Below, piece after piece: positions 1 to 64,000 of a stretch of 64,000 nucleotides of DNA. How positions within the stretch are numbered: the stretch's first letter is position 1; every line of letters begins with the position of its first letter. Location of the stretch: positions 1 through 64,000 of the forward strand of contig NZ_RCWF01000013.1 in NCBI RefSeq assembly GCF_003667345.1, written 5' to 3'. This stretch comes from Poseidonibacter antarcticus (lineage in GTDB: Bacteria > Campylobacterota > Campylobacteria > Campylobacterales > Arcobacteraceae). The translations under genes and the position numbers were made by a program. The notes under the pieces were generated by a model, which saw nothing but the letters and a program-made list of their open reading frames with translations, was not told the DNA's origin and ran no database searches.

Positions 1-288
1 TAAAAATGGAGATTCTTTTAAAGAAACTTTTAATACTCTTTGCCCAATGTAATACCATCCAGCAAAAACACCACTTAAAGTAAAACCAAATGCAACACCA
101 TTTGTGTGAATAGGTCTTAATCTACTAAATGTACCATACTCCCCAGCTAAGTTACTTAACTCAGGAAACGCCAATTGAAACGCAAGTATAACACCTACTG
201 TCATACCAATGATACCAAACAAAATTGTTGCAAATGTAAAGGCTTTTGCAACTGAGTAATCATACTCAATTTGTGCACCGTTTTGCAT
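1..288 (-). CDS. ccoN: Cytochrome c oxidase cbb3-type, subunit I (N-terminal part)
   Basis: Only the first 96 codons lie in the window; the gene continues off the left edge. CcoN is the catalytic heme-copper subunit of the cbb3 oxidase in the inner membrane, reducing oxygen at low oxygen tension. The start ATG at 288 follows a very strong ribosome binding site (AGGAGGAGAT at 300-291). The fragment begins MQNGAQIEYDYSVAKAF, has a first membrane helix rich in Ile, Gly and Val, then RPIHTNGVAFGF, whose His is the expected low-spin heme ligand of this family, and enters a second helix (GVFAGWYYIG). The family call rests on this N-terminal pattern; the Cu-ligand histidines lie outside the window. 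ccoO, ccoQ and ccoP would be expected further left, which cannot be checked here. Confidence 0.9.
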   Translation of the reverse strand, partial: MQNGAQIEYDYSVAKAFTFATILFGIIGMTVGVILAFQLAFPELSNLAGEYGTFSRLRPIHTNGVAFGFTLSGVFAGWYYIGQRVLKVSLKESPFL

Positions 289-316
289 CAATCTCCTCCT
301 ACTAATTTTATATACA

Positions 317-333
317 AGTCACAAATTGTCACT
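317..333 (-). promoter_or_regulatory. Near-palindrome upstream of ccoN, possible operator
   Basis: On the minus strand the sequence is AGTGACAATTTGTGACT, which matches its own reverse complement at 14 of 17 positions and also holds a direct repeat GTGAC-AATTT-GTGAC. It sits 29-45 bases before the ccoN start codon. It is not a canonical FNR (TTGAT-N4-ATCAA) or CRP (TGTGA-N6-TCACA) site. A regulatory role is inferred only from position and symmetry. Confidence 0.35.
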
Positions 334-366
334 TATAAAATCATATTAACTGAAAATCACTAAGAA

Positions 367-396
367 TATACTTAATTTTAGTATAAATTAAGTATA
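367..396. promoter_or_regulatory. 10-bp inverted repeat upstream of ccoN
   Basis: Perfect arms TATACTTAAT (367-376) and ATTAAGTATA (387-396) are separated by 10 bases. The arm-centre spacing of 20 bases is about two helical turns, as expected for a dimeric regulator. The spacer also contains a related AGTATAA. AT-rich sequence makes chance repeats likely, so the role as an operator for ccoN is tentative. Confidence 0.35.
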
Positions 397-708
397 AAAT
401 ACTATTAAAAATAATTATTTATAGTAAATTTAGACTGATAACAATTATAAAATCTATAAAAGAGCTAAGATATTGTTTAAAATCTTATATTATAAGATGA
501 ACTTATAATTAAAATAATTTCATTAATTTATTAAAGAAGATATTTTTTGTCTTGTTTCGCTATTTTTAGGCTATTTTTGTAATCATAGTGATTATCAAAA
601 TTATATTTAATAAGAAAAATTAATCATCTATAATTATTTTCTAAAATTAAGTTTTAATAGTTAAATTTTAATTTATTAAGTTTTTTTATTTAAAAATAAT
701 AATTATTT

Positions 709-744
709 ATTGACTCTTTTTAGCTATAGAAATATAGAGTCAAT
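709..744 (-). terminator. Candidate terminator after smpB
   Basis: Arms ATTGACTC (709-716) and GAGTCAAT (737-744) bracket a 20-base AT-rich loop ten bases past the smpB stop. On the minus strand it is followed by an A/T-rich stretch rather than a clean U-tract, so it is a weak candidate for the end of the uvrD-truB-ispE-smpB transcript. Confidence 0.45.
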
Positions 745-754
745 TTAATACTAT

Positions 755-1231
755 TTATTTCCAGTTTTTAATAGCTATTTGAGTCTCTCTTAGCATAGTT
801 TTTTTCTTCAAATCTTCTCTTTTATCATGAAGTTTTTTACCCTCTGCTGTTGCTATTTGTACTTTCACTTTATTTTTCTTATTAAAGTACATTTTTAAAG
901 GAACAATAGAAATACCATCTTTTGTAACCTTTGCAAAAAGTTTTGCTATTTCTTTATTATGTAACAGTAACTTTCTTTCTCTTCTCTCATCAGGTCTGTA
1001 TGTAACATGAGCTGTATTTAAATGAGAAATATGCATATTAAATAAAAAAACTTCACCTTTTATTATACGAATGAAAGAATCTTTTAGATTAGCTCTTCCT
1101 TCTCTCATAGCTTTAACTTCACTACCTTCTAATACAATACCAGCTTCCATTGATTCCATAATTGTAAAATCATGAAATGCTTTTTTGTTTTTAAATACTA
1201 AGTTTTTTTTAACTTCTTTTTTCTTTGCCAT
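755..1231 (-). CDS. smpB: SsrA-binding protein SmpB
   Basis: SmpB binds tmRNA and delivers it to stalled ribosomes for trans-translation. The 158-residue product has the usual length plus a short Lys-rich N-terminus ([18 protein letters not shown]), the conserved core [15 protein letters not shown] near residues 31-45 and the basic C-terminal tail [19 protein letters not shown] that folds into the decoding site. The start lies 23 bases inside the 3' end of ispE, so translation is probably coupled. It is the last gene of the uvrD-truB-ispE-smpB run. The ssrA gene itself is not seen nearby. Confidence 0.97.
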
Positions 1232-1988
1232 TGTTTACCTTAAAAAATGAACTTCCACTTCCACTAAAATACCAATTGTTTTTTTCATATTCTTGGAGTT
1301 TTGGTTCTATAGTTATTGCTGCTTGATATAAATCATTTGCTTCATAGATATTAAACTCTTTTAATATCTCTTTTGAACTTAATTTTATTAAGCGATTTTC
1401 TTCTTCTTTCGAAATTTGCTTATAAAATTTTTCTCTAAATACATTAAATATTTTACCCGTGTTACACTGTATTTTTGGTGTTATTGTATCAATATCAAGA
1501 ATTTCTTCATCAAACTTCTCTACAATTTCTCCTATACCTCTTACATTAGCACTATCATACTCATAAACAAAAAAAGGAACATCAGCACCAATTTTAACAG
1601 CAATATCACAAAGTTCATCTTTTGATAGATTTAAGTTACAATATTCGTTTACCATAATTAGAAAAGTTGCTGCGTTTGAGCTTCCACCACCAAGTCCTGC
1701 AAACTCTGGAATTTTTTTTTCTACTTTTACACTATATATTTTAAAGAATTCTTCTACATTTTTATGGTGTTTTAGTAAATTGTATGCTTTATATACAGTA
1801 TTAGACTCTAATTTACATCCAAAATTTCCTATAATATCCATAGCCTTCTTATTTGTTTTAACAAATGACATTTTGTCGAATAAATTATGAACTCGTATAA
1901 ATCTCGATACGAGTTCATGATAGTTATCTCTTTTATTTGCTATCTTCAAAAAAATATTTACTTTTGCATAAGATTTAAACGTTTTCAT
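1209..1988 (-). CDS. ispE: 4-diphosphocytidyl-2-C-methyl-D-erythritol kinase
   Basis: IspE phosphorylates CDP-methylerythritol in the non-mevalonate isoprenoid pathway, whose first enzyme (dxs) is also in this window. The 259-residue protein is a GHMP kinase: catalytic Lys9 in SYAKVNIFL, the glycine-rich ATP loop [14 protein letters not shown] around residues 94-107, and Asp136 in GADVPFF. It overlaps truB by 4 bases (ATGA-type) and smpB by 23 bases, so all three are probably co-translated. Length is slightly short of the E. coli enzyme but complete at both ends. Confidence 0.95.
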
Positions 1989-2833
1989 AAAGTAACCTTA
2001 TTTAATAAATAATTCACTTCATTTCCAACAATTTCAATAATACTAAAAAAATCATCAAATAAAATCAAATATTTACCATCATCTTTTGTTTCCAAATAAT
2101 CAGTTGATATTTTTTTTCCATTAAAAAGCCATTCTTTTGTACCATTATAATTATTAATAGGAATATCTAAATAATCCAAAGGATTTAAATCTTTCTCATT
2201 TTCATAAAAAAATTTTCCTTCATTTAAACGCTCTAAATATGAAAGCGTTCCAATAGTTCCTAATCTTTCACATAATATTTGTGCTAGAGATCTTATATAT
2301 GACCCCTCACTTACACTTGATTCAAATGTTATAAAAGGATGATTATAAGTAATAAACTTTGTATCAACTATATTCATAGTGGATTTTTTCATTTCAAACT
2401 CAATACCATCTCTTGCAAGGTCATAAGCTCTTTTACCATCAATTTTTTTTGCAGAAAATTTTGGTGGAGTATATTCTATTTCACCTTTTAGGTTTTCAAT
2501 CTCTTTTTTGATTAAATCTTTATCTAAAGGTTTTACAATTTCTATACTTGTTACATTTTCAATATCTAAAGATTCTGATTGTACACCTAACCAAAGAACG
2601 GCTTTATACGTTTTTGGTGTTTTTGATAAATATTTAAATAGTTTTGAATATTGTCCAAAAGCTACAATCAAACATCCACAAGCAAAAGGATCTAATGTTC
2701 CACTAAATCCTGCTTTTTTATTTTTATATTTTCTTTTGATTTTATTCAAATAAGTATTTGAAGAAATAAATATTGGTTTTTTAACCACTAACAATTTATT
2801 TAGTGGTTCTTTATTATAAAGTCTTTTTTGCAT
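1985..2833 (-). CDS. truB: tRNA pseudouridine(55) synthase TruB
   Basis: TruB makes pseudouridine 55 in the T-loop of tRNAs. The 282-residue protein has the catalytic motif AGFSGTLDPFACGCLIVAFG with nucleophile Asp48, the PPKFSAKKIDGKRAYDLAR substrate-binding segment near 123-141, and the SEGSYIRSLAQ motif that places the RNA. It starts 19 bases after uvrD and overlaps ispE by 4 bases. In Campylobacter jejuni, from memory, csrA lies between truB and ispE; here the two genes overlap and no csrA is present. Confidence 0.95.
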   Translation of the reverse strand: MQKRLYNKEPLNKLLVVKKPIFISSNTYLNKIKRKYKNKKAGFSGTLDPFACGCLIVAFGQYSKLFKYLSKTPKTYKAVLWLGVQSESLDIENVTSIEIVKPLDKDLIKKEIENLKGEIEYTPPKFSAKKIDGKRAYDLARDGIEFEMKKSTMNIVDTKFITYNHPFITFESSVSEGSYIRSLAQILCERLGTIGTLSYLERLNEGKFFYENEKDLNPLDYLDIPINNYNGTKEWLFNGKKISTDYLETKDDGKYLILFDDFFSIIEIVGNEVNYLLNKVTL

Positions 2834-2852
2834 TACTAACTCTAATCAAGTT

Positions 2853-4907
2853 TTATATTTTATTTACAAAAGAAGATAATATATCTCTTTTTGTACCACC
2901 AAAATTAATAGTAAGTTTATAATCTTTTCCAGCTTTTGTAGCTTTTTGAACTCTACCCATTCCAAAAATTTTATGTTGAACTAAATCGCCTTTTTTTAAG
3001 GCTGAATTTTTTTCAATTGTTAAAGAACCTTTAATCAAACCAGATTCACTTAAGAATCTACTTTTATTTAACATAGCTCTTTTACCCTTATAAAATCGTG
3101 AATGGACAAATGATAAAGTTAAGTTATCCATAGCTCTAGTAATTGCTACATAACCTAGTCTTCTCTCTTCTTCAATATCTGAGCCATCACCAGTAAGAGG
3201 GAAAAATCCTTCTTCCAGACCTATTATAAATAAGTTTTTAAACTCTAAACCTTTTGAAGCATGAATACTCATCATTGAAATAGCTTCATTATTATATTCA
3301 CCATTTTCACTTTCTAACGCAATCTCATTTAAAAAGTCTTTTAATTCTAAATGTGGATTTTGCATAAAGTAATCTCTAATATATCCATAAAACTCATCAA
3401 TATTACCTTGACGTTCAAAACCATCAGGTACATTATCATAAGATGCTCTGTAATCAAAAGCTTCTTCAAAAGAGTCTAAAAACTTCATTTTTGATTCTTC
3501 CAAAATATCTTTTAAATCCATAATTGAAGCTTCATAAACTTTTAGTGTTCTTGAATTCTTTTTTCCTACAATTGCAGCTAAATCTTCAGGACTTAAATCT
3601 TGAATTAAATCAAAAATTGGTTTTTTTGTTTCAATTGATTTAGCTTCTAATTTATCAATTGTTGTTTTACCAATTCCACGTTTTGGTTTATTAATAACTC
3701 TTTTTAATGAAAAATTATCATTTGAGTTTGTTAGTATTCTAAAGTAAGCTATTAAATCTTTAATTTCAGCACGCTCATAGAATTTCATTCCACCAACAAG
3801 TTTATAGTTTAAACCTGCTTTATTAAAACCTTCTTCAAGTGATCTTGAAAGTGCATTTACTCTAAATAATACAGCTATATCTTTTGCAGAAATTCCATTA
3901 TCTAATAAAGATTTTATATCATCTACTATTTTTCTAGTTTCTTCATTTTCATCATGTGATTCATAAACTTTAATTGAATCACCTTTCATTCTTGTCCCAA
4001 CTAGTTTTTTCCCTAATCTATCACGATTATGCTCAATTAATTGATTTGCATGTTCTAAGATAGTATCTGTAGATCTATAGTTTTCTTCAAGTTTTACAAC
4101 TTTTGTATCTTCAAAATGCTCGGAGAAATTCAAAATATTTTTTATTGTAGCACCTCTCCAACCATAAATACTTTGATCATCATCACCAACTACACAAAGA
4201 TTATTATGACTTGCACATAATAATCTTAATAATCTATATTGTAATTCATTTGTATCTTGATACTCATCAACCATAATATATTGGTATCTTTGACTTGTTT
4301 GCTCTGCTAATTTTTCATTGTTTTTTAATATTTCATAAGGTAATAGTAATAAATCATCAAAATCAACTAAATTGTTTTTTAATAAATATTCTTGATATTT
4401 TTGATAAACAAGTGCAATTTGTTGATATAGTTTTAATTCAGCACCTGCAATTGCTTCAGCAGGAGATAATAAAGTATTCTTATATTTAGAAATTTCAGAA
4501 GCTATAAGAGATGTTGTAATCTCTTTATCAATTGATTTAATTATTCTTTTTTTATCATCTGTATCAATTATAATAAAATTAGCTTTTCTTCCTAATTCAC
4601 TCATATGAAATTTTAAAAATAATAATCCAAACTTATGAAAGGTACATAATAAAGGGGGAGTATTTATTGATGATGGATTAATCATTGAAAAAGCACGTTC
4701 TCTCATTTCTGAAGCGGCTTTATTTGTAAATGTTAATGTTAATATTGAACTAGGATCTATCCCTATTGAAATTAAATAAGCTAATCGTGTTGTAATAGTT
4801 TTAGTTTTTCCAGAACCCGCACCTGCAAGTATAAGTAGCGAACCATCAATGTGTTCAGCCGCACTTTTTTGAGAATCATTTAATAATGATAATAAATTTT
4901 CAGACAT
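2853..4907 (-). CDS. uvrD: ATP-dependent DNA helicase UvrD/PcrA
   Basis: This is a superfamily 1A 3'-5' helicase for nucleotide excision and mismatch repair and replication restart. Visible motifs are Walker A LAGAGSGKTKTITTRLAYL, motif Ia LTFTNKAASEMRERA, DEYQDTN (motif II), VVGDDDQSIYGWRGA (motif III), and a C-terminal KKGDLVQHKIFGMGRV segment typical of the PcrA Tudor-like tail. I set the start at 4907 (MSENLLSLLND): GGGAG lies five bases upstream, whereas the in-frame ATG at 4919 has no ribosome binding site and is itself within that leader. The product is then 684 residues. First gene of the uvrD-truB-ispE-smpB operon. Confidence 0.95.
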   Translation of the reverse strand: MSENLLSLLNDSQKSAAEHIDGSLLILAGAGSGKTKTITTRLAYLISIGIDPSSILTLTFTNKAASEMRERAFSMINPSSINTPPLLCTFHKFGLLFLKFHMSELGRKANFIIIDTDDKKRIIKSIDKEITTSLIASEISKYKNTLLSPAEAIAGAELKLYQQIALVYQKYQEYLLKNNLVDFDDLLLLPYEILKNNEKLAEQTSQRYQYIMVDEYQDTNELQYRLLRLLCASHNNLCVVGDDDQSIYGWRGATIKNILNFSEHFEDTKVVKLEENYRSTDTILEHANQLIEHNRDRLGKKLVGTRMKGDSIKVYESHDENEETRKIVDDIKSLLDNGISAKDIAVLFRVNALSRSLEEGFNKAGLNYKLVGGMKFYERAEIKDLIAYFRILTNSNDNFSLKRVINKPKRGIGKTTIDKLEAKSIETKKPIFDLIQDLSPEDLAAIVGKKNSRTLKVYEASIMDLKDILEESKMKFLDSFEEAFDYRASYDNVPDGFERQGNIDEFYGYIRDYFMQNPHLELKDFLNEIALESENGEYNNEAISMMSIHASKGLEFKNLFIIGLEEGFFPLTGDGSDIEEERRLGYVAITRAMDNLTLSFVHSRFYKGKRAMLNKSRFLSESGLIKGSLTIEKNSALKKGDLVQHKIFGMGRVQKATKAGKDYKLTINFGGTKRDILSSFVNKI

Positions 4908-4927
4908 TTCTTCTCCCATAATATATA

Positions 4928-4933
4928 ATTATA
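4928..4933 (-). promoter_or_regulatory. -10 box for uvrD
   Basis: Perfect TATAAT on the minus strand, 21 bases before the chosen uvrD ATG. Transcription would start near 4921, which leaves a leader of about 14 bases and would place the alternative ATG at 4919 almost at the transcript end. No clear -35, as is usual for sigma-70 promoters in this phylum. Confidence 0.5.
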
Positions 4934-4998
4934 ACATAGATTAAATAAATCCATTATTCTTCTTAATTATTTTATTTATAAATAAATGTTATGATAAA

Positions 4999-5004
4999 TA
5001 TAAT
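4999..5004 (+). promoter_or_regulatory. -10 box for the LysR-type gene
   Basis: TATAAT lies 20 bases before the ATG at 5024. The upstream in-frame ATG at 4991 precedes this box and would not be on the transcript, which supports the shorter protein. Confidence 0.5.
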
Positions 5005-5023
5005 TTATAACACGGAGGCTATA

Positions 5024-5920
5024 ATGCTAACAGATTTTGCAAAACTAGAGACTTTTCTTACAGTTGTACGAGAAAAATCTTTTTCAAAAGCTTCAGCAAA
5101 ACTTGGTATTTCTCAACCCGCGGTTACACAGCAAATGAAATTCATAGAAGACTATCTTGATGTTCAAGTAGTTGATAGAAAAAAGAATGGTATTAGACTT
5201 ACGAAAGAAGGTCAAAAACTTTATTCTATTGCAATTAAAATAGAAAAATGTGTTGCTAACGGTGAGAAAGAACTATTAAAAATTATGAACAAAGATGTAA
5301 CTTTTGTATTTGGTGCATCATTTATTATTGGGAATTATATATTACCAAGATTTTTAAATAATTTAAAAGAAAATATAAACAATGAAGTTTCAATTAACGT
5401 TTCAGTTTCTCATGAAGCAATTGAAGATTTATTAGATAAAAAAATTGATATGGCATTAGTTGAAAACTATGTTTCAAATGATGATATTATTTATAGAGAA
5501 TGGATGCAAGATGAAATTGTAATATTCTCTAATCAAGAACTTCCTCCACGAGCTAAAGCTGAGGATTTGTTATCATATAAATGGGTTTGTAGAAATCCAG
5601 AATCAAATACTAGAGCAATTTTTAAAGAAAATCTTGATAAAGCTAATTTCCCTGATTGTGATACATTTGATGTTACAAGTGAAGTTACAAGTGCTACTAC
5701 TATTGTACAAACAGTTTTACATTCAGATAAAAGCATAACACCTACAGTTTCTATTGTATCAAGAAATGCAATTGAATCATTATTAAAATCAGGTGCTTTA
5801 TATGAATCTAGAATCAACAATCAAAAAATGGTAAGAAAACTATATATTGCATATAGAAAAGATAGAAAACATGATGCATTTATTGATAATGTAGTTGATT
5901 ATCTACTAAAAATCAAATAA
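5024..5920 (+). CDS. LysR family transcriptional regulator
   Basis: A 298-residue LysR-type regulator. The N-terminal winged helix-turn-helix is clear (SFSKASAKLGISQPAVTQQM, about residues 19-38, followed by the wing VVDRKKNGIRLTKEG), and the rest is the two-lobed effector domain with the typical VSVSHEAIEDLLDKKIDMAL segment. The start at 5024 is chosen because GGAGG lies 5 bases upstream and a TATAAT box lies between it and the longer alternative start at 4991. It is divergent from uvrD and has no obvious target operon beside it on the same strand, so its regulon and ligand cannot be told from context. Confidence 0.92.
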   Translation: MLTDFAKLETFLTVVREKSFSKASAKLGISQPAVTQQMKFIEDYLDVQVVDRKKNGIRLTKEGQKLYSIAIKIEKCVANGEKELLKIMNKDVTFVFGASFIIGNYILPRFLNNLKENINNEVSINVSVSHEAIEDLLDKKIDMALVENYVSNDDIIYREWMQDEIVIFSNQELPPRAKAEDLLSYKWVCRNPESNTRAIFKENLDKANFPDCDTFDVTSEVTSATTIVQTVLHSDKSITPTVSIVSRNAIESLLKSGALYESRINNQKMVRKLYIAYRKDRKHDAFIDNVVDYLLKIK

Positions 5921-5921
5921 C

Positions 5922-5939
5922 ACTAGGATTATTCCTAGT
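5922..5939. terminator. Terminator between lysR-type and radical SAM genes
   Basis: ACTAGGA and TCCTAGT form a 7-bp stem with loop TTAT directly after the LysR-type stop and just before the convergent radical SAM stop. The flanks are AT-rich on both sides, so it may serve both transcripts. Confidence 0.6.
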
Positions 5940-5947
5940 ATTATTAC

Positions 5948-6910
5948 TTAATAATTAAACCCAACTTCTTCTAAAGCTAATCTAATTTTTTTCATTTGAG
6001 CATGTTTATTTCTACACCAATCAGGTGATAATAATGTATCATCATCAATCCCTGCTGTTATTCTTTGAACTGAAATATGTGAAGGTAAATCAACAATTGA
6101 TTTAACAACTGTATCTATATATAATTCTTCAGAAATAGGAGTAAATCTTCCTTTTCTAAACTCATTTGTAAGTAAAGTATTTTTTACTACATATAAAGGA
6201 TGAAATTTAACCGAATCAACATCAAGTTCTACTGTTTGTTTAAAACTTTCAAGCATCATTTCTTGAGTTTCATTTGGTAATCCATAGATTAAATGACCAC
6301 AAACATTTAAACCTTTTTCTTTAGATCTTTTAATCCAATATTTCATATTTTCAACACTGTCACCACGATTTATAGTATCAAGTGTTTCATCATAAAAAGA
6401 TTGAATACCATACTCAATCCAAATTTCTTTATCTTTAGATAAATCTTTTAAATAATCAAGAATTTCATCCGTAACACAATCAGTTCTTGTACCAATACTT
6501 AACCCTATTACATTTTCAAAACTAAGAGCTTTTTCATATAAAGCTTTTAATGTAGAAAAGGGTGCATACGTATTTGTAAAAGATTGAAAATAAACTATAA
6601 ATTTTTGTGTTCCAAATTTATTACCTAATCTTTGTTTTGTTGCATTAAATTGCATCTCAAGTTGTTTTAGTTGATTATCCAAATATGGATTTTCTTCTAC
6701 TCTTGGATTTAATTTAAATTTTGTTTTTTTCTCTCGTAAATTAGGTGAAAAAGAATCATTTTCACAAAAAGAACAACCACCTTTGGCTACTGTTCCATCA
6801 ATATTAGGACATGTAAATCCTGATATTGAAATAGGAACTTTATATACTTTTTCACCAAATTTATTTTTGAAATATCTACCAATTGTTAAAACATTTTTTA
6901 ATTTATTCAT
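5948..6910 (-). CDS. TIGR01212-family radical SAM protein (YhcC/YtqA-like)
   Basis: A 320-residue radical SAM protein of the YhcC/YtqA group, whose reaction is not firmly established to my knowledge. The cluster-binding cysteines sit in SGFTCPNIDGTVAKGGCSFC near residues 29-48, with the long spacing before GGCSFC that marks this family rather than the plain CxxxCxxC form. Further family landmarks are YFQSFTNTYAP, IGTRTDC, WIEYGIQSF and GLNVCGHLIYGLPNET. It starts one base after the purF stop and so is most likely translated from the purF transcript. It ends at a terminator shared with the convergent LysR-type gene. Confidence 0.9.
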   Translation of the reverse strand: MNKLKNVLTIGRYFKNKFGEKVYKVPISISGFTCPNIDGTVAKGGCSFCENDSFSPNLREKKTKFKLNPRVEENPYLDNQLKQLEMQFNATKQRLGNKFGTQKFIVYFQSFTNTYAPFSTLKALYEKALSFENVIGLSIGTRTDCVTDEILDYLKDLSKDKEIWIEYGIQSFYDETLDTINRGDSVENMKYWIKRSKEKGLNVCGHLIYGLPNETQEMMLESFKQTVELDVDSVKFHPLYVVKNTLLTNEFRKGRFTPISEELYIDTVVKSIVDLPSHISVQRITAGIDDDTLLSPDWCRNKHAQMKKIRLALEEVGFNY

Positions 6911-6911
6911 A

Positions 6912-8258
6912 TTATTCTTTTACGAAATAGTCCCCATCAAAACTTTCAAGACCATAGTGTCTATCATTTCCAATTGCATTTACTAAATCATCAATAGATA
7001 AGTATTCTAAAGAATCTGCTTCAATATATTTACAAACTTCATCTTTTGTCATATTACTAGAAATTAACTCTTTTTTATCAGGTGTATCAATACCATAATA
7101 ACATGGGAATTTTATTTCAGGAGAGGCTACTCTAAAGTGAACTTCTTTTGCACCTGCATCTTTAAGCATTTTTACAATTCTTTTTGATGTAGTACCACGA
7201 ACAACAGAATCATCAATTACAAGTAAAGATTTTCCTTCTATCATTGAGTTCATTGGTGAAAGTTTCATTCTTACTTTTAAGTTTCTCATTTCTTGTGTTG
7301 GTTCGATAAATGTTCTTCCAACATAGTGATTTCTAATAATTCCATATTTAAAAGGAACTCCACTTTCTGCTGCATAACCAAGTGCTGCTGGAACTCCTGA
7401 ATCAGGAACAGGTATAACTATGTCATATTTGGATTTTGAATTTTTATCATTAATAGCTAAAGCTTTACCCATATCTTCTCTTGCTTTATATACACTTTTT
7501 CCATCAATTATAGAATCAGGACGTGCAAAATATACATATTCAAAAGCACAAGGTCTAAATTCTGGCTCATAAACTTGAATCGATTCAGGTTCTTTACCCT
7601 CACTTAAAATTAACATTTCTCCAGGTCTTACATCTCTTATAAATGTTGCACCTACTAAATCAAATGCACATGTTTCAGATGCAACTATGTAACCACCTGA
7701 ATTTAATTTTCCTAGAGATAATGGTCTAATACCATACTTATCTCTTATAATAAATTGTTTTGATCTTGATTGAACAATAAAACAATAAGCTCCAATAGTC
7801 CGTTCTAAAGCTTCTACAATCCTATCTCTTAATCTATCTTTGGTATTTTTTGCAATTAAATGAATTAAATTTTCGGTATCCATTCCTGTTTGAAAAATGG
7901 CACCCTTGTCAATTAAATCTTTTCTAACTTCTTCTTTATTGATTAAATTTCCATTATGAACAATAGATATTTCTCCAAGTTTATACTTAGCAAACACGGG
8001 TTGAGCATCTAAAATAGAATCTCCACCAGCTGTTGAATATCTATTATGACCAATAGCCATATTCCCTTTTAGGATTTTAAGTGCAGATTCTTTAAATACA
8101 TCTGATACTAAACCCCTATTTTTAATTGTATGAATTTTCCCATCACATGAAGAAGATATACCTGTAGCTTCTTGACCTCTATGTTGCATTGCAAACAAAG
8201 CAAGAGATGCAAGTCTTGCAGCATTATCATTCCCGTAAATTCCAACTATTGCGCACAT
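6912..8258 (-). CDS. purF: Amidophosphoribosyltransferase
   Basis: PurF catalyses the first committed step of purine synthesis, transferring the glutamine amide nitrogen to PRPP. The 448-residue protein begins MCAIVGIYG with the N-terminal nucleophile Cys2, has the glutaminase landmarks GHNRYSTAGG and IVHNGNLIN, and the PRPP-binding loop SLLVIDDSVVRGTTSKRIV in the C-terminal phosphoribosyltransferase domain. AAGG lies 8 bases before the ATG. It follows dapB after a 132-base gap that contains a strong hairpin (8302-8329), so it may have its own promoter or an attenuated read-through. The other purine genes of this window (purC, purS, purQ) are 33 kb away. Confidence 0.97.
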   Translation of the reverse strand: MCAIVGIYGNDNAARLASLALFAMQHRGQEATGISSSCDGKIHTIKNRGLVSDVFKESALKILKGNMAIGHNRYSTAGGDSILDAQPVFAKYKLGEISIVHNGNLINKEEVRKDLIDKGAIFQTGMDTENLIHLIAKNTKDRLRDRIVEALERTIGAYCFIVQSRSKQFIIRDKYGIRPLSLGKLNSGGYIVASETCAFDLVGATFIRDVRPGEMLILSEGKEPESIQVYEPEFRPCAFEYVYFARPDSIIDGKSVYKAREDMGKALAINDKNSKSKYDIVIPVPDSGVPAALGYAAESGVPFKYGIIRNHYVGRTFIEPTQEMRNLKVRMKLSPMNSMIEGKSLLVIDDSVVRGTTSKRIVKMLKDAGAKEVHFRVASPEIKFPCYYGIDTPDKKELISSNMTKDEVCKYIEADSLEYLSIDDLVNAIGNDRHYGLESFDGDYFVKE

Positions 8259-8301
8259 TTATTTAACCTTATTTAAAAGAAAGAAGTAAAAGAGATGCCC
8301 A

Positions 8302-8329
8302 ACTACAAATAGCATTTACTATTTGTAGT
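8302..8329. promoter_or_regulatory. 11-bp stem-loop between dapB and purF
   Basis: ACTACAAATAG (8302-8312) and CTATTTGTAGT (8319-8329) pair perfectly around the loop CATTTA. On the minus strand the hairpin is followed by TGGGCATCTCTTTT, which is not a clean U-tract, so simple termination after dapB is uncertain; attenuation, RNA processing or protection of the purF message are alternatives. Confidence 0.5.
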
Positions 8330-8390
8330 CAAGATATCTTTTTTCTTTTAGTTTTATTTTATTTTGTTATTTTTTGTAAAGTTTTAAGTT

Positions 8391-9164
8391 TTATAAACCT
8401 AAAGCGTCATTGATTGAGTAAAGATTTGGCTCTTTTCCAATAATCCATTTTGCAACTTTTATAGCACCTTTTGAAAAAGTGTTTCTAGCTGTTGCAGTAT
8501 GATTTAGTTCTAAAAACTCACCATCATTATATAAACCAACAGTATGTCGACCTACTATATCTCCACCTCGTAAAGCCATTACTGCAATTTCATCTTTAGT
8601 TCTTGCACCAATTTGACCATCACGACCTGAAACTCTAACCTCATCAAGATTTAAACCTCTTGCTTTTGCAGCGTGTTCAGCTAATGTTAAAGCAGTTCCA
8701 GAAGGTGCATCAACTTTATGTTTATGATGTTGTTCAACGATTTCAATATCAAAATCTCTTAATGTTTTAGATGCTAAGGCTACTAGTTTATTTAAAACAG
8801 CAACTCCTAAACTCATATTTGTAGCATATAAAATTGGAACTAGTTTACTAGCCTCAATTAATAAGTTTTGTTGATGTTTAGAAAATCCAGTTGTTGCAAT
8901 TACTAAGGGTTTTCTAGCACCATTTTCAATAACTTCTGTTAATAAAGCTTCAGTAGCATCTGGTGCAGAGAAATCTATAATAACATCAGAAGAATCAAAT
9001 AAAACCTTCATATCATTAGTAACAACAATATCTTCAGGTAATTGTCTATTTAATTTTTTAAAAACGTGAACAGCTGATACTCTTGCTTGTTCATCGTTTT
9101 CTAAGTCATCAATTAATAAAGACCCTACTCGACCTGTACTTCCTAATATACCTACATTAATCAT
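8391..9164 (-). CDS. dapB: 4-hydroxy-tetrahydrodipicolinate reductase
   Basis: DapB reduces the dihydrodipicolinate precursor in lysine and diaminopimelate synthesis. The 257-residue protein has the N-terminal nucleotide loop [13 protein letters not shown], the IDFSAPDAT segment, and the catalytic signature [19 protein letters not shown] near residues 147-165. It starts 16 bases after the trxB stop, so the two are probably co-transcribed; AAGGA lies about 11 bases before the ATG. Together with lysA (30052-31260) it supplies lysine and the peptidoglycan cross-link amino acid. Confidence 0.96.
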
Positions 9165-9180
9165 TTTAATTAATTTCCTT

Positions 9181-10110
9181 TTATCCTAAATATTCAATAA
9201 TATTAACAGCTGCTGTTGCACCATCTGCTGCGGCACAAACAACTTGTTTAGCAGCATCAATTCTAATATCACCAGCTGCATATAATCCTTTTACAGAAGT
9301 TTGCATTTTTAAATCAACTACAACTTCACCTGCATTATTTGTATCACATAAAAAAGATCCATCTTCTTGTTTTAATGGTTCATTTAATACATTTCTTCCA
9401 ACAAATACAAAAACACCAGGAGTTGGTAAATCTCTAATTTCACCATTTTCTTTTGATTTAACTTTTAATCCAAGAACACCTGACATATCCCCAAATACTT
9501 CTTCAACATCAACATTTGTTACTTCTTCAATATTTGAAGCAGCTTTCATATGTTCAATTGTAGATGGTGCTGCTCTATATGTATCTCGTCTATGAACTAA
9601 ATATACTTTTGAACACATTTTAGATAAGTAAACTGCTTCTTCTAAAGCTGAATCTCCACCACCAATTACTGCAACTTCTTTCCCTTTATAGAAAAAACCA
9701 TCACAAGTTGCACAAGTTGAAATTCCTCTTCCGAAAAATTCATCTTCACCTTTAAAACCTGCACGTCTTGGAACTGAACCTGTTGCCATTAAAACAGTTT
9801 TAGCTTCATATTCTTTCCCATCAACTGCTGAAAGTTTAAACGTATCACCTTCTTTTGTAATAGTTGTAATTTGATTCATTTCATGTTTTAATCCAAATCT
9901 TTGACATTGTTCTGGCCAATTTGACATTAAATCCATACCTGTAACAATTTCACTTTGTCCTGGATAATTTTCTATTTCTGAAGAACCTGTAATTTGTCCT
10001 CCTGGCATACCCATTTCAAACATTGTAACATTACCTAAACCACCTCTTGTAGCGTATAGTCCCGCTGTTAACCCAGCTGGTCCTCCACCAATAATTGCTA
10101 AATCTAACAT
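9181..10110 (-). CDS. trxB: Thioredoxin reductase
   Basis: TrxB passes electrons from NADPH through FAD to thioredoxin; the partner trxA is at 14667-14984. Motifs are the FAD-binding [17 protein letters not shown], the redox-active [13 protein letters not shown], the NADPH-binding [14 protein letters not shown] and the C-terminal YAAGDIR. I start it at 10110 ([11 protein letters not shown]), where AAGGA lies 7 bases upstream, instead of the in-frame ATG at 10134, which would add eight residues unlike the family and would swallow the ribosome binding site. The product is then 309 residues. Confidence 0.95.
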
Positions 10111-10211
10111 ATCAAATTCCTTATTTTTTATCATTTATAATTTATAGTATTTATTAAAGATGTAATAATACTAAAATCTATGTAAGTTATAGTTTAACTA
10201 AGCTTTACTTA

Positions 10212-10238
10212 ATTAAACGATAATTTTTATCGTTTAAT
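10212..10238 (-). terminator. Terminator candidate after the response regulator gene
   Basis: ATTAAACGATA (10212-10222) and TATCGTTTAAT (10228-10238) form an 11-bp stem with a 5-base loop, 9 bases past the response regulator stop. The bases after it on the minus strand are A/T-rich without a long U-run, so it is a moderate candidate for the end of the two-component operon. Confidence 0.5.
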
Positions 10239-10246
10239 AAAAAATA

Positions 10247-10903
10247 TTAAACTAATTTAACATTTTTATCCAAAGAATAGCCCATACCTTTTACAATCAC
10301 AATTGATTCTGCTGGTATTTTTTTTCTAATTCTTTTTATCATAGCTCTTATATTTACAAGATTTGTATCTTCACCTTCCCATACATACTCTTCTAATTCT
10401 GAATAAGTAGCAATATGATGCAAATTTTTAGAAAAAAGTTCTAAGAATAAAATCTCTTTTTTTGTTAATTCTATTTCTTTACCATTATTATATAATATAT
10501 GATTAATAAAATCATATTTATACTCATCATTAAATTTTAAAAACTTATTTTGTATTTTACAAAATTTTTTAACTTTTTGAACTAATTCTAAGATAAAGAA
10601 TGGTTTTTTAAGATAATCATCACAAGCTAAATCATAAGATTTTTGTATTTTCTCAAAATCATGATTTGAACTTATTATAATTACAGGTGTAACTTTATGA
10701 TTAATTCTTAATAACTCTAATAATGAAATACCATCAATATGTGGAACATTGATATCTAAAATAAAACAACTATATCCATTATCAAGTGCTTCAAGAGCAT
10801 CATTACCATCTGTAAAAGTATCAATAGTATAGTTTTCTTTTTCTAGTGCTGTTTTAATTACATTTAATAATCGTTCATTATCTTCTAAAACTAATATTTT
10901 CAT
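10247..10903 (-). CDS. OmpR-family response regulator
   Basis: A 218-residue DNA-binding response regulator. The receiver domain (about 1-115) shows the acidic pair E7-D8, phospho-acceptor Asp50 (FILDINVPH), Ser78/79 and Lys100 in YLKKPF. The C-terminal winged helix (about 125-215) contains ELTKKEILFLELF and the recognition region NLVNIRAMIKRIRKKI. It overlaps the upstream kinase gene by one base (TAATG), so the pair is co-translated and almost certainly cognate. The neighbouring DASS symporter upstream of the kinase is the most likely target. Confidence 0.92.
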   Translation of the reverse strand: MKILVLEDNERLLNVIKTALEKENYTIDTFTDGNDALEALDNGYSCFILDINVPHIDGISLLELLRINHKVTPVIIISSNHDFEKIQKSYDLACDDYLKKPFFILELVQKVKKFCKIQNKFLKFNDEYKYDFINHILYNNGKEIELTKKEILFLELFSKNLHHIATYSELEEYVWEGEDTNLVNIRAMIKRIRKKIPAESIVIVKGMGYSLDKNVKLV

Positions 10904-13071
10904 TAAGCATTATCCAAAATAATCTCAAAAGATGCACCATCTTTTAGATTCTGTACATTTAATTTTCCATTCATTTTATCTTCTATAATCATTTTTGCCA
11001 TATATAAGCCTATTCCGTGTCCATTTTCTTTTGTTGAGTAATAAACTTTAAAAATGTCATTTATATTTTTAATATTAATACCTCCTGCATTATCATTTAT
11101 TTTTATGATTAATTGTTTATTTATATTATATATAAAGATATTAATATTTCTATTTTTTATATCTATTTTTAATAATTCATCTTTTGCATTATTTATAATA
11201 TTTAAAAAAGATTGCATAAATTCATTTCTAAAACCATTAACATTTAAGTTTGTATTTTCTTTTACATCAATTTTAATATTTATGTAATTATATTTAATAT
11301 TATGACTTACTATTTCTAACATTGAATTTATTGTTTCTATTATATTAAAAGTTTGTTCTTTATTTGATGGTTTTATAAATTCTTGAAAATCATTTATAGT
11401 ATTAGTCATATAATTTACTTGTGTCATTATATCTTTTACATAAGATTCATCTTCACGAAGATTAGTATTTACTTTATTATTATAAAAACTCTCTTGTGCT
11501 ATTGTTGTGATTTCTACTAGTGGTGATTTCCACTGATGTGCAATTGATGAAAATATTTCTCCAAGTTCTGCTAGTTTTGATTGTTGAATAATAAACTCTT
11601 CATTTTTCTTTTTTTCTTCTTCAATTTGTTTTTCTTTTGTCACATCTGTAAAAATTGTTACTGTTCCTGTTTTTTTAGTTTTACTATCACAATAATTTGC
11701 TTGTTTTATAAAAAAAGTTTTAATATCATTTTTTGATATTTCAAAACTAAACTGATTATTTTTTTCTTTATCTAATTTGAAATTTTCTAGGGCTTGATAA
11801 ATTTGAATTGATTTATTGTTTTTAAAATCACTTAATTTATTCCAATATACTTTTTTCATAGTAACATTAATAAAATTGCAAAACTTAGCATTAGAATCTA
11901 TAATTATTCCTTTATCATCCTGCCAAAATATTGGACTTTCAATTGCATTTAATAAAACATTATCAAATTCCATTCTTTGTTTTAATTTACGCTCAGTATT
12001 TTTTCTAAGATACATACTATGTAATAACACAATAATTAAAACAATTAAAAAAGGAGAAATAGTAAATACAAAATTTATAAAACCTCTATTTTTATCAAAA
12101 AATGTCATTTGTTTATTTACAATTTTATAATTTTCATTTATTTGATTTAATGATAAAGAGAATTCATTAAGCTTACTAGCATCAAAAACATATGAAAAGT
12201 CATTTGATATTTTAATAATTTGGCTTTTATTTTTTAATATATCAAAAGCCATTTCTCCTGCTGTATTTCCAAATTTTTCTAGCTCAATTATCTTTCCACC
12301 TAATGCACCTTTTTTATTAAAAATTGAATCTGTAATAAATATTGGAACATTTGCATTTTTTATAAATAATGCTATTTCTTGATTGTTATTTAACTCTCCA
12401 TTACTATTTTTATAAAACCTTATAAATAATAAAGCAGTATTTTTATCAAATTTTGAGAATTTATTTTTAAGATTTTCTAAGTTATCTTCTCTTAAATAGA
12501 TTAATTTATATTTACCTTTAAAATTATCAAAAAGGTTTTTGATTAAAGGTTCGGTATGTTTAGCATTTTGACTTTTGTCATTTATTATATATATTTTTTC
12601 TATATTAGGAATAATTTTTTCTATTAATTTTATATTAGTTTTTAAATCTCTTTTTTCTAATAGAGCTGATACTTTATTTTCCAAATTGTATTTTATTAAC
12701 TTCTTTTTATCAAAGTTTTCATTTCCAACACTTAATATATTTTCATTAATAAAAAAATTATTGTAATTTTTAGTAACAAAATCATAAGCAAATCTATCTA
12801 TTGTTAAAACCAAATCATATTTTCTATTTTTTAATTGTACTTTATATAAGTCTTTTAACTTTTCATAATATAGGGATGATGTAATTCGTTTTGAATCCAT
12901 ATATAAAATATTTATATCAATTGAGGGATATTTATAAAGAGTTCTTTCTATCCCTTTAATTATATTATCACTCCACGCATAACCTTTATGGTATGAATTT
13001 ATAATTAAAATAGATGAATTTGCAAAAAGAAAAGTAGTAAATAAAATAGATATTAAAATGAGTTTTTTCAT
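10903..13071 (-). CDS. Sensor histidine kinase with ABC-substrate-binding-like periplasmic domain
   Basis: A 722-residue membrane kinase. A signal/anchor (residues 1-17) is followed by a large periplasmic region (about 18-320) that resembles the ABC substrate-binding fold of PF04392 (SILIINSYHKGYAWSDNII), a membrane helix at about 331-353, a PAS-like domain at about 365-478, then the kinase core with phospho-acceptor His512 in SSIAHQWKSPLVE, N-box NIINNAKDEL, and DNAGGI and GHGIGLYMAK in the ATP domain. The HQW motif is typical of kinases in this phylum. It sits between a DASS anion symporter and its response regulator; sensing of the transported anion is inferred. No Shine-Dalgarno is visible and a TATAAT lies just 7-13 bases before the ATG, so the transcript may be leaderless. 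Confidence 0.9.
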   Translation of the reverse strand: MKKLILISILFTTFLFANSSILIINSYHKGYAWSDNIIKGIERTLYKYPSIDINILYMDSKRITSSLYYEKLKDLYKVQLKNRKYDLVLTIDRFAYDFVTKNYNNFFINENILSVGNENFDKKKLIKYNLENKVSALLEKRDLKTNIKLIEKIIPNIEKIYIINDKSQNAKHTEPLIKNLFDNFKGKYKLIYLREDNLENLKNKFSKFDKNTALLFIRFYKNSNGELNNNQEIALFIKNANVPIFITDSIFNKKGALGGKIIELEKFGNTAGEMAFDILKNKSQIIKISNDFSYVFDASKLNEFSLSLNQINENYKIVNKQMTFFDKNRGFINFVFTISPFLIVLIIVLLHSMYLRKNTERKLKQRMEFDNVLLNAIESPIFWQDDKGIIIDSNAKFCNFINVTMKKVYWNKLSDFKNNKSIQIYQALENFKLDKEKNNQFSFEISKNDIKTFFIKQANYCDSKTKKTGTVTIFTDVTKEKQIEEEKKKNEEFIIQQSKLAELGEIFSSIAHQWKSPLVEITTIAQESFYNNKVNTNLREDESYVKDIMTQVNYMTNTINDFQEFIKPSNKEQTFNIIETINSMLEIVSHNIKYNYINIKIDVKENTNLNVNGFRNEFMQSFLNIINNAKDELLKIDIKNRNINIFIYNINKQLIIKINDNAGGINIKNINDIFKVYYSTKENGHGIGLYMAKMIIEDKMNGKLNVQNLKDGASFEIILDNA

Positions 13072-13078
13072 AAAGCAT

Positions 13079-13084
13079 ATTATA
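13079..13084 (-). promoter_or_regulatory. -10 box immediately before the kinase gene
   Basis: Perfect TATAAT on the minus strand with its last base 8 positions before the ATG at 13071. If used, transcription would begin at or next to the start codon, which fits the absence of a ribosome binding site. Confidence 0.4.
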
Positions 13085-13103
13085 GCAGTAATTTAAATAC
13101 TGC
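13085..13103 (-). terminator. Weak hairpin between DASS symporter and kinase genes
   Basis: GCAGTA (13085-13090) and TACTGC (13098-13103) form a 6-bp stem with loop ATTTAAA, 15 bases past the symporter stop and directly before the TATAAT of the kinase gene. It could partly separate the symporter transcript from the sensor operon or bind a regulator; no U-tract follows. Confidence 0.35.
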
Positions 13104-13117
13104 CATAATATTTGTTT

Positions 13118-14530
13118 TTATAAGATAAAGAATCCTAATAGAACTAATGCACCTAAGTATATAGCTCCAAATATAAATCCTAATTTCCACCATGTAGCTT
13201 GTGAAATATATCCAGCCCCATACCAAATAGGAGAAGGACCTGTTCCATATGGAGTTATAATTCCCATTAAACCTAATGAACCTACAAATAAAATTGCAAT
13301 AGTATGAACCATATCAGCAGGAACTAAATTTACAGCAATTCCTAAAAACAATGGTAAAAGTGCAACAACATGTGCAGTTACACTTGCAAATAAATAATGG
13401 AATAAGAAAAATAATACTAATAATACAATTGCTATAGTAATAGGATCTAAACCTACTAACCATGTAGAAATAAGTCCAGCTGCCCATTCTAAATAACCAA
13501 CTTTGTTTAGACCACCTGCCATTGCAACTAATGTAGCAAACCAAATAAATACATTTATTGCAGCTTTATTTGTAATAACATCTTCCCATGTAATTACATT
13601 TGTAATAACTAATAAACACAATACCAATAAAGCAGCAACTGTACTATCTATTCCAATTTGTTTTCCAAAAATCCATAGTCCCAAAGCTAATAATCCAAGA
13701 CCTAACATAGTTAACTCTTTAGCAGTAATAGATCCCATAGCTTTTAATTCTTTTGCTGCCCAAATAGGAGCTTCTGGTGATGTTTTTTGTTCAGGTGGAT
13801 ATATAACATATGCAAGAATTGGTACAAGTAAAAATAATGGAATCATAACTACAGCTAAAGTTGTAAACCATTCACCCCAAGATATTAGAACACCTGCACT
13901 TTTTTCTACTAATGAAACTGCTAATAAATTTGGAGCAAGTGCTGTTAAAAACATTGAACTCGTTACACAAGTAGCTGCAATTGCAACCCATGAAATATAT
14001 GCACCTAATTTTCTAGGTTCATTTTCAGGAGTTGAATTAAACATTTGAGGGATGTTAATAGCAATAGGGAAAATTGTCCCTGCACTTCTTGCAGTATTTG
14101 AAGGCATAAAAGGAGCTAGAATTCCATCTGAAAATGCAACAGCATATCCTAAACCTAAAGAAGTTTTACCTAAGTATTTTACAAGTAATAAAGCAATTCG
14201 TTTACCAAGACCTGATTTTTTATAACCTAATGCAAACATAAATGCAGCAAAAATCAACCAAATAACTCCATTTGAAAAACCACTTAAAGCCCAATCTCTA
14301 TTGGCTTTTGCAGTTTCACCTACAAGCCCAAGAGTTGCACTTAAAGAAACACCTACCAAACCAACAAGTGCTGCTGGAATTGGTTCTAAAATAAGAGCAA
14401 CAATTACTCCTAAAAAGATTGCAAAAAAGTATTGAGCATTTACTGCTAATCCTTCAGGTGTTGGTAATATTGCGATAATTACGATAACTAATAAAGGTAA
14501 AATTATCTTAATTTTATTACTTGAAAACAT
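13118..14530 (-). CDS. DASS-family (SLC13/CitT-type) anion:sodium symporter
   Basis: A 470-residue polytopic inner-membrane transporter for di- or tricarboxylates or related anions. The protein is almost all membrane helices and carries both half-repeat signatures of the divalent anion:Na+ symporter family: PFMPSNTARSAGTIFPIA near residues 137-154, and ITPYGTGPSPIWYGAGYI in the C-terminal half. The ATG follows AAGGAGAAAATA. Downstream lie the sensor kinase and response regulator, an arrangement in which the two-component system usually controls the carboxylate transporter. The substrate cannot be read from the sequence. Confidence 0.88.
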   Translation of the reverse strand: MFSSNKIKIILPLLVIVIIAILPTPEGLAVNAQYFFAIFLGVIVALILEPIPAALVGLVGVSLSATLGLVGETAKANRDWALSGFSNGVIWLIFAAFMFALGYKKSGLGKRIALLLVKYLGKTSLGLGYAVAFSDGILAPFMPSNTARSAGTIFPIAINIPQMFNSTPENEPRKLGAYISWVAIAATCVTSSMFLTALAPNLLAVSLVEKSAGVLISWGEWFTTLAVVMIPLFLLVPILAYVIYPPEQKTSPEAPIWAAKELKAMGSITAKELTMLGLGLLALGLWIFGKQIGIDSTVAALLVLCLLVITNVITWEDVITNKAAINVFIWFATLVAMAGGLNKVGYLEWAAGLISTWLVGLDPITIAIVLLVLFFLFHYLFASVTAHVVALLPLFLGIAVNLVPADMVHTIAILFVGSLGLMGIITPYGTGPSPIWYGAGYISQATWWKLGFIFGAIYLGALVLLGFFIL

Positions 14531-14611
14531 TATTTTCTCCTTAATATTTTTTATATTTGAATACTAAGATAAAAATGTGACTTGAGTATGACTTTTTAGA
14601 AAATTTTGCAT

Positions 14612-14648
14612 AAAAAAAAGGAAGAAGCAAAAGCTCCTTCCTTTTTTT
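14612..14648 (-). terminator. Rho-independent terminator of trxA
   Basis: A GGAAGAAGC / GCTCCTTCC stem with loop AAAA and long flanking A and T runs. The one A-C mismatch on the plus strand becomes a G-U wobble on the minus strand, which fits a minus-strand role; there it lies 19 bases past the trxA stop and is followed by eight T. Confidence 0.9.
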
Positions 14649-14666
14649 AATATTTTATAGTATTTA

Positions 14667-14984
14667 TTAAATTAATGAGTTAATTTTATCAGTAAATGCT
14701 TGCTTAGAAGAAGCACCAACCATTTGATCTACAACTTCACCATTTTTCATAAAAATGATAGTTGGGATAGATCTAATTCCATATTTAACTGCTAAGTCTT
14801 GTTGCTCATCAGTATTAACTTTACATATGTTTGCTTTACCTTCGAACTCTTCTGCTAATTCTTCAATAACTGGAGCAATCATTCTACAAGGTCCACACCA
14901 TGGAGCCCAAAAGTCAACTAAAGATACACCTTCATTTGTGATTTCTTCAAAGTTTGCTGGAGTTAATTCTGTATATTTACTCAT
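14667..14984 (-). CDS. trxA: Thioredoxin
   Basis: The 105-residue product is a standard cytoplasmic thioredoxin with the active site FWAPWCGPCRM (Cys30 and Cys33), the cis-proline segment IRSIPTIIFMKNGE, and the buried Asp of SLVDFWA. It reduces protein disulfides and is recycled by TrxB, encoded at 9181-10110. The gene has AAAGGAAATAAA before the ATG, ends at a strong terminator and is divergent from alaS, so it is probably a single-gene transcript. Confidence 0.97.
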   Translation of the reverse strand: MSKYTELTPANFEEITNEGVSLVDFWAPWCGPCRMIAPVIEELAEEFEGKANICKVNTDEQQDLAVKYGIRSIPTIIFMKNGEVVDQMVGASSKQAFTDKINSLI

Positions 14985-15172
14985 TTTATTTCCTTTATTA
15001 TTAAGTGTTGTTTCTAAATTTGTTTATTTAATATAAAGCTCTAAATTAAACTTTTCAAGTTTACTCTTTAATAACTTAAAATTAGTTTTATTTTCTTATT
15101 GTATTTCTTACTAATCTTGCCTAAATTAATTTTTAGATAAAATATTTAAAAATTAAACTACGGATAATTTAC

Positions 15173-17728
15173 ATGGATATTAGAAAAGAATACTTAGAAT
15201 TTTTCAAAAATAAAGGACATGACATTGTTTCATCAATGCCTTTAGTTCCTGATGACCCGACACTTATGTTTACAAATGCAGGGATGGTTCAGTTTAAAGA
15301 TATATTCACAGGTGCAATTCCAAGACCTGCTAACCCAAGAGCAACTTCTTGTCAACTGTGTGTAAGAGCTGGAGGAAAGCATAATGACTTAGAAAATGTT
15401 GGATATACAGCACGTCATCATACATTATTTGAGATGTTAGGTAACTTCTCTTTTGGTGACTATTTTAAAAAAGATGCTATTGCTTATGCATGGGAATTTA
15501 TTACAATAAATCTTGAACTTCCTATTGATAAATTATGGGTAACAGTTCACGAAAGTGATGATGAAGCATACGAATTATGGCAAGAGCATATTGATGCTTC
15601 AAGAATCAAAAGATTTGGAGATAAAGATAACTTCTGGTCTATGGGAGATACAGGTGCATGTGGTCCTTGTAGTGAAATTTTCTATGATCAAGGAAGTGAG
15701 AACTTTGATACAGATGAAGATTATTTAGGTGGAGAAGGTGATAGATTCCTAGAAATCTGGAACTTAGTATTTATGCAATATGAAAGAGATACTAAAGGTG
15801 TTTTAAATCCTCTTCCAAAACCTTCAATTGATACAGGTATGGGATTAGAAAGAGTTATTGCTATTAAAGAAGGTGTATTAAATAACTTTGATTCATCAAA
15901 CTTCCAACCAATTATTAAAAAAATTGAAGAGTTATCTAAGAAAGAAATTACACCTGAGAATATTGGTTCATATAGAGTAATTGCTGATCATTTAAGAGCT
16001 ACTTCTTTTATGCTTTCTCAAGGTATTTTATTTGGAAATGAAGGTCGTCCTTATGTTTGTAGAAGAATTTTAAGACGTGCTGTAAGACATGGATATTTAT
16101 TAGGATTTAGAAAACCATTTATGGCAAAAGTTTATGATACTTTATGTGATATTTTAGGTAATCACTATACAGATTTAGTTGCTCAAGCTAACTATATTAA
16201 AGAACAACTAACTCTAGAAGAAGAGAGATTCTTTAAAACAATTGATTTAGGTATGAATATATTTAATGAAGAACTAGCAAATACAAAAGAAATTTTCTCA
16301 GGAGAAATTGCTTTTAAATTATATGATACTTATGGATTTCCATTAGACTTAACAGAAGATATGTTAAGAGATAAAAATCTAAAAGTTGATAATGCAAAAT
16401 TTGATGAATTAATGAATGCTCAAAGAGCAAAAGCAAAAGCTGCTTGGAAAGGTAGTGGAGATGCTGCAACAGAAGGTGACTTTAAATCATTACTTGAAAA
16501 ATATGGTAAGAATAATTTTGTTGGATATGAAAAAACTTTTGAAAATGCAACAATTGTAACTTTATTAGATGAAAAATTTCAAGAAGTTGAGACATTAAAT
16601 GCAGGACAAAGTGGATGGGTGATGTTAGATAATACTCCATTTTATGCAACATCTGGTGGACAAACTGGTGATACAGGTACATTAAAAGATAATGAAGATA
16701 TTGCTATTGTTAAAGAAACTTCAAAGTTCCATGATATAAACCTTTCAAAAGTTACTGTTGAAAAATCAGTGCTTAAAAAAGGTCAAAAAGTTCAAGCTAT
16801 TGTAATAAATAGAAATGAAATTGAAAAACATCACAGTGCTACTCACCTTTTACAATCAGCACTTAAAATTGTTTTAGGTGATACAGTTGCACAAGCTGGG
16901 TCATTAAACGATACTAATAGATTAAGATTTGATTTTACATACCCAAAAGCTATGACAAATAAACAAATCAAAAAAGTAGAAGAATTAGTTAACTCTATGA
17001 TAGCAAATGCAATAAAAGGTAATGTTGAAGAACTACCAATTGAAGAAGCTAAAAACAAAGGTGCTATTGCTATGTTTGGTGAAAAATATGGTGATAGTGT
17101 AAGAGTTGTAAGTTTTGGTGATGCATCTGTAGAATTTTGTGGAGGAACTCACGTAAAAAATACTGCTGATATTGGTTCAATTTATATTACAAAAGAATCA
17201 GGTGTTAGTGCAGGAGTACGAAGAATTGAAGCTGTTTGTGGATTAGCAGCTGTTGATTATACGAACTCTATAATAAGTAAATACAATGAAGTACAAGAAG
17301 AAGTTAAAAACCAAGATGCACTTATAGGTATTAAAAAACTTAAAGAACAAATCAAAGAACTTAAAAAAGAAGTACAATTAGCTCAAAGCCAAAGAGCAAC
17401 TTCTGTTAAAGAAGAAATGATTGGTGATGTAAAAGTTGTAGTTGATGTTGTAGAAAATGGTGATATTAAAAAAATTGTAGATGATTTAAAAAATGAAAAT
17501 GATAAATTAGCTGTTTTATTACTTCAAGCTAAAGGCGAAAAAGTTATGCTCGTAGCTGGAAGCAAAAACACAAATATCAAAGCTGGTAATTGGATTAAAG
17601 AAATTGCTCCAATCGTTGGAGGAGGAGGCGGTGGTCGTCCTGACTTTGCACAAGCTGGTGGAAAAGATATAAGTAAAATTGCTGATGCAAAAAAAGCTGC
17701 CTTAGAATATGCAAAAGCAAATCTGTAG
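15173..17728 (+). CDS. alaS: Alanyl-tRNA synthetase
   Basis: AlaS charges tRNA-Ala and edits mischarged Ser and Gly. The 851-residue protein has the N-terminal class II catalytic core ([20 protein letters not shown], then [20 protein letters not shown] and [20 protein letters not shown]), the editing domain zinc motifs [11 protein letters not shown] and VEFCGGTHV, and a C-terminal region ending in [15 protein letters not shown], the C-Ala signature. GGA lies 8 bases before the ATG. It is divergent from trxA and is followed after 8 bases by a small membrane protein gene that probably shares its transcript. Confidence 0.98.
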
Positions 17729-17736
17729 GTATTATA

Positions 17737-18213
17737 ATGACTGAATCAACATCTTTTTTATCAATTATTGTTTTTTTACATGTACTTTCTGCTGTATTAT
17801 GGGTTGGAGGGATGATTGCAATTAGATTTGCAGTTCATTACTCAATTCAAAATATAGCTGAACCAAAAATAAAAATTGCAAGAACACTAGAATATTTAAA
17901 AAGATTTTTTAATATGGTTATTCCAGCAATTATACTATTACTTGTAACTGCAATTATTTTAATATTAACACTCGGATTTAAAGGTACACCTTTATATTCT
18001 TTTGTAATTGTTAAAGAAGTGATATGGACTATTATGACTATAGTTTTTATTACTATTTATATCAAAAGAAATGAAGCAGAAAAAGCTTTTATATCGGGTG
18101 ATTTTTTAGGTGCTAAAACTAGACTAGCTCCTATTGCAAAATATTTTATACCTTTAAATATTACTCTAGGAATTATTGCAATTTATTTTGGTATTACTTT
18201 AAGAGGGTTCTAA
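17737..18213 (+). CDS. Small integral membrane protein, CopD-like
   Basis: A 158-residue protein of about four membrane helices. Helix 1 carries VFLHVLSAVLWVGGMIAIRF, the His/Trp-Gly-Gly pattern seen in CopD-type and related small membrane proteins, and helix 2 follows a conserved-looking LEYLKRFFNMVIPAI segment. A role in copper or heme handling would fit the CopD resemblance but is not shown by the sequence. It starts 8 bases after alaS and ends in an intrinsic hairpin that includes its own stop codon. Confidence 0.6.
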   Translation: MTESTSFLSIIVFLHVLSAVLWVGGMIAIRFAVHYSIQNIAEPKIKIARTLEYLKRFFNMVIPAIILLLVTAIILILTLGFKGTPLYSFVIVKEVIWTIMTIVFITIYIKRNEAEKAFISGDFLGAKTRLAPIAKYFIPLNITLGIIAIYFGITLRGF

Positions 18214-18244
18214 TCCTCTTAAAGTAAAAATAAACCTTTACTTT
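18196..18244 (+). terminator. Two overlapping alternative hairpins (terminator)
   Basis: Stem 1 pairs ACTTTAAGAGG (18196-18206) with CCTCTTAAAGT (18215-18225), with the stop codon of the upstream gene in its loop. Stem 2 pairs AAAGTAAA (18221-18228) with TTTACTTT (18237-18244) and is followed by T residues. They share 18221-18225 and so exclude each other. The second looks like the terminator for the alaS transcript and may also serve the convergent lipoprotein gene. Confidence 0.65.
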
Positions 18245-18253
18245 TTATAGATT

Positions 18254-18463
18254 TTAATGTCTATGTCTATTATGAGAATTATGCCTTCTATGACCTCTAT
18301 TATAATTCCCATGTCCTCTTGAATATCCATGATGACTTCTAATAAAAAATGGTTCAAATATAATTACTGGTTTTATTATAGCTCTTGGAGCATGATTGTA
18401 TCTATGGCATCCTGTAAATAACAATATTATTATTGTAAATAGTAAGAATCTTTTTTTTAACAT
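18254..18463 (-). CDS. Small His-rich lipoprotein
   Basis: A 69-residue protein with a lipoprotein signal peptide (lipobox LFTGC, acylated Cys19 predicted). The mature part would be 51 residues, of which ten are His and many are Arg, Asn and Gly, in loose repeats such as SHHGYSRGHGNYNRGH and the terminal HNRHRH. AGGAG lies 7 bases before the ATG, so translation looks real. Such His clusters suggest binding of nickel, copper or zinc at the cell envelope, but composition alone does not prove this. I do not recognise the family. It lies next to another unknown lipoprotein gene on the same strand. Confidence 0.7.
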   Translation of the reverse strand: MLKKRFLLFTIIILLFTGCHRYNHAPRAIIKPVIIFEPFFIRSHHGYSRGHGNYNRGHRRHNSHNRHRH

Positions 18464-18517
18464 TTAAAACTCCTTTATTCACATTATTAATAAAGATTGT
18501 GCATAAATTGTATATAT

Positions 18518-19084
18518 TTATTTATCAGAAAATTCAATCTCTTTAGAAAAATAATTCCCTATAATATTATTATTTACTAAACTGCTATTATATTTGGAGC
18601 TATATCTTTGTTTACTTAAATATCTATTTACATAATTTTTATCAAAACTTTTAATTATTTTAGTAAATAAAACTCCTTTATAATCTACAATAAAAGTATC
18701 TTCAAAAGAAGAAAAATAATAAATTAAATTCAAAATATATTTATCATTAATTAAATAAGTATTAAATTCAAAATTTTCTAAATCTATTCTTTCAAGAATA
18801 CGCATACTTTTTATATGATTTTTTTGCTTAAATAAATCATCAAAAAAAGATCTTGGCAATCCATTCCATTGACAAGAGGTATCTAAATTAATATGTTCTA
18901 TAAAAATATCCCCATACTCTATACTCCTACTTTTTACAAGATAAGAATTAGTAGAACACATATCATTTGTAAAATATTTTTTTTCTTTTGTTATATCAAT
19001 ATAATTATTAAGATAATTATATTTAGTGAGGCTACAAGCATTAAAAAAAAGAACAATTAAAATAAAATAAATAAGTTTAAACAT
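18518..19084 (-). CDS. Hypothetical lipoprotein
   Basis: A 188-residue protein with an N-terminal lipoprotein signal (LIVLFFNACSLTKYN, Cys17). The mature part is soluble, rich in Tyr, Asn, Asp and Lys, with no domain that I recognise. Two further Cys (in NDMCSTNSY and DTSCQWNG) could form a periplasmic disulfide. It precedes the His-rich lipoprotein gene on the same strand with a 54-base gap, so the two may be co-transcribed; the NlpC/P60 gene is divergent. Confidence 0.65.
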   Translation of the reverse strand: MFKLIYFILIVLFFNACSLTKYNYLNNYIDITKEKKYFTNDMCSTNSYLVKSRSIEYGDIFIEHINLDTSCQWNGLPRSFFDDLFKQKNHIKSMRILERIDLENFEFNTYLINDKYILNLIYYFSSFEDTFIVDYKGVLFTKIIKSFDKNYVNRYLSKQRYSSKYNSSLVNNNIIGNYFSKEIEFSDK

Positions 19085-19212
19085 AACATCTCTTTAATCA
19101 AAAAATAATCTATTCTTATTATATCACTAAAGAAATTATATAGTATCTATTTTTACAAACAAGATATAACATAAAAAATTTATTTATTAAGTAATAAAAC
19201 GATAAAATTACT

Positions 19213-19218
19213 TATAAT
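19213..19218 (+). promoter_or_regulatory. -10 box for the NlpC/P60 gene
   Basis: TATAAT 20 bases before the ATG at 19239, giving an expected transcription start near 19225 just before the AAGGA ribosome binding site. Confidence 0.5.
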
Positions 19219-19238
19219 TCAAGTATTAAGGATTGATC

Positions 19239-19811
19239 ATGGTTAATAAATCACATTTGGCTTTGCCATTATTTCTATTTTTTATTGGTTGTCAAAATAA
19301 ATCAGATATTTATGTAGATAATACCTTGTACAAAAATAATCCTAATACAAATGCTATTCTTCTAAAAAAAGTTCCTATAATAACTCCAAATGAATATAAA
19401 AAATTAATTGAAGAAGATGAAACTTTAGCAGATGGTGACATAAAAGATATGAATAAAGAATTTATGGACTTTTATAATGAATGGAAAAATGTAAAATATC
19501 GATATGGAGGGAATTCTAAAAAAGGTATAGATTGCTCTGCCTTTACTCAAAGAATTTATAAGGAAAAATTTGATATCAAAATTCCAAGAAGTACTAGAAC
19601 TCAGGTAAAAATTGGTAAAAAAATTAAAAAATCTGAACTTGAACTAGGTGATCTCATTTTCTTTAAAACAGGTAAAATTGACAGACATGTTGGTGTATAT
19701 ATGGGGAATGGTGATTTTATGCATGCATCAATTAAAGGTGTTAAATTTTCAAAACTTAATAAGCCATTTTATAAAAAAGCATATTGGACTTCAAGAAGAA
19801 TTATTTACTAA
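19239..19811 (+). CDS. NlpC/P60-family lipoprotein peptidoglycan hydrolase
   Basis: A 190-residue lipoprotein (LFFIGCQNKSD lipobox, Cys19) with a C-terminal NlpC/P60 cysteine peptidase domain of the Spr/MepS type, which cuts peptide cross-links in peptidoglycan. The catalytic Cys99 is in YGGNSKKGIDCSAFTQRIY, the catalytic His in DRHVGVYMGNGDFMHAS, and the family signature GDLIFFKTG lies between. AAGGA lies 6 bases before the ATG at 19239; a longer TTG-started reading from 19233 is not needed. The gene ends 2 bases from the convergent AEC transporter stop with no terminator between. Confidence 0.92.
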   Translation: MVNKSHLALPLFLFFIGCQNKSDIYVDNTLYKNNPNTNAILLKKVPIITPNEYKKLIEEDETLADGDIKDMNKEFMDFYNEWKNVKYRYGGNSKKGIDCSAFTQRIYKEKFDIKIPRSTRTQVKIGKKIKKSELELGDLIFFKTGKIDRHVGVYMGNGDFMHASIKGVKFSKLNKPFYKKAYWTSRRIIY

Positions 19812-19813
19812 TT

Positions 19814-20740
19814 TTAAAAACCTCCATACAATAACAATGCTATTGGTATATAAATTATAGAAATCAGATTACTAAGTAAAACCGTAAAAGATGCTTTTTG
19901 TGGTTTTGCATTTAGAAGAACTGCTAGCGTTATTGTATTACCAGCAAGTGGTACTATAGAAAATAAAAATAGAACATCATAAATATCTTTACTTAATAAT
20001 CCTAAAAAATTCTTATCAATAAATATTATCAATAGTATACTAGCTGGCCAAAAAATAAATTTGAAAAAATAAGCTATTTTTATATACTTTTTATCCATAT
20101 CTTCTTCAAGATTAAAACCTTTCATTCCCATTCCTAGCATCATCATTCCTAAAATTCCAAATACCCATTTTATAACTTCAAAATATGGTATTACAAATTC
20201 TGGTATTTCAACACCTGAAAAGTTTAATGTAAGTCCTGCAATAAAAGCATAAAGTAGAGGTAATTTTATTATTTTAACTATTGATTGTCTTGCTGTAAAT
20301 GAACCTTTTGCTGTAACAAAGAAACCTGTAGTATTTTCATAAAGCAAAGAAGCTAATGTTGCAAAAATAAATATATTTGCATTTTCTGGTGAGAGCAAAA
20401 TCATAGCAAGAGGAATCCCAAAATATCCAGTATTTCCAGTTCCGCAAGTAAATGCAAGAGTATTAACACTTGCATCTTTCCATTCATTCTTATATCTATA
20501 CAAAATAAAAAAAGCAATACTAGAACCAAATATAAATACAAAAACTGGTAAAAATAAGAGTTGTAAATTAATATCAATAGAAAGTGTCGCAAAAAATATT
20601 ACAACTGGTCCTAATATATAAATAAGAATAAAAGCTACATAATCTCTTCTAACTTTTAAATATCTTGTTAAAATATATCCAAATATAATGTTTGCATATA
20701 AAGGAGAAATTTTTGATAATAATATAAAAAATAAATTCAT
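19814..20740 (-). CDS. AEC-family transporter
   Basis: A 308-residue polytopic membrane protein of the auxin efflux carrier/malonate transporter family, usually exporters or carriers of small organic acids. It has about ten membrane helices in two inverted halves; family landmarks are FTCGTGNTGYFGIPLAMILL near the crossover of the first half and AGNTITLAVLL in the second. The substrate is unknown. No clear Shine-Dalgarno precedes the ATG (the upstream bases read CCACCTA), and a 179-base gap with a hairpin separates it from the operon upstream on the same strand. Confidence 0.87.
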   Translation of the reverse strand: MNLFFILLSKISPLYANIIFGYILTRYLKVRRDYVAFILIYILGPVVIFFATLSIDINLQLLFLPVFVFIFGSSIAFFILYRYKNEWKDASVNTLAFTCGTGNTGYFGIPLAMILLSPENANIFIFATLASLLYENTTGFFVTAKGSFTARQSIVKIIKLPLLYAFIAGLTLNFSGVEIPEFVIPYFEVIKWVFGILGMMMLGMGMKGFNLEEDMDKKYIKIAYFFKFIFWPASILLIIFIDKNFLGLLSKDIYDVLFLFSIVPLAGNTITLAVLLNAKPQKASFTVLLSNLISIIYIPIALLLYGGF

Positions 20741-20831
20741 TAGGTGGTCACTTTTTCATAAGTTTGGCTAATTGTAACGAATAAAAGTAAAAAGAAGGTA
20801 AATACAAATATTTATAAGTTAGGAAGCAGAA

Positions 20832-20854
20832 AGGATACAAATGAGTTTGTACCT
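20832..20854 (-). terminator. Hairpin in the gap before the AEC gene
   Basis: AGG-A-TACAAA and TTTGTA-CCT pair around loop TGAG with one bulged base. It lies 66 bases past the stop of the 20920-22209 gene; on the minus strand it is followed by TTTCTGCTT. It could terminate the upstream operon. The remaining bases of the gap 20741-20919 show no ORF. Confidence 0.35.
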
Positions 20855-20919
20855 ACCTCTTTTACATTAAAACTATAGCATAGTTGTGTGATAATTATAT
20901 GATAATTGTATTATTTTTT

Positions 20920-22209
20920 CTACAATTGTAAATATTTTGATAAAAGAAATAAAAATAAAACGCAAATAAAATACATTTTAAGTGCATAAAATATATTTAG
21001 TTTGAATATTCTTGAACCTTTCACATTATATCTTGCAACAATTGTTAAATTTAATCCACTAAATGGAGATGTTGAAACTGTTGTAGACCAAGCCATTAAA
21101 AAAGTAACTGCAAGAAGTGTATGATTTACATTACTTAAAAAATCTCCAATTATTGCAATTGTAATAATTGGATGGATACCTACAAAAGCTAAAATAATAA
21201 ATATTCCTAAAAGAATTGAAGCTATAAACCAATCAAATGTTTCAAAAGGAAGAGGAAGATTTAAACCAATTAAAATAGCGCTAACTGACATTCCAAACAT
21301 TCCAGCAACTAAAAATAGTGATATTTCCATTTTCATATTTGGTAATTCTTTACTTATATGATTAGTTAACTTTAAAACTGAATTTTTTAAACCTTCTTTA
21401 ATTGGTAAAACAATTAATGTAAGCAATAAAGCAAAAGATGCAACTAAAATAATCACTTTAATATCAGGATAAAAATGATTAGTAAGTAAAACTAAAAAAG
21501 CCAAGCAAAGAGGTAAATATAAATTATCAAAAGATAAGGGATAACCACTAAATTCTTTTATTTTAAACTCTTTATTTTTAATTACTTCATAATATGAAAT
21601 TAAAAAAGTGATTATACTTAAAAAAATACCATTTATTAAAACAATAGAAGTTGATAAATTTGGTGTATATGTAATAGCAGCAGCAAAAGCTACGAAAAAT
21701 GGAGACCAGTATGCATCTGATGCAAATGCTCTTGTTAAAAGAACTATTTGTGCATTTGTCAAAGGAGCTTTTTTATATAGTTTATCTGCTACAAGAATTA
21801 AAGAAGAAAGATTAATCACTGAACCAAATAAGTGAACACCTAAATATGTTTTGAAAAAAGATAACTTTCCTTTTGGTAGCTTATCTTCTTTATCTATTTT
21901 AGGAATTGCTATAAGTCTTAAAAAAGCAACTCCAATAAGTAAGGTTAATAAATATTGATTTACAGTAAACACTTTTACTATATTTATTTCAAAACCATTA
22001 AGATAAGAAATTAAAAAAGTGATTAGACTTAAAGAAAAAAGTATTATTATCATCTTCTTGTTTTTTATAGAAAAGAATAAAAGAAAAAGTGAAATCCATG
22101 CTAAAAATCCTGAATATATCAATAAATCATTATTATAAAAGTATGCAAAAATACTAGATAAAAAAGATAAAAAGATTAATACACCTGAAATACTTGTAAT
22201 CATATTCAT
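20920..22209 (-). CDS. Polytopic membrane protein, possible anion transporter
   Basis: A 429-residue protein made almost wholly of about twelve membrane helices. I do not recognise the exact family. The two halves each hold a polar re-entrant-like segment, TRAFASDAYWSPFFVAFAA in the first and AWSTTVSTSPFSGLNLTI in the second, with the Ser/Thr/Gly-rich character seen in ion-transporter superfamily (ArsB/NhaD/DASS-like) proteins, so a secondary transporter of an anion or organic acid is the best guess. AGGT lies about 7 bases before the ATG. It follows the EamA transporter gene by 7 bases and is the third gene of a panE-like/EamA/this-protein run. Confidence 0.6.
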   Translation of the reverse strand: MNMITSISGVLIFLSFLSSIFAYFYNNDLLIYSGFLAWISLFLLFFSIKNKKMIIILFSLSLITFLISYLNGFEINIVKVFTVNQYLLTLLIGVAFLRLIAIPKIDKEDKLPKGKLSFFKTYLGVHLFGSVINLSSLILVADKLYKKAPLTNAQIVLLTRAFASDAYWSPFFVAFAAAITYTPNLSTSIVLINGIFLSIITFLISYYEVIKNKEFKIKEFSGYPLSFDNLYLPLCLAFLVLLTNHFYPDIKVIILVASFALLLTLIVLPIKEGLKNSVLKLTNHISKELPNMKMEISLFLVAGMFGMSVSAILIGLNLPLPFETFDWFIASILLGIFIILAFVGIHPIITIAIIGDFLSNVNHTLLAVTFLMAWSTTVSTSPFSGLNLTIVARYNVKGSRIFKLNIFYALKMYFICVLFLFLLSKYLQL

Positions 22210-22216
22210 AATTTAC

Positions 22217-23098
22217 CTAACTTTTTTTTAAAAAAATTGATAAATAAATACCAAGACCTATAAATAAAATACCAAAGATATGATAAACCTCTAATCTTTC
22301 ACCTAAAAATAAATAGGCTAATATAGCACCAAATATTGGCATCAAGTGTGTAAATTGACCTGCTTTGTTTGCACCAATTTGAGCAATCGCTGTATTCCAA
22401 AAATAAAATGATAATAATGATGGAAAAACAACAATATAAATAAGTGAATAAAGAACTTTAGCATTTTCAAAATGACTAAATTCTAAGCTATAACCAGCAT
22501 AAAAATAAACAATAGCTAGTATAATAATACCAATAAACACAGTTATACTTAAGAAATCTAAAGCATTTAATTCTTTTGGTTTATATTTTAGAAGAACTGT
22601 ATATAAAGCCCAATTAAGACATGCGAAAAGTATCCATAAATCTCCATGCGTAAACTCTAAAGTTATAATATTTTCTAAACTACCTTTTAAAATTAAAAAT
22701 ATAACTCCTAATGTTGAAAGAAGTATTCCCAAAGCTTGGATTTTTGTTATAGAAGTTTTTAGTATTATTGAGGATAAAACAATAATCATAATTGGAATAC
22801 TTGAATTAATCAATAAAGCATTTGTAGCTGTTGTTGTTTGTAATCCAAGATATAAAAATGTATTAAACCCAGAAATCCCAATAATCCCAAAAATTAAAAG
22901 AATAAGATATTCTTTTTTAAAAATATTCATAATATGTTTAAATCTATATATCAAATATGGTAACAAAATTAAAGCAACAAAAAACCATCTAAAAAAAGAT
23001 AACTCAATTGCTGATATTTCTGTTGAAACCATACGACCAAAGACAAAATTTCCAGACCAAAATAAAACAGCAAGTGTTAAGAAAATCATATATTTCAT
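22217..23098 (-). CDS. EamA (DMT) family transporter
   Basis: A 293-residue protein with ten predicted membrane helices in two EamA repeats (about residues 1-135 and 145-290). Repeat landmarks are LFWSGNFVFGRMVSTEISAIELSFFRW split across the first two helices and ANKAGQFTHLMPIFGAILAY in the second repeat. The family exports amino acids, nucleosides or other metabolites; no substrate can be assigned. It begins one base after the PanE-like reductase stop and ends 7 bases before the next membrane protein, so the three are co-transcribed. Confidence 0.9.
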   Translation of the reverse strand: MKYMIFLTLAVLFWSGNFVFGRMVSTEISAIELSFFRWFFVALILLPYLIYRFKHIMNIFKKEYLILLIFGIIGISGFNTFLYLGLQTTTATNALLINSSIPIMIIVLSSIILKTSITKIQALGILLSTLGVIFLILKGSLENIITLEFTHGDLWILFACLNWALYTVLLKYKPKELNALDFLSITVFIGIIILAIVYFYAGYSLEFSHFENAKVLYSLIYIVVFPSLLSFYFWNTAIAQIGANKAGQFTHLMPIFGAILAYLFLGERLEVYHIFGILFIGLGIYLSIFLKKS

Positions 23099-23099
23099 A

Positions 23100-24053
23100 T
23101 TAATGCTCTAAAGCTCTTTTTTTATTATATGTATATTCTAATATAGTAGAAATTGTTCTAGTATAAGGAGCATCTAATCCTTGTTTTTCACAATTTTTTA
23201 TAACAACACCACAAATTTCATCAAGTTCTATATCTCTGTTATGTTCAGTATCAATTAACATTGAAGGTTTTATTGATTCAAAGTTTGTCATAAGTTTGAA
23301 CATTTTATCAGCACCCTCTTTTGATATATTAACTCCAACTGCTTTTGAAGCAAGTGCAGCCTCAAGCATAAGTCCATAAATTAATTTTGAAGTTTTTTCA
23401 TTATTTATTAATATTCCTGATTCTTCATGTAATAATGCACAAATAGCATTTACTCCATTGTTAATAATTAACTTCGTCCATAACTCTAGTCTTATCTTAT
23501 GCGTTAAAATAGTAGTAGTTTTTGTTTTATCTAACTCTTTTTTTAGATTTTCTAAAAACTCTTTATTTTTATCATTTGGATATAGTGCACCTAGTATTGT
23601 CTGTACCTCACCTGTAGCATCAACTAAACCTAACTTAATAGTATGAGTAGCAATAAGTCTTGTTAGTCCTCCAATAACATAATCAGGACAATAATATTCA
23701 GCCATAATATCTTCATTTTCAACACCATTTTGCAATGAAACAAAATATGGTATATCTTTACAATCTTCTGTCCAAGTAGCTAAACTTTGTGAGATACTTT
23801 TTGTGCTCATAGATTTTGTTGCTAAAAAAACAACATTTATATCTTTTGGATTTAATTCTTGTAATTCTTCCATACTTATAGTATCTATTTTATCTTCAAT
23901 TATATAATTTGGATGAACTAGCTTCATTTTATATTTTCTTAAATATTCTAAATTTTTTCCTCTAGCTACAAATTTAACATTATGACCAATATTATGTAAA
24001 ATCATTCCATAAAAAGCGCCAACTCCACCTGCTCCAATAACAATTATATTCAT
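23100..24053 (-). CDS. 2-dehydropantoate 2-reductase family protein
   Basis: A 317-residue NADPH-dependent reductase of the ApbA/PanE family, which reduces ketopantoate to pantoate in coenzyme A synthesis. The N-terminal Rossmann fold starts MNIIVIGAGGVGAFYGMILH, followed by FVARGKNLEYLRK; the C-terminal helical domain has the catalytic Lys segment IRLELWTKLIINNGVNAICALL and the final HNRDIELDEICGVV. Length fits the family. Because it leads an operon with two transporters rather than pantothenate genes, it could be a paralogue acting on another 2-oxo acid; I therefore give no gene symbol. Confidence 0.85.
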   Translation of the reverse strand: MNIIVIGAGGVGAFYGMILHNIGHNVKFVARGKNLEYLRKYKMKLVHPNYIIEDKIDTISMEELQELNPKDINVVFLATKSMSTKSISQSLATWTEDCKDIPYFVSLQNGVENEDIMAEYYCPDYVIGGLTRLIATHTIKLGLVDATGEVQTILGALYPNDKNKEFLENLKKELDKTKTTTILTHKIRLELWTKLIINNGVNAICALLHEESGILINNEKTSKLIYGLMLEAALASKAVGVNISKEGADKMFKLMTNFESIKPSMLIDTEHNRDIELDEICGVVIKNCEKQGLDAPYTRTISTILEYTYNKKRALEH

Positions 24054-24110
24054 ATTTTATTCCTATATAACATATTTATATTTTTAAAACGATATTATAT
24101 ACAAATTGTG

Positions 24111-24116
24111 TATAAT
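24111..24116 (+). promoter_or_regulatory. -10 box for maf
   Basis: TATAAT 20 bases before the TTG start at 24136. It overlaps the upstream part of the reading frame that begins at 24106, which argues against that longer start. Confidence 0.5.
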
Positions 24117-24135
24117 CCAAATAAAAAGGAATATC

Positions 24136-24681
24136 TTGATTAGACTTGGTTCAAATTCACCTACGAGAGCTTTAATACTAAAGAATGCAAATATAAATTT
24201 TATTCAAAATGGCGGAACTTTTGATGAAGATAGTATAAAAACAACAAATCCAAAATCTTTTTGTTATGAAGCAACAAAAGGAAAATTTGAAGAATTATAT
24301 AAAAAATATGGTGTAAAACAGATGCCACTTTTAGTTGCAGATAGTGTGGTTACTTCAAATGGTTTACTTCTTAGAAAAGCAAAAGATAAAAATGATGCAA
24401 GAAGAATGTTAGAAATTCAAAGTGGCAATAAAACATCAGTAATTACATGTATGATTTATAAATCACAAGAAAAAGAAATTATTGATGTTTCAATTACTAC
24501 ATATTTATTTGAAAAATTTAATCAAAATCATATGAATGAATATATAAACTCAGGTGAGTGTTTTGGAAAAGCAGGAGCTATTATGGTTGAGGGATTTTGT
24601 AAACCATATATAAAAAGTGTACAAGGATATGAAAGTACAGCAATGGGTCTTTGTGTTGAGAAATTAAAAGCTTATATATGA
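24136..24681 (+). CDS. maf: Maf-family nucleotide pyrophosphatase
   Basis: Maf proteins hydrolyse non-canonical or modified nucleoside triphosphates and were linked to septum formation. I start it at the TTG at 24136, which gives MIRLGSNSPTRALIL, the expected family N-terminus with the SNSPTR motif, and has AAGGA 5 bases upstream. The product is 181 residues. Further motifs are FCYEATKGKFEELY, the metal-binding VADSVVTSNG, LLRKAKDKNDARRML, and GYESTAMGLCVEKL near the C-terminus. The stop overlaps the L,D-transpeptidase start by 4 bases (ATGA), so the two cell-envelope and division related genes are co-translated. Confidence 0.9.
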   Translation: MIRLGSNSPTRALILKNANINFIQNGGTFDEDSIKTTNPKSFCYEATKGKFEELYKKYGVKQMPLLVADSVVTSNGLLLRKAKDKNDARRMLEIQSGNKTSVITCMIYKSQEKEIIDVSITTYLFEKFNQNHMNEYINSGECFGKAGAIMVEGFCKPYIKSVQGYESTAMGLCVEKLKAYI

Positions 24682-26000
24682 AAATTATAAAAATATTAGC
24701 TAGTATTTTCTTAATTATTTTTTTTACAGCTTGTAGTAGTAAAATAGCTGATAAGAATCAAATGAAATTAAAAAATAGCCAAAATACTATATTTGCAGAA
24801 CAAGAAGCTATAATAAAAGATATTTCTGGATTAACCTATAAAGAAGTTGAATTTCTAGAAATATTACAAAGTGATAAATATGCCTCTTTATGTGGAAGCA
24901 AAGATGAGTTTCATAAAATTCTACATTTACCAAATAATTATAAAAAATCTAAAAAACTAGAGGAACTTTTTTATACTTATACAAAAAATTTAAGTAATTC
25001 ATGTATTAATCAAAGTGCATTTAAAAAGCAATTAAAACAAAAAAAATATAAAGATTTAAATCAGGATTATGAAGTTTATAATGTAAATATAAATAAATCT
25101 AAGTTATTAAAAAAGTATCATTCAGATATTCCAATTAAAGATATTTTAGATAAATATGCACCAAGACACCCACAATTTTTTGAATTAATAAAAAAACTTG
25201 ATAAAAATTCATTGTCACAAGAAAAGTACAATAAATTAAGACTAAATATAGAAAGACTTAAACTTTTAAAGTATTCTAATAGTAATAATTTTATTCAATT
25301 AAATATTCCTACACATAATTTCACTTTTTATGAAGATGGGAAAAAAACAAAAAGTTTTGGGACTGTTGTAGGAGATAAAAATACTCAAACTCCTATACTT
25401 TCGAGTAAATTAGTATATTTTATAGTTAATCCTACATGGAATATCCCTGATTCAATCGCTAAAAAATCGATTATACCAAAAGCTTTAAAAGATAAAAACT
25501 ATCTTAAAAAGAAAAATATTGTAATAAGAAAGAGCTACAAACTAAGCTCTAAAAAATATACATTTAAAGATATAAAATGGAAAAAATATTTAAAGACAAA
25601 TGTTAAGTATATTCCATATAAATTTATTCAACTTCCATCAAATACAAATGGAATGGGAAGAATGAAGTTTATTTTTCCAAATAATTATGCTGTTTATATG
25701 CACGATACAATAGGGACATGGAGATTTAAATCAAGTAAGCAAAAGATTAGATTTACAAGTCATGGTTGTGTTAGATTAGAACATCCATTAAGTTTAATGA
25801 AATACTTATCTAAAAATTATACAAAGTATTCATATACTAAAATCAGAAAAATTTATGATAGTAAAAAAACTGATACAATTAGATTAAATAAAAAACTTCC
25901 TATTCATTTAACATATCAAACTGTTCAAATTAATAATGGTAAATTGTCATTTTATAATGATGTTTATGGATATGATAAAATTCAGAAGTTAAACTTCTAG
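24678..26000 (+). CDS. L,D-transpeptidase (YkuD family) lipoprotein
   Basis: A 440-residue putative lipoprotein (lipobox IIFFTACSSK, Cys19) that would act in the periplasm on peptidoglycan. The C-terminal half has the YkuD catalytic domain: MKFIFPNNYAVYMHDTIG, then TSHGCVRLEHP with nucleophile Cys364. The segment before it (VVGDKNTQTPILSSKLVYFIVNPTWNIP split over two strands) is typical of the YcbB/LdtD type. The roughly 200-residue N-terminal part is Lys-rich and without a recognised domain; the protein is shorter than E. coli YcbB. It overlaps maf by 4 bases and ends in a small hairpin facing the convergent dxs gene. Confidence 0.9.
   Translation: MKIIKILASIFLIIFFTACSSKIADKNQMKLKNSQNTIFAEQEAIIKDISGLTYKEVEFLEILQSDKYASLCGSKDEFHKILHLPNNYKKSKKLEELFYTYTKNLSNSCINQSAFKKQLKQKKYKDLNQDYEVYNVNINKSKLLKKYHSDIPIKDILDKYAPRHPQFFELIKKLDKNSLSQEKYNKLRLNIERLKLLKYSNSNNFIQLNIPTHNFTFYEDGKKTKSFGTVVGDKNTQTPILSSKLVYFIVNPTWNIPDSIAKKSIIPKALKDKNYLKKKNIVIRKSYKLSSKKYTFKDIKWKKYLKTNVKYIPYKFIQLPSNTNGMGRMKFIFPNNYAVYMHDTIGTWRFKSSKQKIRFTSHGCVRLEHPLSLMKYLSKNYTKYSYTKIRKIYDSKKTDTIRLNKKLPIHLTYQTVQINNGKLSFYNDVYGYDKIQKLNF
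25984..25998 (+). terminator. Short hairpin at the 3' end of the L,D-transpeptidase gene
   Basis: AGAAGT and ACTTCT form a 6-bp stem with loop TAA, followed by AGGTTTTAT. The hairpin overlaps the stop codon at 25998-26000. It is the only terminator candidate in the 11-base gap to the convergent dxs. Confidence 0.4.
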
Positions 26001-26011
26001 GTTTTATCTAG

Positions 26012-27817
26012 TTATTTTATTTTTTCTACTAATTGAAAAGGCAAGAGACCTAAGCTTTCTTCAACAACTTTAGTATCTCCATGATCTATAAAATCATCTT
26101 TATATTCAAAAGATACAAGCTTTACATTAGAGATATTTTCATCATTTAAAAACTCTAAAATTGCACTTCCTACTCCACCTTGTTTTTGTGAATCAGAGAA
26201 TACATACCATTCATCATATTTTGAAGCTAAATCTTTTAAACACTCAGCATCTAACGGTTTTACAAATCTTAAATCTACAATCGCAATATCATCTTTATGA
26301 AGTTTTGCAGTTTCACATGCTCTTCCAACAGCTGCACCATAAGCAATAAATAGTTTTGAAGATTTCCCCTCTTTTAATACTTGAGCTTTTCCTAATTCAA
26401 ATGGGGTAAAAGGAAAATCAACAGGAGTAAAAGCACCTCTTGGATATCTAATAGCACTTGGACTTGTTAATGTATAAGCAAATGATAAACCATCTATTAA
26501 AGTTTTGTCATCTCTTGGAGCGAAAACAATCATATTAGGAATAAATCTTAAATATGAAATATCAAAAGCACCTTGATGAGTTTCTCCATCATTTCCTACA
26601 ATCCCTGCTCTATCAATTGCAAATACAACTGGCAAATCTAAAAGACAAACATCATGAATTATCTGATCAAAACCACGTTGAAGAAAAGTTGAATAAATAG
26701 TAATAAAAGGTTTAAAACCTTCTTTTGCCATTGCTGCCATTGAAGTAACCGCGTGTTGTTCTGCAATTGCCACATCCCAGAATCTTGTTGGGAATTTTTC
26801 CATAAGTTTGTTTATACCTGTACCACTAGGCATTGCAGCAGTAACACCTACAATATTTTCATGTTTACATGCAAGATCACATAAAGCATCTGCAAAAACT
26901 GCAGTAGCAGCTTTAGGAGAGGCTTTTTTAATAAATACTCCATCTTTTACATTAAAAGGACCAACACCATGCCAACGTTCATGTTGACCTTCAGCTATTG
27001 CATAACCTTTCCCTTTTATAGTTCTTGCATGAACAATAACTGGTTTTTTCATATCTTTTGCAAGTTGTAATGTATCAATAACTTCGTCAATATGGTGACC
27101 ATCTATAGGACCTATATAATCAATACCCATTTCTTCAAATAAAATACCTGGAGTAATAAGCTTCATAGCTTCTTCCATTCTTTTAGCAATATAAGTAGTG
27201 CCTTCTGGCATATTATTTTTTATAAAAGAATCAACTCTACCTTTAAAACCTTGATATGTTTTACCTGCAAGTAGTTTAGAAAGATGCTTTGAAATTGCAC
27301 CAATTGGTTTTGCAATTGACATTTCATTATCATTTAAAATAATTACAACAGGAAGTTTTATATCTCCTAATTCATTTAAAGCTTCATAAACCATTCCCGC
27401 ACTCAAAGAACCATCACCAATCATTACAACAGGGACTCTATCTTCTTTTTTAAGTTTAATTGCCTTAGCAGCTCCAACAGCAAGTGATATTGAAGTTGAA
27501 CTATGTCCTGCTACAAAATAATCTGCATCAGATTCATTTGGTTTTGTAAAGCCACTTAGTCCTCCAAATTGTCTTACTGTTTCAAACTCATCCCAACGTT
27601 CTGTTAATAGTTTATGTGGATAACATTGATGAGAAACATCAAATATAAAAGGATCACTATACGCATCAAAAACCTTATGCATCCCTATAGTTAATTCAAC
27701 TGCACCCAACGTAGAAGAAAAATGTCCACCCTTTCTTGATACAACATCAATAATTCTATCTCTGATGTCTTGAGCTAAAACTTCTAATTCTTCTAGTGAT
27801 TTATCTTTTATATTCAT
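26012..27817 (-). CDS. dxs: 1-deoxy-D-xylulose-5-phosphate synthase
   Basis: Dxs condenses pyruvate and glyceraldehyde 3-phosphate using thiamine diphosphate, the first step of the non-mevalonate isoprenoid pathway and a source for pyridoxine and thiamine. The 601-residue protein shows the N-terminal SRKGGHFSSTLGAVELT with the proton-transfer His, the ThDP motif GDGSLSAGMVYEALNELG...LNDNEMSI, and the pyrimidine domain EQHAVTSMAAMA plus DRAGIVGNDGETHQG. It is the last gene of lysA-pheA-hisC-dxs; 14 bases separate it from hisC. Confidence 0.97.
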   Translation of the reverse strand: MNIKDKSLEELEVLAQDIRDRIIDVVSRKGGHFSSTLGAVELTIGMHKVFDAYSDPFIFDVSHQCYPHKLLTERWDEFETVRQFGGLSGFTKPNESDADYFVAGHSSTSISLAVGAAKAIKLKKEDRVPVVMIGDGSLSAGMVYEALNELGDIKLPVVIILNDNEMSIAKPIGAISKHLSKLLAGKTYQGFKGRVDSFIKNNMPEGTTYIAKRMEEAMKLITPGILFEEMGIDYIGPIDGHHIDEVIDTLQLAKDMKKPVIVHARTIKGKGYAIAEGQHERWHGVGPFNVKDGVFIKKASPKAATAVFADALCDLACKHENIVGVTAAMPSGTGINKLMEKFPTRFWDVAIAEQHAVTSMAAMAKEGFKPFITIYSTFLQRGFDQIIHDVCLLDLPVVFAIDRAGIVGNDGETHQGAFDISYLRFIPNMIVFAPRDDKTLIDGLSFAYTLTSPSAIRYPRGAFTPVDFPFTPFELGKAQVLKEGKSSKLFIAYGAAVGRACETAKLHKDDIAIVDLRFVKPLDAECLKDLASKYDEWYVFSDSQKQGGVGSAILEFLNDENISNVKLVSFEYKDDFIDHGDTKVVEESLGLLPFQLVEKIK

Positions 27818-27831
27818 ATTTTATCCAAGGT

Positions 27832-28938
27832 CTATTTCAATTTTTCTAGTACTTCATCTAATAATTTAAATACTTTCGTATTTTGATCATTTGAACCTAT
27901 AGTTATTCTAATAGCATTAATACCATATCCAGTTAAATCTCTTACAATTAAACCACGTTCAAGTAGTTCTTGGGCAACTTTTTTTGAAGAGTAAAGACTT
28001 GCAAATTTTAATGTAATAAAATTTGTATATGAATCAATATAATCAAAACCTTTTTCTCTAGCATACTGTTCATATCTTTTCATCTCTTCAAAATTCTTTG
28101 CAATACAATCTTGTACGAACTCTTCATCTTTAAGTGCTTCAATAGCAGCAGCAAGAGTTAAAGTTGTAATATTAAAAGGTGCTCGAAGTTTATATAATGT
28201 TTTAATAATATCTTCTTGTGCGATTCCATATCCAACTCTCATACCACCAAGTGCATATGCTTTTGAAAAAGTTCCTAAGTAAATACAATTAGGGAAAGAA
28301 TTAATTAATTCTTTAGGATTGATTCTTTTCTTTTCATCTTTAAATGCACCATATTCTTGGTAGGCTCCATCAATAATTACTAAAGTATCTTTATTAATTG
28401 TTTCTAAAAATGCATAAACATCATCTCTATCTAAACATTCACCTAAAGGATTATTAGGTAAACAAAGAAAAATAATATCAGCACCATATTCTTTATACAT
28501 TGATGAAAATTGTTTTAAATTATGTTCACCGTCTTCTGTTTTAATAATTGTTGAACCTGCTTGTTTCCCATAAATCTCATACATTGCAAATGTTGTTTTA
28601 CTCATTAATACCTTTGAGTTTTTATCACATTTAGCATGTACACAAAATTCTAATATTTGGTCACTTCCTGAACCTATAATTATATTTGAAGATTCTACAT
28701 CAAATTTATTAGCAAGTGCTTCTTTTAATTCATACATTGAATCATCGGGATATACAGACATACTTTGCACTATTTCTTTTATTTTAGAAACTACTTTTGG
28801 TGATGTTCCATATGGATTTTCATTTGATGCTAATTTTATAATATCTTTTGGATTAACTCCATATTCTCTTACAACTAATTCAATTGGTTTACCAGCTTCA
28901 TAAATTGGAACATTGTCTAATACTTTATTAAAATTCAT
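27832..28938 (-). CDS. hisC: Histidinol-phosphate aminotransferase
   Basis: A 368-residue class I/II PLP aminotransferase of the HisC type, converting imidazole acetol phosphate to histidinol phosphate; in this phylum the enzyme may also serve aromatic amino acids. Landmarks are LASNENPYGTSPKV near residues 37-50, LPNNPLGE, the VIIDGAYQEYG segment and the PLP Lys in LGTFSKAYALGGMRVGYG. It lies between pheA and dxs with short gaps of 23 and 14 bases. The position directly after pheA makes use of the enzyme in phenylalanine synthesis plausible. Confidence 0.95.
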   Translation of the reverse strand: MNFNKVLDNVPIYEAGKPIELVVREYGVNPKDIIKLASNENPYGTSPKVVSKIKEIVQSMSVYPDDSMYELKEALANKFDVESSNIIIGSGSDQILEFCVHAKCDKNSKVLMSKTTFAMYEIYGKQAGSTIIKTEDGEHNLKQFSSMYKEYGADIIFLCLPNNPLGECLDRDDVYAFLETINKDTLVIIDGAYQEYGAFKDEKKRINPKELINSFPNCIYLGTFSKAYALGGMRVGYGIAQEDIIKTLYKLRAPFNITTLTLAAAIEALKDEEFVQDCIAKNFEEMKRYEQYAREKGFDYIDSYTNFITLKFASLYSSKKVAQELLERGLIVRDLTGYGINAIRITIGSNDQNTKVFKLLDEVLEKLK

Positions 28939-28961
28939 CTTTTTTCCTATTCTTTCTTCTA

Positions 28962-30029
28962 TTAAATATCTTTTATTTCTTTTACGTAAGAACCTAAGAT
29001 TTTTACGTTACCATCATATTTTGATAATATTTCTTTTACATTTTTATCATCTTTATGTCCATCAAAATCTATGAAAAATATAGAATTTCCTTCAACAATA
29101 TGTGATTTAATTTTTGTAAGGTTAATATTAACTTTATTAAAATCAGTTAAAAATTCTACTAATGCTCCTTGTTTATCTGAAAGAGTAACAAGTATTGAAG
29201 TTTTATCATTTCCACTTTGAGCATTTTCAAAATCACTTATTATAAAGAATCTAGTTTTATTATTATCTTTATCTTCAATATTCTCAAATAATATAGGAAG
29301 ATTATATAATTTTGCACCAACATGAGGACAAATAGCTGCACTTCCAGGTTCATTTACTGCAATTTTTGCAGCTTTTGTTGTTGATTCAATTGGTATATGT
29401 TCAATTTCATCTAATCCAAAATTTGTTAAGAATTTTCGGCATTGTTCAAAAGCAATATCTTTTGAATAAATTCTTTTAATATCTGTGATTTTATCACATG
29501 TAGAAGCAAGAGTATGATGAATATCAAGTACAACTTCTGCAATAATTTTTAAATCATATTTATTTAAACAATTTATTGTATCAGTTACTATTCCATTTGA
29601 AGAATTTTCAATTGGTACAACACCAAATCTAGCTTTTTTAGTATCAACTTCTCTAAAAATACCTTTAATAGAACTAATAGAAACATATGAACTCATTGAA
29701 CCAAATCTAGATTCCGCAGCTTGATGTGTAAAACTTCCCTCAGGACCTAAATAAGCAACATTTTCAGGTAACTCAAAATTTCTAGAAAGTGCAAAAATTT
29801 CTAGAAAAAGTGCTTCAATACCTGCTCTATTTAATTTGCCATCATTAAGACTTGATAATCTATCAATTATTGCTTTTTCTCTTTCAGGTCTATAAATTGC
29901 GCCACCACTATGAGCTTTTACAATTCCTACTTGATGAACAATTTCCATTCTCTCATTAATTAGTTTTAGTACTTTATTATCAATATTATCAAGTTTATCT
30001 CTTAACTTGTCTAATCCTTCTTCATTCAT
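28962..30029 (-). CDS. pheA: Bifunctional chorismate mutase/prephenate dehydratase (P-protein)
   Basis: PheA turns chorismate into phenylpyruvate in phenylalanine synthesis. The 355-residue protein has an N-terminal AroQ-type chorismate mutase domain (about 1-90; LRDKLDNIDNKVLKLINER), a prephenate dehydratase domain (about 95-275; VAYLGPEGSFTHQAA and the ENSSNGIVTDTINCL signature, then TRFFIIS), and a C-terminal ACT domain (about 280-355; ILVTLSDKQGALVEFLTDF) for feedback control by phenylalanine. It lies 22 bases after lysA and 23 before hisC. Confidence 0.97.
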   Translation of the reverse strand: MNEEGLDKLRDKLDNIDNKVLKLINERMEIVHQVGIVKAHSGGAIYRPEREKAIIDRLSSLNDGKLNRAGIEALFLEIFALSRNFELPENVAYLGPEGSFTHQAAESRFGSMSSYVSISSIKGIFREVDTKKARFGVVPIENSSNGIVTDTINCLNKYDLKIIAEVVLDIHHTLASTCDKITDIKRIYSKDIAFEQCRKFLTNFGLDEIEHIPIESTTKAAKIAVNEPGSAAICPHVGAKLYNLPILFENIEDKDNNKTRFFIISDFENAQSGNDKTSILVTLSDKQGALVEFLTDFNKVNINLTKIKSHIVEGNSIFFIDFDGHKDDKNVKEILSKYDGNVKILGSYVKEIKDI

Positions 30030-30051
30030 TTTAATCCTTTTGTAAGTATAC

Positions 30052-31260
30052 TTATTTAATGAATTCTTCTTCTAATGCAATTATATCTTCAAAAAGTTCT
30101 CTTTTTCTAATTAATCTATCTTGCCCATTTTCAATTGCTATTTCAGCAACTCTTCCTCTTGTATTATAATTACTAGCCATTGTAAAACAATATGCCCCAG
30201 CTGAATATAAAACAACTAAATCATTATGTTTTGTTTGAGGAAGCTCAATATTTTTAGCAAAGAAATCTCCACTTTCACAAATTGGACCTACAAGGTTACA
30301 ATCTGTAAACTCTTTATTATCATTTAATACTTCTACTTTATGACTCGCATTATAAAGTGCTGGTCTAATTAAATCATTCATAGCCCCATCAACAATTACA
30401 AATCTTTTATTCCCATTAACTTTTTCATATAATACTTTTGTTACAAAAGCACCTGCATTTCCTACTAATGAACGACCTGGTTCACAAACTACTGTAATAT
30501 CTAAACCAAACATAGTTTCTAATACACTTTGAGCATAATCATTTACATCAATTAGAACTTCATCATCATAAACAATACCTAAACCACCACCAATATCCAT
30601 AAATGATAAATCAATATTAATTGCACTTAAGTTTCTTACTAAATCAGCTATGATTTTTACAGATTCTTTTATTGGATCTATTTGCGTTAATTGAGAACCA
30701 ATATGACAATGAATTCCTACAGGCTCTAAGTTTTTAGAGTTTTTACATTGGATATACATTCTTTTTGCTGTATCAATATCAACTCCGAATTTATTCTCAT
30801 GTAATCCTGTTGAAATATAAGGATGTGTTTGAGGATCAATATTTGGATTAACTCTAATTGAAATTCTAGCTTTTTTATTTAACTCTTTTGCTATTTCTTC
30901 AACTCTATTTAGTTCAGCTGCACTTTCAACATTTATCATTAAAATATCTAATTCTAATGCTTCTTTAATTTCAGAATCAATTTTTCCAACACCTGAAAAG
31001 ATAATCTTATAAGGAACAATTCCAACTTTTAATGCACGTCTAACTTCACCAATAGATACACAATCAGCTCCAGCGCCTAAATTGGCTAAATGTTTAATAA
31101 CTGAAAGATTTGAGTTTGCTTTAACTGCATATGCAATAAGTGATTTTCTAGCTTTAAAAGCACCCTTTAAAGATTCATATTGTTTTGTAATATGATCAAA
31201 ATCATACACATAATATGGTGTTTGATATTTATTAGCTAATTCTTTAAAATTAATATTCAT
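30052..31260 (-). CDS. lysA: Diaminopimelate decarboxylase
   Basis: LysA decarboxylates meso-diaminopimelate to lysine. The 402-residue fold type III PLP enzyme has the PLP-lysine segment LIAYAVKANSNLSVI, the HCHIGSQLT motif, the phosphate-binding FMDIGGGLGI, the PLP/dimer motif CEPGRSLVGNAG, and the C-terminal catalytic Cys segment GPICESGDFFAKN. It is the first gene of lysA-pheA-hisC-dxs and follows fabI after a 119-base gap that contains a large perfect palindrome. Confidence 0.97.
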   Translation of the reverse strand: MNINFKELANKYQTPYYVYDFDHITKQYESLKGAFKARKSLIAYAVKANSNLSVIKHLANLGAGADCVSIGEVRRALKVGIVPYKIIFSGVGKIDSEIKEALELDILMINVESAAELNRVEEIAKELNKKARISIRVNPNIDPQTHPYISTGLHENKFGVDIDTAKRMYIQCKNSKNLEPVGIHCHIGSQLTQIDPIKESVKIIADLVRNLSAINIDLSFMDIGGGLGIVYDDEVLIDVNDYAQSVLETMFGLDITVVCEPGRSLVGNAGAFVTKVLYEKVNGNKRFVIVDGAMNDLIRPALYNASHKVEVLNDNKEFTDCNLVGPICESGDFFAKNIELPQTKHNDLVVLYSAGAYCFTMASNYNTRGRVAEIAIENGQDRLIRKRELFEDIIALEEEFIK

Positions 31261-31332
31261 TTTTTATAATTTCCTATTTTTTTATTCATTTAAAATTTTA
31301 AGTTAGAATTCTTTAAATTCCAAATTAAAATT

Positions 31333-31364
31333 TTAGAAAAGATTTGAATTCAAATCTTTTCTAA
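31333..31364. terminator. Perfect 32-bp palindrome after fabI
   Basis: TTAGAAAAGATTTGAA is followed immediately by its exact reverse complement, giving 16-base arms centred on GAATTC with no spacer. As RNA it folds into a long stem and lies 16 bases past the fabI stop; TTTT follows after AAAA on the minus strand. The likely role is the terminator of gap-pgk-tpiA-fabI, although a long spacer-free palindrome is also consistent with a protein-binding site. Confidence 0.65.
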
Positions 31365-31379
31365 GTTTAAGTAATTTAT

Positions 31380-32207
<828 letters not shown>

Positions 32208-32918
32208 TTATAAATCCTTTGTATTTTTAATAATTTGTTTAAAATCTTCTAAGTTCCAAGAAGCAGTCCCAATTAAAGCACCATCAACACCATCAAGGGA
32301 GCAAATTTCTTCTACATTTGTAACTTTAACGCTACCACCATATAAAAGTGGTTTTTTAATTTTTGATTTCAAAGCTTTATGAACACTTGTAATATCAGTA
32401 TTAATTGCAGTAATACCAGTACCAATTGCCCATACAGGTTCATAAGCTAATATTAAATTTTTATAATTTATATCAATTCCAATAAATTGCTCATAAACAT
32501 ATTCTAAAGTTTTCTCAATTCCTTGTTCTTTAACTTCTAAAGGTTCACCGATACAATAAATTATTTTGTATCCAAGTTCACTATAAAAAGCGAATTTTTT
32601 TGCTATTTCAGCTTGCGATTCACCTAATATATGTCGTCTTTCACTGTGACCTATTAAAATAGTTTGGATCTTAAATTCATCTAATTGTTCTGTTCCTATT
32701 TCTCCTGTATATGAACCTTTTGCTGTTGCATAGGCATTTTGAGTCCCAATAGTCAGATTAGAAACAGTATCAAAAGTATCAAGAGCAGTTGAAGTGGGGA
32801 AAATATACACATCACTTATAATACTATTTGAAGTTAAAAAATCATTTACATTATTTATAAAATCTTTAGTAGATTTCCTTGTATGGTTAGTTTTAAAATT
32901 CGAAGCAATAATTGCCAT
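32208..32918 (-). CDS. tpiA: Triosephosphate isomerase
   Basis: TpiA interconverts dihydroxyacetone phosphate and glyceraldehyde 3-phosphate. The 236-residue barrel has the N-terminal ASNFKTNHT (Lys of the NWK-type site), the electrophile His in LIGHSERRHILGE, the catalytic Glu in LAYEPVWAIGTG, and the phosphate loop LLYGGSVK. It overlaps pgk by one base and is directly followed by fabI. It is slightly shorter than the enterobacterial enzyme, as is usual in Campylobacterota. Confidence 0.96.
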   Translation of the reverse strand: MAIIASNFKTNHTRKSTKDFINNVNDFLTSNSIISDVYIFPTSTALDTFDTVSNLTIGTQNAYATAKGSYTGEIGTEQLDEFKIQTILIGHSERRHILGESQAEIAKKFAFYSELGYKIIYCIGEPLEVKEQGIEKTLEYVYEQFIGIDINYKNLILAYEPVWAIGTGITAINTDITSVHKALKSKIKKPLLYGGSVKVTNVEEICSLDGVDGALIGTASWNLEDFKQIIKNTKDL

Positions 32919-34117
32919 TAATCTTCCTCAACTAAAAGCGCTTTTACACCTGGTAAAACTTTTCCTTCAATTAATTCTAAAGAAGCTCCACCCCCAGTAG
33001 AAATAAATGTCATTTCATCTTCATCGCCAGTTACTCTAACTAAATCAGCAGTATCTCCACCACCAACAACAGTTGTAGCAAAAGAAGAAGCAACAGCATG
33101 AGAAATTTTAGTACTTCCTTTTGCAAATTTATCCATTTCATAAACGCCCATTGGACCATTCCATAAAATTGTATTAGCATCCCTTAAAGCAAGAGAGAAT
33201 AATTGTGCTGTAGCATTACCTATATCTAATCCCATCCATTCACTTGGCATTTCTTGAACAGTTACTAACTTAGCAATTGCTTCTTCATTAAATGCTTCTG
33301 CTACAATAACATCAACTGGTAAATATAGTTTTACACCTAATTTCTTTGCTTCGGCCATAATTTTTAAGGCTTCAGGAATTAAATCATCTTCAACTAATGA
33401 TTTTCCTACTTCATGACCTAAGGCTTTAAGGAAAGTAAATGCCATTCCTCCACCAATAATAATTTTATCAACTTTTGGTACTAAATTGTATAAAGCTTCA
33501 AGTTTACCAGATATTTTTGATCCACCAACAATAGAAACAAATGGACGAGTTGGATTATGAACAATATGATGAAAAAATTTAATCTCTTTTGCAAGTAAGA
33601 ATCCAGCTGCTTTTGATTTAATATCAAAATGTTGTGCAATTCCTTCTACTGATGCATGGGCTCTATGTGAAACACCAAAAGCATCATTTACAAATACATC
33701 TGCCATTGATGCTAATTTTTTACTTAATTCAGGATCATTTTTAGTTTCACCAGCTTCAAATCTCATATTTTCTAAAAGCAAAATTTCACCAGATTGTAAA
33801 TTTTTTGCCATTTCAATAGTTTTTTCACCAATAATACTAGGTGCCATTTTTATTTCTTGTTTTAATAAAGTATGCAATCTTTTCGCAATTGGTTTTAAAG
33901 AAAACCCTTCTTCAAAACCATTTTTTGGTCTACCAAAATGTGATGCTAAAATAATTGAACAATCATTATCTATACAATATCTAATTGTACTCAATGCTGA
34001 TCTAATTCTTCTATCATCTGTAATATTGTTATCAGCATCCATGGGTACATTAAAGTCACATCTAATAAATACTCTTTTACTTGCTATATCAATATTTTTA
34101 AGTTCTTGTAATTTCAT
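32918..34117 (-). CDS. pgk: Phosphoglycerate kinase
   Basis: Pgk transfers phosphate between 1,3-bisphosphoglycerate and ADP. The 399-residue two-domain protein shows [26 protein letters not shown], the [13 protein letters not shown] hinge region, [13 protein letters not shown] and the C-terminal nucleotide segment [14 protein letters not shown]. It lies 21 bases after gap and overlaps tpiA by one base, in the order also known from C. jejuni. Confidence 0.97.
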
Positions 34118-34138
34118 TTATATTTGCCTTTATTAAAA

Positions 34139-35134
34139 TTAATTTCTTGTTACGTGAACACCCATGTCTACAAGTCTTGTTGAGTATCCCCATTCGTTGT
34201 CGTACCATGAAAGAACTTTTACCATATTATTTTCAATAAGCTGAATTGTATCTAAAGGAACAACTGATGATAATATTTCTCCATTAAAATCAGAACTTAC
34301 TCTTCCTTCTGTATCAACACCTAAAATTCCTTTTAAATTTCCTGTTGAAGCATTTGAAAATGCTGCTTGAATTTCTTCAAGACTTGTATCTTTTTTAAGC
34401 GTAACTGTTAAATCCACTAATGAAACATTTGGAGTTGGAACTCTAATTGCTTGACCATTTAATTTACCATTTAAGTGAGGCATAACTTTACCAATGGCTT
34501 TAGCAGCACCTGTTGATGCTGGAATTAAATTTGTAGCCCCTGCTCTTCCTTTTCTTGGATCTTTTTTATCTTTTGCATCTAAGATAGGTTGAGAGCTTGT
34601 ATATGAATGTATAGTAGTCATTAAACCTTTTTCAATTCCATATGTATCATCAAGTACTTTCGCAACTGGTGCTAAACCATTTGTCGTACAAGAAGCATTT
34701 GAAACAATAGCTTGACCTTTATAAGTTTTCTCATTTACACCCATTACAAAAGTTGGAGTATCATCTTTTGCAGGAGCAGACATAACTACTTTCTTAACTC
34801 CATTATCTACATATGCTTGACACGCTTCTTGCGTTAAAAATGCACCCGTACATTCTAAAACAACATCAGCACCATATGTTGCAAAATCCAATTTTGATGG
34901 ATCACGTTCGCTTAATAATTTTGCTTTATCTGTTCCAATAGTAATAAACCCATTTTCAACTTTTATATCTTGTTTATTTCCATGAACAGTATCATATCTT
35001 AGATTATATTGAATCATTTCTTCACTACCACTAGCATTTACAGCCACTAATTCAACATCATTTCTTGAAGCAACAATTTTTGCTACACATCTTCCAATTC
35101 TTCCTAATCCGTTAATTGCAACTTTAACAGCCAT
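34139..35134 (-). CDS. gap: Glyceraldehyde-3-phosphate dehydrogenase
   Basis: Gap oxidises glyceraldehyde 3-phosphate to 1,3-bisphosphoglycerate, or runs the reverse step in gluconeogenesis. The 331-residue protein has the NAD loop INGLGRIGRCVAKI, the catalytic SNASCTTNGLAPVAK, the TTIHSYTSSQPILD segment and the C-terminal SWYDNEWGYSTRLVDM. Since many Arcobacteraceae lack a full Embden-Meyerhof route, the gap-pgk-tpiA set here may work chiefly in gluconeogenesis; that is inference. It is divergent from nadD and starts the gap-pgk-tpiA-fabI operon. Confidence 0.97.
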   Translation of the reverse strand: MAVKVAINGLGRIGRCVAKIVASRNDVELVAVNASGSEEMIQYNLRYDTVHGNKQDIKVENGFITIGTDKAKLLSERDPSKLDFATYGADVVLECTGAFLTQEACQAYVDNGVKKVVMSAPAKDDTPTFVMGVNEKTYKGQAIVSNASCTTNGLAPVAKVLDDTYGIEKGLMTTIHSYTSSQPILDAKDKKDPRKGRAGATNLIPASTGAAKAIGKVMPHLNGKLNGQAIRVPTPNVSLVDLTVTLKKDTSLEEIQAAFSNASTGNLKGILGVDTEGRVSSDFNGEILSSVVPLDTIQLIENNMVKVLSWYDNEWGYSTRLVDMGVHVTRN

Positions 35135-35185
35135 AATTTCCCTTTGTATAAATCTTTATTGGTAGATATTTTATCCAAAAATTGC

Positions 35186-35191
35186 TATAAT
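35186..35191 (+). promoter_or_regulatory. -10 box for nadD-rsfS
   Basis: TATAAT 34 bases before the GTG start of nadD, in the 90-base divergent gap between gap and nadD. Confidence 0.45.
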
Positions 35192-35224
35192 ATTATTTAA
35201 GTATATAGTAAAGGTATAAATTAG

Positions 35225-35773
35225 GTGCAACTTGCAGTATTTGGTGGTAGTTTTGACCCTGTTCACATAGCTCATGAAGCAATAGTAAATGAAGCAGTAA
35301 AAGAACTTGATATTGATAAATTATTTGTAGTACCTACATATTTAAACCCTTTTAAAAATAGCTTTCACTTTAAACCAAAAATAAGAGAACAATTATTAAA
35401 AAAAGTTTTTTTCAATAATCAAAAGGTAGAAGTTTGTGATTATGAAATAAAACAAAATAGAGCTGTTTATTCAATTGAGACTATCAAGTATCTAAAAAAT
35501 TTATATAATCCATCAAAAATTTATTTGATTATTGGTGCGGATAATGTAAAAAATTTAAATAAATGGTATAAAATTAATGAACTTAAAACTTTAGTTGATT
35601 TTGTAGTTGTCTCAAGAGAAGGTTTTATTGATAGTGAATTTGCTAAGTTTAAAAACTTAAAAATCAATATTAATATTAGTTCTACAAAACTAAGAAATAA
35701 AATTGATTTAAACTTTATCCCTATACAAATAAAAGAAGATATAATAAAACTTCAAAGAAACAAAAAAGGTTAA
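35225..35773 (+). CDS. nadD: Nicotinate-nucleotide adenylyltransferase
   Basis: NadD adenylylates nicotinate mononucleotide in NAD synthesis. The 182-residue protein has the nucleotidyltransferase HxGH-type motif in VFGGSFDPVHIAHEAIV, the VPTYLNPFK segment, LIIGADNVKNLNKWYK and the C-terminal ISSTKLRNK that replaces the usual ISSTxIR. The start is GTG at 35225; an in-frame TAG directly precedes it, so no longer reading is possible. A modest AAAGG lies about 10 bases upstream. It is followed by rsfS after 3 bases. Confidence 0.95.
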   Translation: MQLAVFGGSFDPVHIAHEAIVNEAVKELDIDKLFVVPTYLNPFKNSFHFKPKIREQLLKKVFFNNQKVEVCDYEIKQNRAVYSIETIKYLKNLYNPSKIYLIIGADNVKNLNKWYKINELKTLVDFVVVSREGFIDSEFAKFKNLKININISSTKLRNKIDLNFIPIQIKEDIIKLQRNKKG

Positions 35774-35776
35774 TTC

Positions 35777-36103
35777 TTGAATAGATTAGAAACTATTAAA
35801 ACGCTTTTAGATGAAAAAAAAGCTGAAAATATTGATGTAATTGATTTAACATCAAAAGATTATATTGTTGATTATGTTGTAATTGCAACTACATTAAACT
35901 CAAAACATGGATTTGCATTATTAAACTACTTAAAAGAAGAACTAAAACCATTAGGTGAAGAATTCTTAAGAGTAAATGAAGATGAAAATTGGACTGTAAT
36001 AGATTTAGGTGATATGTTTATTCACTTAATGAGTGAAGAATATAGAGCTAAATATACTTTAGAAGATTTCTTAAGTAAATTAGACAATAAAGAAGTATAT
36101 TAA
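35777..36103 (+). CDS. rsfS: Ribosomal silencing factor RsfS
   Basis: RsfS (Iojap/YbeB) binds ribosomal protein L14 and blocks subunit joining in starved cells. The 108-residue product has the family core IDVIDLTSKDYIVDYVVIATTLNSKHGFAL in two pieces, VNEDENWTVIDLGDMFIHLMSEEYRAKY and the C-terminal LEDFLSK. The start codon is TTG at 35777 with AAAGG 7 bases upstream, 3 bases after the nadD stop. The nadD-rsfS pairing is widely conserved. A 9-bp terminator hairpin begins at the stop codon. Confidence 0.95.
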   Translation: MNRLETIKTLLDEKKAENIDVIDLTSKDYIVDYVVIATTLNSKHGFALLNYLKEELKPLGEEFLRVNEDENWTVIDLGDMFIHLMSEEYRAKYTLEDFLSKLDNKEVY

Positions 36104-36127
36104 AAAGAGAGAATAATTTCTCTTTTT
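36102..36127 (+). terminator. Terminator after rsfS
   Basis: AAAAAGAGA and TCTCTTTTT form a 9-bp stem around GAATAATT and overlap the rsfS stop codon. The T-rich right arm fits a plus-strand terminator, and the A-rich left arm would give a U-tract on the minus strand for the convergent argS transcript. Confidence 0.7.
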
Positions 36128-36129
36128 AA

Positions 36130-36249
36130 TTACTGTGCAGGTCTTAAAATTTTATTATAATTACTTGTAGCATCTCTAGCTCCACCCATATTTCCAGTAA
36201 AAATTGCGATACCAACAGCTATTATTAAAATAATTATAAACCATTTCAT
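36130..36249 (-). CDS. Small membrane protein (39 aa) coupled to argS
   Basis: A short gene read directly from the minus strand: 39 residues beginning MKWFIIILIIAVGIAIFTG and ending NKILRPAQ. One membrane helix spans about residues 3-18, followed by a hydrophilic tail MGGARDATSNYNKIL. Its ATG overlaps the argS stop codon in a TAATG, and AAGGAG lies inside the last argS codons, so translation would be coupled to argS. Terminator sequence lies right after its stop. The tidy signals argue for a real gene; its function is unknown. Confidence 0.65.
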   Translation of the reverse strand: MKWFIIILIIAVGIAIFTGNMGGARDATSNYNKILRPAQ

Positions 36250-37838
36250 TACATTTTCTCCTTAGCTTTTATTCCTAATAAATCTAAACCTACTCTAATA
36301 CTTAAAGCTGCCATACTTAAAGCTTTTAAATACATATTTTGTTCATTACTACCTACTACTTTATGATCATTATAGAACTTATGAACAGAACCTGCTAATG
36401 AAGTTAAATATTCAGTAATTTTTTGCATTTCTCTTTTTTCAAATGCTTCGTTTAATACAGAATTCAATAATAAAGATTCATAAATCAAATTTAAACCATC
36501 TTGATTTAGATTTTCAAAACTCTCATTTTTGATATCATCAAAAGTTAATTGGGCTTTTTTAAATACTTGATTAATTCTTGCATGTGCATAATTAATATAA
36601 AAAATTGGGTTTGAAGAATCTTGATTAGTTAATCTATCTAAATCAAACTCTAAATGTGTATCACTTTTTTTAGTTAAAAATACAAATCTTAGGGCATCTG
36701 AACCAATTTCATTTGTAATATCAGACATTAAGATAACATTTCCAGCTCGTTTACTCATTTTATATGGTTCTCCACCTTTTAAAAGTGAAACCATTTGAGA
36801 TAAAAGTACTTCAAGCTTAGAAGAATCATTTCCTAAAAACTCAATTGCTGCTTTTACTCTTTTTATATAACCGTGATGATCAGCTCCCCAAATATTTATA
36901 TATTTGTCAAAACCTCTATCGTATTTATTTTTATGATAAATAATATCACCTGCAAGATATGTAGGTATTCCATTATCTCTTACAACTACTCTATCTACAT
37001 CATCTCCAACATTTGTTGAACGAATCCAAACTTTATCATCTTTTGTATATAAAGAATCATTATCTTCTAATACTTTTTTAGTTTCATCCCAAGCAGAGTA
37101 AAGAGATTTTTCAGATACAAAAGTATCAAACTCAATACCTAAATCTTTTAAATCACTTACAATAATTTCTAAAACTAAATCTTTTGCAAAAAATGCGATT
37201 TCTTTGTATTTAGATTCATCTTTTAATACTTCAACTCCAAATTTATCTATAACTTTTTTGGCAATATCAACTAGATAATCACCTCTATAATAAGTTTCAG
37301 GATATTCAACATCTTCATTCAAAATAAATTCTCTAGCAGCTAAGGAAATTGAAAGTCCTAGCATATCCATTTGAGCACCTGCATCATTTACATAATACTC
37401 AGTTGTAATATCAAAACCTAAATGTCTTCCAACTCGTGCAATAGTATCACCTTGAATAGCACCTCTTGCATGACCTATATGTAAAGGACCAGTAGGATTT
37501 GCTGAAACGTATTCTAAAAGAATTTTTTCATTTTTATTTGTCTCTTTTGCAAATGTATTTTCATTTAAAAGAGATTCATCAACAAGCTTTTGTAAAAATG
37601 CTGCTGATAGTTTAAAGTTTATAAATCCTTTTACAGCTTCAACTTTTTCAAACATTTCTGAATTTTCAAATTTTAAAGCCAATTCATCTGCGATAATCAT
37701 CGGAGATTTTCTTAATTCTTTTGCTAAAGAGAATGCAACAGGTGTTGCATAATGTCCAAAAGAGACATCCTTCGGTTTTTCAAGAACAACGTTAGTTTCT
37801 AATATATTTTCAATGTATTCTTTTACTAAATTTTGCAA
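36249..37838 (-). CDS. argS: Arginyl-tRNA synthetase
   Basis: ArgS charges tRNA-Arg. The 529-residue class I enzyme has an N-terminal tRNA D-loop recognition domain (about 1-90), the HIGH motif in SANPTGPLHIGHARGAIQGD, the KMSK-type motif in GEPYKMSKRAGNVILM, and the C-terminal DALR anticodon-binding domain (FYINYAHARINQVFKKA and onward). It starts 9 bases after tatA and its stop overlaps the start of a 39-codon gene. Confidence 0.97.
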   Translation of the reverse strand: MQNLVKEYIENILETNVVLEKPKDVSFGHYATPVAFSLAKELRKSPMIIADELALKFENSEMFEKVEAVKGFINFKLSAAFLQKLVDESLLNENTFAKETNKNEKILLEYVSANPTGPLHIGHARGAIQGDTIARVGRHLGFDITTEYYVNDAGAQMDMLGLSISLAAREFILNEDVEYPETYYRGDYLVDIAKKVIDKFGVEVLKDESKYKEIAFFAKDLVLEIIVSDLKDLGIEFDTFVSEKSLYSAWDETKKVLEDNDSLYTKDDKVWIRSTNVGDDVDRVVVRDNGIPTYLAGDIIYHKNKYDRGFDKYINIWGADHHGYIKRVKAAIEFLGNDSSKLEVLLSQMVSLLKGGEPYKMSKRAGNVILMSDITNEIGSDALRFVFLTKKSDTHLEFDLDRLTNQDSSNPIFYINYAHARINQVFKKAQLTFDDIKNESFENLNQDGLNLIYESLLLNSVLNEAFEKREMQKITEYLTSLAGSVHKFYNDHKVVGSNEQNMYLKALSMAALSIRVGLDLLGIKAKEKM

Positions 37839-37847
37839 TATTTACTC

Positions 37848-38075
37848 TTATACTTTAGTTTCGTTTTTGTCTTCTACTTTAGCATCAGCTTTTTTTTCGA
37901 TTTCATCATTTTTGTTTTCAGCAATGTCATTTTCTTCATCATCTTTTACAGCTTTTTTAAAGTTTTTAATTCCAGAACCAAGACCTTTAGCTAACTCAGG
38001 TATTTTCTTACCTCCAAATAGTAGTAATACTACTAAAGCAATTAATATCCATTCCATTCCGCCTGGCATACCCAT
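37848..38075 (-). CDS. tatA: Sec-independent protein translocase subunit TatA
   Basis: TatA forms the pore-like oligomer of the twin-arginine export system. The 75-residue protein has a short N-terminus [10 protein letters not shown], one membrane helix ([21 protein letters not shown] with the conserved FGxxKxPE turn), the amphipathic helix [15 protein letters not shown], and a charged Glu/Asp/Lys tail. It lies 9 bases before argS. The tatA-argS adjacency is known from other Campylobacterota. tatB and tatC are not in this window. Confidence 0.95.
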
Positions 38076-38139
38076 GAAAAATCCTTATGTTAATTTTAGG
38101 CTTATTATAACTTTTTAATGCTTAAAAATTTTTTGTGAT

Positions 38140-38526
38140 TTATCGTAAAAGGAAATGAATTAATTTGTAGCCCATACCTGCTGATATTATAGTTCCAAAT
38201 ACATTTAAAAGTATATTTGTAATTGCAAGATATATTGATGTTCCAAAAAGTAAATAAGACTCAATAGCAAAAGTAGAATAAGTAGTAAGTGCTCCTAAAA
38301 AGCCTGTAGTTAGAAATGCTTTTAACGACTCACTTACTGTAATATGAGCAAAATACGCAAAAAGAATTCCTATAATAAAAGAACCAATTATATTTACAAT
38401 TAATACTCCAACTGGAATATCTAAAGGAATATATTTATTAGAGAAATGAACACTATAAGCTCTAATAATTGCACCAAGAAAACCTCCAGCTCCAATTGCT
38501 AAAATAGTTTGCCAACTAATTGGCAT
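38140..38526 (-). CDS. crcB: Fluoride channel CrcB/FluC
   Basis: A 128-residue four-helix membrane protein of the fluoride exporter family, working as an antiparallel dimer. Family landmarks are the GGFLGAIIRAYSVHF opening, IGSFIIGILFAYF, and TTGFLGALTTYSTFAIES with the conserved Asn/Phe/Thr-rich channel lining. No fluoride riboswitch is visible in front; the gene overlaps plsC by 11 bases and is probably expressed with it. Confidence 0.93.
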   Translation of the reverse strand: MPISWQTILAIGAGGFLGAIIRAYSVHFSNKYIPLDIPVGVLIVNIIGSFIIGILFAYFAHITVSESLKAFLTTGFLGALTTYSTFAIESYLLFGTSIYLAITNILLNVFGTIISAGMGYKLIHFLLR

Positions 38527-39202
38527 AATTTTTAATCTCTTTGTTAAATACTTCTTTCATTTTTATTTCAGTATCTTCAAACCATGTAGTTGATTTATCA
38601 GCTTGAATAGGATCTAAATATATAATCTTAACAGTTCCTGGTGTAGCTGTTAATTTTTTAGAATCTACTATATTTCTTGTATTTAACATAATTACAGGCT
38701 GAACTCTCAATTTATATTTATTTCCAACCATTTTTGCACCTGCTTTAAATTTAAGCATTTTTGTTCCATCAGATCTAGTTCCTTCAGGGAACATAGCAAT
38801 TGGTCGTCCTTTATCTAATCTATCTTTTACTTCTTTAAATAAATGCATTATTCCTGCTTTATTCTCTCGGTCAATAGATATCATTCTTGGTGCTTTTATT
38901 ATATGTCCAAAAAAGAATAAATCTGCAATCTCTTTTTTAGCAACCCATGCTAAATCTCTATTATGTACATATTCCATTACAATAATATCAAGTAAAGATT
39001 GATGATTCATTAATACTAAATCACATGTCTCATCTAGTTTGCCTACAGATTCGATTTTAATACCTAATAATCTTATTTGGATTTTCATCCAAAGTTTTAT
39101 AACTTTATGAGTATGATTTCTAAATATATACATTGATAAAACTGTAATTGCAACAGTTATTGTAAATTGTATTAAAAGTATTATTCCCCTAATTCTTGCC
39201 AA
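38516..39202 (-). CDS. plsC: 1-acyl-sn-glycerol-3-phosphate acyltransferase
   Basis: PlsC adds the second acyl chain to lysophosphatidic acid in phospholipid synthesis. The 228-residue protein has an N-terminal membrane segment (GIILLIQFTITVAITVLSMY), the catalytic motif LMNHQSLLDIIVME (an NHxxxxD variant), the substrate motif MFPEGTRSDGTKMLKFKAGA and the RVQPVIMLNT block. It overlaps the upstream BatD-like gene by 14 bases and crcB by 11 bases, so the three genes are tightly coupled. Confidence 0.93.
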   Translation of the reverse strand: MARIRGIILLIQFTITVAITVLSMYIFRNHTHKVIKLWMKIQIRLLGIKIESVGKLDETCDLVLMNHQSLLDIIVMEYVHNRDLAWVAKKEIADLFFFGHIIKAPRMISIDRENKAGIMHLFKEVKDRLDKGRPIAMFPEGTRSDGTKMLKFKAGAKMVGNKYKLRVQPVIMLNTRNIVDSKKLTATPGTVKIIYLDPIQADKSTTWFEDTEIKMKEVFNKEIKNYAN

Positions 39203-40259
39203 GATTTTCTTCCTTTATCCAACCAATAAACTTATTTTTAATTCCCATTACTTTAATAAATTCTCTTTTTTTATTTAAAATTTCAACTTTTTCTTCATTC
39301 TTTATTTGAAAAAATATTGTAGATTTATCTGTAGGTAATATATAAATATATGAATCTTTTTTAACAATTCCTGTTTTATTGGGCATTAAATAAATTATTG
39401 AAATAATTAATAAAATTATTGAAATAATCAGATATATCTTATTTCTCTTTATTATATATATTATTATAAAAACAATTAATAAAATTACTAAAGCTATTTT
39501 TTTATATTTTTCAAAACTTGAATCATTAGGGTTTAAATCAGTTTGAGTACTAACCAATTCATTTTGTAAAATTAAAGGAACAGTAATTGTAATAAAATTT
39601 TTTGTTGTAGTATTATAATAATCAAATTCAACCTTCTTTTTGTGTACAGGTAAAACAAGATAATAAATTAAATTCTGTTTAGGATAATTATTATCTAATT
39701 TTGAAGTACCTTGTTCTTTTATACCATGAAGATAAAAGTCTTCTAAATTCGAATCAATCGCATCAATATCAATTATTGTTAAAGATTCTTTATTATTATA
39801 TTGTTTTGTTTTATAAGCTTTTAACTTAAAATCTTTTGCAATTATATTAGAAAATCTTTCATTACCTCTTGCAATATCAGAGTAAGATATATGTGCTGAA
39901 GATAAATTTGAAGTTTCTATTATATCGCCATTTTTTACAAGTTTAATAGAAAAATCTGGTAAAGTAAAATTACCTTTATTAGCTTTAAAAAAATATTTTA
40001 CTTCATAATTAGCATCAAAAGTATTTTTCCATTTAGCCTTAGGATTAAGAACTTTTATATTTTTAGAATTTAAAAAAGATGTTGTAATATAATCAAAATT
40101 CTTTGTAGTAATTAAAGCTTTAATATTAACTTCAAATCTTTGATTTTTATAAACTTGCTTTGGAACTTGCTGATAGGAAACATAAAGATTTTTTGCAGCA
40201 AATAAATTTATTGATAATAAAGTATTTACTAAAATTATTAGAAATAGTATTTTTTTCAT
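39189..40259 (-). CDS. Membrane-anchored periplasmic protein with BatD-like and SH3-like regions
   Basis: A 356-residue protein with a signal peptide (about 1-21), a periplasmic beta-rich region (about 23-245) that resembles the BatD/Ig-like fold (LYVSYQQVPKQVYKNQRFEV and NFTLPDFSIKL), two close membrane helices around 258-292, and a C-terminal bacterial SH3-like domain (GIVKKDSYIYILPTDKSTIF to IGWIKEENL). The order and the 14-base overlap with plsC suggest an envelope role. The BatD likeness is weak by eye, and no BatA/B/C partners are next to it. Confidence 0.6.
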   Translation of the reverse strand: MKKILFLIILVNTLLSINLFAAKNLYVSYQQVPKQVYKNQRFEVNIKALITTKNFDYITTSFLNSKNIKVLNPKAKWKNTFDANYEVKYFFKANKGNFTLPDFSIKLVKNGDIIETSNLSSAHISYSDIARGNERFSNIIAKDFKLKAYKTKQYNNKESLTIIDIDAIDSNLEDFYLHGIKEQGTSKLDNNYPKQNLIYYLVLPVHKKKVEFDYYNTTTKNFITITVPLILQNELVSTQTDLNPNDSSFEKYKKIALVILLIVFIIIYIIKRNKIYLIISIILLIISIIYLMPNKTGIVKKDSYIYILPTDKSTIFFQIKNEEKVEILNKKREFIKVMGIKNKFIGWIKEENLGKN

Positions 40260-40274
40260 ATTTAGCTTTTAACT

Positions 40275-40306
40275 AATAAAAGTATAGACTTATCTATACT
40301 TTTATT
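40275..40306. terminator. Terminator after purQ
   Basis: AATAAAAGTATAGA and TCTATACTTTTATT form a perfect 14-bp stem with a 4-base loop. The purQ stop codon (40302-40304) lies inside one arm. It separates the ctpA-purC-purS-purQ transcript from the 40259 gene. Confidence 0.8.
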
Positions 40307-40973
40307 GTAAAAAACCCTTAAGCATTCTTACTCCATCATCACAACCAAGCAATTCTTCCATTGCACGTTCTGGATGAGGCATTAAACCAAATATATTTTT
40401 TTCTTTATTACAAATACCAGCAATATTTGAAACCGAACCATTAATATTTAATGTTGATCCATCTTCATTACAATATTTTAATAAAATTTGATTATTATTC
40501 TCTAACTCTTGTAATCCATCTTCATCAATAAAGTAGTTACCATCATGATGAGCAACTGGAATATCAACCACTTCATCTGATTTTAAAAGGCAAAGAAATG
40601 AATTATCATTATTTATAACTTTTAAGTTTTGGAATTTTGAAATAAAATGTAAAGAATCGTTTCTTTTCATAGCACCAGGTAACAATCCTGCTTCTAAAAG
40701 AATTTGGAAACCATTACAAATTCCTAAAATTTTACCACCTTTAGCAGCATAAGCTTGAACAGAATCCATAATATTTGCAAATCTAGCAATTGCTCCAGAT
40801 CTTAAATAATCACCATATGAAAATCCTCCAGGGATTACTAATAAATCAGTATCTTCTGGAATATTTTTTTCTTTATGCCAAACAATTTCAACTTGTGCAC
40901 CTAATTTTTCAAAAGCATATTGTGTATCATACTCACAATTTGTTCCTGGAAATTGTAATACTGAAACTTTCAT
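40302..40973 (-). CDS. purQ: Phosphoribosylformylglycinamidine synthase subunit PurQ
   Basis: PurQ is the glutaminase subunit of the three-part FGAM synthase. The 223-residue class I amidotransferase has VLQFPGTNCEYDT, the nucleophile Cys in GKILGICNGFQILLEAGLL, the FGLMPHPERAMEELLG His/Glu segment, and PGGFSYGDYLRSGAIA. It starts one base after purS. The ammonia it makes is used by PurL, which is not in this window. Confidence 0.97.
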   Translation of the reverse strand: MKVSVLQFPGTNCEYDTQYAFEKLGAQVEIVWHKEKNIPEDTDLLVIPGGFSYGDYLRSGAIARFANIMDSVQAYAAKGGKILGICNGFQILLEAGLLPGAMKRNDSLHFISKFQNLKVINNDNSFLCLLKSDEVVDIPVAHHDGNYFIDEDGLQELENNNQILLKYCNEDGSTLNINGSVSNIAGICNKEKNIFGLMPHPERAMEELLGCDDGVRMLKGFLQ

Positions 40974-40974
40974 A

Positions 40975-41220
40975 TTAACCTACTATTTCGATATCGTAAT
41001 CTTCAATAACAGTATTTGCAAGAAGCTTTTCACACATTTTTGCAACTTCTGCTTTAGCATCAGTTTCATTAGAAGAGTTAAGATTAATAATAATTTGTTT
41101 ACCAATTCTTACATCATTTACTATTTGCTTAAATCCCAAAGTATCTAAAGCATGATGAGTTGCTTTACCTTGATCATCAAGTACACCTTGTTTTAATGCT
41201 ATGTTTACAATTGCTTTCAT
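40975..41220 (-). CDS. purS: Phosphoribosylformylglycinamidine synthase subunit PurS
   Basis: PurS is the small bridging subunit of the PurSQL complex. The 81-residue product has the family pattern VNIALKQGVLDDQGKATHHALDTLGF with the downstream DVRIGKQIIINL. It lies 61 bases after purC and one base before purQ. Length and position are as expected for Gram-positive-like and Campylobacterota-type three-subunit enzymes. Confidence 0.95.
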   Translation of the reverse strand: MKAIVNIALKQGVLDDQGKATHHALDTLGFKQIVNDVRIGKQIIINLNSSNETDAKAEVAKMCEKLLANTVIEDYDIEIVG

Positions 41221-41281
41221 TTGTTACCTTTTTTTTATATTTTTGCGATTATATCTAAAAATGTCTTATATTGGTTTATTA

Positions 41282-42235
41282 TTATTTACTTAAACTTTCA
41301 TGTATTCTACTATAACCCTCTAAAATCGTGTTTTTAATAGAATCTGGAACTATTACATCTAGTTTTTGACCAGGTTTTAAAGTTTTTGCTTTTTCTTTCC
41401 AATTATCTTCTTTACCAAAATTTCTAAGAATTTGTTTATCCATTGAAATATAGTTTCCATTATCAAAATTTTCTTTTGAAATAAATCTTGAACTTTCTGG
41501 TGTTAAAACTTCATCACCTAATACCCATTCTCCAGAAGCATTTACGAAAACTTCAAATTTTGTATCAACAATAACAATATTATTATCTAATGCAAATTGT
41601 GTAAATTCTTTAAATAATTTTTCTAAACTTGAAACTATTTCAGGGAAAACTTCTCTTACTTTTGCAGTATTTAAAGGAACATCTTTTGTACCTTTTGTTG
41701 TAGGAGTAAAAATAGGTGTTTCAAATTTATGCCATTGTTCTAAATCTTTTCCTAAATCTAATCCATAAGGATCTTTTCCATTTTGACATGCTTCAAAAAG
41801 TGAACCTGTTAAATAATTTCTAAAAATAAGTTCAAATTGAACTAATTCTCCATCAATTTTAGCTTCTAAGGGTTTACATAATTCCATAAGCTGACATCTT
41901 GGAGCTATATTTAAAGATTCATCCATTTTCTCAGCTAAAATAGCTGTTCTTATTCCTGATTTTCTAGCAAATGCAGCACCACTATTTGAAATTGCAGTTT
42001 GTGAAACACCCTTACCTTCAATTTCAAGGTTTAATGGAATATCAAAAACTGAACATCTATCACTTCTTACTAATAATACTTTTGGATCGTTACCCGGACA
42101 AGTATAAAGATCTGCATTTTTACCAATATAAAATAGGTTATAACCCAACTCTTCTAATTCTTTAATACCTTTTTGCGATGTTGTTTTCTTTGATTCAGGC
42201 CAAAGACCAAGTGCTATAATATCACTTATTTTCAT
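41282..42235 (-). CDS. purC: Phosphoribosylaminoimidazole-succinocarboxamide synthase
   Basis: PurC joins aspartate to CAIR in purine synthesis. The 317-residue protein is of the longer SAICAR synthase type rather than the roughly 235-residue enterobacterial form. Landmarks are YTCPGNDPKVLLVRSDRCSV, FELIFRNYLTGSLFEA, PTTKGTKDVPLN, and the metal/ATP site IVIVDTKFEVFVN...LGDEVLTPESSRF. It lies between ctpA (16-base gap) and purS. Confidence 0.94.
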   Translation of the reverse strand: MKISDIIALGLWPESKKTTSQKGIKELEELGYNLFYIGKNADLYTCPGNDPKVLLVRSDRCSVFDIPLNLEIEGKGVSQTAISNSGAAFARKSGIRTAILAEKMDESLNIAPRCQLMELCKPLEAKIDGELVQFELIFRNYLTGSLFEACQNGKDPYGLDLGKDLEQWHKFETPIFTPTTKGTKDVPLNTAKVREVFPEIVSSLEKLFKEFTQFALDNNIVIVDTKFEVFVNASGEWVLGDEVLTPESSRFISKENFDNGNYISMDKQILRNFGKEDNWKEKAKTLKPGQKLDVIVPDSIKNTILEGYSRIHESLSK

Positions 42236-42251
42236 TTACTCTTCCTATCCT

Positions 42252-43547
42252 TTATTTAACATTATTGATAATAATTAATGATTTTAAAATTCCAACTGAA
42301 GTGTTTAATTGGTTATCATTTAATACATCTTCTTTTGAAATAACTTTCTTACTTTTTGTTTTCTTTTCTTCATCTTTTTTAACTTTTGTATCAACTTTTT
42401 CAAGTTCAACTTCTAAATGTTTTTTTAAGTCTGCTTCTTTTATTTTAAATTCCGAGTCTTCACCTTGAGTTGCTTTACCAGCAAAAGCAATAATATCAGG
42501 TGTAACACCCTTGGCTTGAATTGTTCTACCACTTGGTAAGTAATATTTTGCAATTGTAAGTTTAATACTTTCTTTTCTATCTTCTGTAATAGGTAAAATT
42601 GCTTGAACAGAACCTTTTCCAAAAGTTTTCTCACCAATTAATATTGCTCTTTTATGATCTTGTAGTGCCCCTGAAACAATCTCAGAAGCCGATGCAGAAC
42701 CACCATTTACAAGAACTACCATTGGTAATCTTGAAATAGTATTTGATACAGATGCTTCAAATTTCTCTTCATCTTCTGCATTTCTTCCTTTTTGAGAGAC
42801 AATTACACCTTTATCAACAAAAAGATCAACAACTCCGATTGCTTGAGAAAGCAATCCTCCTGGATTATTTCTTAAATCAAGAACTAAACCTTTTACATTT
42901 GGATTTTTTTTAATAGCTTTTTCTAAACCATCTACAACTTTTCTATCAAAACTTGTAACTCTTAGATATAAATAATCTTCATCTTCAAAAGTCTTTGCAA
43001 AAACAGATTGTATTTTAATAATATCTCTTGTAATATTTATTTTAACAGGTTTATTTTCACCTTTTCTAACAACTGTTAATAAAATATCAGTGTTTGGTTT
43101 TCCTCTCATAATTGAGACAGCTTCATCTAATGTCATATTTAATGTTGATTTATCATTAATTTTTAAAATGATATCAGATGATTTTACTCCTGCTTTAAAA
43201 GCTGGAGTATCATCAATAGGTGAAATTACAGTTAGAGCACCATCTCTTAAACCAACAGTAATACCCAAACCGCCAAACTCACCTTTCGTTTGGATACTCA
43301 TCTCTTTTGAAGACTTTTCATCTAGAAAAGTAGAGTGAGCATCAAGTTCTTGCATAAGACCTTTTAATGATTTATTGACAATTTCTTCTAATTTAATATC
43401 GTCAACATAATACTTTTCAACAGTGCCAATTACTTTTGTTAATTTCGATAGTGATTCAAATCTTGTTTTTTCAGGAGCTTCTTCTTGTGCAAAAATTGAT
43501 TGAGTTAATAATAATGCAATAGATGAAGCTAATAATAATTTCTTCAT
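42252..43547 (-). CDS. ctpA: Carboxy-terminal processing protease (S41 family)
   Basis: A 431-residue periplasmic protease. It has a cleavable signal peptide (about 1-20, ending SIFAQEE), an N-terminal helical segment, a PDZ domain around 87-165 (GEFGGLGITVG and IVIKINDKST-like peptide groove) and the S41 catalytic domain, with Ser in NGGSASASEIVSGAL (about 284-288) and Lys311 in GEKTFGKGSVQ. The C-terminus is Lys/Glu-rich. In this phylum it commonly sits before purC, as here. Its targets would be tail-tagged periplasmic or membrane proteins. Confidence 0.95.
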   Translation of the reverse strand: MKKLLLASSIALLLTQSIFAQEEAPEKTRFESLSKLTKVIGTVEKYYVDDIKLEEIVNKSLKGLMQELDAHSTFLDEKSSKEMSIQTKGEFGGLGITVGLRDGALTVISPIDDTPAFKAGVKSSDIILKINDKSTLNMTLDEAVSIMRGKPNTDILLTVVRKGENKPVKINITRDIIKIQSVFAKTFEDEDYLYLRVTSFDRKVVDGLEKAIKKNPNVKGLVLDLRNNPGGLLSQAIGVVDLFVDKGVIVSQKGRNAEDEEKFEASVSNTISRLPMVVLVNGGSASASEIVSGALQDHKRAILIGEKTFGKGSVQAILPITEDRKESIKLTIAKYYLPSGRTIQAKGVTPDIIAFAGKATQGEDSEFKIKEADLKKHLEVELEKVDTKVKKDEEKKTKSKKVISKEDVLNDNQLNTSVGILKSLIIINNVK

Positions 43548-43661
43548 ATGTATATAACCTTTAAAATTTATAAAGATAAATTATACAAAAAAGTTTATAA
43601 AAGTAAGGTTTTATTAAAAGTTTTGTACTATACCAATTAGTTTTAAAAAAGGTTTATAAAA

Positions 43662-44243
43662 ATGAGTATGAAAGAAAATGTTGATTTCGTTAAAAATGAA
43701 TTAAACAGTGAAGAAAAATTCTTAGAAGGTTTTGTTAAAGTTGAAAGACTTTATAAGAAATTCAAATCTTTAATAATAGGACTTCTTGTAATTTTAGTTG
43801 TTGCAGTTATTGCATTTGGTATAAATAGTTATATAGAAAAGAAAAATACAATTACCGCTAATATAGCGTTTGATAAAGTAGTTTCTAATCCAGATGATAA
43901 AGATGCTCTTAATACTTTAAAAGAATCAAATAAAAAACTTTATGAAGTAGCTTTGTATTTACAAGCGAAAAAAGATGGGAAATACCCAGAAACAGAAATT
44001 CCTTATTTAAAGGAATTAACACAATATCAAAAAGCATTAACAAATAGTGATGTGAGTAAATTAAATGATTTATCAATGCAAAATGATTTTTTATTAAAAG
44101 AATTTGCAATATTTAATAAAGCCTTGATTTTAGTTAATGAAGGAAAATATAAAGAAGCAAAAATTGCACTTAATTTAATTCAGAAATCATCTAAAGCATC
44201 TGAATTATCAAATTTATTACAACATCATTTACTTACTAAATAA
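43662..44243 (+). CDS. YfgM-like membrane protein with TPR-type periplasmic domain
   Basis: A 193-residue protein with a cytoplasmic N-terminus (about 1-38), one membrane helix (LIIGLLVILVVAVIAFGI, about 40-57) and a periplasmic helical domain with TPR character (NEGKYKEAKIALNLIQK near the end). This topology and its position directly before a BamB-like lipoprotein gene match the yfgM-bamB pair of other proteobacteria, in which YfgM works with periplasmic chaperones at the Sec translocon. AAAAGG lies about 7 bases before the ATG. Sequence similarity to YfgM is low by eye, so the call rests on topology and context. Confidence 0.65.
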   Translation: MSMKENVDFVKNELNSEEKFLEGFVKVERLYKKFKSLIIGLLVILVVAVIAFGINSYIEKKNTITANIAFDKVVSNPDDKDALNTLKESNKKLYEVALYLQAKKDGKYPETEIPYLKELTQYQKALTNSDVSKLNDLSMQNDFLLKEFAIFNKALILVNEGKYKEAKIALNLIQKSSKASELSNLLQHHLLTK

Positions 44244-44252
44244 GGAAAGATT

Positions 44253-45236
44253 ATGAAACAACTTTTTATTTCAATAGCTATATTATTTTTATTAACAGCA
44301 TGTGAAAGTAAAAAATATTTTGAACCAGAGAATGTAAGCGATACTTTAAAAGTAGAAGAATCTTCATTACCCTCATCTATTAAATCTATGAATAGAGAAG
44401 GTGCAACATTAGAAGATGGTACTATTGTAACAAGAGATGGTGTATCTAAATTTAAACTTCCTAAAGATTTTCAGTTTTTAAATGTTAGTAATACAGGAAA
44501 AGTACTTGCTACAAATTACAAAGACAAATTATTAATAGGAAATGAAGAATTAGATATAGGAAATGTTGTAGTTGCAGCATCATTAAAAGATAATAAGCTA
44601 GCATTAATTTATTCTAATAACTCTATTGAATTATTAGACATAGACACAAAAAAAACTCTTTTTAAAGAATATATGTCAATATCTTTAGCAAATGATACTA
44701 GAATTGCAAATCCACACTTTATGGGTAACTTATTACTTTTCCCAACATTAAATGGAAAAGTTCTTATTGTTTCTACTAAAACAAATGAATCAGTAAAAAA
44801 TATATCTGTTGATTTAGATAGTGAATTTAATAATATTATATTTCTTAAAGTAGTTCAAGATAAACAAACTTTAATTGCTGCAACTGCAAATAAAGTTGTA
44901 ACTATTTCTACAAAAAATATCGTCTCAAAAGATTATGAGATAAGAGATATTATTAATAATGGTGAAAGCATTTATTTAGCTACAATTGATGGTAGAATAA
45001 TTAAATTAAATTTAGCATTAGAGGAAATTGCAAGTAAGAAATATAAATACTCAAAAATCTATGCACTTACATATACTGACTCACTTTATGCAATAGAGTC
45101 ACAAAATTTTATAATAAATATAGATAATGATTTTACAAATGATAAAATTTATCATTTTGATTTTGATAATGAAGAAAGATTAATTGTTATTAATAATAAA
45201 GTTTATACTGAAAGTAGAAAAATAACACTTCCATAA
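44253..45236 (+). CDS. BamB-like beta-propeller lipoprotein
   Basis: A 327-residue lipoprotein (lipobox FLLTACESK, Cys17) whose mature part consists of repeated beta-strand blades without catalytic motifs (for example LLIGNEELDIGNVVVAAS, NKLALIYSNNSIELLDIDTK and NGKVLIVSTKTNE), as in PQQ-like propellers. The best candidate role is the BamB-type accessory lipoprotein of outer membrane protein assembly, supported by the YfgM-like gene 9 bases upstream. The der gene that often follows bamB is absent; a terminator follows instead. Confidence 0.65.
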   Translation: MKQLFISIAILFLLTACESKKYFEPENVSDTLKVEESSLPSSIKSMNREGATLEDGTIVTRDGVSKFKLPKDFQFLNVSNTGKVLATNYKDKLLIGNEELDIGNVVVAASLKDNKLALIYSNNSIELLDIDTKKTLFKEYMSISLANDTRIANPHFMGNLLLFPTLNGKVLIVSTKTNESVKNISVDLDSEFNNIIFLKVVQDKQTLIAATANKVVTISTKNIVSKDYEIRDIINNGESIYLATIDGRIIKLNLALEEIASKKYKYSKIYALTYTDSLYAIESQNFIINIDNDFTNDKIYHFDFDNEERLIVINNKVYTESRKITLP

Positions 45237-45239
45237 ACA

Positions 45240-45263
45240 ACTATTAGGGAATTCCCTAATAGT
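45240..45263. terminator. Bidirectional terminator between bamB-like and truD
   Basis: ACTATTAGGG and CCCTAATAGT form a perfect 10-bp stem around AATT, followed by TTTT on the plus strand. It begins 4 bases after the bamB-like stop and ends 6 bases before the convergent truD stop. Confidence 0.85.
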
Positions 45264-45268
45264 TTTAC

Positions 45269-46267
45269 TTAATGTAAATTCCTATTTGCTATATTTTCAA
45301 TTAATACTGTTGCGTAAGAACCCTTAGGCAATGAAAACTCTAACGTACACATTTTCTCGCCACTATTATACTTACAAGTAATATCTTTAGGGAAAACGAT
45401 TGCATCTCTTCTATAGCCTTTTTCTTGAATATACATATCATCATACTTTTCTTCAATAACTCTAGCTTCACTCATAGCTCTGAATACTTTACGACCTGGT
45501 AAAAGTCCAGTTGGTAATATTTTTTGATTTTGAAAATCTTTTAAAATCTGATCAGTAATACTTTTTGCAGTAAAAAGTTTGTCTCTTTTAAATTCATTGA
45601 AAATATCGCCCTCAAATAGTTTAAAATCTTCTTCATTAAATTTTAATCTATTTACTAACCACTCATTAAAAAAACTACTTTGATAAGCTGAGATTAACAT
45701 CTTAGATAACTTTTTATCTTTGATAATAACATCACCATAAACTACATCTTTTGCTTTTTGAAAGTTTTCTTCTACTTCTTTACCAAAACGTTGGTAACCA
45801 AAATAATTTGGCATACCTTTTTTTGATATTTTTTTTATGATTTTTTGAATTTGATTTAGCTCTTCAATTTCAACATCGTGAAGATTAATTTTAAATCTAT
45901 TCCCTTCTAAATCACCAATATTTAATTTTTGATTATGTAAAGTTGAATCTAAAATTTTTATTTTTGAACTTCTAAAAGCTTTCATCTCTTTTGAGTATTT
46001 CTTTGGAATTGAAAGATATTGGGTTGTTGTTGCCCTTTTATCTTTTAATCCAGCATAACCAATCTCATTAGAATATATTCCTAGATAATCACAAAGTCTA
46101 TCAATAAGTTCCCATGTATCCATATTAGATTTTTCAACTTTGAAAATAATGAAATTTCCATGACCTGAAAATCTAATTGGAAGTTCAGTAACTATAAAAT
46201 CTTGATCATTTTGAACAAATTTGAAGTTCAATACTTTATTTGAAGAAGAATAAAATCTTTTAATCAC
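45269..46267 (-). CDS. truD: tRNA pseudouridine(13) synthase TruD
   Basis: TruD makes pseudouridine 13 in tRNA. The 332-residue protein has the catalytic Asp motif GYAGLKDKRATTTQYLSIPK (about residues 72-91), the NYFGYQRFG segment and the LLPGRKVFRAMSEA block. The start codon is GTG at 46267, immediately after the stop codon of the dksA-like gene, with only a weak ribosome binding site, so translation is probably coupled to that gene. Confidence 0.93.
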   Translation of the reverse strand: MIKRFYSSSNKVLNFKFVQNDQDFIVTELPIRFSGHGNFIIFKVEKSNMDTWELIDRLCDYLGIYSNEIGYAGLKDKRATTTQYLSIPKKYSKEMKAFRSSKIKILDSTLHNQKLNIGDLEGNRFKINLHDVEIEELNQIQKIIKKISKKGMPNYFGYQRFGKEVEENFQKAKDVVYGDVIIKDKKLSKMLISAYQSSFFNEWLVNRLKFNEEDFKLFEGDIFNEFKRDKLFTAKSITDQILKDFQNQKILPTGLLPGRKVFRAMSEARVIEEKYDDMYIQEKGYRRDAIVFPKDITCKYNSGEKMCTLEFSLPKGSYATVLIENIANRNLH

Positions 46268-46636
46268 TTATGAATTCTTTTTTGTTTGTTCATTCTCATA
46301 AACTTCTCTACACTCAGTACAAAACTTTGCAAATGGTTTTGCTTTTAATCTTCCAATAGGAATAGTAACTCCACACATACTACAAGTACCATATGAACCA
46401 TCATCAATTTTTTTAATTGCTTCTTCAATTTGTTTTAATTCATCTAACTGATGGTTTGCAATCATTCCTTCTTTAAAAGAATTACTTAATAATTCTGCAT
46501 GATCTAATTCATCTTTTGCTTCTTGAGCTTTTAATTGATCAATATTATCTCTGCTTCCATTTATATTTTTTAAGATTGTTTCTTTTCTTAGAACTAATAT
46601 TTTTTTCAATTCGTCAATTTGTTGTCTATTTGGCAT
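46268..46636 (-). CDS. DksA/TraR-family zinc-finger protein
   Basis: A 122-residue DksA-like regulator. The N-terminal coiled coil (about 5-75) carries the DELDHAELLSNSFKEG acidic tip region, and the C-terminal C4 zinc finger is GTCSMCGVTIPIGRLK followed by FCTECREVYE. Proteins of this family bind RNA polymerase through the secondary channel and act with ppGpp. It is shorter than E. coli DksA (151), as is usual in Campylobacter. AGGAG lies 7 bases before the ATG. It leads a two-gene unit with truD. Confidence 0.9.
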   Translation of the reverse strand: MPNRQQIDELKKILVLRKETILKNINGSRDNIDQLKAQEAKDELDHAELLSNSFKEGMIANHQLDELKQIEEAIKKIDDGSYGTCSMCGVTIPIGRLKAKPFAKFCTECREVYENEQTKKNS

Positions 46637-46712
46637 TAAAGCTCTCCTTTGTTATTATTATAATTATATACTTTTTATTATATATCTCTTATAAGAGCCT
46701 GAATAATTACTA

Positions 46713-46718
46713 TATAAT
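46713..46718 (+). promoter_or_regulatory. -10 box for the MazG-like gene
   Basis: TATAAT 30 bases before the ATG at 46748. Transcription would start near 46725, just before the upstream ATG at 46727, which supports the shorter reading frame. Confidence 0.45.
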
Positions 46719-46747
46719 AATTATTCATGCACAGAAAAGGAACATTT

Positions 46748-47095
46748 ATGAATATAGAAAAAATTAAAGAATCAATACAAGAGTTTTCAACACAAAGAAA
46801 TTGGGAAGAATTTCATAATCCTAAAAACTTAAGTATGGCATTAAGCGTTGAAGCATCTGAATTACTTGAAATATTTCAATGGTTAAGTTTAGAACAATCT
46901 GCTAATTTATCAAAAGAAAATCATGAACATGCAAAACAAGAAATTGCCGATGTTGCAATATATTTAATACGAATATGTATGAAATTAGATATAGATTTAG
47001 AAGAGGCTATAAATGAAAAAATGATTTTAAATGCAATTAAATATCCTTTACAAGATAAAAATGGTAAAAACATAGAATATGGAAAAAAATCATAA
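46748..47095 (+). CDS. MazG-like nucleotide pyrophosphohydrolase
   Basis: A 115-residue protein of the RS21-C6/MazG-like all-alpha NTP pyrophosphatase group, likely a house-cleaning dNTPase. The metal-binding motif is SVEASELLEIFQWL (ExxE) and the second acidic helix is QEIADVAIYLIRI (ExxD). It begins MNIEKIKESIQEFSTQRNW, the conserved substrate-binding start. ATG 46748 is chosen because AAGGA lies 7 bases upstream; an ATG at 46727 would add MHRKGTF. It may be transcribed with the following membrane protein locus after a 74-base gap, which is not certain. Confidence 0.88.
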   Translation: MNIEKIKESIQEFSTQRNWEEFHNPKNLSMALSVEASELLEIFQWLSLEQSANLSKENHEHAKQEIADVAIYLIRICMKLDIDLEEAINEKMILNAIKYPLQDKNGKNIEYGKKS

Positions 47096-47169
47096 GTTTT
47101 TATTATTAATATTTAACACTTATTTAATTAATAAAAGATAGAATATCCAACAAATTATAGGAGTTTTTT

Positions 47170-47430
47170 ATTACTACTTTATCAAAGAATTTTATTTTAA
47201 TAATTACTATTTTATTTTCTATATTTATTTATTTTATTTTTATTCATTCAAAAATAAATAATACTAATTATGAACTTACAAAAAGTATTTCTTCAATAAC
47301 AACTCTTCCAGGACTAGTAACTTCAAATACAATTTACGAACCTAGAATTAGATTCTATAAAGATTATTCTTATACATTTTACCCCGAACAACAAAAAATA
47401 AATTATCTGGATTTTATATATGAAAAATAG
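47170..47430 (+). CDS. Small membrane-anchored protein with apparent AUU start
   Basis: An open frame of 86 codons between an in-frame TAG (47158-47160) and a TAG stop at 47428-47430 that contains no ATG, GTG or TTG. GGAG at 47160-47163 lies exactly 6 bases before ATT at 47170, the likely initiator. The product has a short basic start (TTLSKN), a membrane helix (FILIITILFSIFIYFIFI, about 8-25) and an extracytoplasmic tail with LPGLVTSNTIYEPRIRFYK and YTFYPEQQKINYLDFIYEK. The stop overlaps the permease start by 11 bases, which supports a coding role. AUU initiation is known for infC. A point mutation that ruined an ATG, or a sequencing error, are the alternatives. I do not recognise the family. 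Confidence 0.68.
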   Translation: MTTLSKNFILIITILFSIFIYFIFIHSKINNTNYELTKSISSITTLPGLVTSNTIYEPRIRFYKDYSYTFYPEQQKINYLDFIYEK

Positions 47431-48598
47431 TACTTTTTTTAATTTCTTATTTCTTTTGATATATAAACATAAATCAAAGCATATCGCTATTTCCCTAATC
47501 TCTGTACTTATTGTATTTTTAATTTCTTCAGTATTATTTATGTCTTCATCAATACAAAAAGAGTTATTCTCAACACTAGATGCACAAAGTGATTTTGTAG
47601 TACAAAAAATGAATCAAGGAAGAATCATAAATATTCCTAATTCTTGGATAGAAGATTTCTCACAAATCAATGGAGTGAAAAATGTTCAACAAAGAGTTTA
47701 TGGACAATATTATTTCCAACCTTCAAAAAAATACTTTACAATCGTTGGAGTTGATTTATTTGAAGAAAATATAAATAAAAATATTAAAAAACTATTATCA
47801 AAATTGAATATTTCTGTTTTCCTTGAAAAAGATTCTATGATTATAGGAAATGGCGTTAAAAAACAATTTGATAAATTTTATTATTCTAATGATTATTCTT
47901 TTAAATTATCTAATAGAGAATTAAAAAAAGTATCCATTTTTAAAGACCTTCCAAAAGCTAGTAATTTAATTGCAAATGATTTGATTATAATGGATATTTC
48001 ACTTGCAAAAGAGATATTAAATATAAATGAAGATGAATCAAGTGATATTATATTAAATGTCCCAAATGAATTAGAAAGACCAAATGTAAAAGTTGAATTG
48101 ATTTTAAAGCATTTAGACATTAGAGTTATCCAAAAAGAAGATATTAAAAAAGCCTATGAAAACTTATATAATTATAAAGGTGGATTATTTTTAATTTTAT
48201 TTATCATTGTTATGATAACTTTTGTATTAATTTTATACCAAAGATATACAATGATTTCTTCATCTGACAAAAAAGAAATTGGAATTTTAAAAGCTGTTGG
48301 GTGGAGTATAAAAGATATTATAAAACTAAAAATTTTTGAAACTTTTATAGTTGCATTTTTAGCTTTTTTAATTGGAATTATTTTTGCTTATATTTTTGTA
48401 TTTATTTTAGATGCACCACTTTTAAGTAATATTTTTTTAGGATTTCATAACTTGGAAAACAATGTTTCATTTATACCAAATATTAGTTTTTCAAGTATTG
48501 TAACACTATTTATATTTTTTATAATTCCTTTTATAAGTGCAGTTTTAATTCCTGTTTGGAAAATTGCAGTTATAGATGCACATGAGAGTATGAAATGA
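47420..48598 (+). CDS. FtsX/MacB-type ABC transporter permease
   Basis: A 392-residue permease with the type VII ABC topology: one N-terminal membrane helix (HIAISLISVLIVFLISSVLF, about 22-41), a large periplasmic domain (about 45-250) and three C-terminal helices. The cytoplasmic coupling segment before helix 3 reads SDKKEIGILKAVGWSIKDII, as in MacB and LolC/E, which use ATP hydrolysis for mechanical work in the periplasm. It overlaps the small AUU-start ORF by 11 bases and the ATPase gene by 4 bases. The periplasmic partner or cargo is unknown; the coupled small protein and the Cys-containing membrane protein are candidates. Confidence 0.88.
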   Translation: MKNSTFFNFLFLLIYKHKSKHIAISLISVLIVFLISSVLFMSSSIQKELFSTLDAQSDFVVQKMNQGRIINIPNSWIEDFSQINGVKNVQQRVYGQYYFQPSKKYFTIVGVDLFEENINKNIKKLLSKLNISVFLEKDSMIIGNGVKKQFDKFYYSNDYSFKLSNRELKKVSIFKDLPKASNLIANDLIIMDISLAKEILNINEDESSDIILNVPNELERPNVKVELILKHLDIRVIQKEDIKKAYENLYNYKGGLFLILFIIVMITFVLILYQRYTMISSSDKKEIGILKAVGWSIKDIIKLKIFETFIVAFLAFLIGIIFAYIFVFILDAPLLSNIFLGFHNLENNVSFIPNISFSSIVTLFIFFIIPFISAVLIPVWKIAVIDAHESMK

Positions 48599-49266
48599 TA
48601 AAAGTCAATAAGTTAAATAAAGTATTTAATCAAAATACAAAAAAAGAGTTTCACGCATTAAAAAACATAAATATACAAATACAAACTTCATCTTGCGTGA
48701 TATTAAAAGGTGTAAGTGGATCTGGAAAATCTACCCTACTTTCAATTTTAGGAACACTTTCTAAGCCTTCTAGCGGTGATATAATTGTAGATGATGATAG
48801 TATTGCAAAATTACCTGATTTGCACGCATCTTTATATAGAGCTAAAAACCTAGGATTTATTTTCCAGTCATATAATCTTTTTAATGAATTAGATGTCTCT
48901 GAGAATGTTTCAATTCCATTAATACCTATAGGATTTACACAAAAACAAATAAATGAAAAAGTAAAAATAACTTTAAATCTTGCAAATATAGAACATAAAA
49001 AAAATGAAACAGTTTCTAACCTTTCAGGTGGAGAAAAACAAAGAGTTGCCATTGCAAGAGCTTTAGTAAATAATCCTGATATTATACTTTGTGATGAACC
49101 AACTGCAAATTTAGATACTAATAACTCATTAAAATTTATTGAAGTAATGAGAAAATTAAAAGCACTAAAAAAAACAATTATCATAGCAACACACGATCCT
49201 ATTTTTGATAATCTTGATTTTGTAAATGATATTATAAATATAAAAAATGGAGAGATACTTGAATAG
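48595..49266 (+). CDS. ABC transporter ATP-binding protein (LolD/MacB type)
   Basis: A 223-residue ATPase with all motifs intact: Walker A LKGVSGSGKSTLLSILG, Q-loop FIFQSYNLFNELDVSENV, signature NLSGGEKQRVAIARAL, Walker B IILCDEPTANLD and the switch His in IIIATHDPIF. The arrangement and length match LolD, FtsE and the MacB nucleotide domain. It overlaps the permease gene by 4 bases (ATGA) and the next membrane protein gene by 8 bases, so the complex is likely made in fixed proportion. Confidence 0.93.
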   Translation: MIKVNKLNKVFNQNTKKEFHALKNINIQIQTSSCVILKGVSGSGKSTLLSILGTLSKPSSGDIIVDDDSIAKLPDLHASLYRAKNLGFIFQSYNLFNELDVSENVSIPLIPIGFTQKQINEKVKITLNLANIEHKKNETVSNLSGGEKQRVAIARALVNNPDIILCDEPTANLDTNNSLKFIEVMRKLKALKKTIIIATHDPIFDNLDFVNDIINIKNGEILE

Positions 49267-50227
49267 CGTACTTTTATCAAATGAAATCATAGTATTTTTA
49301 TTTACACAAATAACACTTTTAGTTTTACTTACTATCTCTTTTTTTTATTCAATCTCAATTATTAAAAACTGGGATTATTCAAAAACTACACAAACACAAT
49401 ATAAACTTGAAAAACGTTCATATTTAGTAATATTAATTATAACATTTACAATGATAATCAAAATATTCCTACTTCCTTATTTTGCTTATAGTATTGATAT
49501 ACTATCCAATATAGTCCCTGGTGCGATGTGTGCAGCTGGTGTTATTGGAGCAAATGAATATGGTCAACCTCTTTTAGGTTTTAAAGTTGTTCTATTGTTT
49601 TTTATTGGTATTTGGATGATTTTAAATACACTTGATTTAAAAGAGAAAACATATCCATATACAAAGAAAAAGTTTTGGTTTTTTATTTTTATATTTGCAC
49701 TTATAGTAATAGAAACTACTCTTGATATTTTATACTTAACAAATATCTCAACACAAGAACCAGTTCTTTGTTGTTCAGTAATTTTTGGAGCAAGTTCAAC
49801 AGGTGGACAAATACCATTTAACTTAAATATTCCAATGCTTTTAGTGATTTTTTACTTATTATATTTTCTTAGTATATTTGTTAACATTCAAAAAAATCCA
49901 TACCTAAATATACTTGTAAATATTTTATTCCTTTACATCTCTTATTATGCAGTTACCTACTTTTTTGGAACATATATCTATGAATTACCAACACATAAAT
50001 GCCCATTTTGTATGCTGCAACATGAGTATTTTTATATAGGTTACTTTATTTGGGGTTCTTTATTTTTAGGAGTATTTTATGCTTTTGCATACTCAGCACT
50101 TAAACTTTTTGTAAATAAATCACTTGATTATACCTTGAAATATTCACTTATTTTTAATACATTATTTGTATTTATTTGTACTTTTTATGTAATTAGATTT
50201 TATTTTGTAAATGGAGTTTTTCTTTAA
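49259..50227 (+). CDS. Cys-containing polytopic membrane protein
   Basis: A 322-residue protein with about eight membrane helices. I do not recognise the family. It has three Cys sites at helix ends: GAMCAAGVIGANEYG (Cys91), PVLCCSVIFGASSTGG (Cys171-172) and THKCPFCMLQHEYF (Cys248 and Cys251). The last resembles the CxxC-plus-Gln entrance of DsbB/VKOR-type proteins, so thiol redox or soft-metal handling is possible. I prefer the TTG at 49259, with GGAG 6 bases upstream inside the ATPase gene, over the ATG at 49247, which has no ribosome binding site. It overlaps the ATPase gene and ends in a terminator shared with the convergent helicase gene. Confidence 0.7.
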   Translation: MNSVLLSNEIIVFLFTQITLLVLLTISFFYSISIIKNWDYSKTTQTQYKLEKRSYLVILIITFTMIIKIFLLPYFAYSIDILSNIVPGAMCAAGVIGANEYGQPLLGFKVVLLFFIGIWMILNTLDLKEKTYPYTKKKFWFFIFIFALIVIETTLDILYLTNISTQEPVLCCSVIFGASSTGGQIPFNLNIPMLLVIFYLLYFLSIFVNIQKNPYLNILVNILFLYISYYAVTYFFGTYIYELPTHKCPFCMLQHEYFYIGYFIWGSLFLGVFYAFAYSALKLFVNKSLDYTLKYSLIFNTLFVFICTFYVIRFYFVNGVFL

Positions 50228-50236
50228 GAAAAACTC
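50214..50236. terminator. Shared terminator between convergent genes
   Basis: GAGTTTTTCTT and AAGAAAAACTC form an 11-bp near-continuous stem that includes the last codons and stop of the plus-strand gene and touches the stop of the minus-strand helicase gene. The A/T runs on both sides fit a terminator for both transcripts in the 8-base gap. Confidence 0.7.
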
Positions 50237-53028
50237 TAAAGAACTATTTTCGTAAACTCTTCAAAGAGTTTATCACCTAGAGGAATTTCTAGTTTGAGAA
50301 TAGTTGAGATTGGTTTATTTCCTTTGTACTCAATAGTATTTGCTAATCCTAGATAAATAAATCCTTGAGTTTTTTTATCTACTTGTGCAAATTTTCGTAC
50401 AAATATATGTAGTTTTACATTTAGTTTTTTATTATTGATTAATTTATTTCCATCAACACTTGTTTGAGAAGTGCTTGGTTTGCTTTGATAAGTAAATGTG
50501 TCTTTTGATAAAAAGGCATTATCATAAGTAGAAGATTTTGAGAATTTTTCTTTTTCTAGATTTATAAATAAAAAGAAATCATCTTGATATTTTAAAAATC
50601 CACTTCCTCTAAAAGATGAATGTATTTTATTAAAGTTACAAAGTTGTGCGATATTTAGCATATTGTATTTTGTATATAGTTTTAAAAATGGTAAGCCATA
50701 ATCTTTTACTCCAAACTCTTTTTCATAGTGCATAATTCCATAATCCAAACTATCTATAAATATTTCTTTATATTTTTTATTTAATAAAAGTGCTTTAAAC
50801 TCTTTTGTTTTTACTAGTTTTGAATCTTCATAATTTACTAATTTTATATATCTTAAAACTTGTCCCTTATCAAAGTAGTTTTGGTTTAGAAAATTGAAAC
50901 TATGAATAATAGTGTCTGTATTTATTTTGTCTAAATATTTATTTAGGATTTTAAAAGCTATTTTTTCATCTATACTTTCATTATTAATTAAATACTTTAA
51001 AATCACAAACTCATAAGCTCTTTTTATTGGGAGTAAATAATCAATAAACCTAATAGCTTTTATAAATACCTCATCATTACAAATTTCTTTTATCTGCTTA
51101 TCATCCTCAACTTTAGATATAAACTCAATATATGATTTAGAATCACTTATAAAGCTTAGAGGAGAGATTGTCTGTTCATAATGTAAGTAATCAACTAACT
51201 TAGGTTTTCTATTATTTAAAATATCTTTAAATCTATAATATTGCTCTTTTAAATATTTTAAATGATTAAAGTTTTTTGCATCTATTTGTTCTAATATTCT
51301 TTGTTTGGATATTTCATCCATTTTGATAAATACATTTTGCATATTAGCAAAGTTGTTTTCTACAGATATTTTAATACTTTCTTTATCAATTGCTTTATTT
51401 CCTACAAGTGCAAGAGCTATTAAATATGCCTTTTGGTGGTTACCAATAAAATCTAAAACTGTTAAAAAATCTTTATTCTTATATTTACGTAATCCTCGAC
51501 CTAACTGTTGAATAAAGATAATTGGTGAGTAAGTAGGTCGAAGCATCAAAACTGTATTTATTGATGGTATATCTATTCCTTCATTAAAAATATCAACTGT
51601 AAATATTACTTCTAAGCAATTCGCATCATCTTCTAGATTTTTTATTGCTTCTTCTCTTTGGGCAATTGTATTATTACTTACAAGGAAAGTTGAGTTTATT
51701 CCTCTTTTATTAAACTCTTCACTCATATAAATACAATGCTCTTTTGATACACAAAAAGCTAAAACTTTTCTTTTACTTCCACTATGAGAATAAAACTTCA
51801 TTTTTTCTATTATATATTCAACTCTTTTATTTACTTTTAAAATTCTTGTTAATTCATCTATTTTTGAGATATCAACACTATTGTAATCTAAAGTATTAAT
51901 ATCTGTAATTCCATAATAATGAAAAGGAGTAACCAAATTATTTTCTAATGCATCATCAAGTGTAATATCACAAGCTATATTTTCATCAAATACTTTATAT
52001 ATACTATTTCCATCCATTCTATTTGAAGTTGCAGTAAGTCCTAAAAGAAACTTAGGAGTAAAATGATTTACGACTTTCATATACGTGTTTGATACAATAT
52101 GATGTACTTCATCTACTATAATATAATCAAACTCATCTTTAGAAAAGTTCTTATAGTTTAAACTCATTGTTTGGATTGTTGAAAATAGATAGTTTTTATC
52201 TAACTCTTTTTTGTTTCCTGTATATAAACCACATAAAAATTTATCATCAATTATACTTTCAAAACTTTGTTTTGCTTTTATTAATATATTTTCTCTATGA
52301 ACTAAAAAGAGTAATTTATTTGGTCTCATTTGTTTTACATCAAAAACACTAAGATATGTTTTTCCTGAACCAGTTGCGGCAATTACCAAGGCTTTATTTT
52401 CACCTTTTTCTCTTAAGTTTTTAAGTCGTTTGAGTGCTTGTATTTGCATATAGTTTGATTTTAGTTTTTCTGTTTTTAATCTAAAAGTTTTTGTAAATCC
52501 TTTTGATTCTAAACTTTTTTTAAACTCATCATACCCTATTAAAAATTCTTTATTTACATCTATTGAGTTTTCCCATAAGATACTAAACTCATTTATTATT
52601 TCATTTAAAAACAAATCATCTTTTTTACATAATGTTTTTATATTCCATTCTATATTTGTTTTAAAAGCACTTGCTGTTATATTTGAAGATCCAAGTAATA
52701 CTTCATACTTTTCATCAAATTCAAAGATATAAGCTTTACTATGAAATCCTATATTTGTTTGGGAACTATCATATATTTTTAGCTCAATATTTTTAAACTC
52801 TTTTATCTTTTCCAAGGCTTTTACTTCTGTAAAATTTAAATATGTAGAAGTTAATATTTTACCTTTTATACCTTTTTCATCTAAACTTTTAAAACTATCC
52901 AAAAGTAGTTGTAAACCTGAGAAGTTTATAAATGCTACGTTAAATACAAAACTATTACAAGAGTTAAGAAGTTCCTCTAAATGATTATAAAAGTTTGATC
53001 TTTGATTATTTGTAATTAGTGTATTCAA
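50236..53028 (-). CDS. PLD-like / superfamily 2 helicase / DUF3427 protein
   Basis: A 930-residue multidomain protein. The N-terminal domain (about 1-165) has one PLD-type site, His96 and Lys98 in GFHSKAYIFEF followed by GSSNITASAF. The central SF2 helicase (about 195-530) has Walker A AATGSGKTYL (218-224), DEVHH at 306-310, LGLTATSNRMDG and the C-lobe FNEGIDIPSI plus QQLGRGLRKYKNK. The C-terminal 400 residues match the DUF3427-type region (DDFFLFINLEKEKFSKSSTYDN). Such PLD-helicase fusions resemble restriction and DNA-processing enzymes; function is not established to my knowledge. It is divergent from the Aat-like gene and otherwise alone. Confidence 0.85.
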   Translation of the reverse strand: MNTLITNNQRSNFYNHLEELLNSCNSFVFNVAFINFSGLQLLLDSFKSLDEKGIKGKILTSTYLNFTEVKALEKIKEFKNIELKIYDSSQTNIGFHSKAYIFEFDEKYEVLLGSSNITASAFKTNIEWNIKTLCKKDDLFLNEIINEFSILWENSIDVNKEFLIGYDEFKKSLESKGFTKTFRLKTEKLKSNYMQIQALKRLKNLREKGENKALVIAATGSGKTYLSVFDVKQMRPNKLLFLVHRENILIKAKQSFESIIDDKFLCGLYTGNKKELDKNYLFSTIQTMSLNYKNFSKDEFDYIIVDEVHHIVSNTYMKVVNHFTPKFLLGLTATSNRMDGNSIYKVFDENIACDITLDDALENNLVTPFHYYGITDINTLDYNSVDISKIDELTRILKVNKRVEYIIEKMKFYSHSGSKRKVLAFCVSKEHCIYMSEEFNKRGINSTFLVSNNTIAQREEAIKNLEDDANCLEVIFTVDIFNEGIDIPSINTVLMLRPTYSPIIFIQQLGRGLRKYKNKDFLTVLDFIGNHQKAYLIALALVGNKAIDKESIKISVENNFANMQNVFIKMDEISKQRILEQIDAKNFNHLKYLKEQYYRFKDILNNRKPKLVDYLHYEQTISPLSFISDSKSYIEFISKVEDDKQIKEICNDEVFIKAIRFIDYLLPIKRAYEFVILKYLINNESIDEKIAFKILNKYLDKINTDTIIHSFNFLNQNYFDKGQVLRYIKLVNYEDSKLVKTKEFKALLLNKKYKEIFIDSLDYGIMHYEKEFGVKDYGLPFLKLYTKYNMLNIAQLCNFNKIHSSFRGSGFLKYQDDFFLFINLEKEKFSKSSTYDNAFLSKDTFTYQSKPSTSQTSVDGNKLINNKKLNVKLHIFVRKFAQVDKKTQGFIYLGLANTIEYKGNKPISTILKLEIPLGDKLFEEFTKIVL

Positions 53029-53093
53029 TAAAAAGCCTTAAGATTATTGTTTATTATAATTAAACGAAACGTAATCTATGATAAAATCCTTTT

Positions 53094-53807
53094 ATGAGTA
53101 CAGATAATACAATTTACTATTTAACCTTAGAAAATATAAAAGATACAGATATTCTTTTTAATGATATTTATTCAAATAAAGACACAAACTATTATTTTTC
53201 TGATGATTTTTCAAAAGAGTTTTATATCTATCTTGCACGTTGTGGCTTTATATCAACTACAACTATTTACGAAGATAAACTTTATTTATTACCTGAAATG
53301 CAATTTGACTATGCTCTTTTAGATTTTGAGAATCTTCATATTTCTAAAAAAGTAAAGAAATTACTAAAACAAGATAATTATATATTCACATCAAATACAA
53401 GGTTTGAAGAAGTTCTTGAAAACCTAGAAAATTATCATACTAATAACTGGTTAGTAGATGAATATAAAATGCTTATGATTGAACTATATAAAACTTATGA
53501 TAATAATGATTTTAAAATCATCTCTTATGAACTAATAGATAAACAAAACAATCAATTAATAGCTGGAGAAATTGGCTATAAAATTTATGATACTTATACA
53601 TCTTTAACAGGTTTTAGCTCGAAAGAAAAGAAATATAACAATTATGGAAAACTACAGTTAGTTTTACTTGCCTTACAACTTCAAAAAGAAAAATTTTCAT
53701 TTTGGAATTTAGGTCAAGCATATATGCAATATAAGTTTGATTTAGGAGCTATAAAATATTCTCGTGATGATTTTTTAAAAAGATGGTTGCCAAAAATTTT
53801 CATTTAA
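53094..53807 (+). CDS. Divergent leucyl/phenylalanyl-tRNA-protein transferase-like protein
   Basis: A 237-residue protein of the Aat (GNAT-fold) type. It keeps the family order: FYIYLARCGFISTT, LYLLPEMQFDYALLDFE, ISKKVKKLLKQDNYIFTSNTRFEEVLENL, NNWLVDEYKMLMIELYKTY and the C-terminal FWNLGQAYMQYKFDLGAIKY. In E. coli Aat, from memory, the corresponding end reads LIDCQVLNDHTASLGA and the centre holds GESMFS; here the Asp is replaced (NLGQ) although the Gln is kept, and the centre reads SLTGFSS. It may be a true N-end-rule enzyme that has diverged or a relative with another acceptor. It is divergent from the PLD-helicase gene with 65 bases between. Confidence 0.75.
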   Translation: MSTDNTIYYLTLENIKDTDILFNDIYSNKDTNYYFSDDFSKEFYIYLARCGFISTTTIYEDKLYLLPEMQFDYALLDFENLHISKKVKKLLKQDNYIFTSNTRFEEVLENLENYHTNNWLVDEYKMLMIELYKTYDNNDFKIISYELIDKQNNQLIAGEIGYKIYDTYTSLTGFSSKEKKYNNYGKLQLVLLALQLQKEKFSFWNLGQAYMQYKFDLGAIKYSRDDFLKRWLPKIFI

Positions 53808-53847
53808 TAAAAAATATCAATATAGTTATATCAAATAAATATTATGC

Positions 53848-53853
53848 TATATT
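53848..53853 (+). promoter_or_regulatory. Extended -10 box for the solute-binding protein gene
   Basis: TGCTATATT, an extended -10 (TG-N-TATATT), lies 31 bases before the TTG start at 53884 and 20 bases before GGAGG. Confidence 0.4.
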
Positions 53854-53883
53854 TTTATGCTAAATAATGAATTGGAGGATATT

Positions 53884-54672
53884 TTGAAAACATTTATATT
53901 TCCTGCTTTAATAGCATTTTTATCTTCATTATCTTTATATGCAGATAATACAAAACTAGATGAAATCATAAAAAATAATGAATTAAGAGTTTGTATATGG
54001 CCACAATATTATGGAATATCTTATGTAGACAGAAGAACTCAAAAACTAACAGGTATTGATAGTGATTTAGCTGTTGAATTAGCAAAAGACTTAAATGTAA
54101 ACCTTAGATATGTACAAAGTTCATTTCCTACTTTAATAAATGATATAAAAAGTGATAAATGCGATATTGCAATGTTTGCAATTGGAAATACAAAAAAAAG
54201 AAGAGAACAAATGCGGTTTACTTCAGCACATCTTCAAAGTGATATATATGCTATTACAACTAAAACAAATAAAAAAATCAACTCTTGGGATGATATAGAT
54301 AAAAAAGGTGTAATTATTGCTGTTGCAAAAGGAACTTATCACGAACCTATTATGATAAAAATGATAAAAAATGCAAAACTCGTAATAATAAAAGGTTTCA
54401 AAGATAGAGAAGATGAAGTTCAAGCAGGACGAGCAGATGTATTTATAGCTGATTATCCATATAGTGTTAAAATGATTAATAAAACTTCTTGGGCTAAATT
54501 AATAATTCCAAAAGAAACTTTTCATTTGACACCTTACGCTTGGACTATGGCTTATGGGAATAATAAATTTTATAATGCTGTCGAAAAATTTATTAAAGAT
54601 ATAAAAAATGATGGTAGATTAGAAGACTTTGCAAGAAGAAATGGCTTAGAACCAATGGTTAAAAAAGATTAG
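53884..54672 (+). CDS. Family 3 extracellular solute-binding protein
   Basis: A 262-residue periplasmic binding protein of the amino-acid (SBP_bac_3) type. The start is TTG at 53884 with GGAGG 5 bases upstream, which gives a clean signal peptide (MKTFIFPALIAFLSSLSLYA, cleavage expected before DNTKLDE); the ATG at 53857 would bury it. The mature protein shows LRVCIWPQYYGISYVDRRTQ, LTGIDSDLAVELAKDL, KCDIAMFAIGNTKKRREQM and GRADVFIADYPYSV, as in ligand-binding members. No ABC permease or ATPase gene is adjacent; instead a sensor kinase follows after 4 bases, so it may deliver a ligand signal. Confidence 0.9.
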   Translation: MKTFIFPALIAFLSSLSLYADNTKLDEIIKNNELRVCIWPQYYGISYVDRRTQKLTGIDSDLAVELAKDLNVNLRYVQSSFPTLINDIKSDKCDIAMFAIGNTKKRREQMRFTSAHLQSDIYAITTKTNKKINSWDDIDKKGVIIAVAKGTYHEPIMIKMIKNAKLVIIKGFKDREDEVQAGRADVFIADYPYSVKMINKTSWAKLIIPKETFHLTPYAWTMAYGNNKFYNAVEKFIKDIKNDGRLEDFARRNGLEPMVKKD

Positions 54673-54676
54673 TCAT

Positions 54677-57130
54677 ATGAGAAATATCCTTACAAAAGAT
54701 ATAAATCTAATAATATTTGGATCTTTAATTATTCTTGCTGTAATAATAGTAGGGATAGTATCTTCATCAGAAATTTTAAAAAAAGAAACAATTAATAATC
54801 AATTAACCATATCTAAATTAAATGGTAAGTTTTTAGCAGAGAACTTAAACCAAAATATGCAAAATGTAGAATTATTTATAGAGAACATCCGCTCACTTAT
54901 AAATTTAAAAGAACCTGAAAATATAATAAATAACAAGCTTTTTAATAGTCTAGATAGATTTCCTATTATTAGGTCTGTAAATATTTTAGACAAAAACAAA
55001 ATTATATACAGTTCAAACAAGCTAAATATAGGCTTGGAAATAAGTGATAATGACTTTTTCCCAAAGCCATTATTTTCCAATAATATCCTAAGAGTATCAA
55101 CTCCTTGGATAGGAAGAGATTTTATTTCAGGTTCCACATTATTATCAAAAAAGGATATTCCTGATTATAATTTATCTTTTATACCTATTTTAAAAAATAC
55201 ATACATAAATAAAAGAGAATTTACTGTAATAATAAACCTAAATACTGATTTTATTCTAAATAGATTTAAAGAACGTAGTGCAAATAATAAATTTAAGATA
55301 ATATTATCAAGGACAGATAATCAAACTTTATTATCTAATTATCAGAATAATAAAATAGGACAAATAAAACAAAAAAGTACTCTACTAAAAGATGCTTTTG
55401 AATTTGATGAGGCAACAGGAATAGAAAAAATAAATGGTAAAAAACTTATTAGTACATATAACTTAACAAAAGATTATCCTTTTATTATCAGCCTTCATTT
55501 AAATTATAAAGAAAGTCTTTCTTCTTGGAATGAAAAGAGTTATAAATTTTTTATTATATCAATAAGTATAGTAGTCATGTGTATGCTTGTAGTGTTAATT
55601 TTAATACTTATTTATAAAAAAGAAAAAGAAAAAGAAATAAGTTTACATAGACAACAACTTGAGGATCAAGAAAAATTCAAACGTTTATTTCATGATTCTC
55701 ATTTTATGGCAGCAGTTATTGATAAAGATGGAAAGATTTTAGATATTAATAATTCTGGATTAGAATTCACAAAAAATACAGCAAAAGAAACAATAGGTTA
55801 TCCATTTTGGGATATTGGTTGTTGGAGATATGAAGAACAAGAATATCTAAAAGAGTTATTAACACAAGGAAATACAAGTGTTAATATAAAACAGGAAATT
55901 GATGCCCTAGATTCATCTAAGAAAGATGCTATCTTAGAAATCACTATATATACAATCAATAAAAATACAAAAAATTATAAATATATTGCTATTGGTCAAG
56001 ATATAACACAAAGAAAAGAAAAAGAAAAAAAACTTCTACAATCATATACTGTTTTTAATAATACACGTGATGGTATTATGATTACAGATAAAGATACAAA
56101 TATTCTTGATGTAAATAATGCTTTTGAATTTATTACAGGTTATTCAAAAAAAGAAATATTAGGTGAAAATACAAGAATATTAAAATCAAATCTTCATGAT
56201 AAAGAATTTTATGACAATTTATGGACAAGTCTTAAAGAAAATAATTATTGGGAAGGTGAAATAATAAACTATAGAAAGGACAAAACTTTTTATACAGAAT
56301 GGCTTACGATAAATGCAATACTTGGGAAAGATAAAGAAGTAGTCAATTATATTGGTATATTTAGTGATGTGACAAAAGAAAAAGAAAAAGAAATTTTATT
56401 AAAAGAGAAAGAATCTGTAATTTATCAACAATCTAAAATGGCATCAATGGGTGAAATGATAGAAAATATTGCTCATCAATGGAGACAACCTTTATCTGTA
56501 ATCTCTACAGCTGCAACAGGAATTAAAGTTCAGAAAAAATTTAATTCTATATCAGAAGAAGATGAGATACAAAGTCTTGATTTAATTAATGAATCAGCAC
56601 AATATTTATCTGCAACAATTGATGACTTTAGACACTTTCTTAGAAATGACAAAGAATTTAAAGAATTTACTTTAGAGGATAGTTTAAGTTCTGCAATAAA
56701 ACTTATTAGTTCTAAACTAAAAAATAGAAATATTATAATTATTAAGGATATTGAAGATATTGAAATTTTTGGATTAAGAAATGAATTTATTCAAGTTATT
56801 ATCAATATCATTAATAATGCAAAAGACGCTTTAGAAGAAACCCAATTAGCTAATAAATATATTTTTATCAATTCATATACCAATAAAAAAAGTGTAATTG
56901 TGGAAATAAAAAATAATGGTGGTAAAATCCCTCCAAAAATTATCAATAGAATATTTGAGCCATATTTCACCACAAAACATCAATCTCAAGGTACAGGAAT
57001 TGGTCTTTATATGAGTACTGAAATTATAACTAAACATATGAAGGGATTACTTAGCGTTACAAATGAAGAATTCACATATAACAAAGAACAATTTAGTGGT
57101 CCATGTTTTAAAATTGAAATTCCCATCTAA
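54677..57130 (+). CDS. Membrane sensor histidine kinase (Cache-like, two PAS domains)
   Basis: An 817-residue kinase. Membrane helices at about 11-30 and 291-312 bracket a periplasmic double-Cache-like sensor (about 35-285; PIIRSVNILDKNKIIYSSN and STPWIGRDFISGSTLLSKK). Two PAS domains follow (about 335-445 and 455-568), then the kinase core with phospho-acceptor His600 in IENIAHQWRQPLSVIS, NIINNAKDAL, NNGGKIP and TGIGLYMSTEI. The gene begins 4 bases after the solute-binding protein stop. No response regulator is in the same operon, so its partner must lie elsewhere. The binding protein probably presents the ligand to the periplasmic domain, which is inference from context. Confidence 0.9.
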   Translation: MRNILTKDINLIIFGSLIILAVIIVGIVSSSEILKKETINNQLTISKLNGKFLAENLNQNMQNVELFIENIRSLINLKEPENIINNKLFNSLDRFPIIRSVNILDKNKIIYSSNKLNIGLEISDNDFFPKPLFSNNILRVSTPWIGRDFISGSTLLSKKDIPDYNLSFIPILKNTYINKREFTVIINLNTDFILNRFKERSANNKFKIILSRTDNQTLLSNYQNNKIGQIKQKSTLLKDAFEFDEATGIEKINGKKLISTYNLTKDYPFIISLHLNYKESLSSWNEKSYKFFIISISIVVMCMLVVLILILIYKKEKEKEISLHRQQLEDQEKFKRLFHDSHFMAAVIDKDGKILDINNSGLEFTKNTAKETIGYPFWDIGCWRYEEQEYLKELLTQGNTSVNIKQEIDALDSSKKDAILEITIYTINKNTKNYKYIAIGQDITQRKEKEKKLLQSYTVFNNTRDGIMITDKDTNILDVNNAFEFITGYSKKEILGENTRILKSNLHDKEFYDNLWTSLKENNYWEGEIINYRKDKTFYTEWLTINAILGKDKEVVNYIGIFSDVTKEKEKEILLKEKESVIYQQSKMASMGEMIENIAHQWRQPLSVISTAATGIKVQKKFNSISEEDEIQSLDLINESAQYLSATIDDFRHFLRNDKEFKEFTLEDSLSSAIKLISSKLKNRNIIIIKDIEDIEIFGLRNEFIQVIINIINNAKDALEETQLANKYIFINSYTNKKSVIVEIKNNGGKIPPKIINRIFEPYFTTKHQSQGTGIGLYMSTEIITKHMKGLLSVTNEEFTYNKEQFSGPCFKIEIPI

Positions 57131-57189
57131 AGCTATCAAAATATAAATCAATTAACATTTTATATATACCAAAAAACAAAAGAACTTAT

Positions 57190-57195
57190 TATAAT
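57190..57195 (+). promoter_or_regulatory. -10 box for the photolyase operon
   Basis: TATAAT 27 bases before the ATG at 57222, in the 91-base gap after the kinase gene. No LytTR-type direct repeat was evident in this gap. Confidence 0.45.
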
Positions 57196-57221
57196 AAAGT
57201 ATTAAAAAATAAGGATAAATT

Positions 57222-58175
57222 ATGAAAATAGGTATCTCTTCTTGCCTTTTGGGTACACAGTGTAGATATGATGGTGGTCACTCTAAAGATGGGTTTATTA
57301 TAAATGAACTTGGAAAATATTTTGATTTTATTCCATATTGTCCTGAAAAAATGATTTTTGCAACTCCGAGAGAAGCCATAAGACAAACTAGAAAAGATGG
57401 TATTATCAAAGTTAAAACTTCTACTACAAACCTTGATGTTACGCAAAAAGTAAATGATATTTCAAAGAAACTTGCAGATGAAATTCAAGAAAGTGAACTT
57501 TGTGGTTTTATCTTTAAATCAAAGTCTCCAACTTGTGGAATGGAGCGAGTAAAAATTTATCCAGAAAATAAAAGTGGACAAAGTGAAAATACAGGAGTTG
57601 GTATATTTGCAAAAGAAGTAAAAGATAAATATCCTCTTTTACCAAGTGAAGAAGAAGGAAGATTACACGATGCATGGCTTAGAGAAAATTTTCTTATGCA
57701 AATATTTGCATATAAACATATCTTTGAGTTTTTAAATACAAAACCTAGCCTTAATGACCTAATTACTTTTCACACTTCATACAAGTATTTAATTTATGCA
57801 AAATCACACGAAGCATATAAAGAGCTTGGAAATATCGTAGCAAATCATGAGAAAAAAGATACAAATATAATATTAGAAGAGTATAAACATTCATTTTTAA
57901 ATGCCATTTATCAAAAAGGTACCATCTCAAATACATATAATGTTGTTTTACATATATATGGTTACTTTAAAAAGCTAATTACAAAAGAAGAAAAAGATGA
58001 ATTATTAGAGTCTTTTGAAGATTACAAAAATGAAATAATACCTTTAATTGCAGTAATAAAACTTTTAAATCTTTATACGAAAAGATTTGATATAACATAT
58101 TTAAAAACACAAAAGTTTTTAAATCCATATCCAAAAGAACTAGCACTTAGATCTTCTATATTGGCATATAAATGA
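57222..58175 (+). CDS. DUF523 and DUF1722 protein
   Basis: A 317-residue two-domain protein. The first part (about 1-150) is DUF523, with MKIGISSCLLGTQCRYDGGH and the Cys-containing FIFKSKSPTCGMERVKIY; the second (about 185-300) is DUF1722, with FHTSYKYLIYAKSHEAYKELG. DUF1722 is the domain of E. coli YbgA, whose gene lies next to phrB, and here too a photolyase gene follows with a 4-base overlap. Conserved Cys residues in DUF523 (Cys8, Cys13 and the SPTCG Cys) suggest a metal or redox site. The biochemical role is not known to me. Confidence 0.9.
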   Translation: MKIGISSCLLGTQCRYDGGHSKDGFIINELGKYFDFIPYCPEKMIFATPREAIRQTRKDGIIKVKTSTTNLDVTQKVNDISKKLADEIQESELCGFIFKSKSPTCGMERVKIYPENKSGQSENTGVGIFAKEVKDKYPLLPSEEEGRLHDAWLRENFLMQIFAYKHIFEFLNTKPSLNDLITFHTSYKYLIYAKSHEAYKELGNIVANHEKKDTNIILEEYKHSFLNAIYQKGTISNTYNVVLHIYGYFKKLITKEEKDELLESFEDYKNEIIPLIAVIKLLNLYTKRFDITYLKTQKFLNPYPKELALRSSILAYK

Positions 58176-59524
58176 GTCAAGTACTTTGGTTTAGAAGAGA
58201 TTTAAGAATAGAAGATAATGCAATACTTTCAAATGCAAAAAATAAAGTATTGCCTATTTTCATCTTTGATAAAAATATTTTACAATCACTTCCAAAAAAT
58301 GATATTAGAGTAAGTTTTATTTATCAATCTGTTTTAAAACTAAAAGAAAAACTTCAAAGTATTGGTTTAGATTTAGCAATATTTTATGATGAACCTATAA
58401 ATGTATTTAAGAGCTTAAAAGCAAAGGGTTTTGATGAAGTTTTATGTTCAGTTGATTTTGATTCATATGCTAAAAAAAGAGATGATGAAATTGAAAAGAT
58501 ACTTCCTTTAAGAAGATTTCTTGATTCATTTATTCTAAATCCAAATGACCACCTAAAAAAAGATGCTACACCTTATAAGGTTTTCACTCCTTTTTATAAA
58601 TCATTAAATATTATCACAAGTTCTAGTAGTATTGAACCCTTAGCAAGAAATAAAGAACTTATAAAGTCTGTTTTTGATTATGATTTTATTCCTACTTTAA
58701 AACAAATAGGATTTGAAAAACAAAACTTACCATCATTTTTAAAACTAGATGCTTTTTCTTTATTAGATGAATTTAAAGAAAAAATAAATGATTATAAAGT
58801 AAATAGAGATTTCTTTTATAAAAATGCACCATCAAATATTTCAGTACACTTACGATTTGGTTTGATTTCACCTAAACTGGTTTTTAACTATTTTAAAGCT
58901 TTTGATGATGAAAATAGTGAGTTTTTTATAAGAGAGCTTTTTTGGCGTGAGTTTTATAACTATATTTTAGTTCACTATCCATATTCAGAACATTCAAATT
59001 TTAATAATATCCAAGTTCAATGGAATGAGAATGAAGAAGATTTTAACAAATGGTGCGAAGGGAAAACTGGTGTTCCAATAATTGATGCAGCAATGATTCA
59101 TCTAAATAATACAGGAACAATGCATAATCGTCTAAGAATGGTAGTAGCATCTTTTTTAACAAAAAATCTTTTTATCAATTGGAAAAAAGGTGAAAAATAT
59201 TTTGCTCTAAAACTATTAGATTATGAAGCTAGTTCAAACATTGGAGGTTGGCAATGGGGTGCTAGTACAGGTGCTGATGCAAGCCCTTATTTTAGAGTAT
59301 TTAATCCATATATTCAATCAAAAAAGTTCGATAAAGATGGTATTTTTATTAAAAGTGTAATACCACAATTAAAAGATGTTGAGCCTAAACTTTTTCATAT
59401 TGAAAATGGTACAAGTTCTAATTTGTTTTGTGAATATCCAAAAAGTATGGTTGATATTTCACTTTCTAGAAAACAAGCAATTGAAAAATTCAAAAGAGCA
59501 AAAAATGAAAACATCAGAAATTAA
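58172..59524 (+). CDS. phrB: Deoxyribodipyrimidine photolyase
   Basis: A 450-residue class I photolyase that repairs cyclobutane pyrimidine dimers in blue light using FADH-. The N-terminal antenna domain begins MSQVLWFRRDLRIEDNAILS. The C-terminal FAD domain contains WCEGKTGVPIIDAAMIHL, NTGTMHNRLRMVVASFLTK, and ASSNIGGWQWGASTGADASPYFRVFNP split over two strands, all matching the FAD- and DNA-binding core; the Trp electron chain appears present. It overlaps the DUF523-DUF1722 gene by 4 bases and the FAD oxidoreductase gene by 20 bases. Confidence 0.95.
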   Translation: MSQVLWFRRDLRIEDNAILSNAKNKVLPIFIFDKNILQSLPKNDIRVSFIYQSVLKLKEKLQSIGLDLAIFYDEPINVFKSLKAKGFDEVLCSVDFDSYAKKRDDEIEKILPLRRFLDSFILNPNDHLKKDATPYKVFTPFYKSLNIITSSSSIEPLARNKELIKSVFDYDFIPTLKQIGFEKQNLPSFLKLDAFSLLDEFKEKINDYKVNRDFFYKNAPSNISVHLRFGLISPKLVFNYFKAFDDENSEFFIRELFWREFYNYILVHYPYSEHSNFNNIQVQWNENEEDFNKWCEGKTGVPIIDAAMIHLNNTGTMHNRLRMVVASFLTKNLFINWKKGEKYFALKLLDYEASSNIGGWQWGASTGADASPYFRVFNPYIQSKKFDKDGIFIKSVIPQLKDVEPKLFHIENGTSSNLFCEYPKSMVDISLSRKQAIEKFKRAKNENIRN

Positions 59525-60938
59525 AGATATTGCAATAGTCGGCTCAGGAATTGGAGGAGCTTTAATATCAGCACTTAATAAAGAAAAAGATTTAATACTT
59601 TTTGAAAGAGATAAAAATCTTGGAGGCTGTGCAAGTACATTTAAAAGAAGAGGAAACTACTATAATGCAGGAGCTACAACTTTTGTAGGATATGAAGAAA
59701 ATCATCCTATTAAAAAAATATTTGACTATGCAAATTATACTCCTGATATTAAAAAAAGTGAAATAGCTATTAGAGTTATTCAAAATGGTAAAACACTTGA
59801 TAGAGTAAAAGATTTTGATATATTTTTAGAAAATCTAAATGAAGTTTATCCACATAAAAACAACAAAATATTTTGGAGAAAAATCAAAGATTTAGATACA
59901 AAATTTTGGGAATTTAAAAATCTATATTTTGCGAAACACTCTTTAGATTCATATATAAAAACTATAAGTTCAAATATGCAACTATTTACTATTTTTGGCT
60001 TTGATATATTTAAAAATGCTGATTCTTTTATAGATGAAACTTTGCCAAATATTTCCAAAGAATATAAAAGTTTTATAAACTCTCAACTTCTAATCACTCT
60101 TCAAACAACATCTCAAAATGTCTCATTAATATCTTTGGCACTTGGATTATCTTATCCATTTCATGATGTTTTTTATGTAAATGGTGGAATGGGTTCTTTA
60201 TTTGATGGTTTACTAAAAGATATAGATGTTCATATAAAAGAAGAAATATTAAATATCAAAAAAGAGAAAGATTTTTATAGAATCATCTCAAATAAAAATG
60301 AATACAAATCAAAAAAAGTGATTTTAAATAGTTCAACTTATGATAGTGCAAGTTTATTTGATGATGAAAAAATCAAAAAATATTATAATAGTTTTTCTTT
60401 TTCAGACCAAAGTGCTTTTGTTATATATTTATCAATAAAAAAAGAAAATATAAATGAAAACTTTTTACATCATTATCAAATAATTCTTGATAAAAACATT
60501 CCAAATAGTATTTCAAACTCTTTTTTTGTTTCTATTTCAAGTAGTGATGATGAAAAAATGTCAAGTGATTCTTATAGTATTACAATATCAACACATACAA
60601 AAGCTTTATATTGGAAGAATCTTCCAAAGCAAAGCTATGAAAAACAAAAAACAATTACACAAGATTTTATAATAACTCATCTATTAGAGAATTTTAAATC
60701 AATAAAAAAAGAAGATATAAAAAACTGTGAAAGTGCAACTTCTAAAACCTTTAAAAGATATATAAATAGATATAATTGTGGAGGTAAGGCAATTACATTA
60801 AAAAATATCTTACAAACACCCTCTTGTAATACTCCTTTTAAAGGACTTCATAGTATTGGTGATACAATCTTTGCAGGTCAAGGATGGCCAGGAATTGCCT
60901 TGGGTGTTGAAATTTTAAATAAGGAATTAAATGACTAG
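59505..60938 (+). CDS. FAD-dependent oxidoreductase, CrtI/amine-oxidase-like
   Basis: A 477-residue flavoprotein. The N-terminal Rossmann motif is DIAIVGSGIGGALISAL followed by FERDKNLGGCASTFKRRG; the C-terminal FAD motif is LHSIGDTIFAGQGWPGIALG, the layout of carotenoid desaturase/isomerase and related amine oxidoreductases. A 520-residue frame opens at 59376, but the ATG at 59505 begins the flavin fold and the extra 43 residues only shadow the photolyase frame. It overlaps the photolyase by 20 bases and the next kinase gene by 8 bases. A carotenoid or quinone-type substrate is possible; no carotenoid synthesis genes are next to it. Confidence 0.85.
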   Translation: MKTSEIKDIAIVGSGIGGALISALNKEKDLILFERDKNLGGCASTFKRRGNYYNAGATTFVGYEENHPIKKIFDYANYTPDIKKSEIAIRVIQNGKTLDRVKDFDIFLENLNEVYPHKNNKIFWRKIKDLDTKFWEFKNLYFAKHSLDSYIKTISSNMQLFTIFGFDIFKNADSFIDETLPNISKEYKSFINSQLLITLQTTSQNVSLISLALGLSYPFHDVFYVNGGMGSLFDGLLKDIDVHIKEEILNIKKEKDFYRIISNKNEYKSKKVILNSSTYDSASLFDDEKIKKYYNSFSFSDQSAFVIYLSIKKENINENFLHHYQIILDKNIPNSISNSFFVSISSSDDEKMSSDSYSITISTHTKALYWKNLPKQSYEKQKTITQDFIITHLLENFKSIKKEDIKNCESATSKTFKRYINRYNCGGKAITLKNILQTPSCNTPFKGLHSIGDTIFAGQGWPGIALGVEILNKELND

Positions 60939-61920
60939 CGTTAAACTTCATATATCAAAATTCGACTGGTTATATATTATTATAATTGGTATTTTCTTTG
61001 GTTTTTTTATTTCATTATTTTTATATTTAATCAACATTAATTTAAAAGAGTTTTCAACTATAATTTTTGGAATATCAAGTGCAATATTCATATGCTTTAG
61101 TGCTTTTTTCTTTATTTCTATCTCAAATGATTTTATACTTCCAAGGCTTCATGAAAAATATTGGTATTTGGTTAGTTTTATTTTCTCTTTTCTTTCTGGC
61201 TTTTTAGGGTTTATGACAAGTTATTTTATATTTTCTTTTTTTGATTTTACAATCATTGATTTCATAAAACCTTTTTGGTTTTATATTAGTATTGTTATAG
61301 GTTTTTTCACCTTTCTTATTGGACTTATTCTTCATCAATTTATTTCAATGAAATATAGAAACGAATCAATAAAAAGTGAAGTTTTAGAATCAAAAATAAA
61401 AGCTTTAGAAAATGAGCTAAATCCTCATTTTTTATTTAATGCTTTAAATTCAATATCTGAATTAATCTATTTAGACCAAAAAAAAGCAGAAAAAGCTACA
61501 TTGGATTTATCAGCTTTTTTAAGAAATGCAATTACTAAAGATACATTAATTAGTTTAGAATCTGAAATTAAAATGGTAGAAACATACTTAAAAATAGAGA
61601 ATATTAGATTTGATGATAATATTAAAATAAAATTAGACATAAATAATGATGATTTAAATATAATGGTTCCAAAGTTTTCTATACAATTATTAGTTGAAAA
61701 TGCAATAAAACATGGTTATTTACAAAAAGAATTAGATATAGAAATCACTGTAAAAAATAATGTTATTGAAGTTTCTAATAATGGTTTAATCACAAAAAAT
61801 ATTAAATTTGGAACAGGTTTAAGTAACCTAGCTACAAGATTAAAGCTTCTAAAAATTGGATATTTAGATAAAAAAATTCAAAATGATAAAATGATTTTTA
61901 TTATTAGATTAAAGAAATAA
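60931..61920 (+). CDS. LytS-type sensor histidine kinase
   Basis: A 329-residue membrane kinase. Four membrane helices fill residues about 10-145, with no PAS, LOV or GAF domain. The His_kinase (PF06580) motif LENELNPHFLFNALNSISEL places the phospho-acceptor at His166, followed by LSAFLRNAI, and the ATP domain has LLVENAIKHGYL and FGTGLSNLATRLKLL. It begins 8 bases inside the FAD oxidoreductase gene and its partner LytTR regulator follows 14 bases later. The signal is probably sensed in or near the membrane helices. Confidence 0.93.
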   Translation: MTSVKLHISKFDWLYIIIIGIFFGFFISLFLYLININLKEFSTIIFGISSAIFICFSAFFFISISNDFILPRLHEKYWYLVSFIFSFLSGFLGFMTSYFIFSFFDFTIIDFIKPFWFYISIVIGFFTFLIGLILHQFISMKYRNESIKSEVLESKIKALENELNPHFLFNALNSISELIYLDQKKAEKATLDLSAFLRNAITKDTLISLESEIKMVETYLKIENIRFDDNIKIKLDINNDDLNIMVPKFSIQLLVENAIKHGYLQKELDIEITVKNNVIEVSNNGLITKNIKFGTGLSNLATRLKLLKIGYLDKKIQNDKMIFIIRLKK

Positions 61921-61934
61921 ACAAAGGTGTTAAA

Positions 61935-62657
61935 ATGAAAGTACTTATTGTTGATGATGAAAAACTTGCTCTTTCTAGATTAAAAAGAATTCTAAATGAA
62001 GAAGGTATTTCAAATATAACTGCATGTAACAATCCAATAGATGCAATAAAAGAATCTACAAAAACAAAATTTGATATAGCTTTTTTAGATATTTCAATGC
62101 CAACAATGAGTGGACTTGAACTTGCAAATACTATTTTAGAAATGAATTCAAATATTTTTATTGTTTTCCAAACAGCTTTTGATAAATATGCTTTTGAAGC
62201 TTATCAAACAGGTGGATTAGATTATTTATTAAAACCAATATCTAATGAATCTGTTAAAAAATCTTTAGAAAAAATACAGAAATTTATTAATAACTCAAAT
62301 TGTTCAAATATACAATCAGCAAAAAATATCTTAGCAAAAAGAGGTGCAAAAATATATATGATTAATATTGAAGATATTTATTATATAAAAGCAGATTTAG
62401 ATGAAGTAATAATAAGAACTAAGCAAACAGATGCATATGTACGAAGAAAAATGCAAGATATGCAAGAACTCCTAAAAGAAAAAAACTTTTTTAGAATTCA
62501 TCGTTCTATAATTGTAAATGTAGATAAAATAAGATCTATGAAAAGTATTGAACAATCAAAATTGGAAATCTCATTTATTGATATTGATGATATTGTAACT
62601 AGCTCAAAAGATGGTGCAAAAGAGTTTAGAGAATACATTGAGCAGAGAGCTTTTTGA
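61935..62657 (+). CDS. LytTR-family response regulator
   Basis: A 240-residue response regulator. The receiver (about 1-118) has Asp7-Asp8, phospho-acceptor Asp52 in FLDISMPTMSG and Lys in YLLKPIS. The C-terminal LytTR DNA-binding domain (about 140-238) shows MINIEDIYYIKADLDEVIIRT and NFFRIHRSIIVNVDKIRSM. It is paired with the LytS-type kinase 14 bases upstream and ends the five-gene operon beginning at 57222. The operon's own promoter is a plausible target, but I found no convincing LytTR repeat there. Confidence 0.93.
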   Translation: MKVLIVDDEKLALSRLKRILNEEGISNITACNNPIDAIKESTKTKFDIAFLDISMPTMSGLELANTILEMNSNIFIVFQTAFDKYAFEAYQTGGLDYLLKPISNESVKKSLEKIQKFINNSNCSNIQSAKNILAKRGAKIYMINIEDIYYIKADLDEVIIRTKQTDAYVRRKMQDMQELLKEKNFFRIHRSIIVNVDKIRSMKSIEQSKLEISFIDIDDIVTSSKDGAKEFREYIEQRAF

Positions 62658-62698
62658 AGATTATTATAAATAAAGTATTATTTACATACAAAACATTG

Positions 62699-62704
62699 TA
62701 TAAT
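62699..62704 (+). promoter_or_regulatory. -10 box for the terminal sensor gene
   Basis: TATAAT 30 bases before the ATG at 62734, with transcription expected near 62711 before TAAGG. Confidence 0.45.
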
Positions 62705-62733
62705 ATATAGTTATAATAAAAGTAAGGTATCAC

Positions 62734-64000
62734 ATGAACTCAGTAAAGAAAGAAAAGTTAATTCTTACAATTATTAAATTTTTTCCTGCAATTGTAATAC
62801 TCTTAAGCTCAATTTTTATTACAAGTTATATCTCATCAGACTATCGTAATAATTTTAAAAAAGAAAAGATAGAAATAAAAAATAATTTCATTAAATCTAA
62901 CAAAAATAGAATAAAAATAAATATTGATTCTATTACTAAATTAGTAGATACTAAAATAAAGAATGCACAAGTAACACTCAAAAATGATTTAGTGCATGAA
63001 ATTAATGTTGCAAATAAAATTGCTACAAATATATATTATAAAAATAAAGATGTATTATCAAAAGAAGAAATAATATTACATATTAAAAACTCTCTTGAAG
63101 CATTAAGATTTAATAATGGACAAGAATATTTTTCTATACATACAATGGAAGGTGTAAATATTCTCCAACCTAATCATAAAGAATTTGAAGGTAAATTAAT
63201 TATAAATAAAAAAGATGCACTAGGAAAGTTTACAATAAAAGAAATTATAAATATTGCTAAAACACAAGGTCAAGGTTTTATGTCTTGGTATTCAACAAAA
63301 CCAAGTGATAAATCAAAAGAATTTGAAAAGATTGGTATTATAAAAAAGTTTGAACCGTATAATCTAATTATTACAACAGGAAGATTTGTAGACGAATATA
63401 ATAAACAAATTAAAAAAGAAATCCTTAACCTTTTAAAAGTTATAAAATATCAAGATGATGGTTATATATTTATTATAAATAATGAAGAAGATTTTTTATT
63501 AACTAGAACTATTCTAACAAATATTAGAGATATAGAAAAAGATAATAACTTTACAAAAAAGTTCCAAGATTTTAAAGAATCTAAAGAAGAAGCTACTTTT
63601 ATTGAATATGAGTTTATTAAAAAAGAACGTAAATATATAAAAGTTTCATATCTAAAAAAAGTACCTTCTTTAAATTGGATAATTGCTACTGGTTTTGATT
63701 ATGATAACTTAAATTTATTAATTAATAAAAAACAAAAAGAGTTAGAAAAAAAATATGATTCACAATTATATATTATTTTGATAACTTCATTAATTATAAC
63801 TTTAGTATTTCTAGTACTATTTATATATCTTTCAGGGCATATTGAAAAAATGTTTTATGAATATAAAGAAAAGCTTTTAGAACAAGAAAACTTAAAATTT
63901 GAAAGTATTATGGAAGAATTAAATCTTATTTTAGACCACTTACCTATGATGATGGTATTTAAAGATACAAAAGATAATATAATCAGAGTAAATAAAACAT
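62734..64000 (+). CDS. Membrane sensor protein with Cache domains and PAS start (truncated by window end)
   Basis: An open frame of 422 codons that runs off the right edge. TAAGG lies about 6 bases before the ATG. The product has a membrane helix (about 10-30; IIKFFPAIVILLSSIFITSY), a coiled region, a periplasmic sensor with two Cache-like units (NGQEYFSIHTMEGVNILQP and FMSWYSTKPSDKSKEFEKIG, then DGYIFIINNEEDFLLTRTI), a second membrane helix around residues 347-370 (LYIILITSLIITLVFLVLF), and the beginning of a PAS domain (LNLILDHLPMMMVFKDTKDN). The output domain, kinase or GGDEF or other, is beyond the window. Confidence 0.8.
   Translation, partial: MNSVKKEKLILTIIKFFPAIVILLSSIFITSYISSDYRNNFKKEKIEIKNNFIKSNKNRIKINIDSITKLVDTKIKNAQVTLKNDLVHEINVANKIATNIYYKNKDVLSKEEIILHIKNSLEALRFNNGQEYFSIHTMEGVNILQPNHKEFEGKLIINKKDALGKFTIKEIINIAKTQGQGFMSWYSTKPSDKSKEFEKIGIIKKFEPYNLIITTGRFVDEYNKQIKKEILNLLKVIKYQDDGYIFIINNEEDFLLTRTILTNIRDIEKDNNFTKKFQDFKESKEEATFIEYEFIKKERKYIKVSYLKKVPSLNWIIATGFDYDNLNLLINKKQKELEKKYDSQLYIILITSLIITLVFLVLFIYLSGHIEKMFYEYKEKLLEQENLKFESIMEELNLILDHLPMMMVFKDTKDNIIRVNKT

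Follow-up and report, generated by a model that had tools for sequence, protein, structure and literature searches.

A candidate small membrane-protein gene with a near-cognate start codon at the head of an ABC transporter operon in Arcobacteraceae

The window analysed here, a 64,000-nucleotide stretch of contig NZ_RCWF01000013.1 of Poseidonibacter antarcticus, contains an 86-codon frame that is probably a genuine gene encoding a small membrane protein with a single helix, placed at the head of an operon of overlapping genes and begun by a near-cognate start codon that probably serves as a throttle (Table 1). The frame contains no ATG, GTG or TTG anywhere along its length, and gene finders limited to those three codons would miss it. 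An AUU, AUC, AUA or ACG start was found in the window gene and 51 relatives, so that the conserved non-canonical start extends over 50 genomes of two families and two further MAGs. To our knowledge, very few natural non-canonical starts have been characterised in bacteria (those of infC, pcnB and sigR); the small gene, with four near-cognate codons in two families, would be a new and more widely spread case beside them.

Table 1. Features of the small-gene operon and its upstream region, with the ACG-started orthologues of family f7
Feature	Position in window	Strand	Basis or remark
TTTAAC-N5-TTTAAT direct repeat, 11-bp period	47112-47128	+	likely activator site or -35 region
TAGAAT, predicted -10 box	47139-47144	+	TANAAT at matching place in orthologues
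TAG in-frame stop	47158-47160	+	bounds the frame on the upstream side
GGAG Shine-Dalgarno	47160-47163	+	6 nt ahead of ATT
ATT start codon	47170-47172	+	ATT/ATC/ATA across Arcobacteraceae, ATC/ATT/ACG in f7
Small membrane-protein gene, 86 codons (candidate)	47170-47430	+	orthologues, alignments, dN/dS, AlphaFold
FtsX-type ABC permease	47420-48598	+	PF02687, E 5.6e-13; ATG overlaps small-gene stop by 11 bp
TAG stop of small gene	47428-47430	+	sequence
ABC ATPase, LolD/FtsE/MacB type	48595-49266	+	PF00005, 1.6e-32; overlaps permease stop by 4 bp
Multi-spanning membrane protein, Cys pairs including CPFC	49247-50227	+	overlaps ATPase stop by 20 bp
f7 orthologues starting with ACG (six)			L108, L110, L112, L115, L118, L124

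An 86-codon frame without a canonical start

A preliminary description of the window had given the bounding stops, the GGAG-N6-ATT arrangement, the length of 86 codons and the 11-bp overlap with the permease gene, all of which hold. At random, a stop-free stretch of 86 codons has a chance of about 5e-4 per starting position in DNA of this composition, and the small gene is the sole intergenic frame of at least 55 codons without a canonical start in the window, except for two frames at its extreme right end. The initiation motif itself is common by chance (GGAG-N6-ATH occurs 17 times in the window, against 14 expected), and the case for the small gene therefore rests on conservation: what puts the frame above chance is the set of 38 orthologues with similar starts, together with a dN/dS well below 1. 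The protein is under purifying selection, with dN/dS values of 0.11-0.54 in 14 pairs of genes (the last five codons, which overlap the permease gene, were left out), differences that fall mostly at third positions in most pairs, and amino acids that are kept through synonymous changes in codons 2 to 6.

The small protein matched no family of Pfam or NCBIfam, the isolated weak hits being judged to be due to chance. AlphaFold predicts a long helix (residues 3-44) and a tail with a pLDDT of about 50, and the modelled protein would consist of one transmembrane helix and a tail of about 45 residues, in keeping with the membrane-anchored product originally proposed.

Start codons and leaders of the orthologues

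Orthologues turned up in seven congeners and in four other genera when 60 related genomes were searched at the protein level, and a profile run against 104 Arcobacteraceae genomes extended the count to 39, the genome of the window included (38 orthologues among 103 others), all located upstream of the same FtsX-type permease gene. The aligned first codon is ATT in 21 of these genes, ATC in 13, ATA in five and ATG in none. The preliminary description had favoured a non-AUG start ahead of the ABC locus and had named a mutated ATG as the alternative; the comparison of orthologues supports the former, and the probability that a sequencing error or a recent mutation of ATG affects the genome of the window only is negligible, ATG being absent from all 39 genes in complete and draft genomes alike, which excludes a lone event of this kind. 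The codon is preceded by GGAG at a spacing of 6 nt in 33 of the 39 genes and of 5 nt in two more (35 of 39 at 5-6 nt); in the four species that make up the ATA clade (g2/g11), AAGGA or GAGGG takes its place.

The non-canonical start recurs beyond the family. Family f7 comprises 22 genomes with 11 readable orthologues, which start with ATC (four), ATT (one) or ACG (six) and are thus non-canonical throughout, with GGAG at a spacing of 6 in eight of the 11. Two MAG loci found by a contig scan with a permease alignment, one from Sulfurospirillum (L120) and one from a member of the Sulfurimonadaceae (L121), begin with ATC or ATT. Sequence alignment establishes the position of the start codon and the absence of AUG from it in every orthologue of Arcobacteraceae and f7, and every non-canonical start seen differs from AUG by exactly one base.

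The sister clade f6 provides a natural contrast for the purpose of the near-cognate start: its start codons are canonical in 13 of 13 orthologues (11 ATG and two TTG), and the start position is homologous (ATG ACC AAG in f6, ATC ACA AAA in f7). GGAG at 4-9 nt precedes the weak-start genes in 35 of 39 Arcobacteraceae and eight of 11 f7 orthologues, against one of the 13 ATG- or TTG-started genes of f6; a strong Shine-Dalgarno sequence thus seems to accompany the weak start, an association that rests on one evolutionary contrast. When start codons are mapped onto a permease tree of 63 rows, the non-canonical start is conserved across species, and the switch between canonical and non-canonical occurs once among 14 codon changes in all, 11 of which are third-base changes among ATN starts (about ten turnovers of the non-canonical codon, never to ATG).

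The leader is also conserved. In 34 of the 39 Arcobacteraceae orthologues, the start codon is preceded by a repeat of the form [TA]TTAA[CT]-N5-NTTAA[CT] that begins 56-60 nt and ends about 41 nt upstream of it, and in the same 34 a TANAAT box ends 23-27 nt ahead of the start codon; the window contains the exact pattern of repeat and box at 47112-47144. If TANAAT is the -10 element, the predicted leader is about 18 nt long, which would be too short for an upstream frame. Upstream neighbours differ, a MazG-like gene (46727-47095) in the window and in genome G002 being replaced by a divergent DksA-type gene in other species, and the small gene should therefore have its own promoter. RNA structure prediction at the start found no fold beyond those of shuffled sequences (z -0.6 to 1.1). 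The 11-bp direct repeat upstream of the -10 box is suggestive of a site for an OmpR-type regulator; the repeat pattern recurs at a few other conserved places (among them G000 C11:2117 and G002 C1:2819967), but backward-pattern controls also match.

These data bear on the reading that ATH is merely an internal isoleucine codon, the true start being upstream or the frame being entered by frameshift or stop-codon readthrough, which is very improbable. Its support comes from several f7 genomes whose upstream NosL gene is in frame with the small gene and terminates directly ahead of it; where NosL terminates in frame just upstream, as it does in G168, G245 and other genomes, readthrough could add product. 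In the f7 genomes G285 and G214, however, NosL ends in another frame, and most Arcobacteraceae have no NosL upstream, so that readthrough of a NosL stop is impossible in all of these. No upstream frame is conserved, the predicted leader is short in 34 of 39 orthologues, and in-frame stops lie 0-3 codons upstream of the start in many species: TAA immediately precedes ATC in G001, G003 and G006, and TAG stands two codons ahead of ATT in G018, G066 and G075, making an upstream in-frame start impossible in these six. Canonical codons do lie near the start in G035, where GTG directly before ATA leaves the case ambiguous with GTG as a possible alternative, in G126, where TTG abuts the Shine-Dalgarno sequence, and in G086, where TTG is located 12 codons upstream.

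Codon choice at the start also departs from that of an internal residue. ATC makes up 33% of starts against 9% of internal isoleucine codons, ATA is rarer among starts than among internal isoleucine codons, and ACG is used by six of the six f7 orthologues that lack ATH, against 13% of f7 threonine codons, although these counts ignore relatedness. The excess of ATC and ACG sets the start apart from internal isoleucine or threonine, and both an internal isoleucine and an upstream start were rejected on the strength of this codon choice and the adjacent in-frame stops. The same pattern argues that the start codon is not drifting freely.

A neutral origin would require that start strength hardly matters, that a strong Shine-Dalgarno sequence is enough, and that ATG simply never arose. 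G is indeed rare in the third position (only 4% at four-fold sites in these genes), and with a probability of about 0.6 mutation alone would fail to produce it in the course of some ten third-base changes; this is not significant, and an argument for selection against ATG from the absence of G alone was rejected. The neutral account is nevertheless improbable, since ATC is over-represented and ATA under-represented at the start relative to internal isoleucine codons (again in counts that ignore relatedness), and since purifying selection generally acts on AUG starts (PMC5622118). We infer, short of proof, that ATG is actively selected against.

A probable throttle on the operon

The most likely mechanism is initiation at a near-cognate codon (AUU in the window) that mismatches the initiator anticodon at exactly one base and lies behind a well-placed GGAG: the strong Shine-Dalgarno sequence would recruit ribosomes, and the weak codon would keep initiation low. 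All four genes of the operon overlap in the window (the small gene, the permease, the ATPase and the CPFC gene), and with the permease start inside the small gene and further overlaps downstream, translational coupling would give this one codon control over the yield of the entire transporter. The weak start probably limits transporter production in this manner, and the role in expression control suggested in the preliminary description would fit the pattern. Coupling to the permease is less than certain, because the permease gene has a GGA-like site of its own in the window.

That site lends itself to a rival in which the start codon is a fixed stoichiometric brake without coupling, the small protein alone being kept low and the permease being translated from its own site. 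This is possible but doubtful. In its favour, GGA lies 8 nt ahead of the permease ATG in the window, and ATG is the permease start in all 38 readable cases; on the other hand, the permease Shine-Dalgarno sequence is weak, the genes of the operon overlap throughout, and 38 of the 39 genes keep an overlap of 8-11 bp between the permease ATG and the small-gene stop (the remaining one is not readable).

Alternatively, the throttle may be a switch responsive to initiation factor IF3, by which a shortage of IF3 or a loss of initiation fidelity would raise operon output, after the manner of infC and sigR control; we regard this as a tentative proposal. The starts belong to the class that IF3 discriminates against, each having a single mismatch to AUG, and in vitro AUU read by the CAU anticodon yields less product as IF3 rises (Katoh and Suga, PMC10158994). 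Against this, ACG has its mismatch at the second base, which is reported not to be tolerated (PMC10158994), the lineage shows no sign of autogenous AUU control, its infC gene seemingly being started by TTG, and we know of no signal that links IF3 to the transporter. IF3 dependence of the start is plausible. The stronger claim, that the weak start is itself selected and the operon acts as a sensor of IF3 or initiation fidelity in two families of Campylobacterota, which would have retained a codon that ribosomes ought mostly to refuse over some ten base changes and four codons, is rather unlikely. If it were true, the strength of a start codon would be a regulatory element that can be tuned in genes other than those of translation, and the phylum would hold a class of genes hidden from gene finders restricted to ATG, GTG and TTG.

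The infC gene of E. coli and many other bacteria (AUU or AUC) likewise has a conserved near-cognate start, but its control is autogenous, whereas the small gene belongs to a transporter operon and encodes a membrane protein. The small gene is not infC: it has no Pfam match, hence none to PF05198, and infC is located elsewhere in the genome. This infC (L086 in the genome of the window; L068-L088 overall) appears to begin with a conserved TTG, not ATT or ATC, and these Campylobacterales may therefore lack the classic autoregulation through AUU; the analogy with infC autoregulation was rejected on this ground, and a non-infC target such as sigR is the better one. The AUU start of pcnB in E. coli limits its expression, making pcnB another non-infC gene restrained in the way suggested for the small gene, although its product is a cytoplasmic poly(A) polymerase and not a membrane protein heading an ABC operon.

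The sigR gene of Streptomyces, which has a non-canonical start and is translationally repressed by IF3 (PMC5472188), offers a precedent for the IF3-responsive switch. It shares with the small gene a conserved non-canonical codon (GTC or GTT) in a gene other than infC, a strong Shine-Dalgarno sequence, a history of being missed or misplaced by annotation, and a place as the first of a coupled gene set (PMC5472188). The two differ in that sigR is a case from one genus with demonstrated IF3 repression, whereas the small gene extends over two families with ATT, ATC, ATA and ACG starts and is known from sequence.

Composition of the operon

The permease, ATPase and CPFC genes follow the small gene in nearly every locus whose sequence extends far enough to include them. 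The operon resembles FtsX, MacB and LolCDE transporters in having a permease of PF02687 and an ATPase nearest to LolD/FtsE/MacB, but it falls far below the equivalog cut-offs, with the permease scoring 26.8 bits against 362.45 for TIGR02212 and the ATPase, for which the nearest NCBIfam family is LolD, scoring 193.9 bits against 307.75 for TIGR02211, and these scores do not place it within LolCDE. It further differs in its extra small protein and CPFC protein, and in its NosL neighbours in relatives. The CPFC membrane protein, conserved as the product of the last operon gene, has no Pfam match above the cut-off and carries what we take to be a VKOR/DsbB-like motif. NosL is a copper-linked family, and NosL-type genes precede the small gene in f6, f7, g2 and g11 genomes; in the genome of the window NosL is not beside the small gene, being encoded on another contig. 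A role of the operon in metal handling may be entertained as a lead only.
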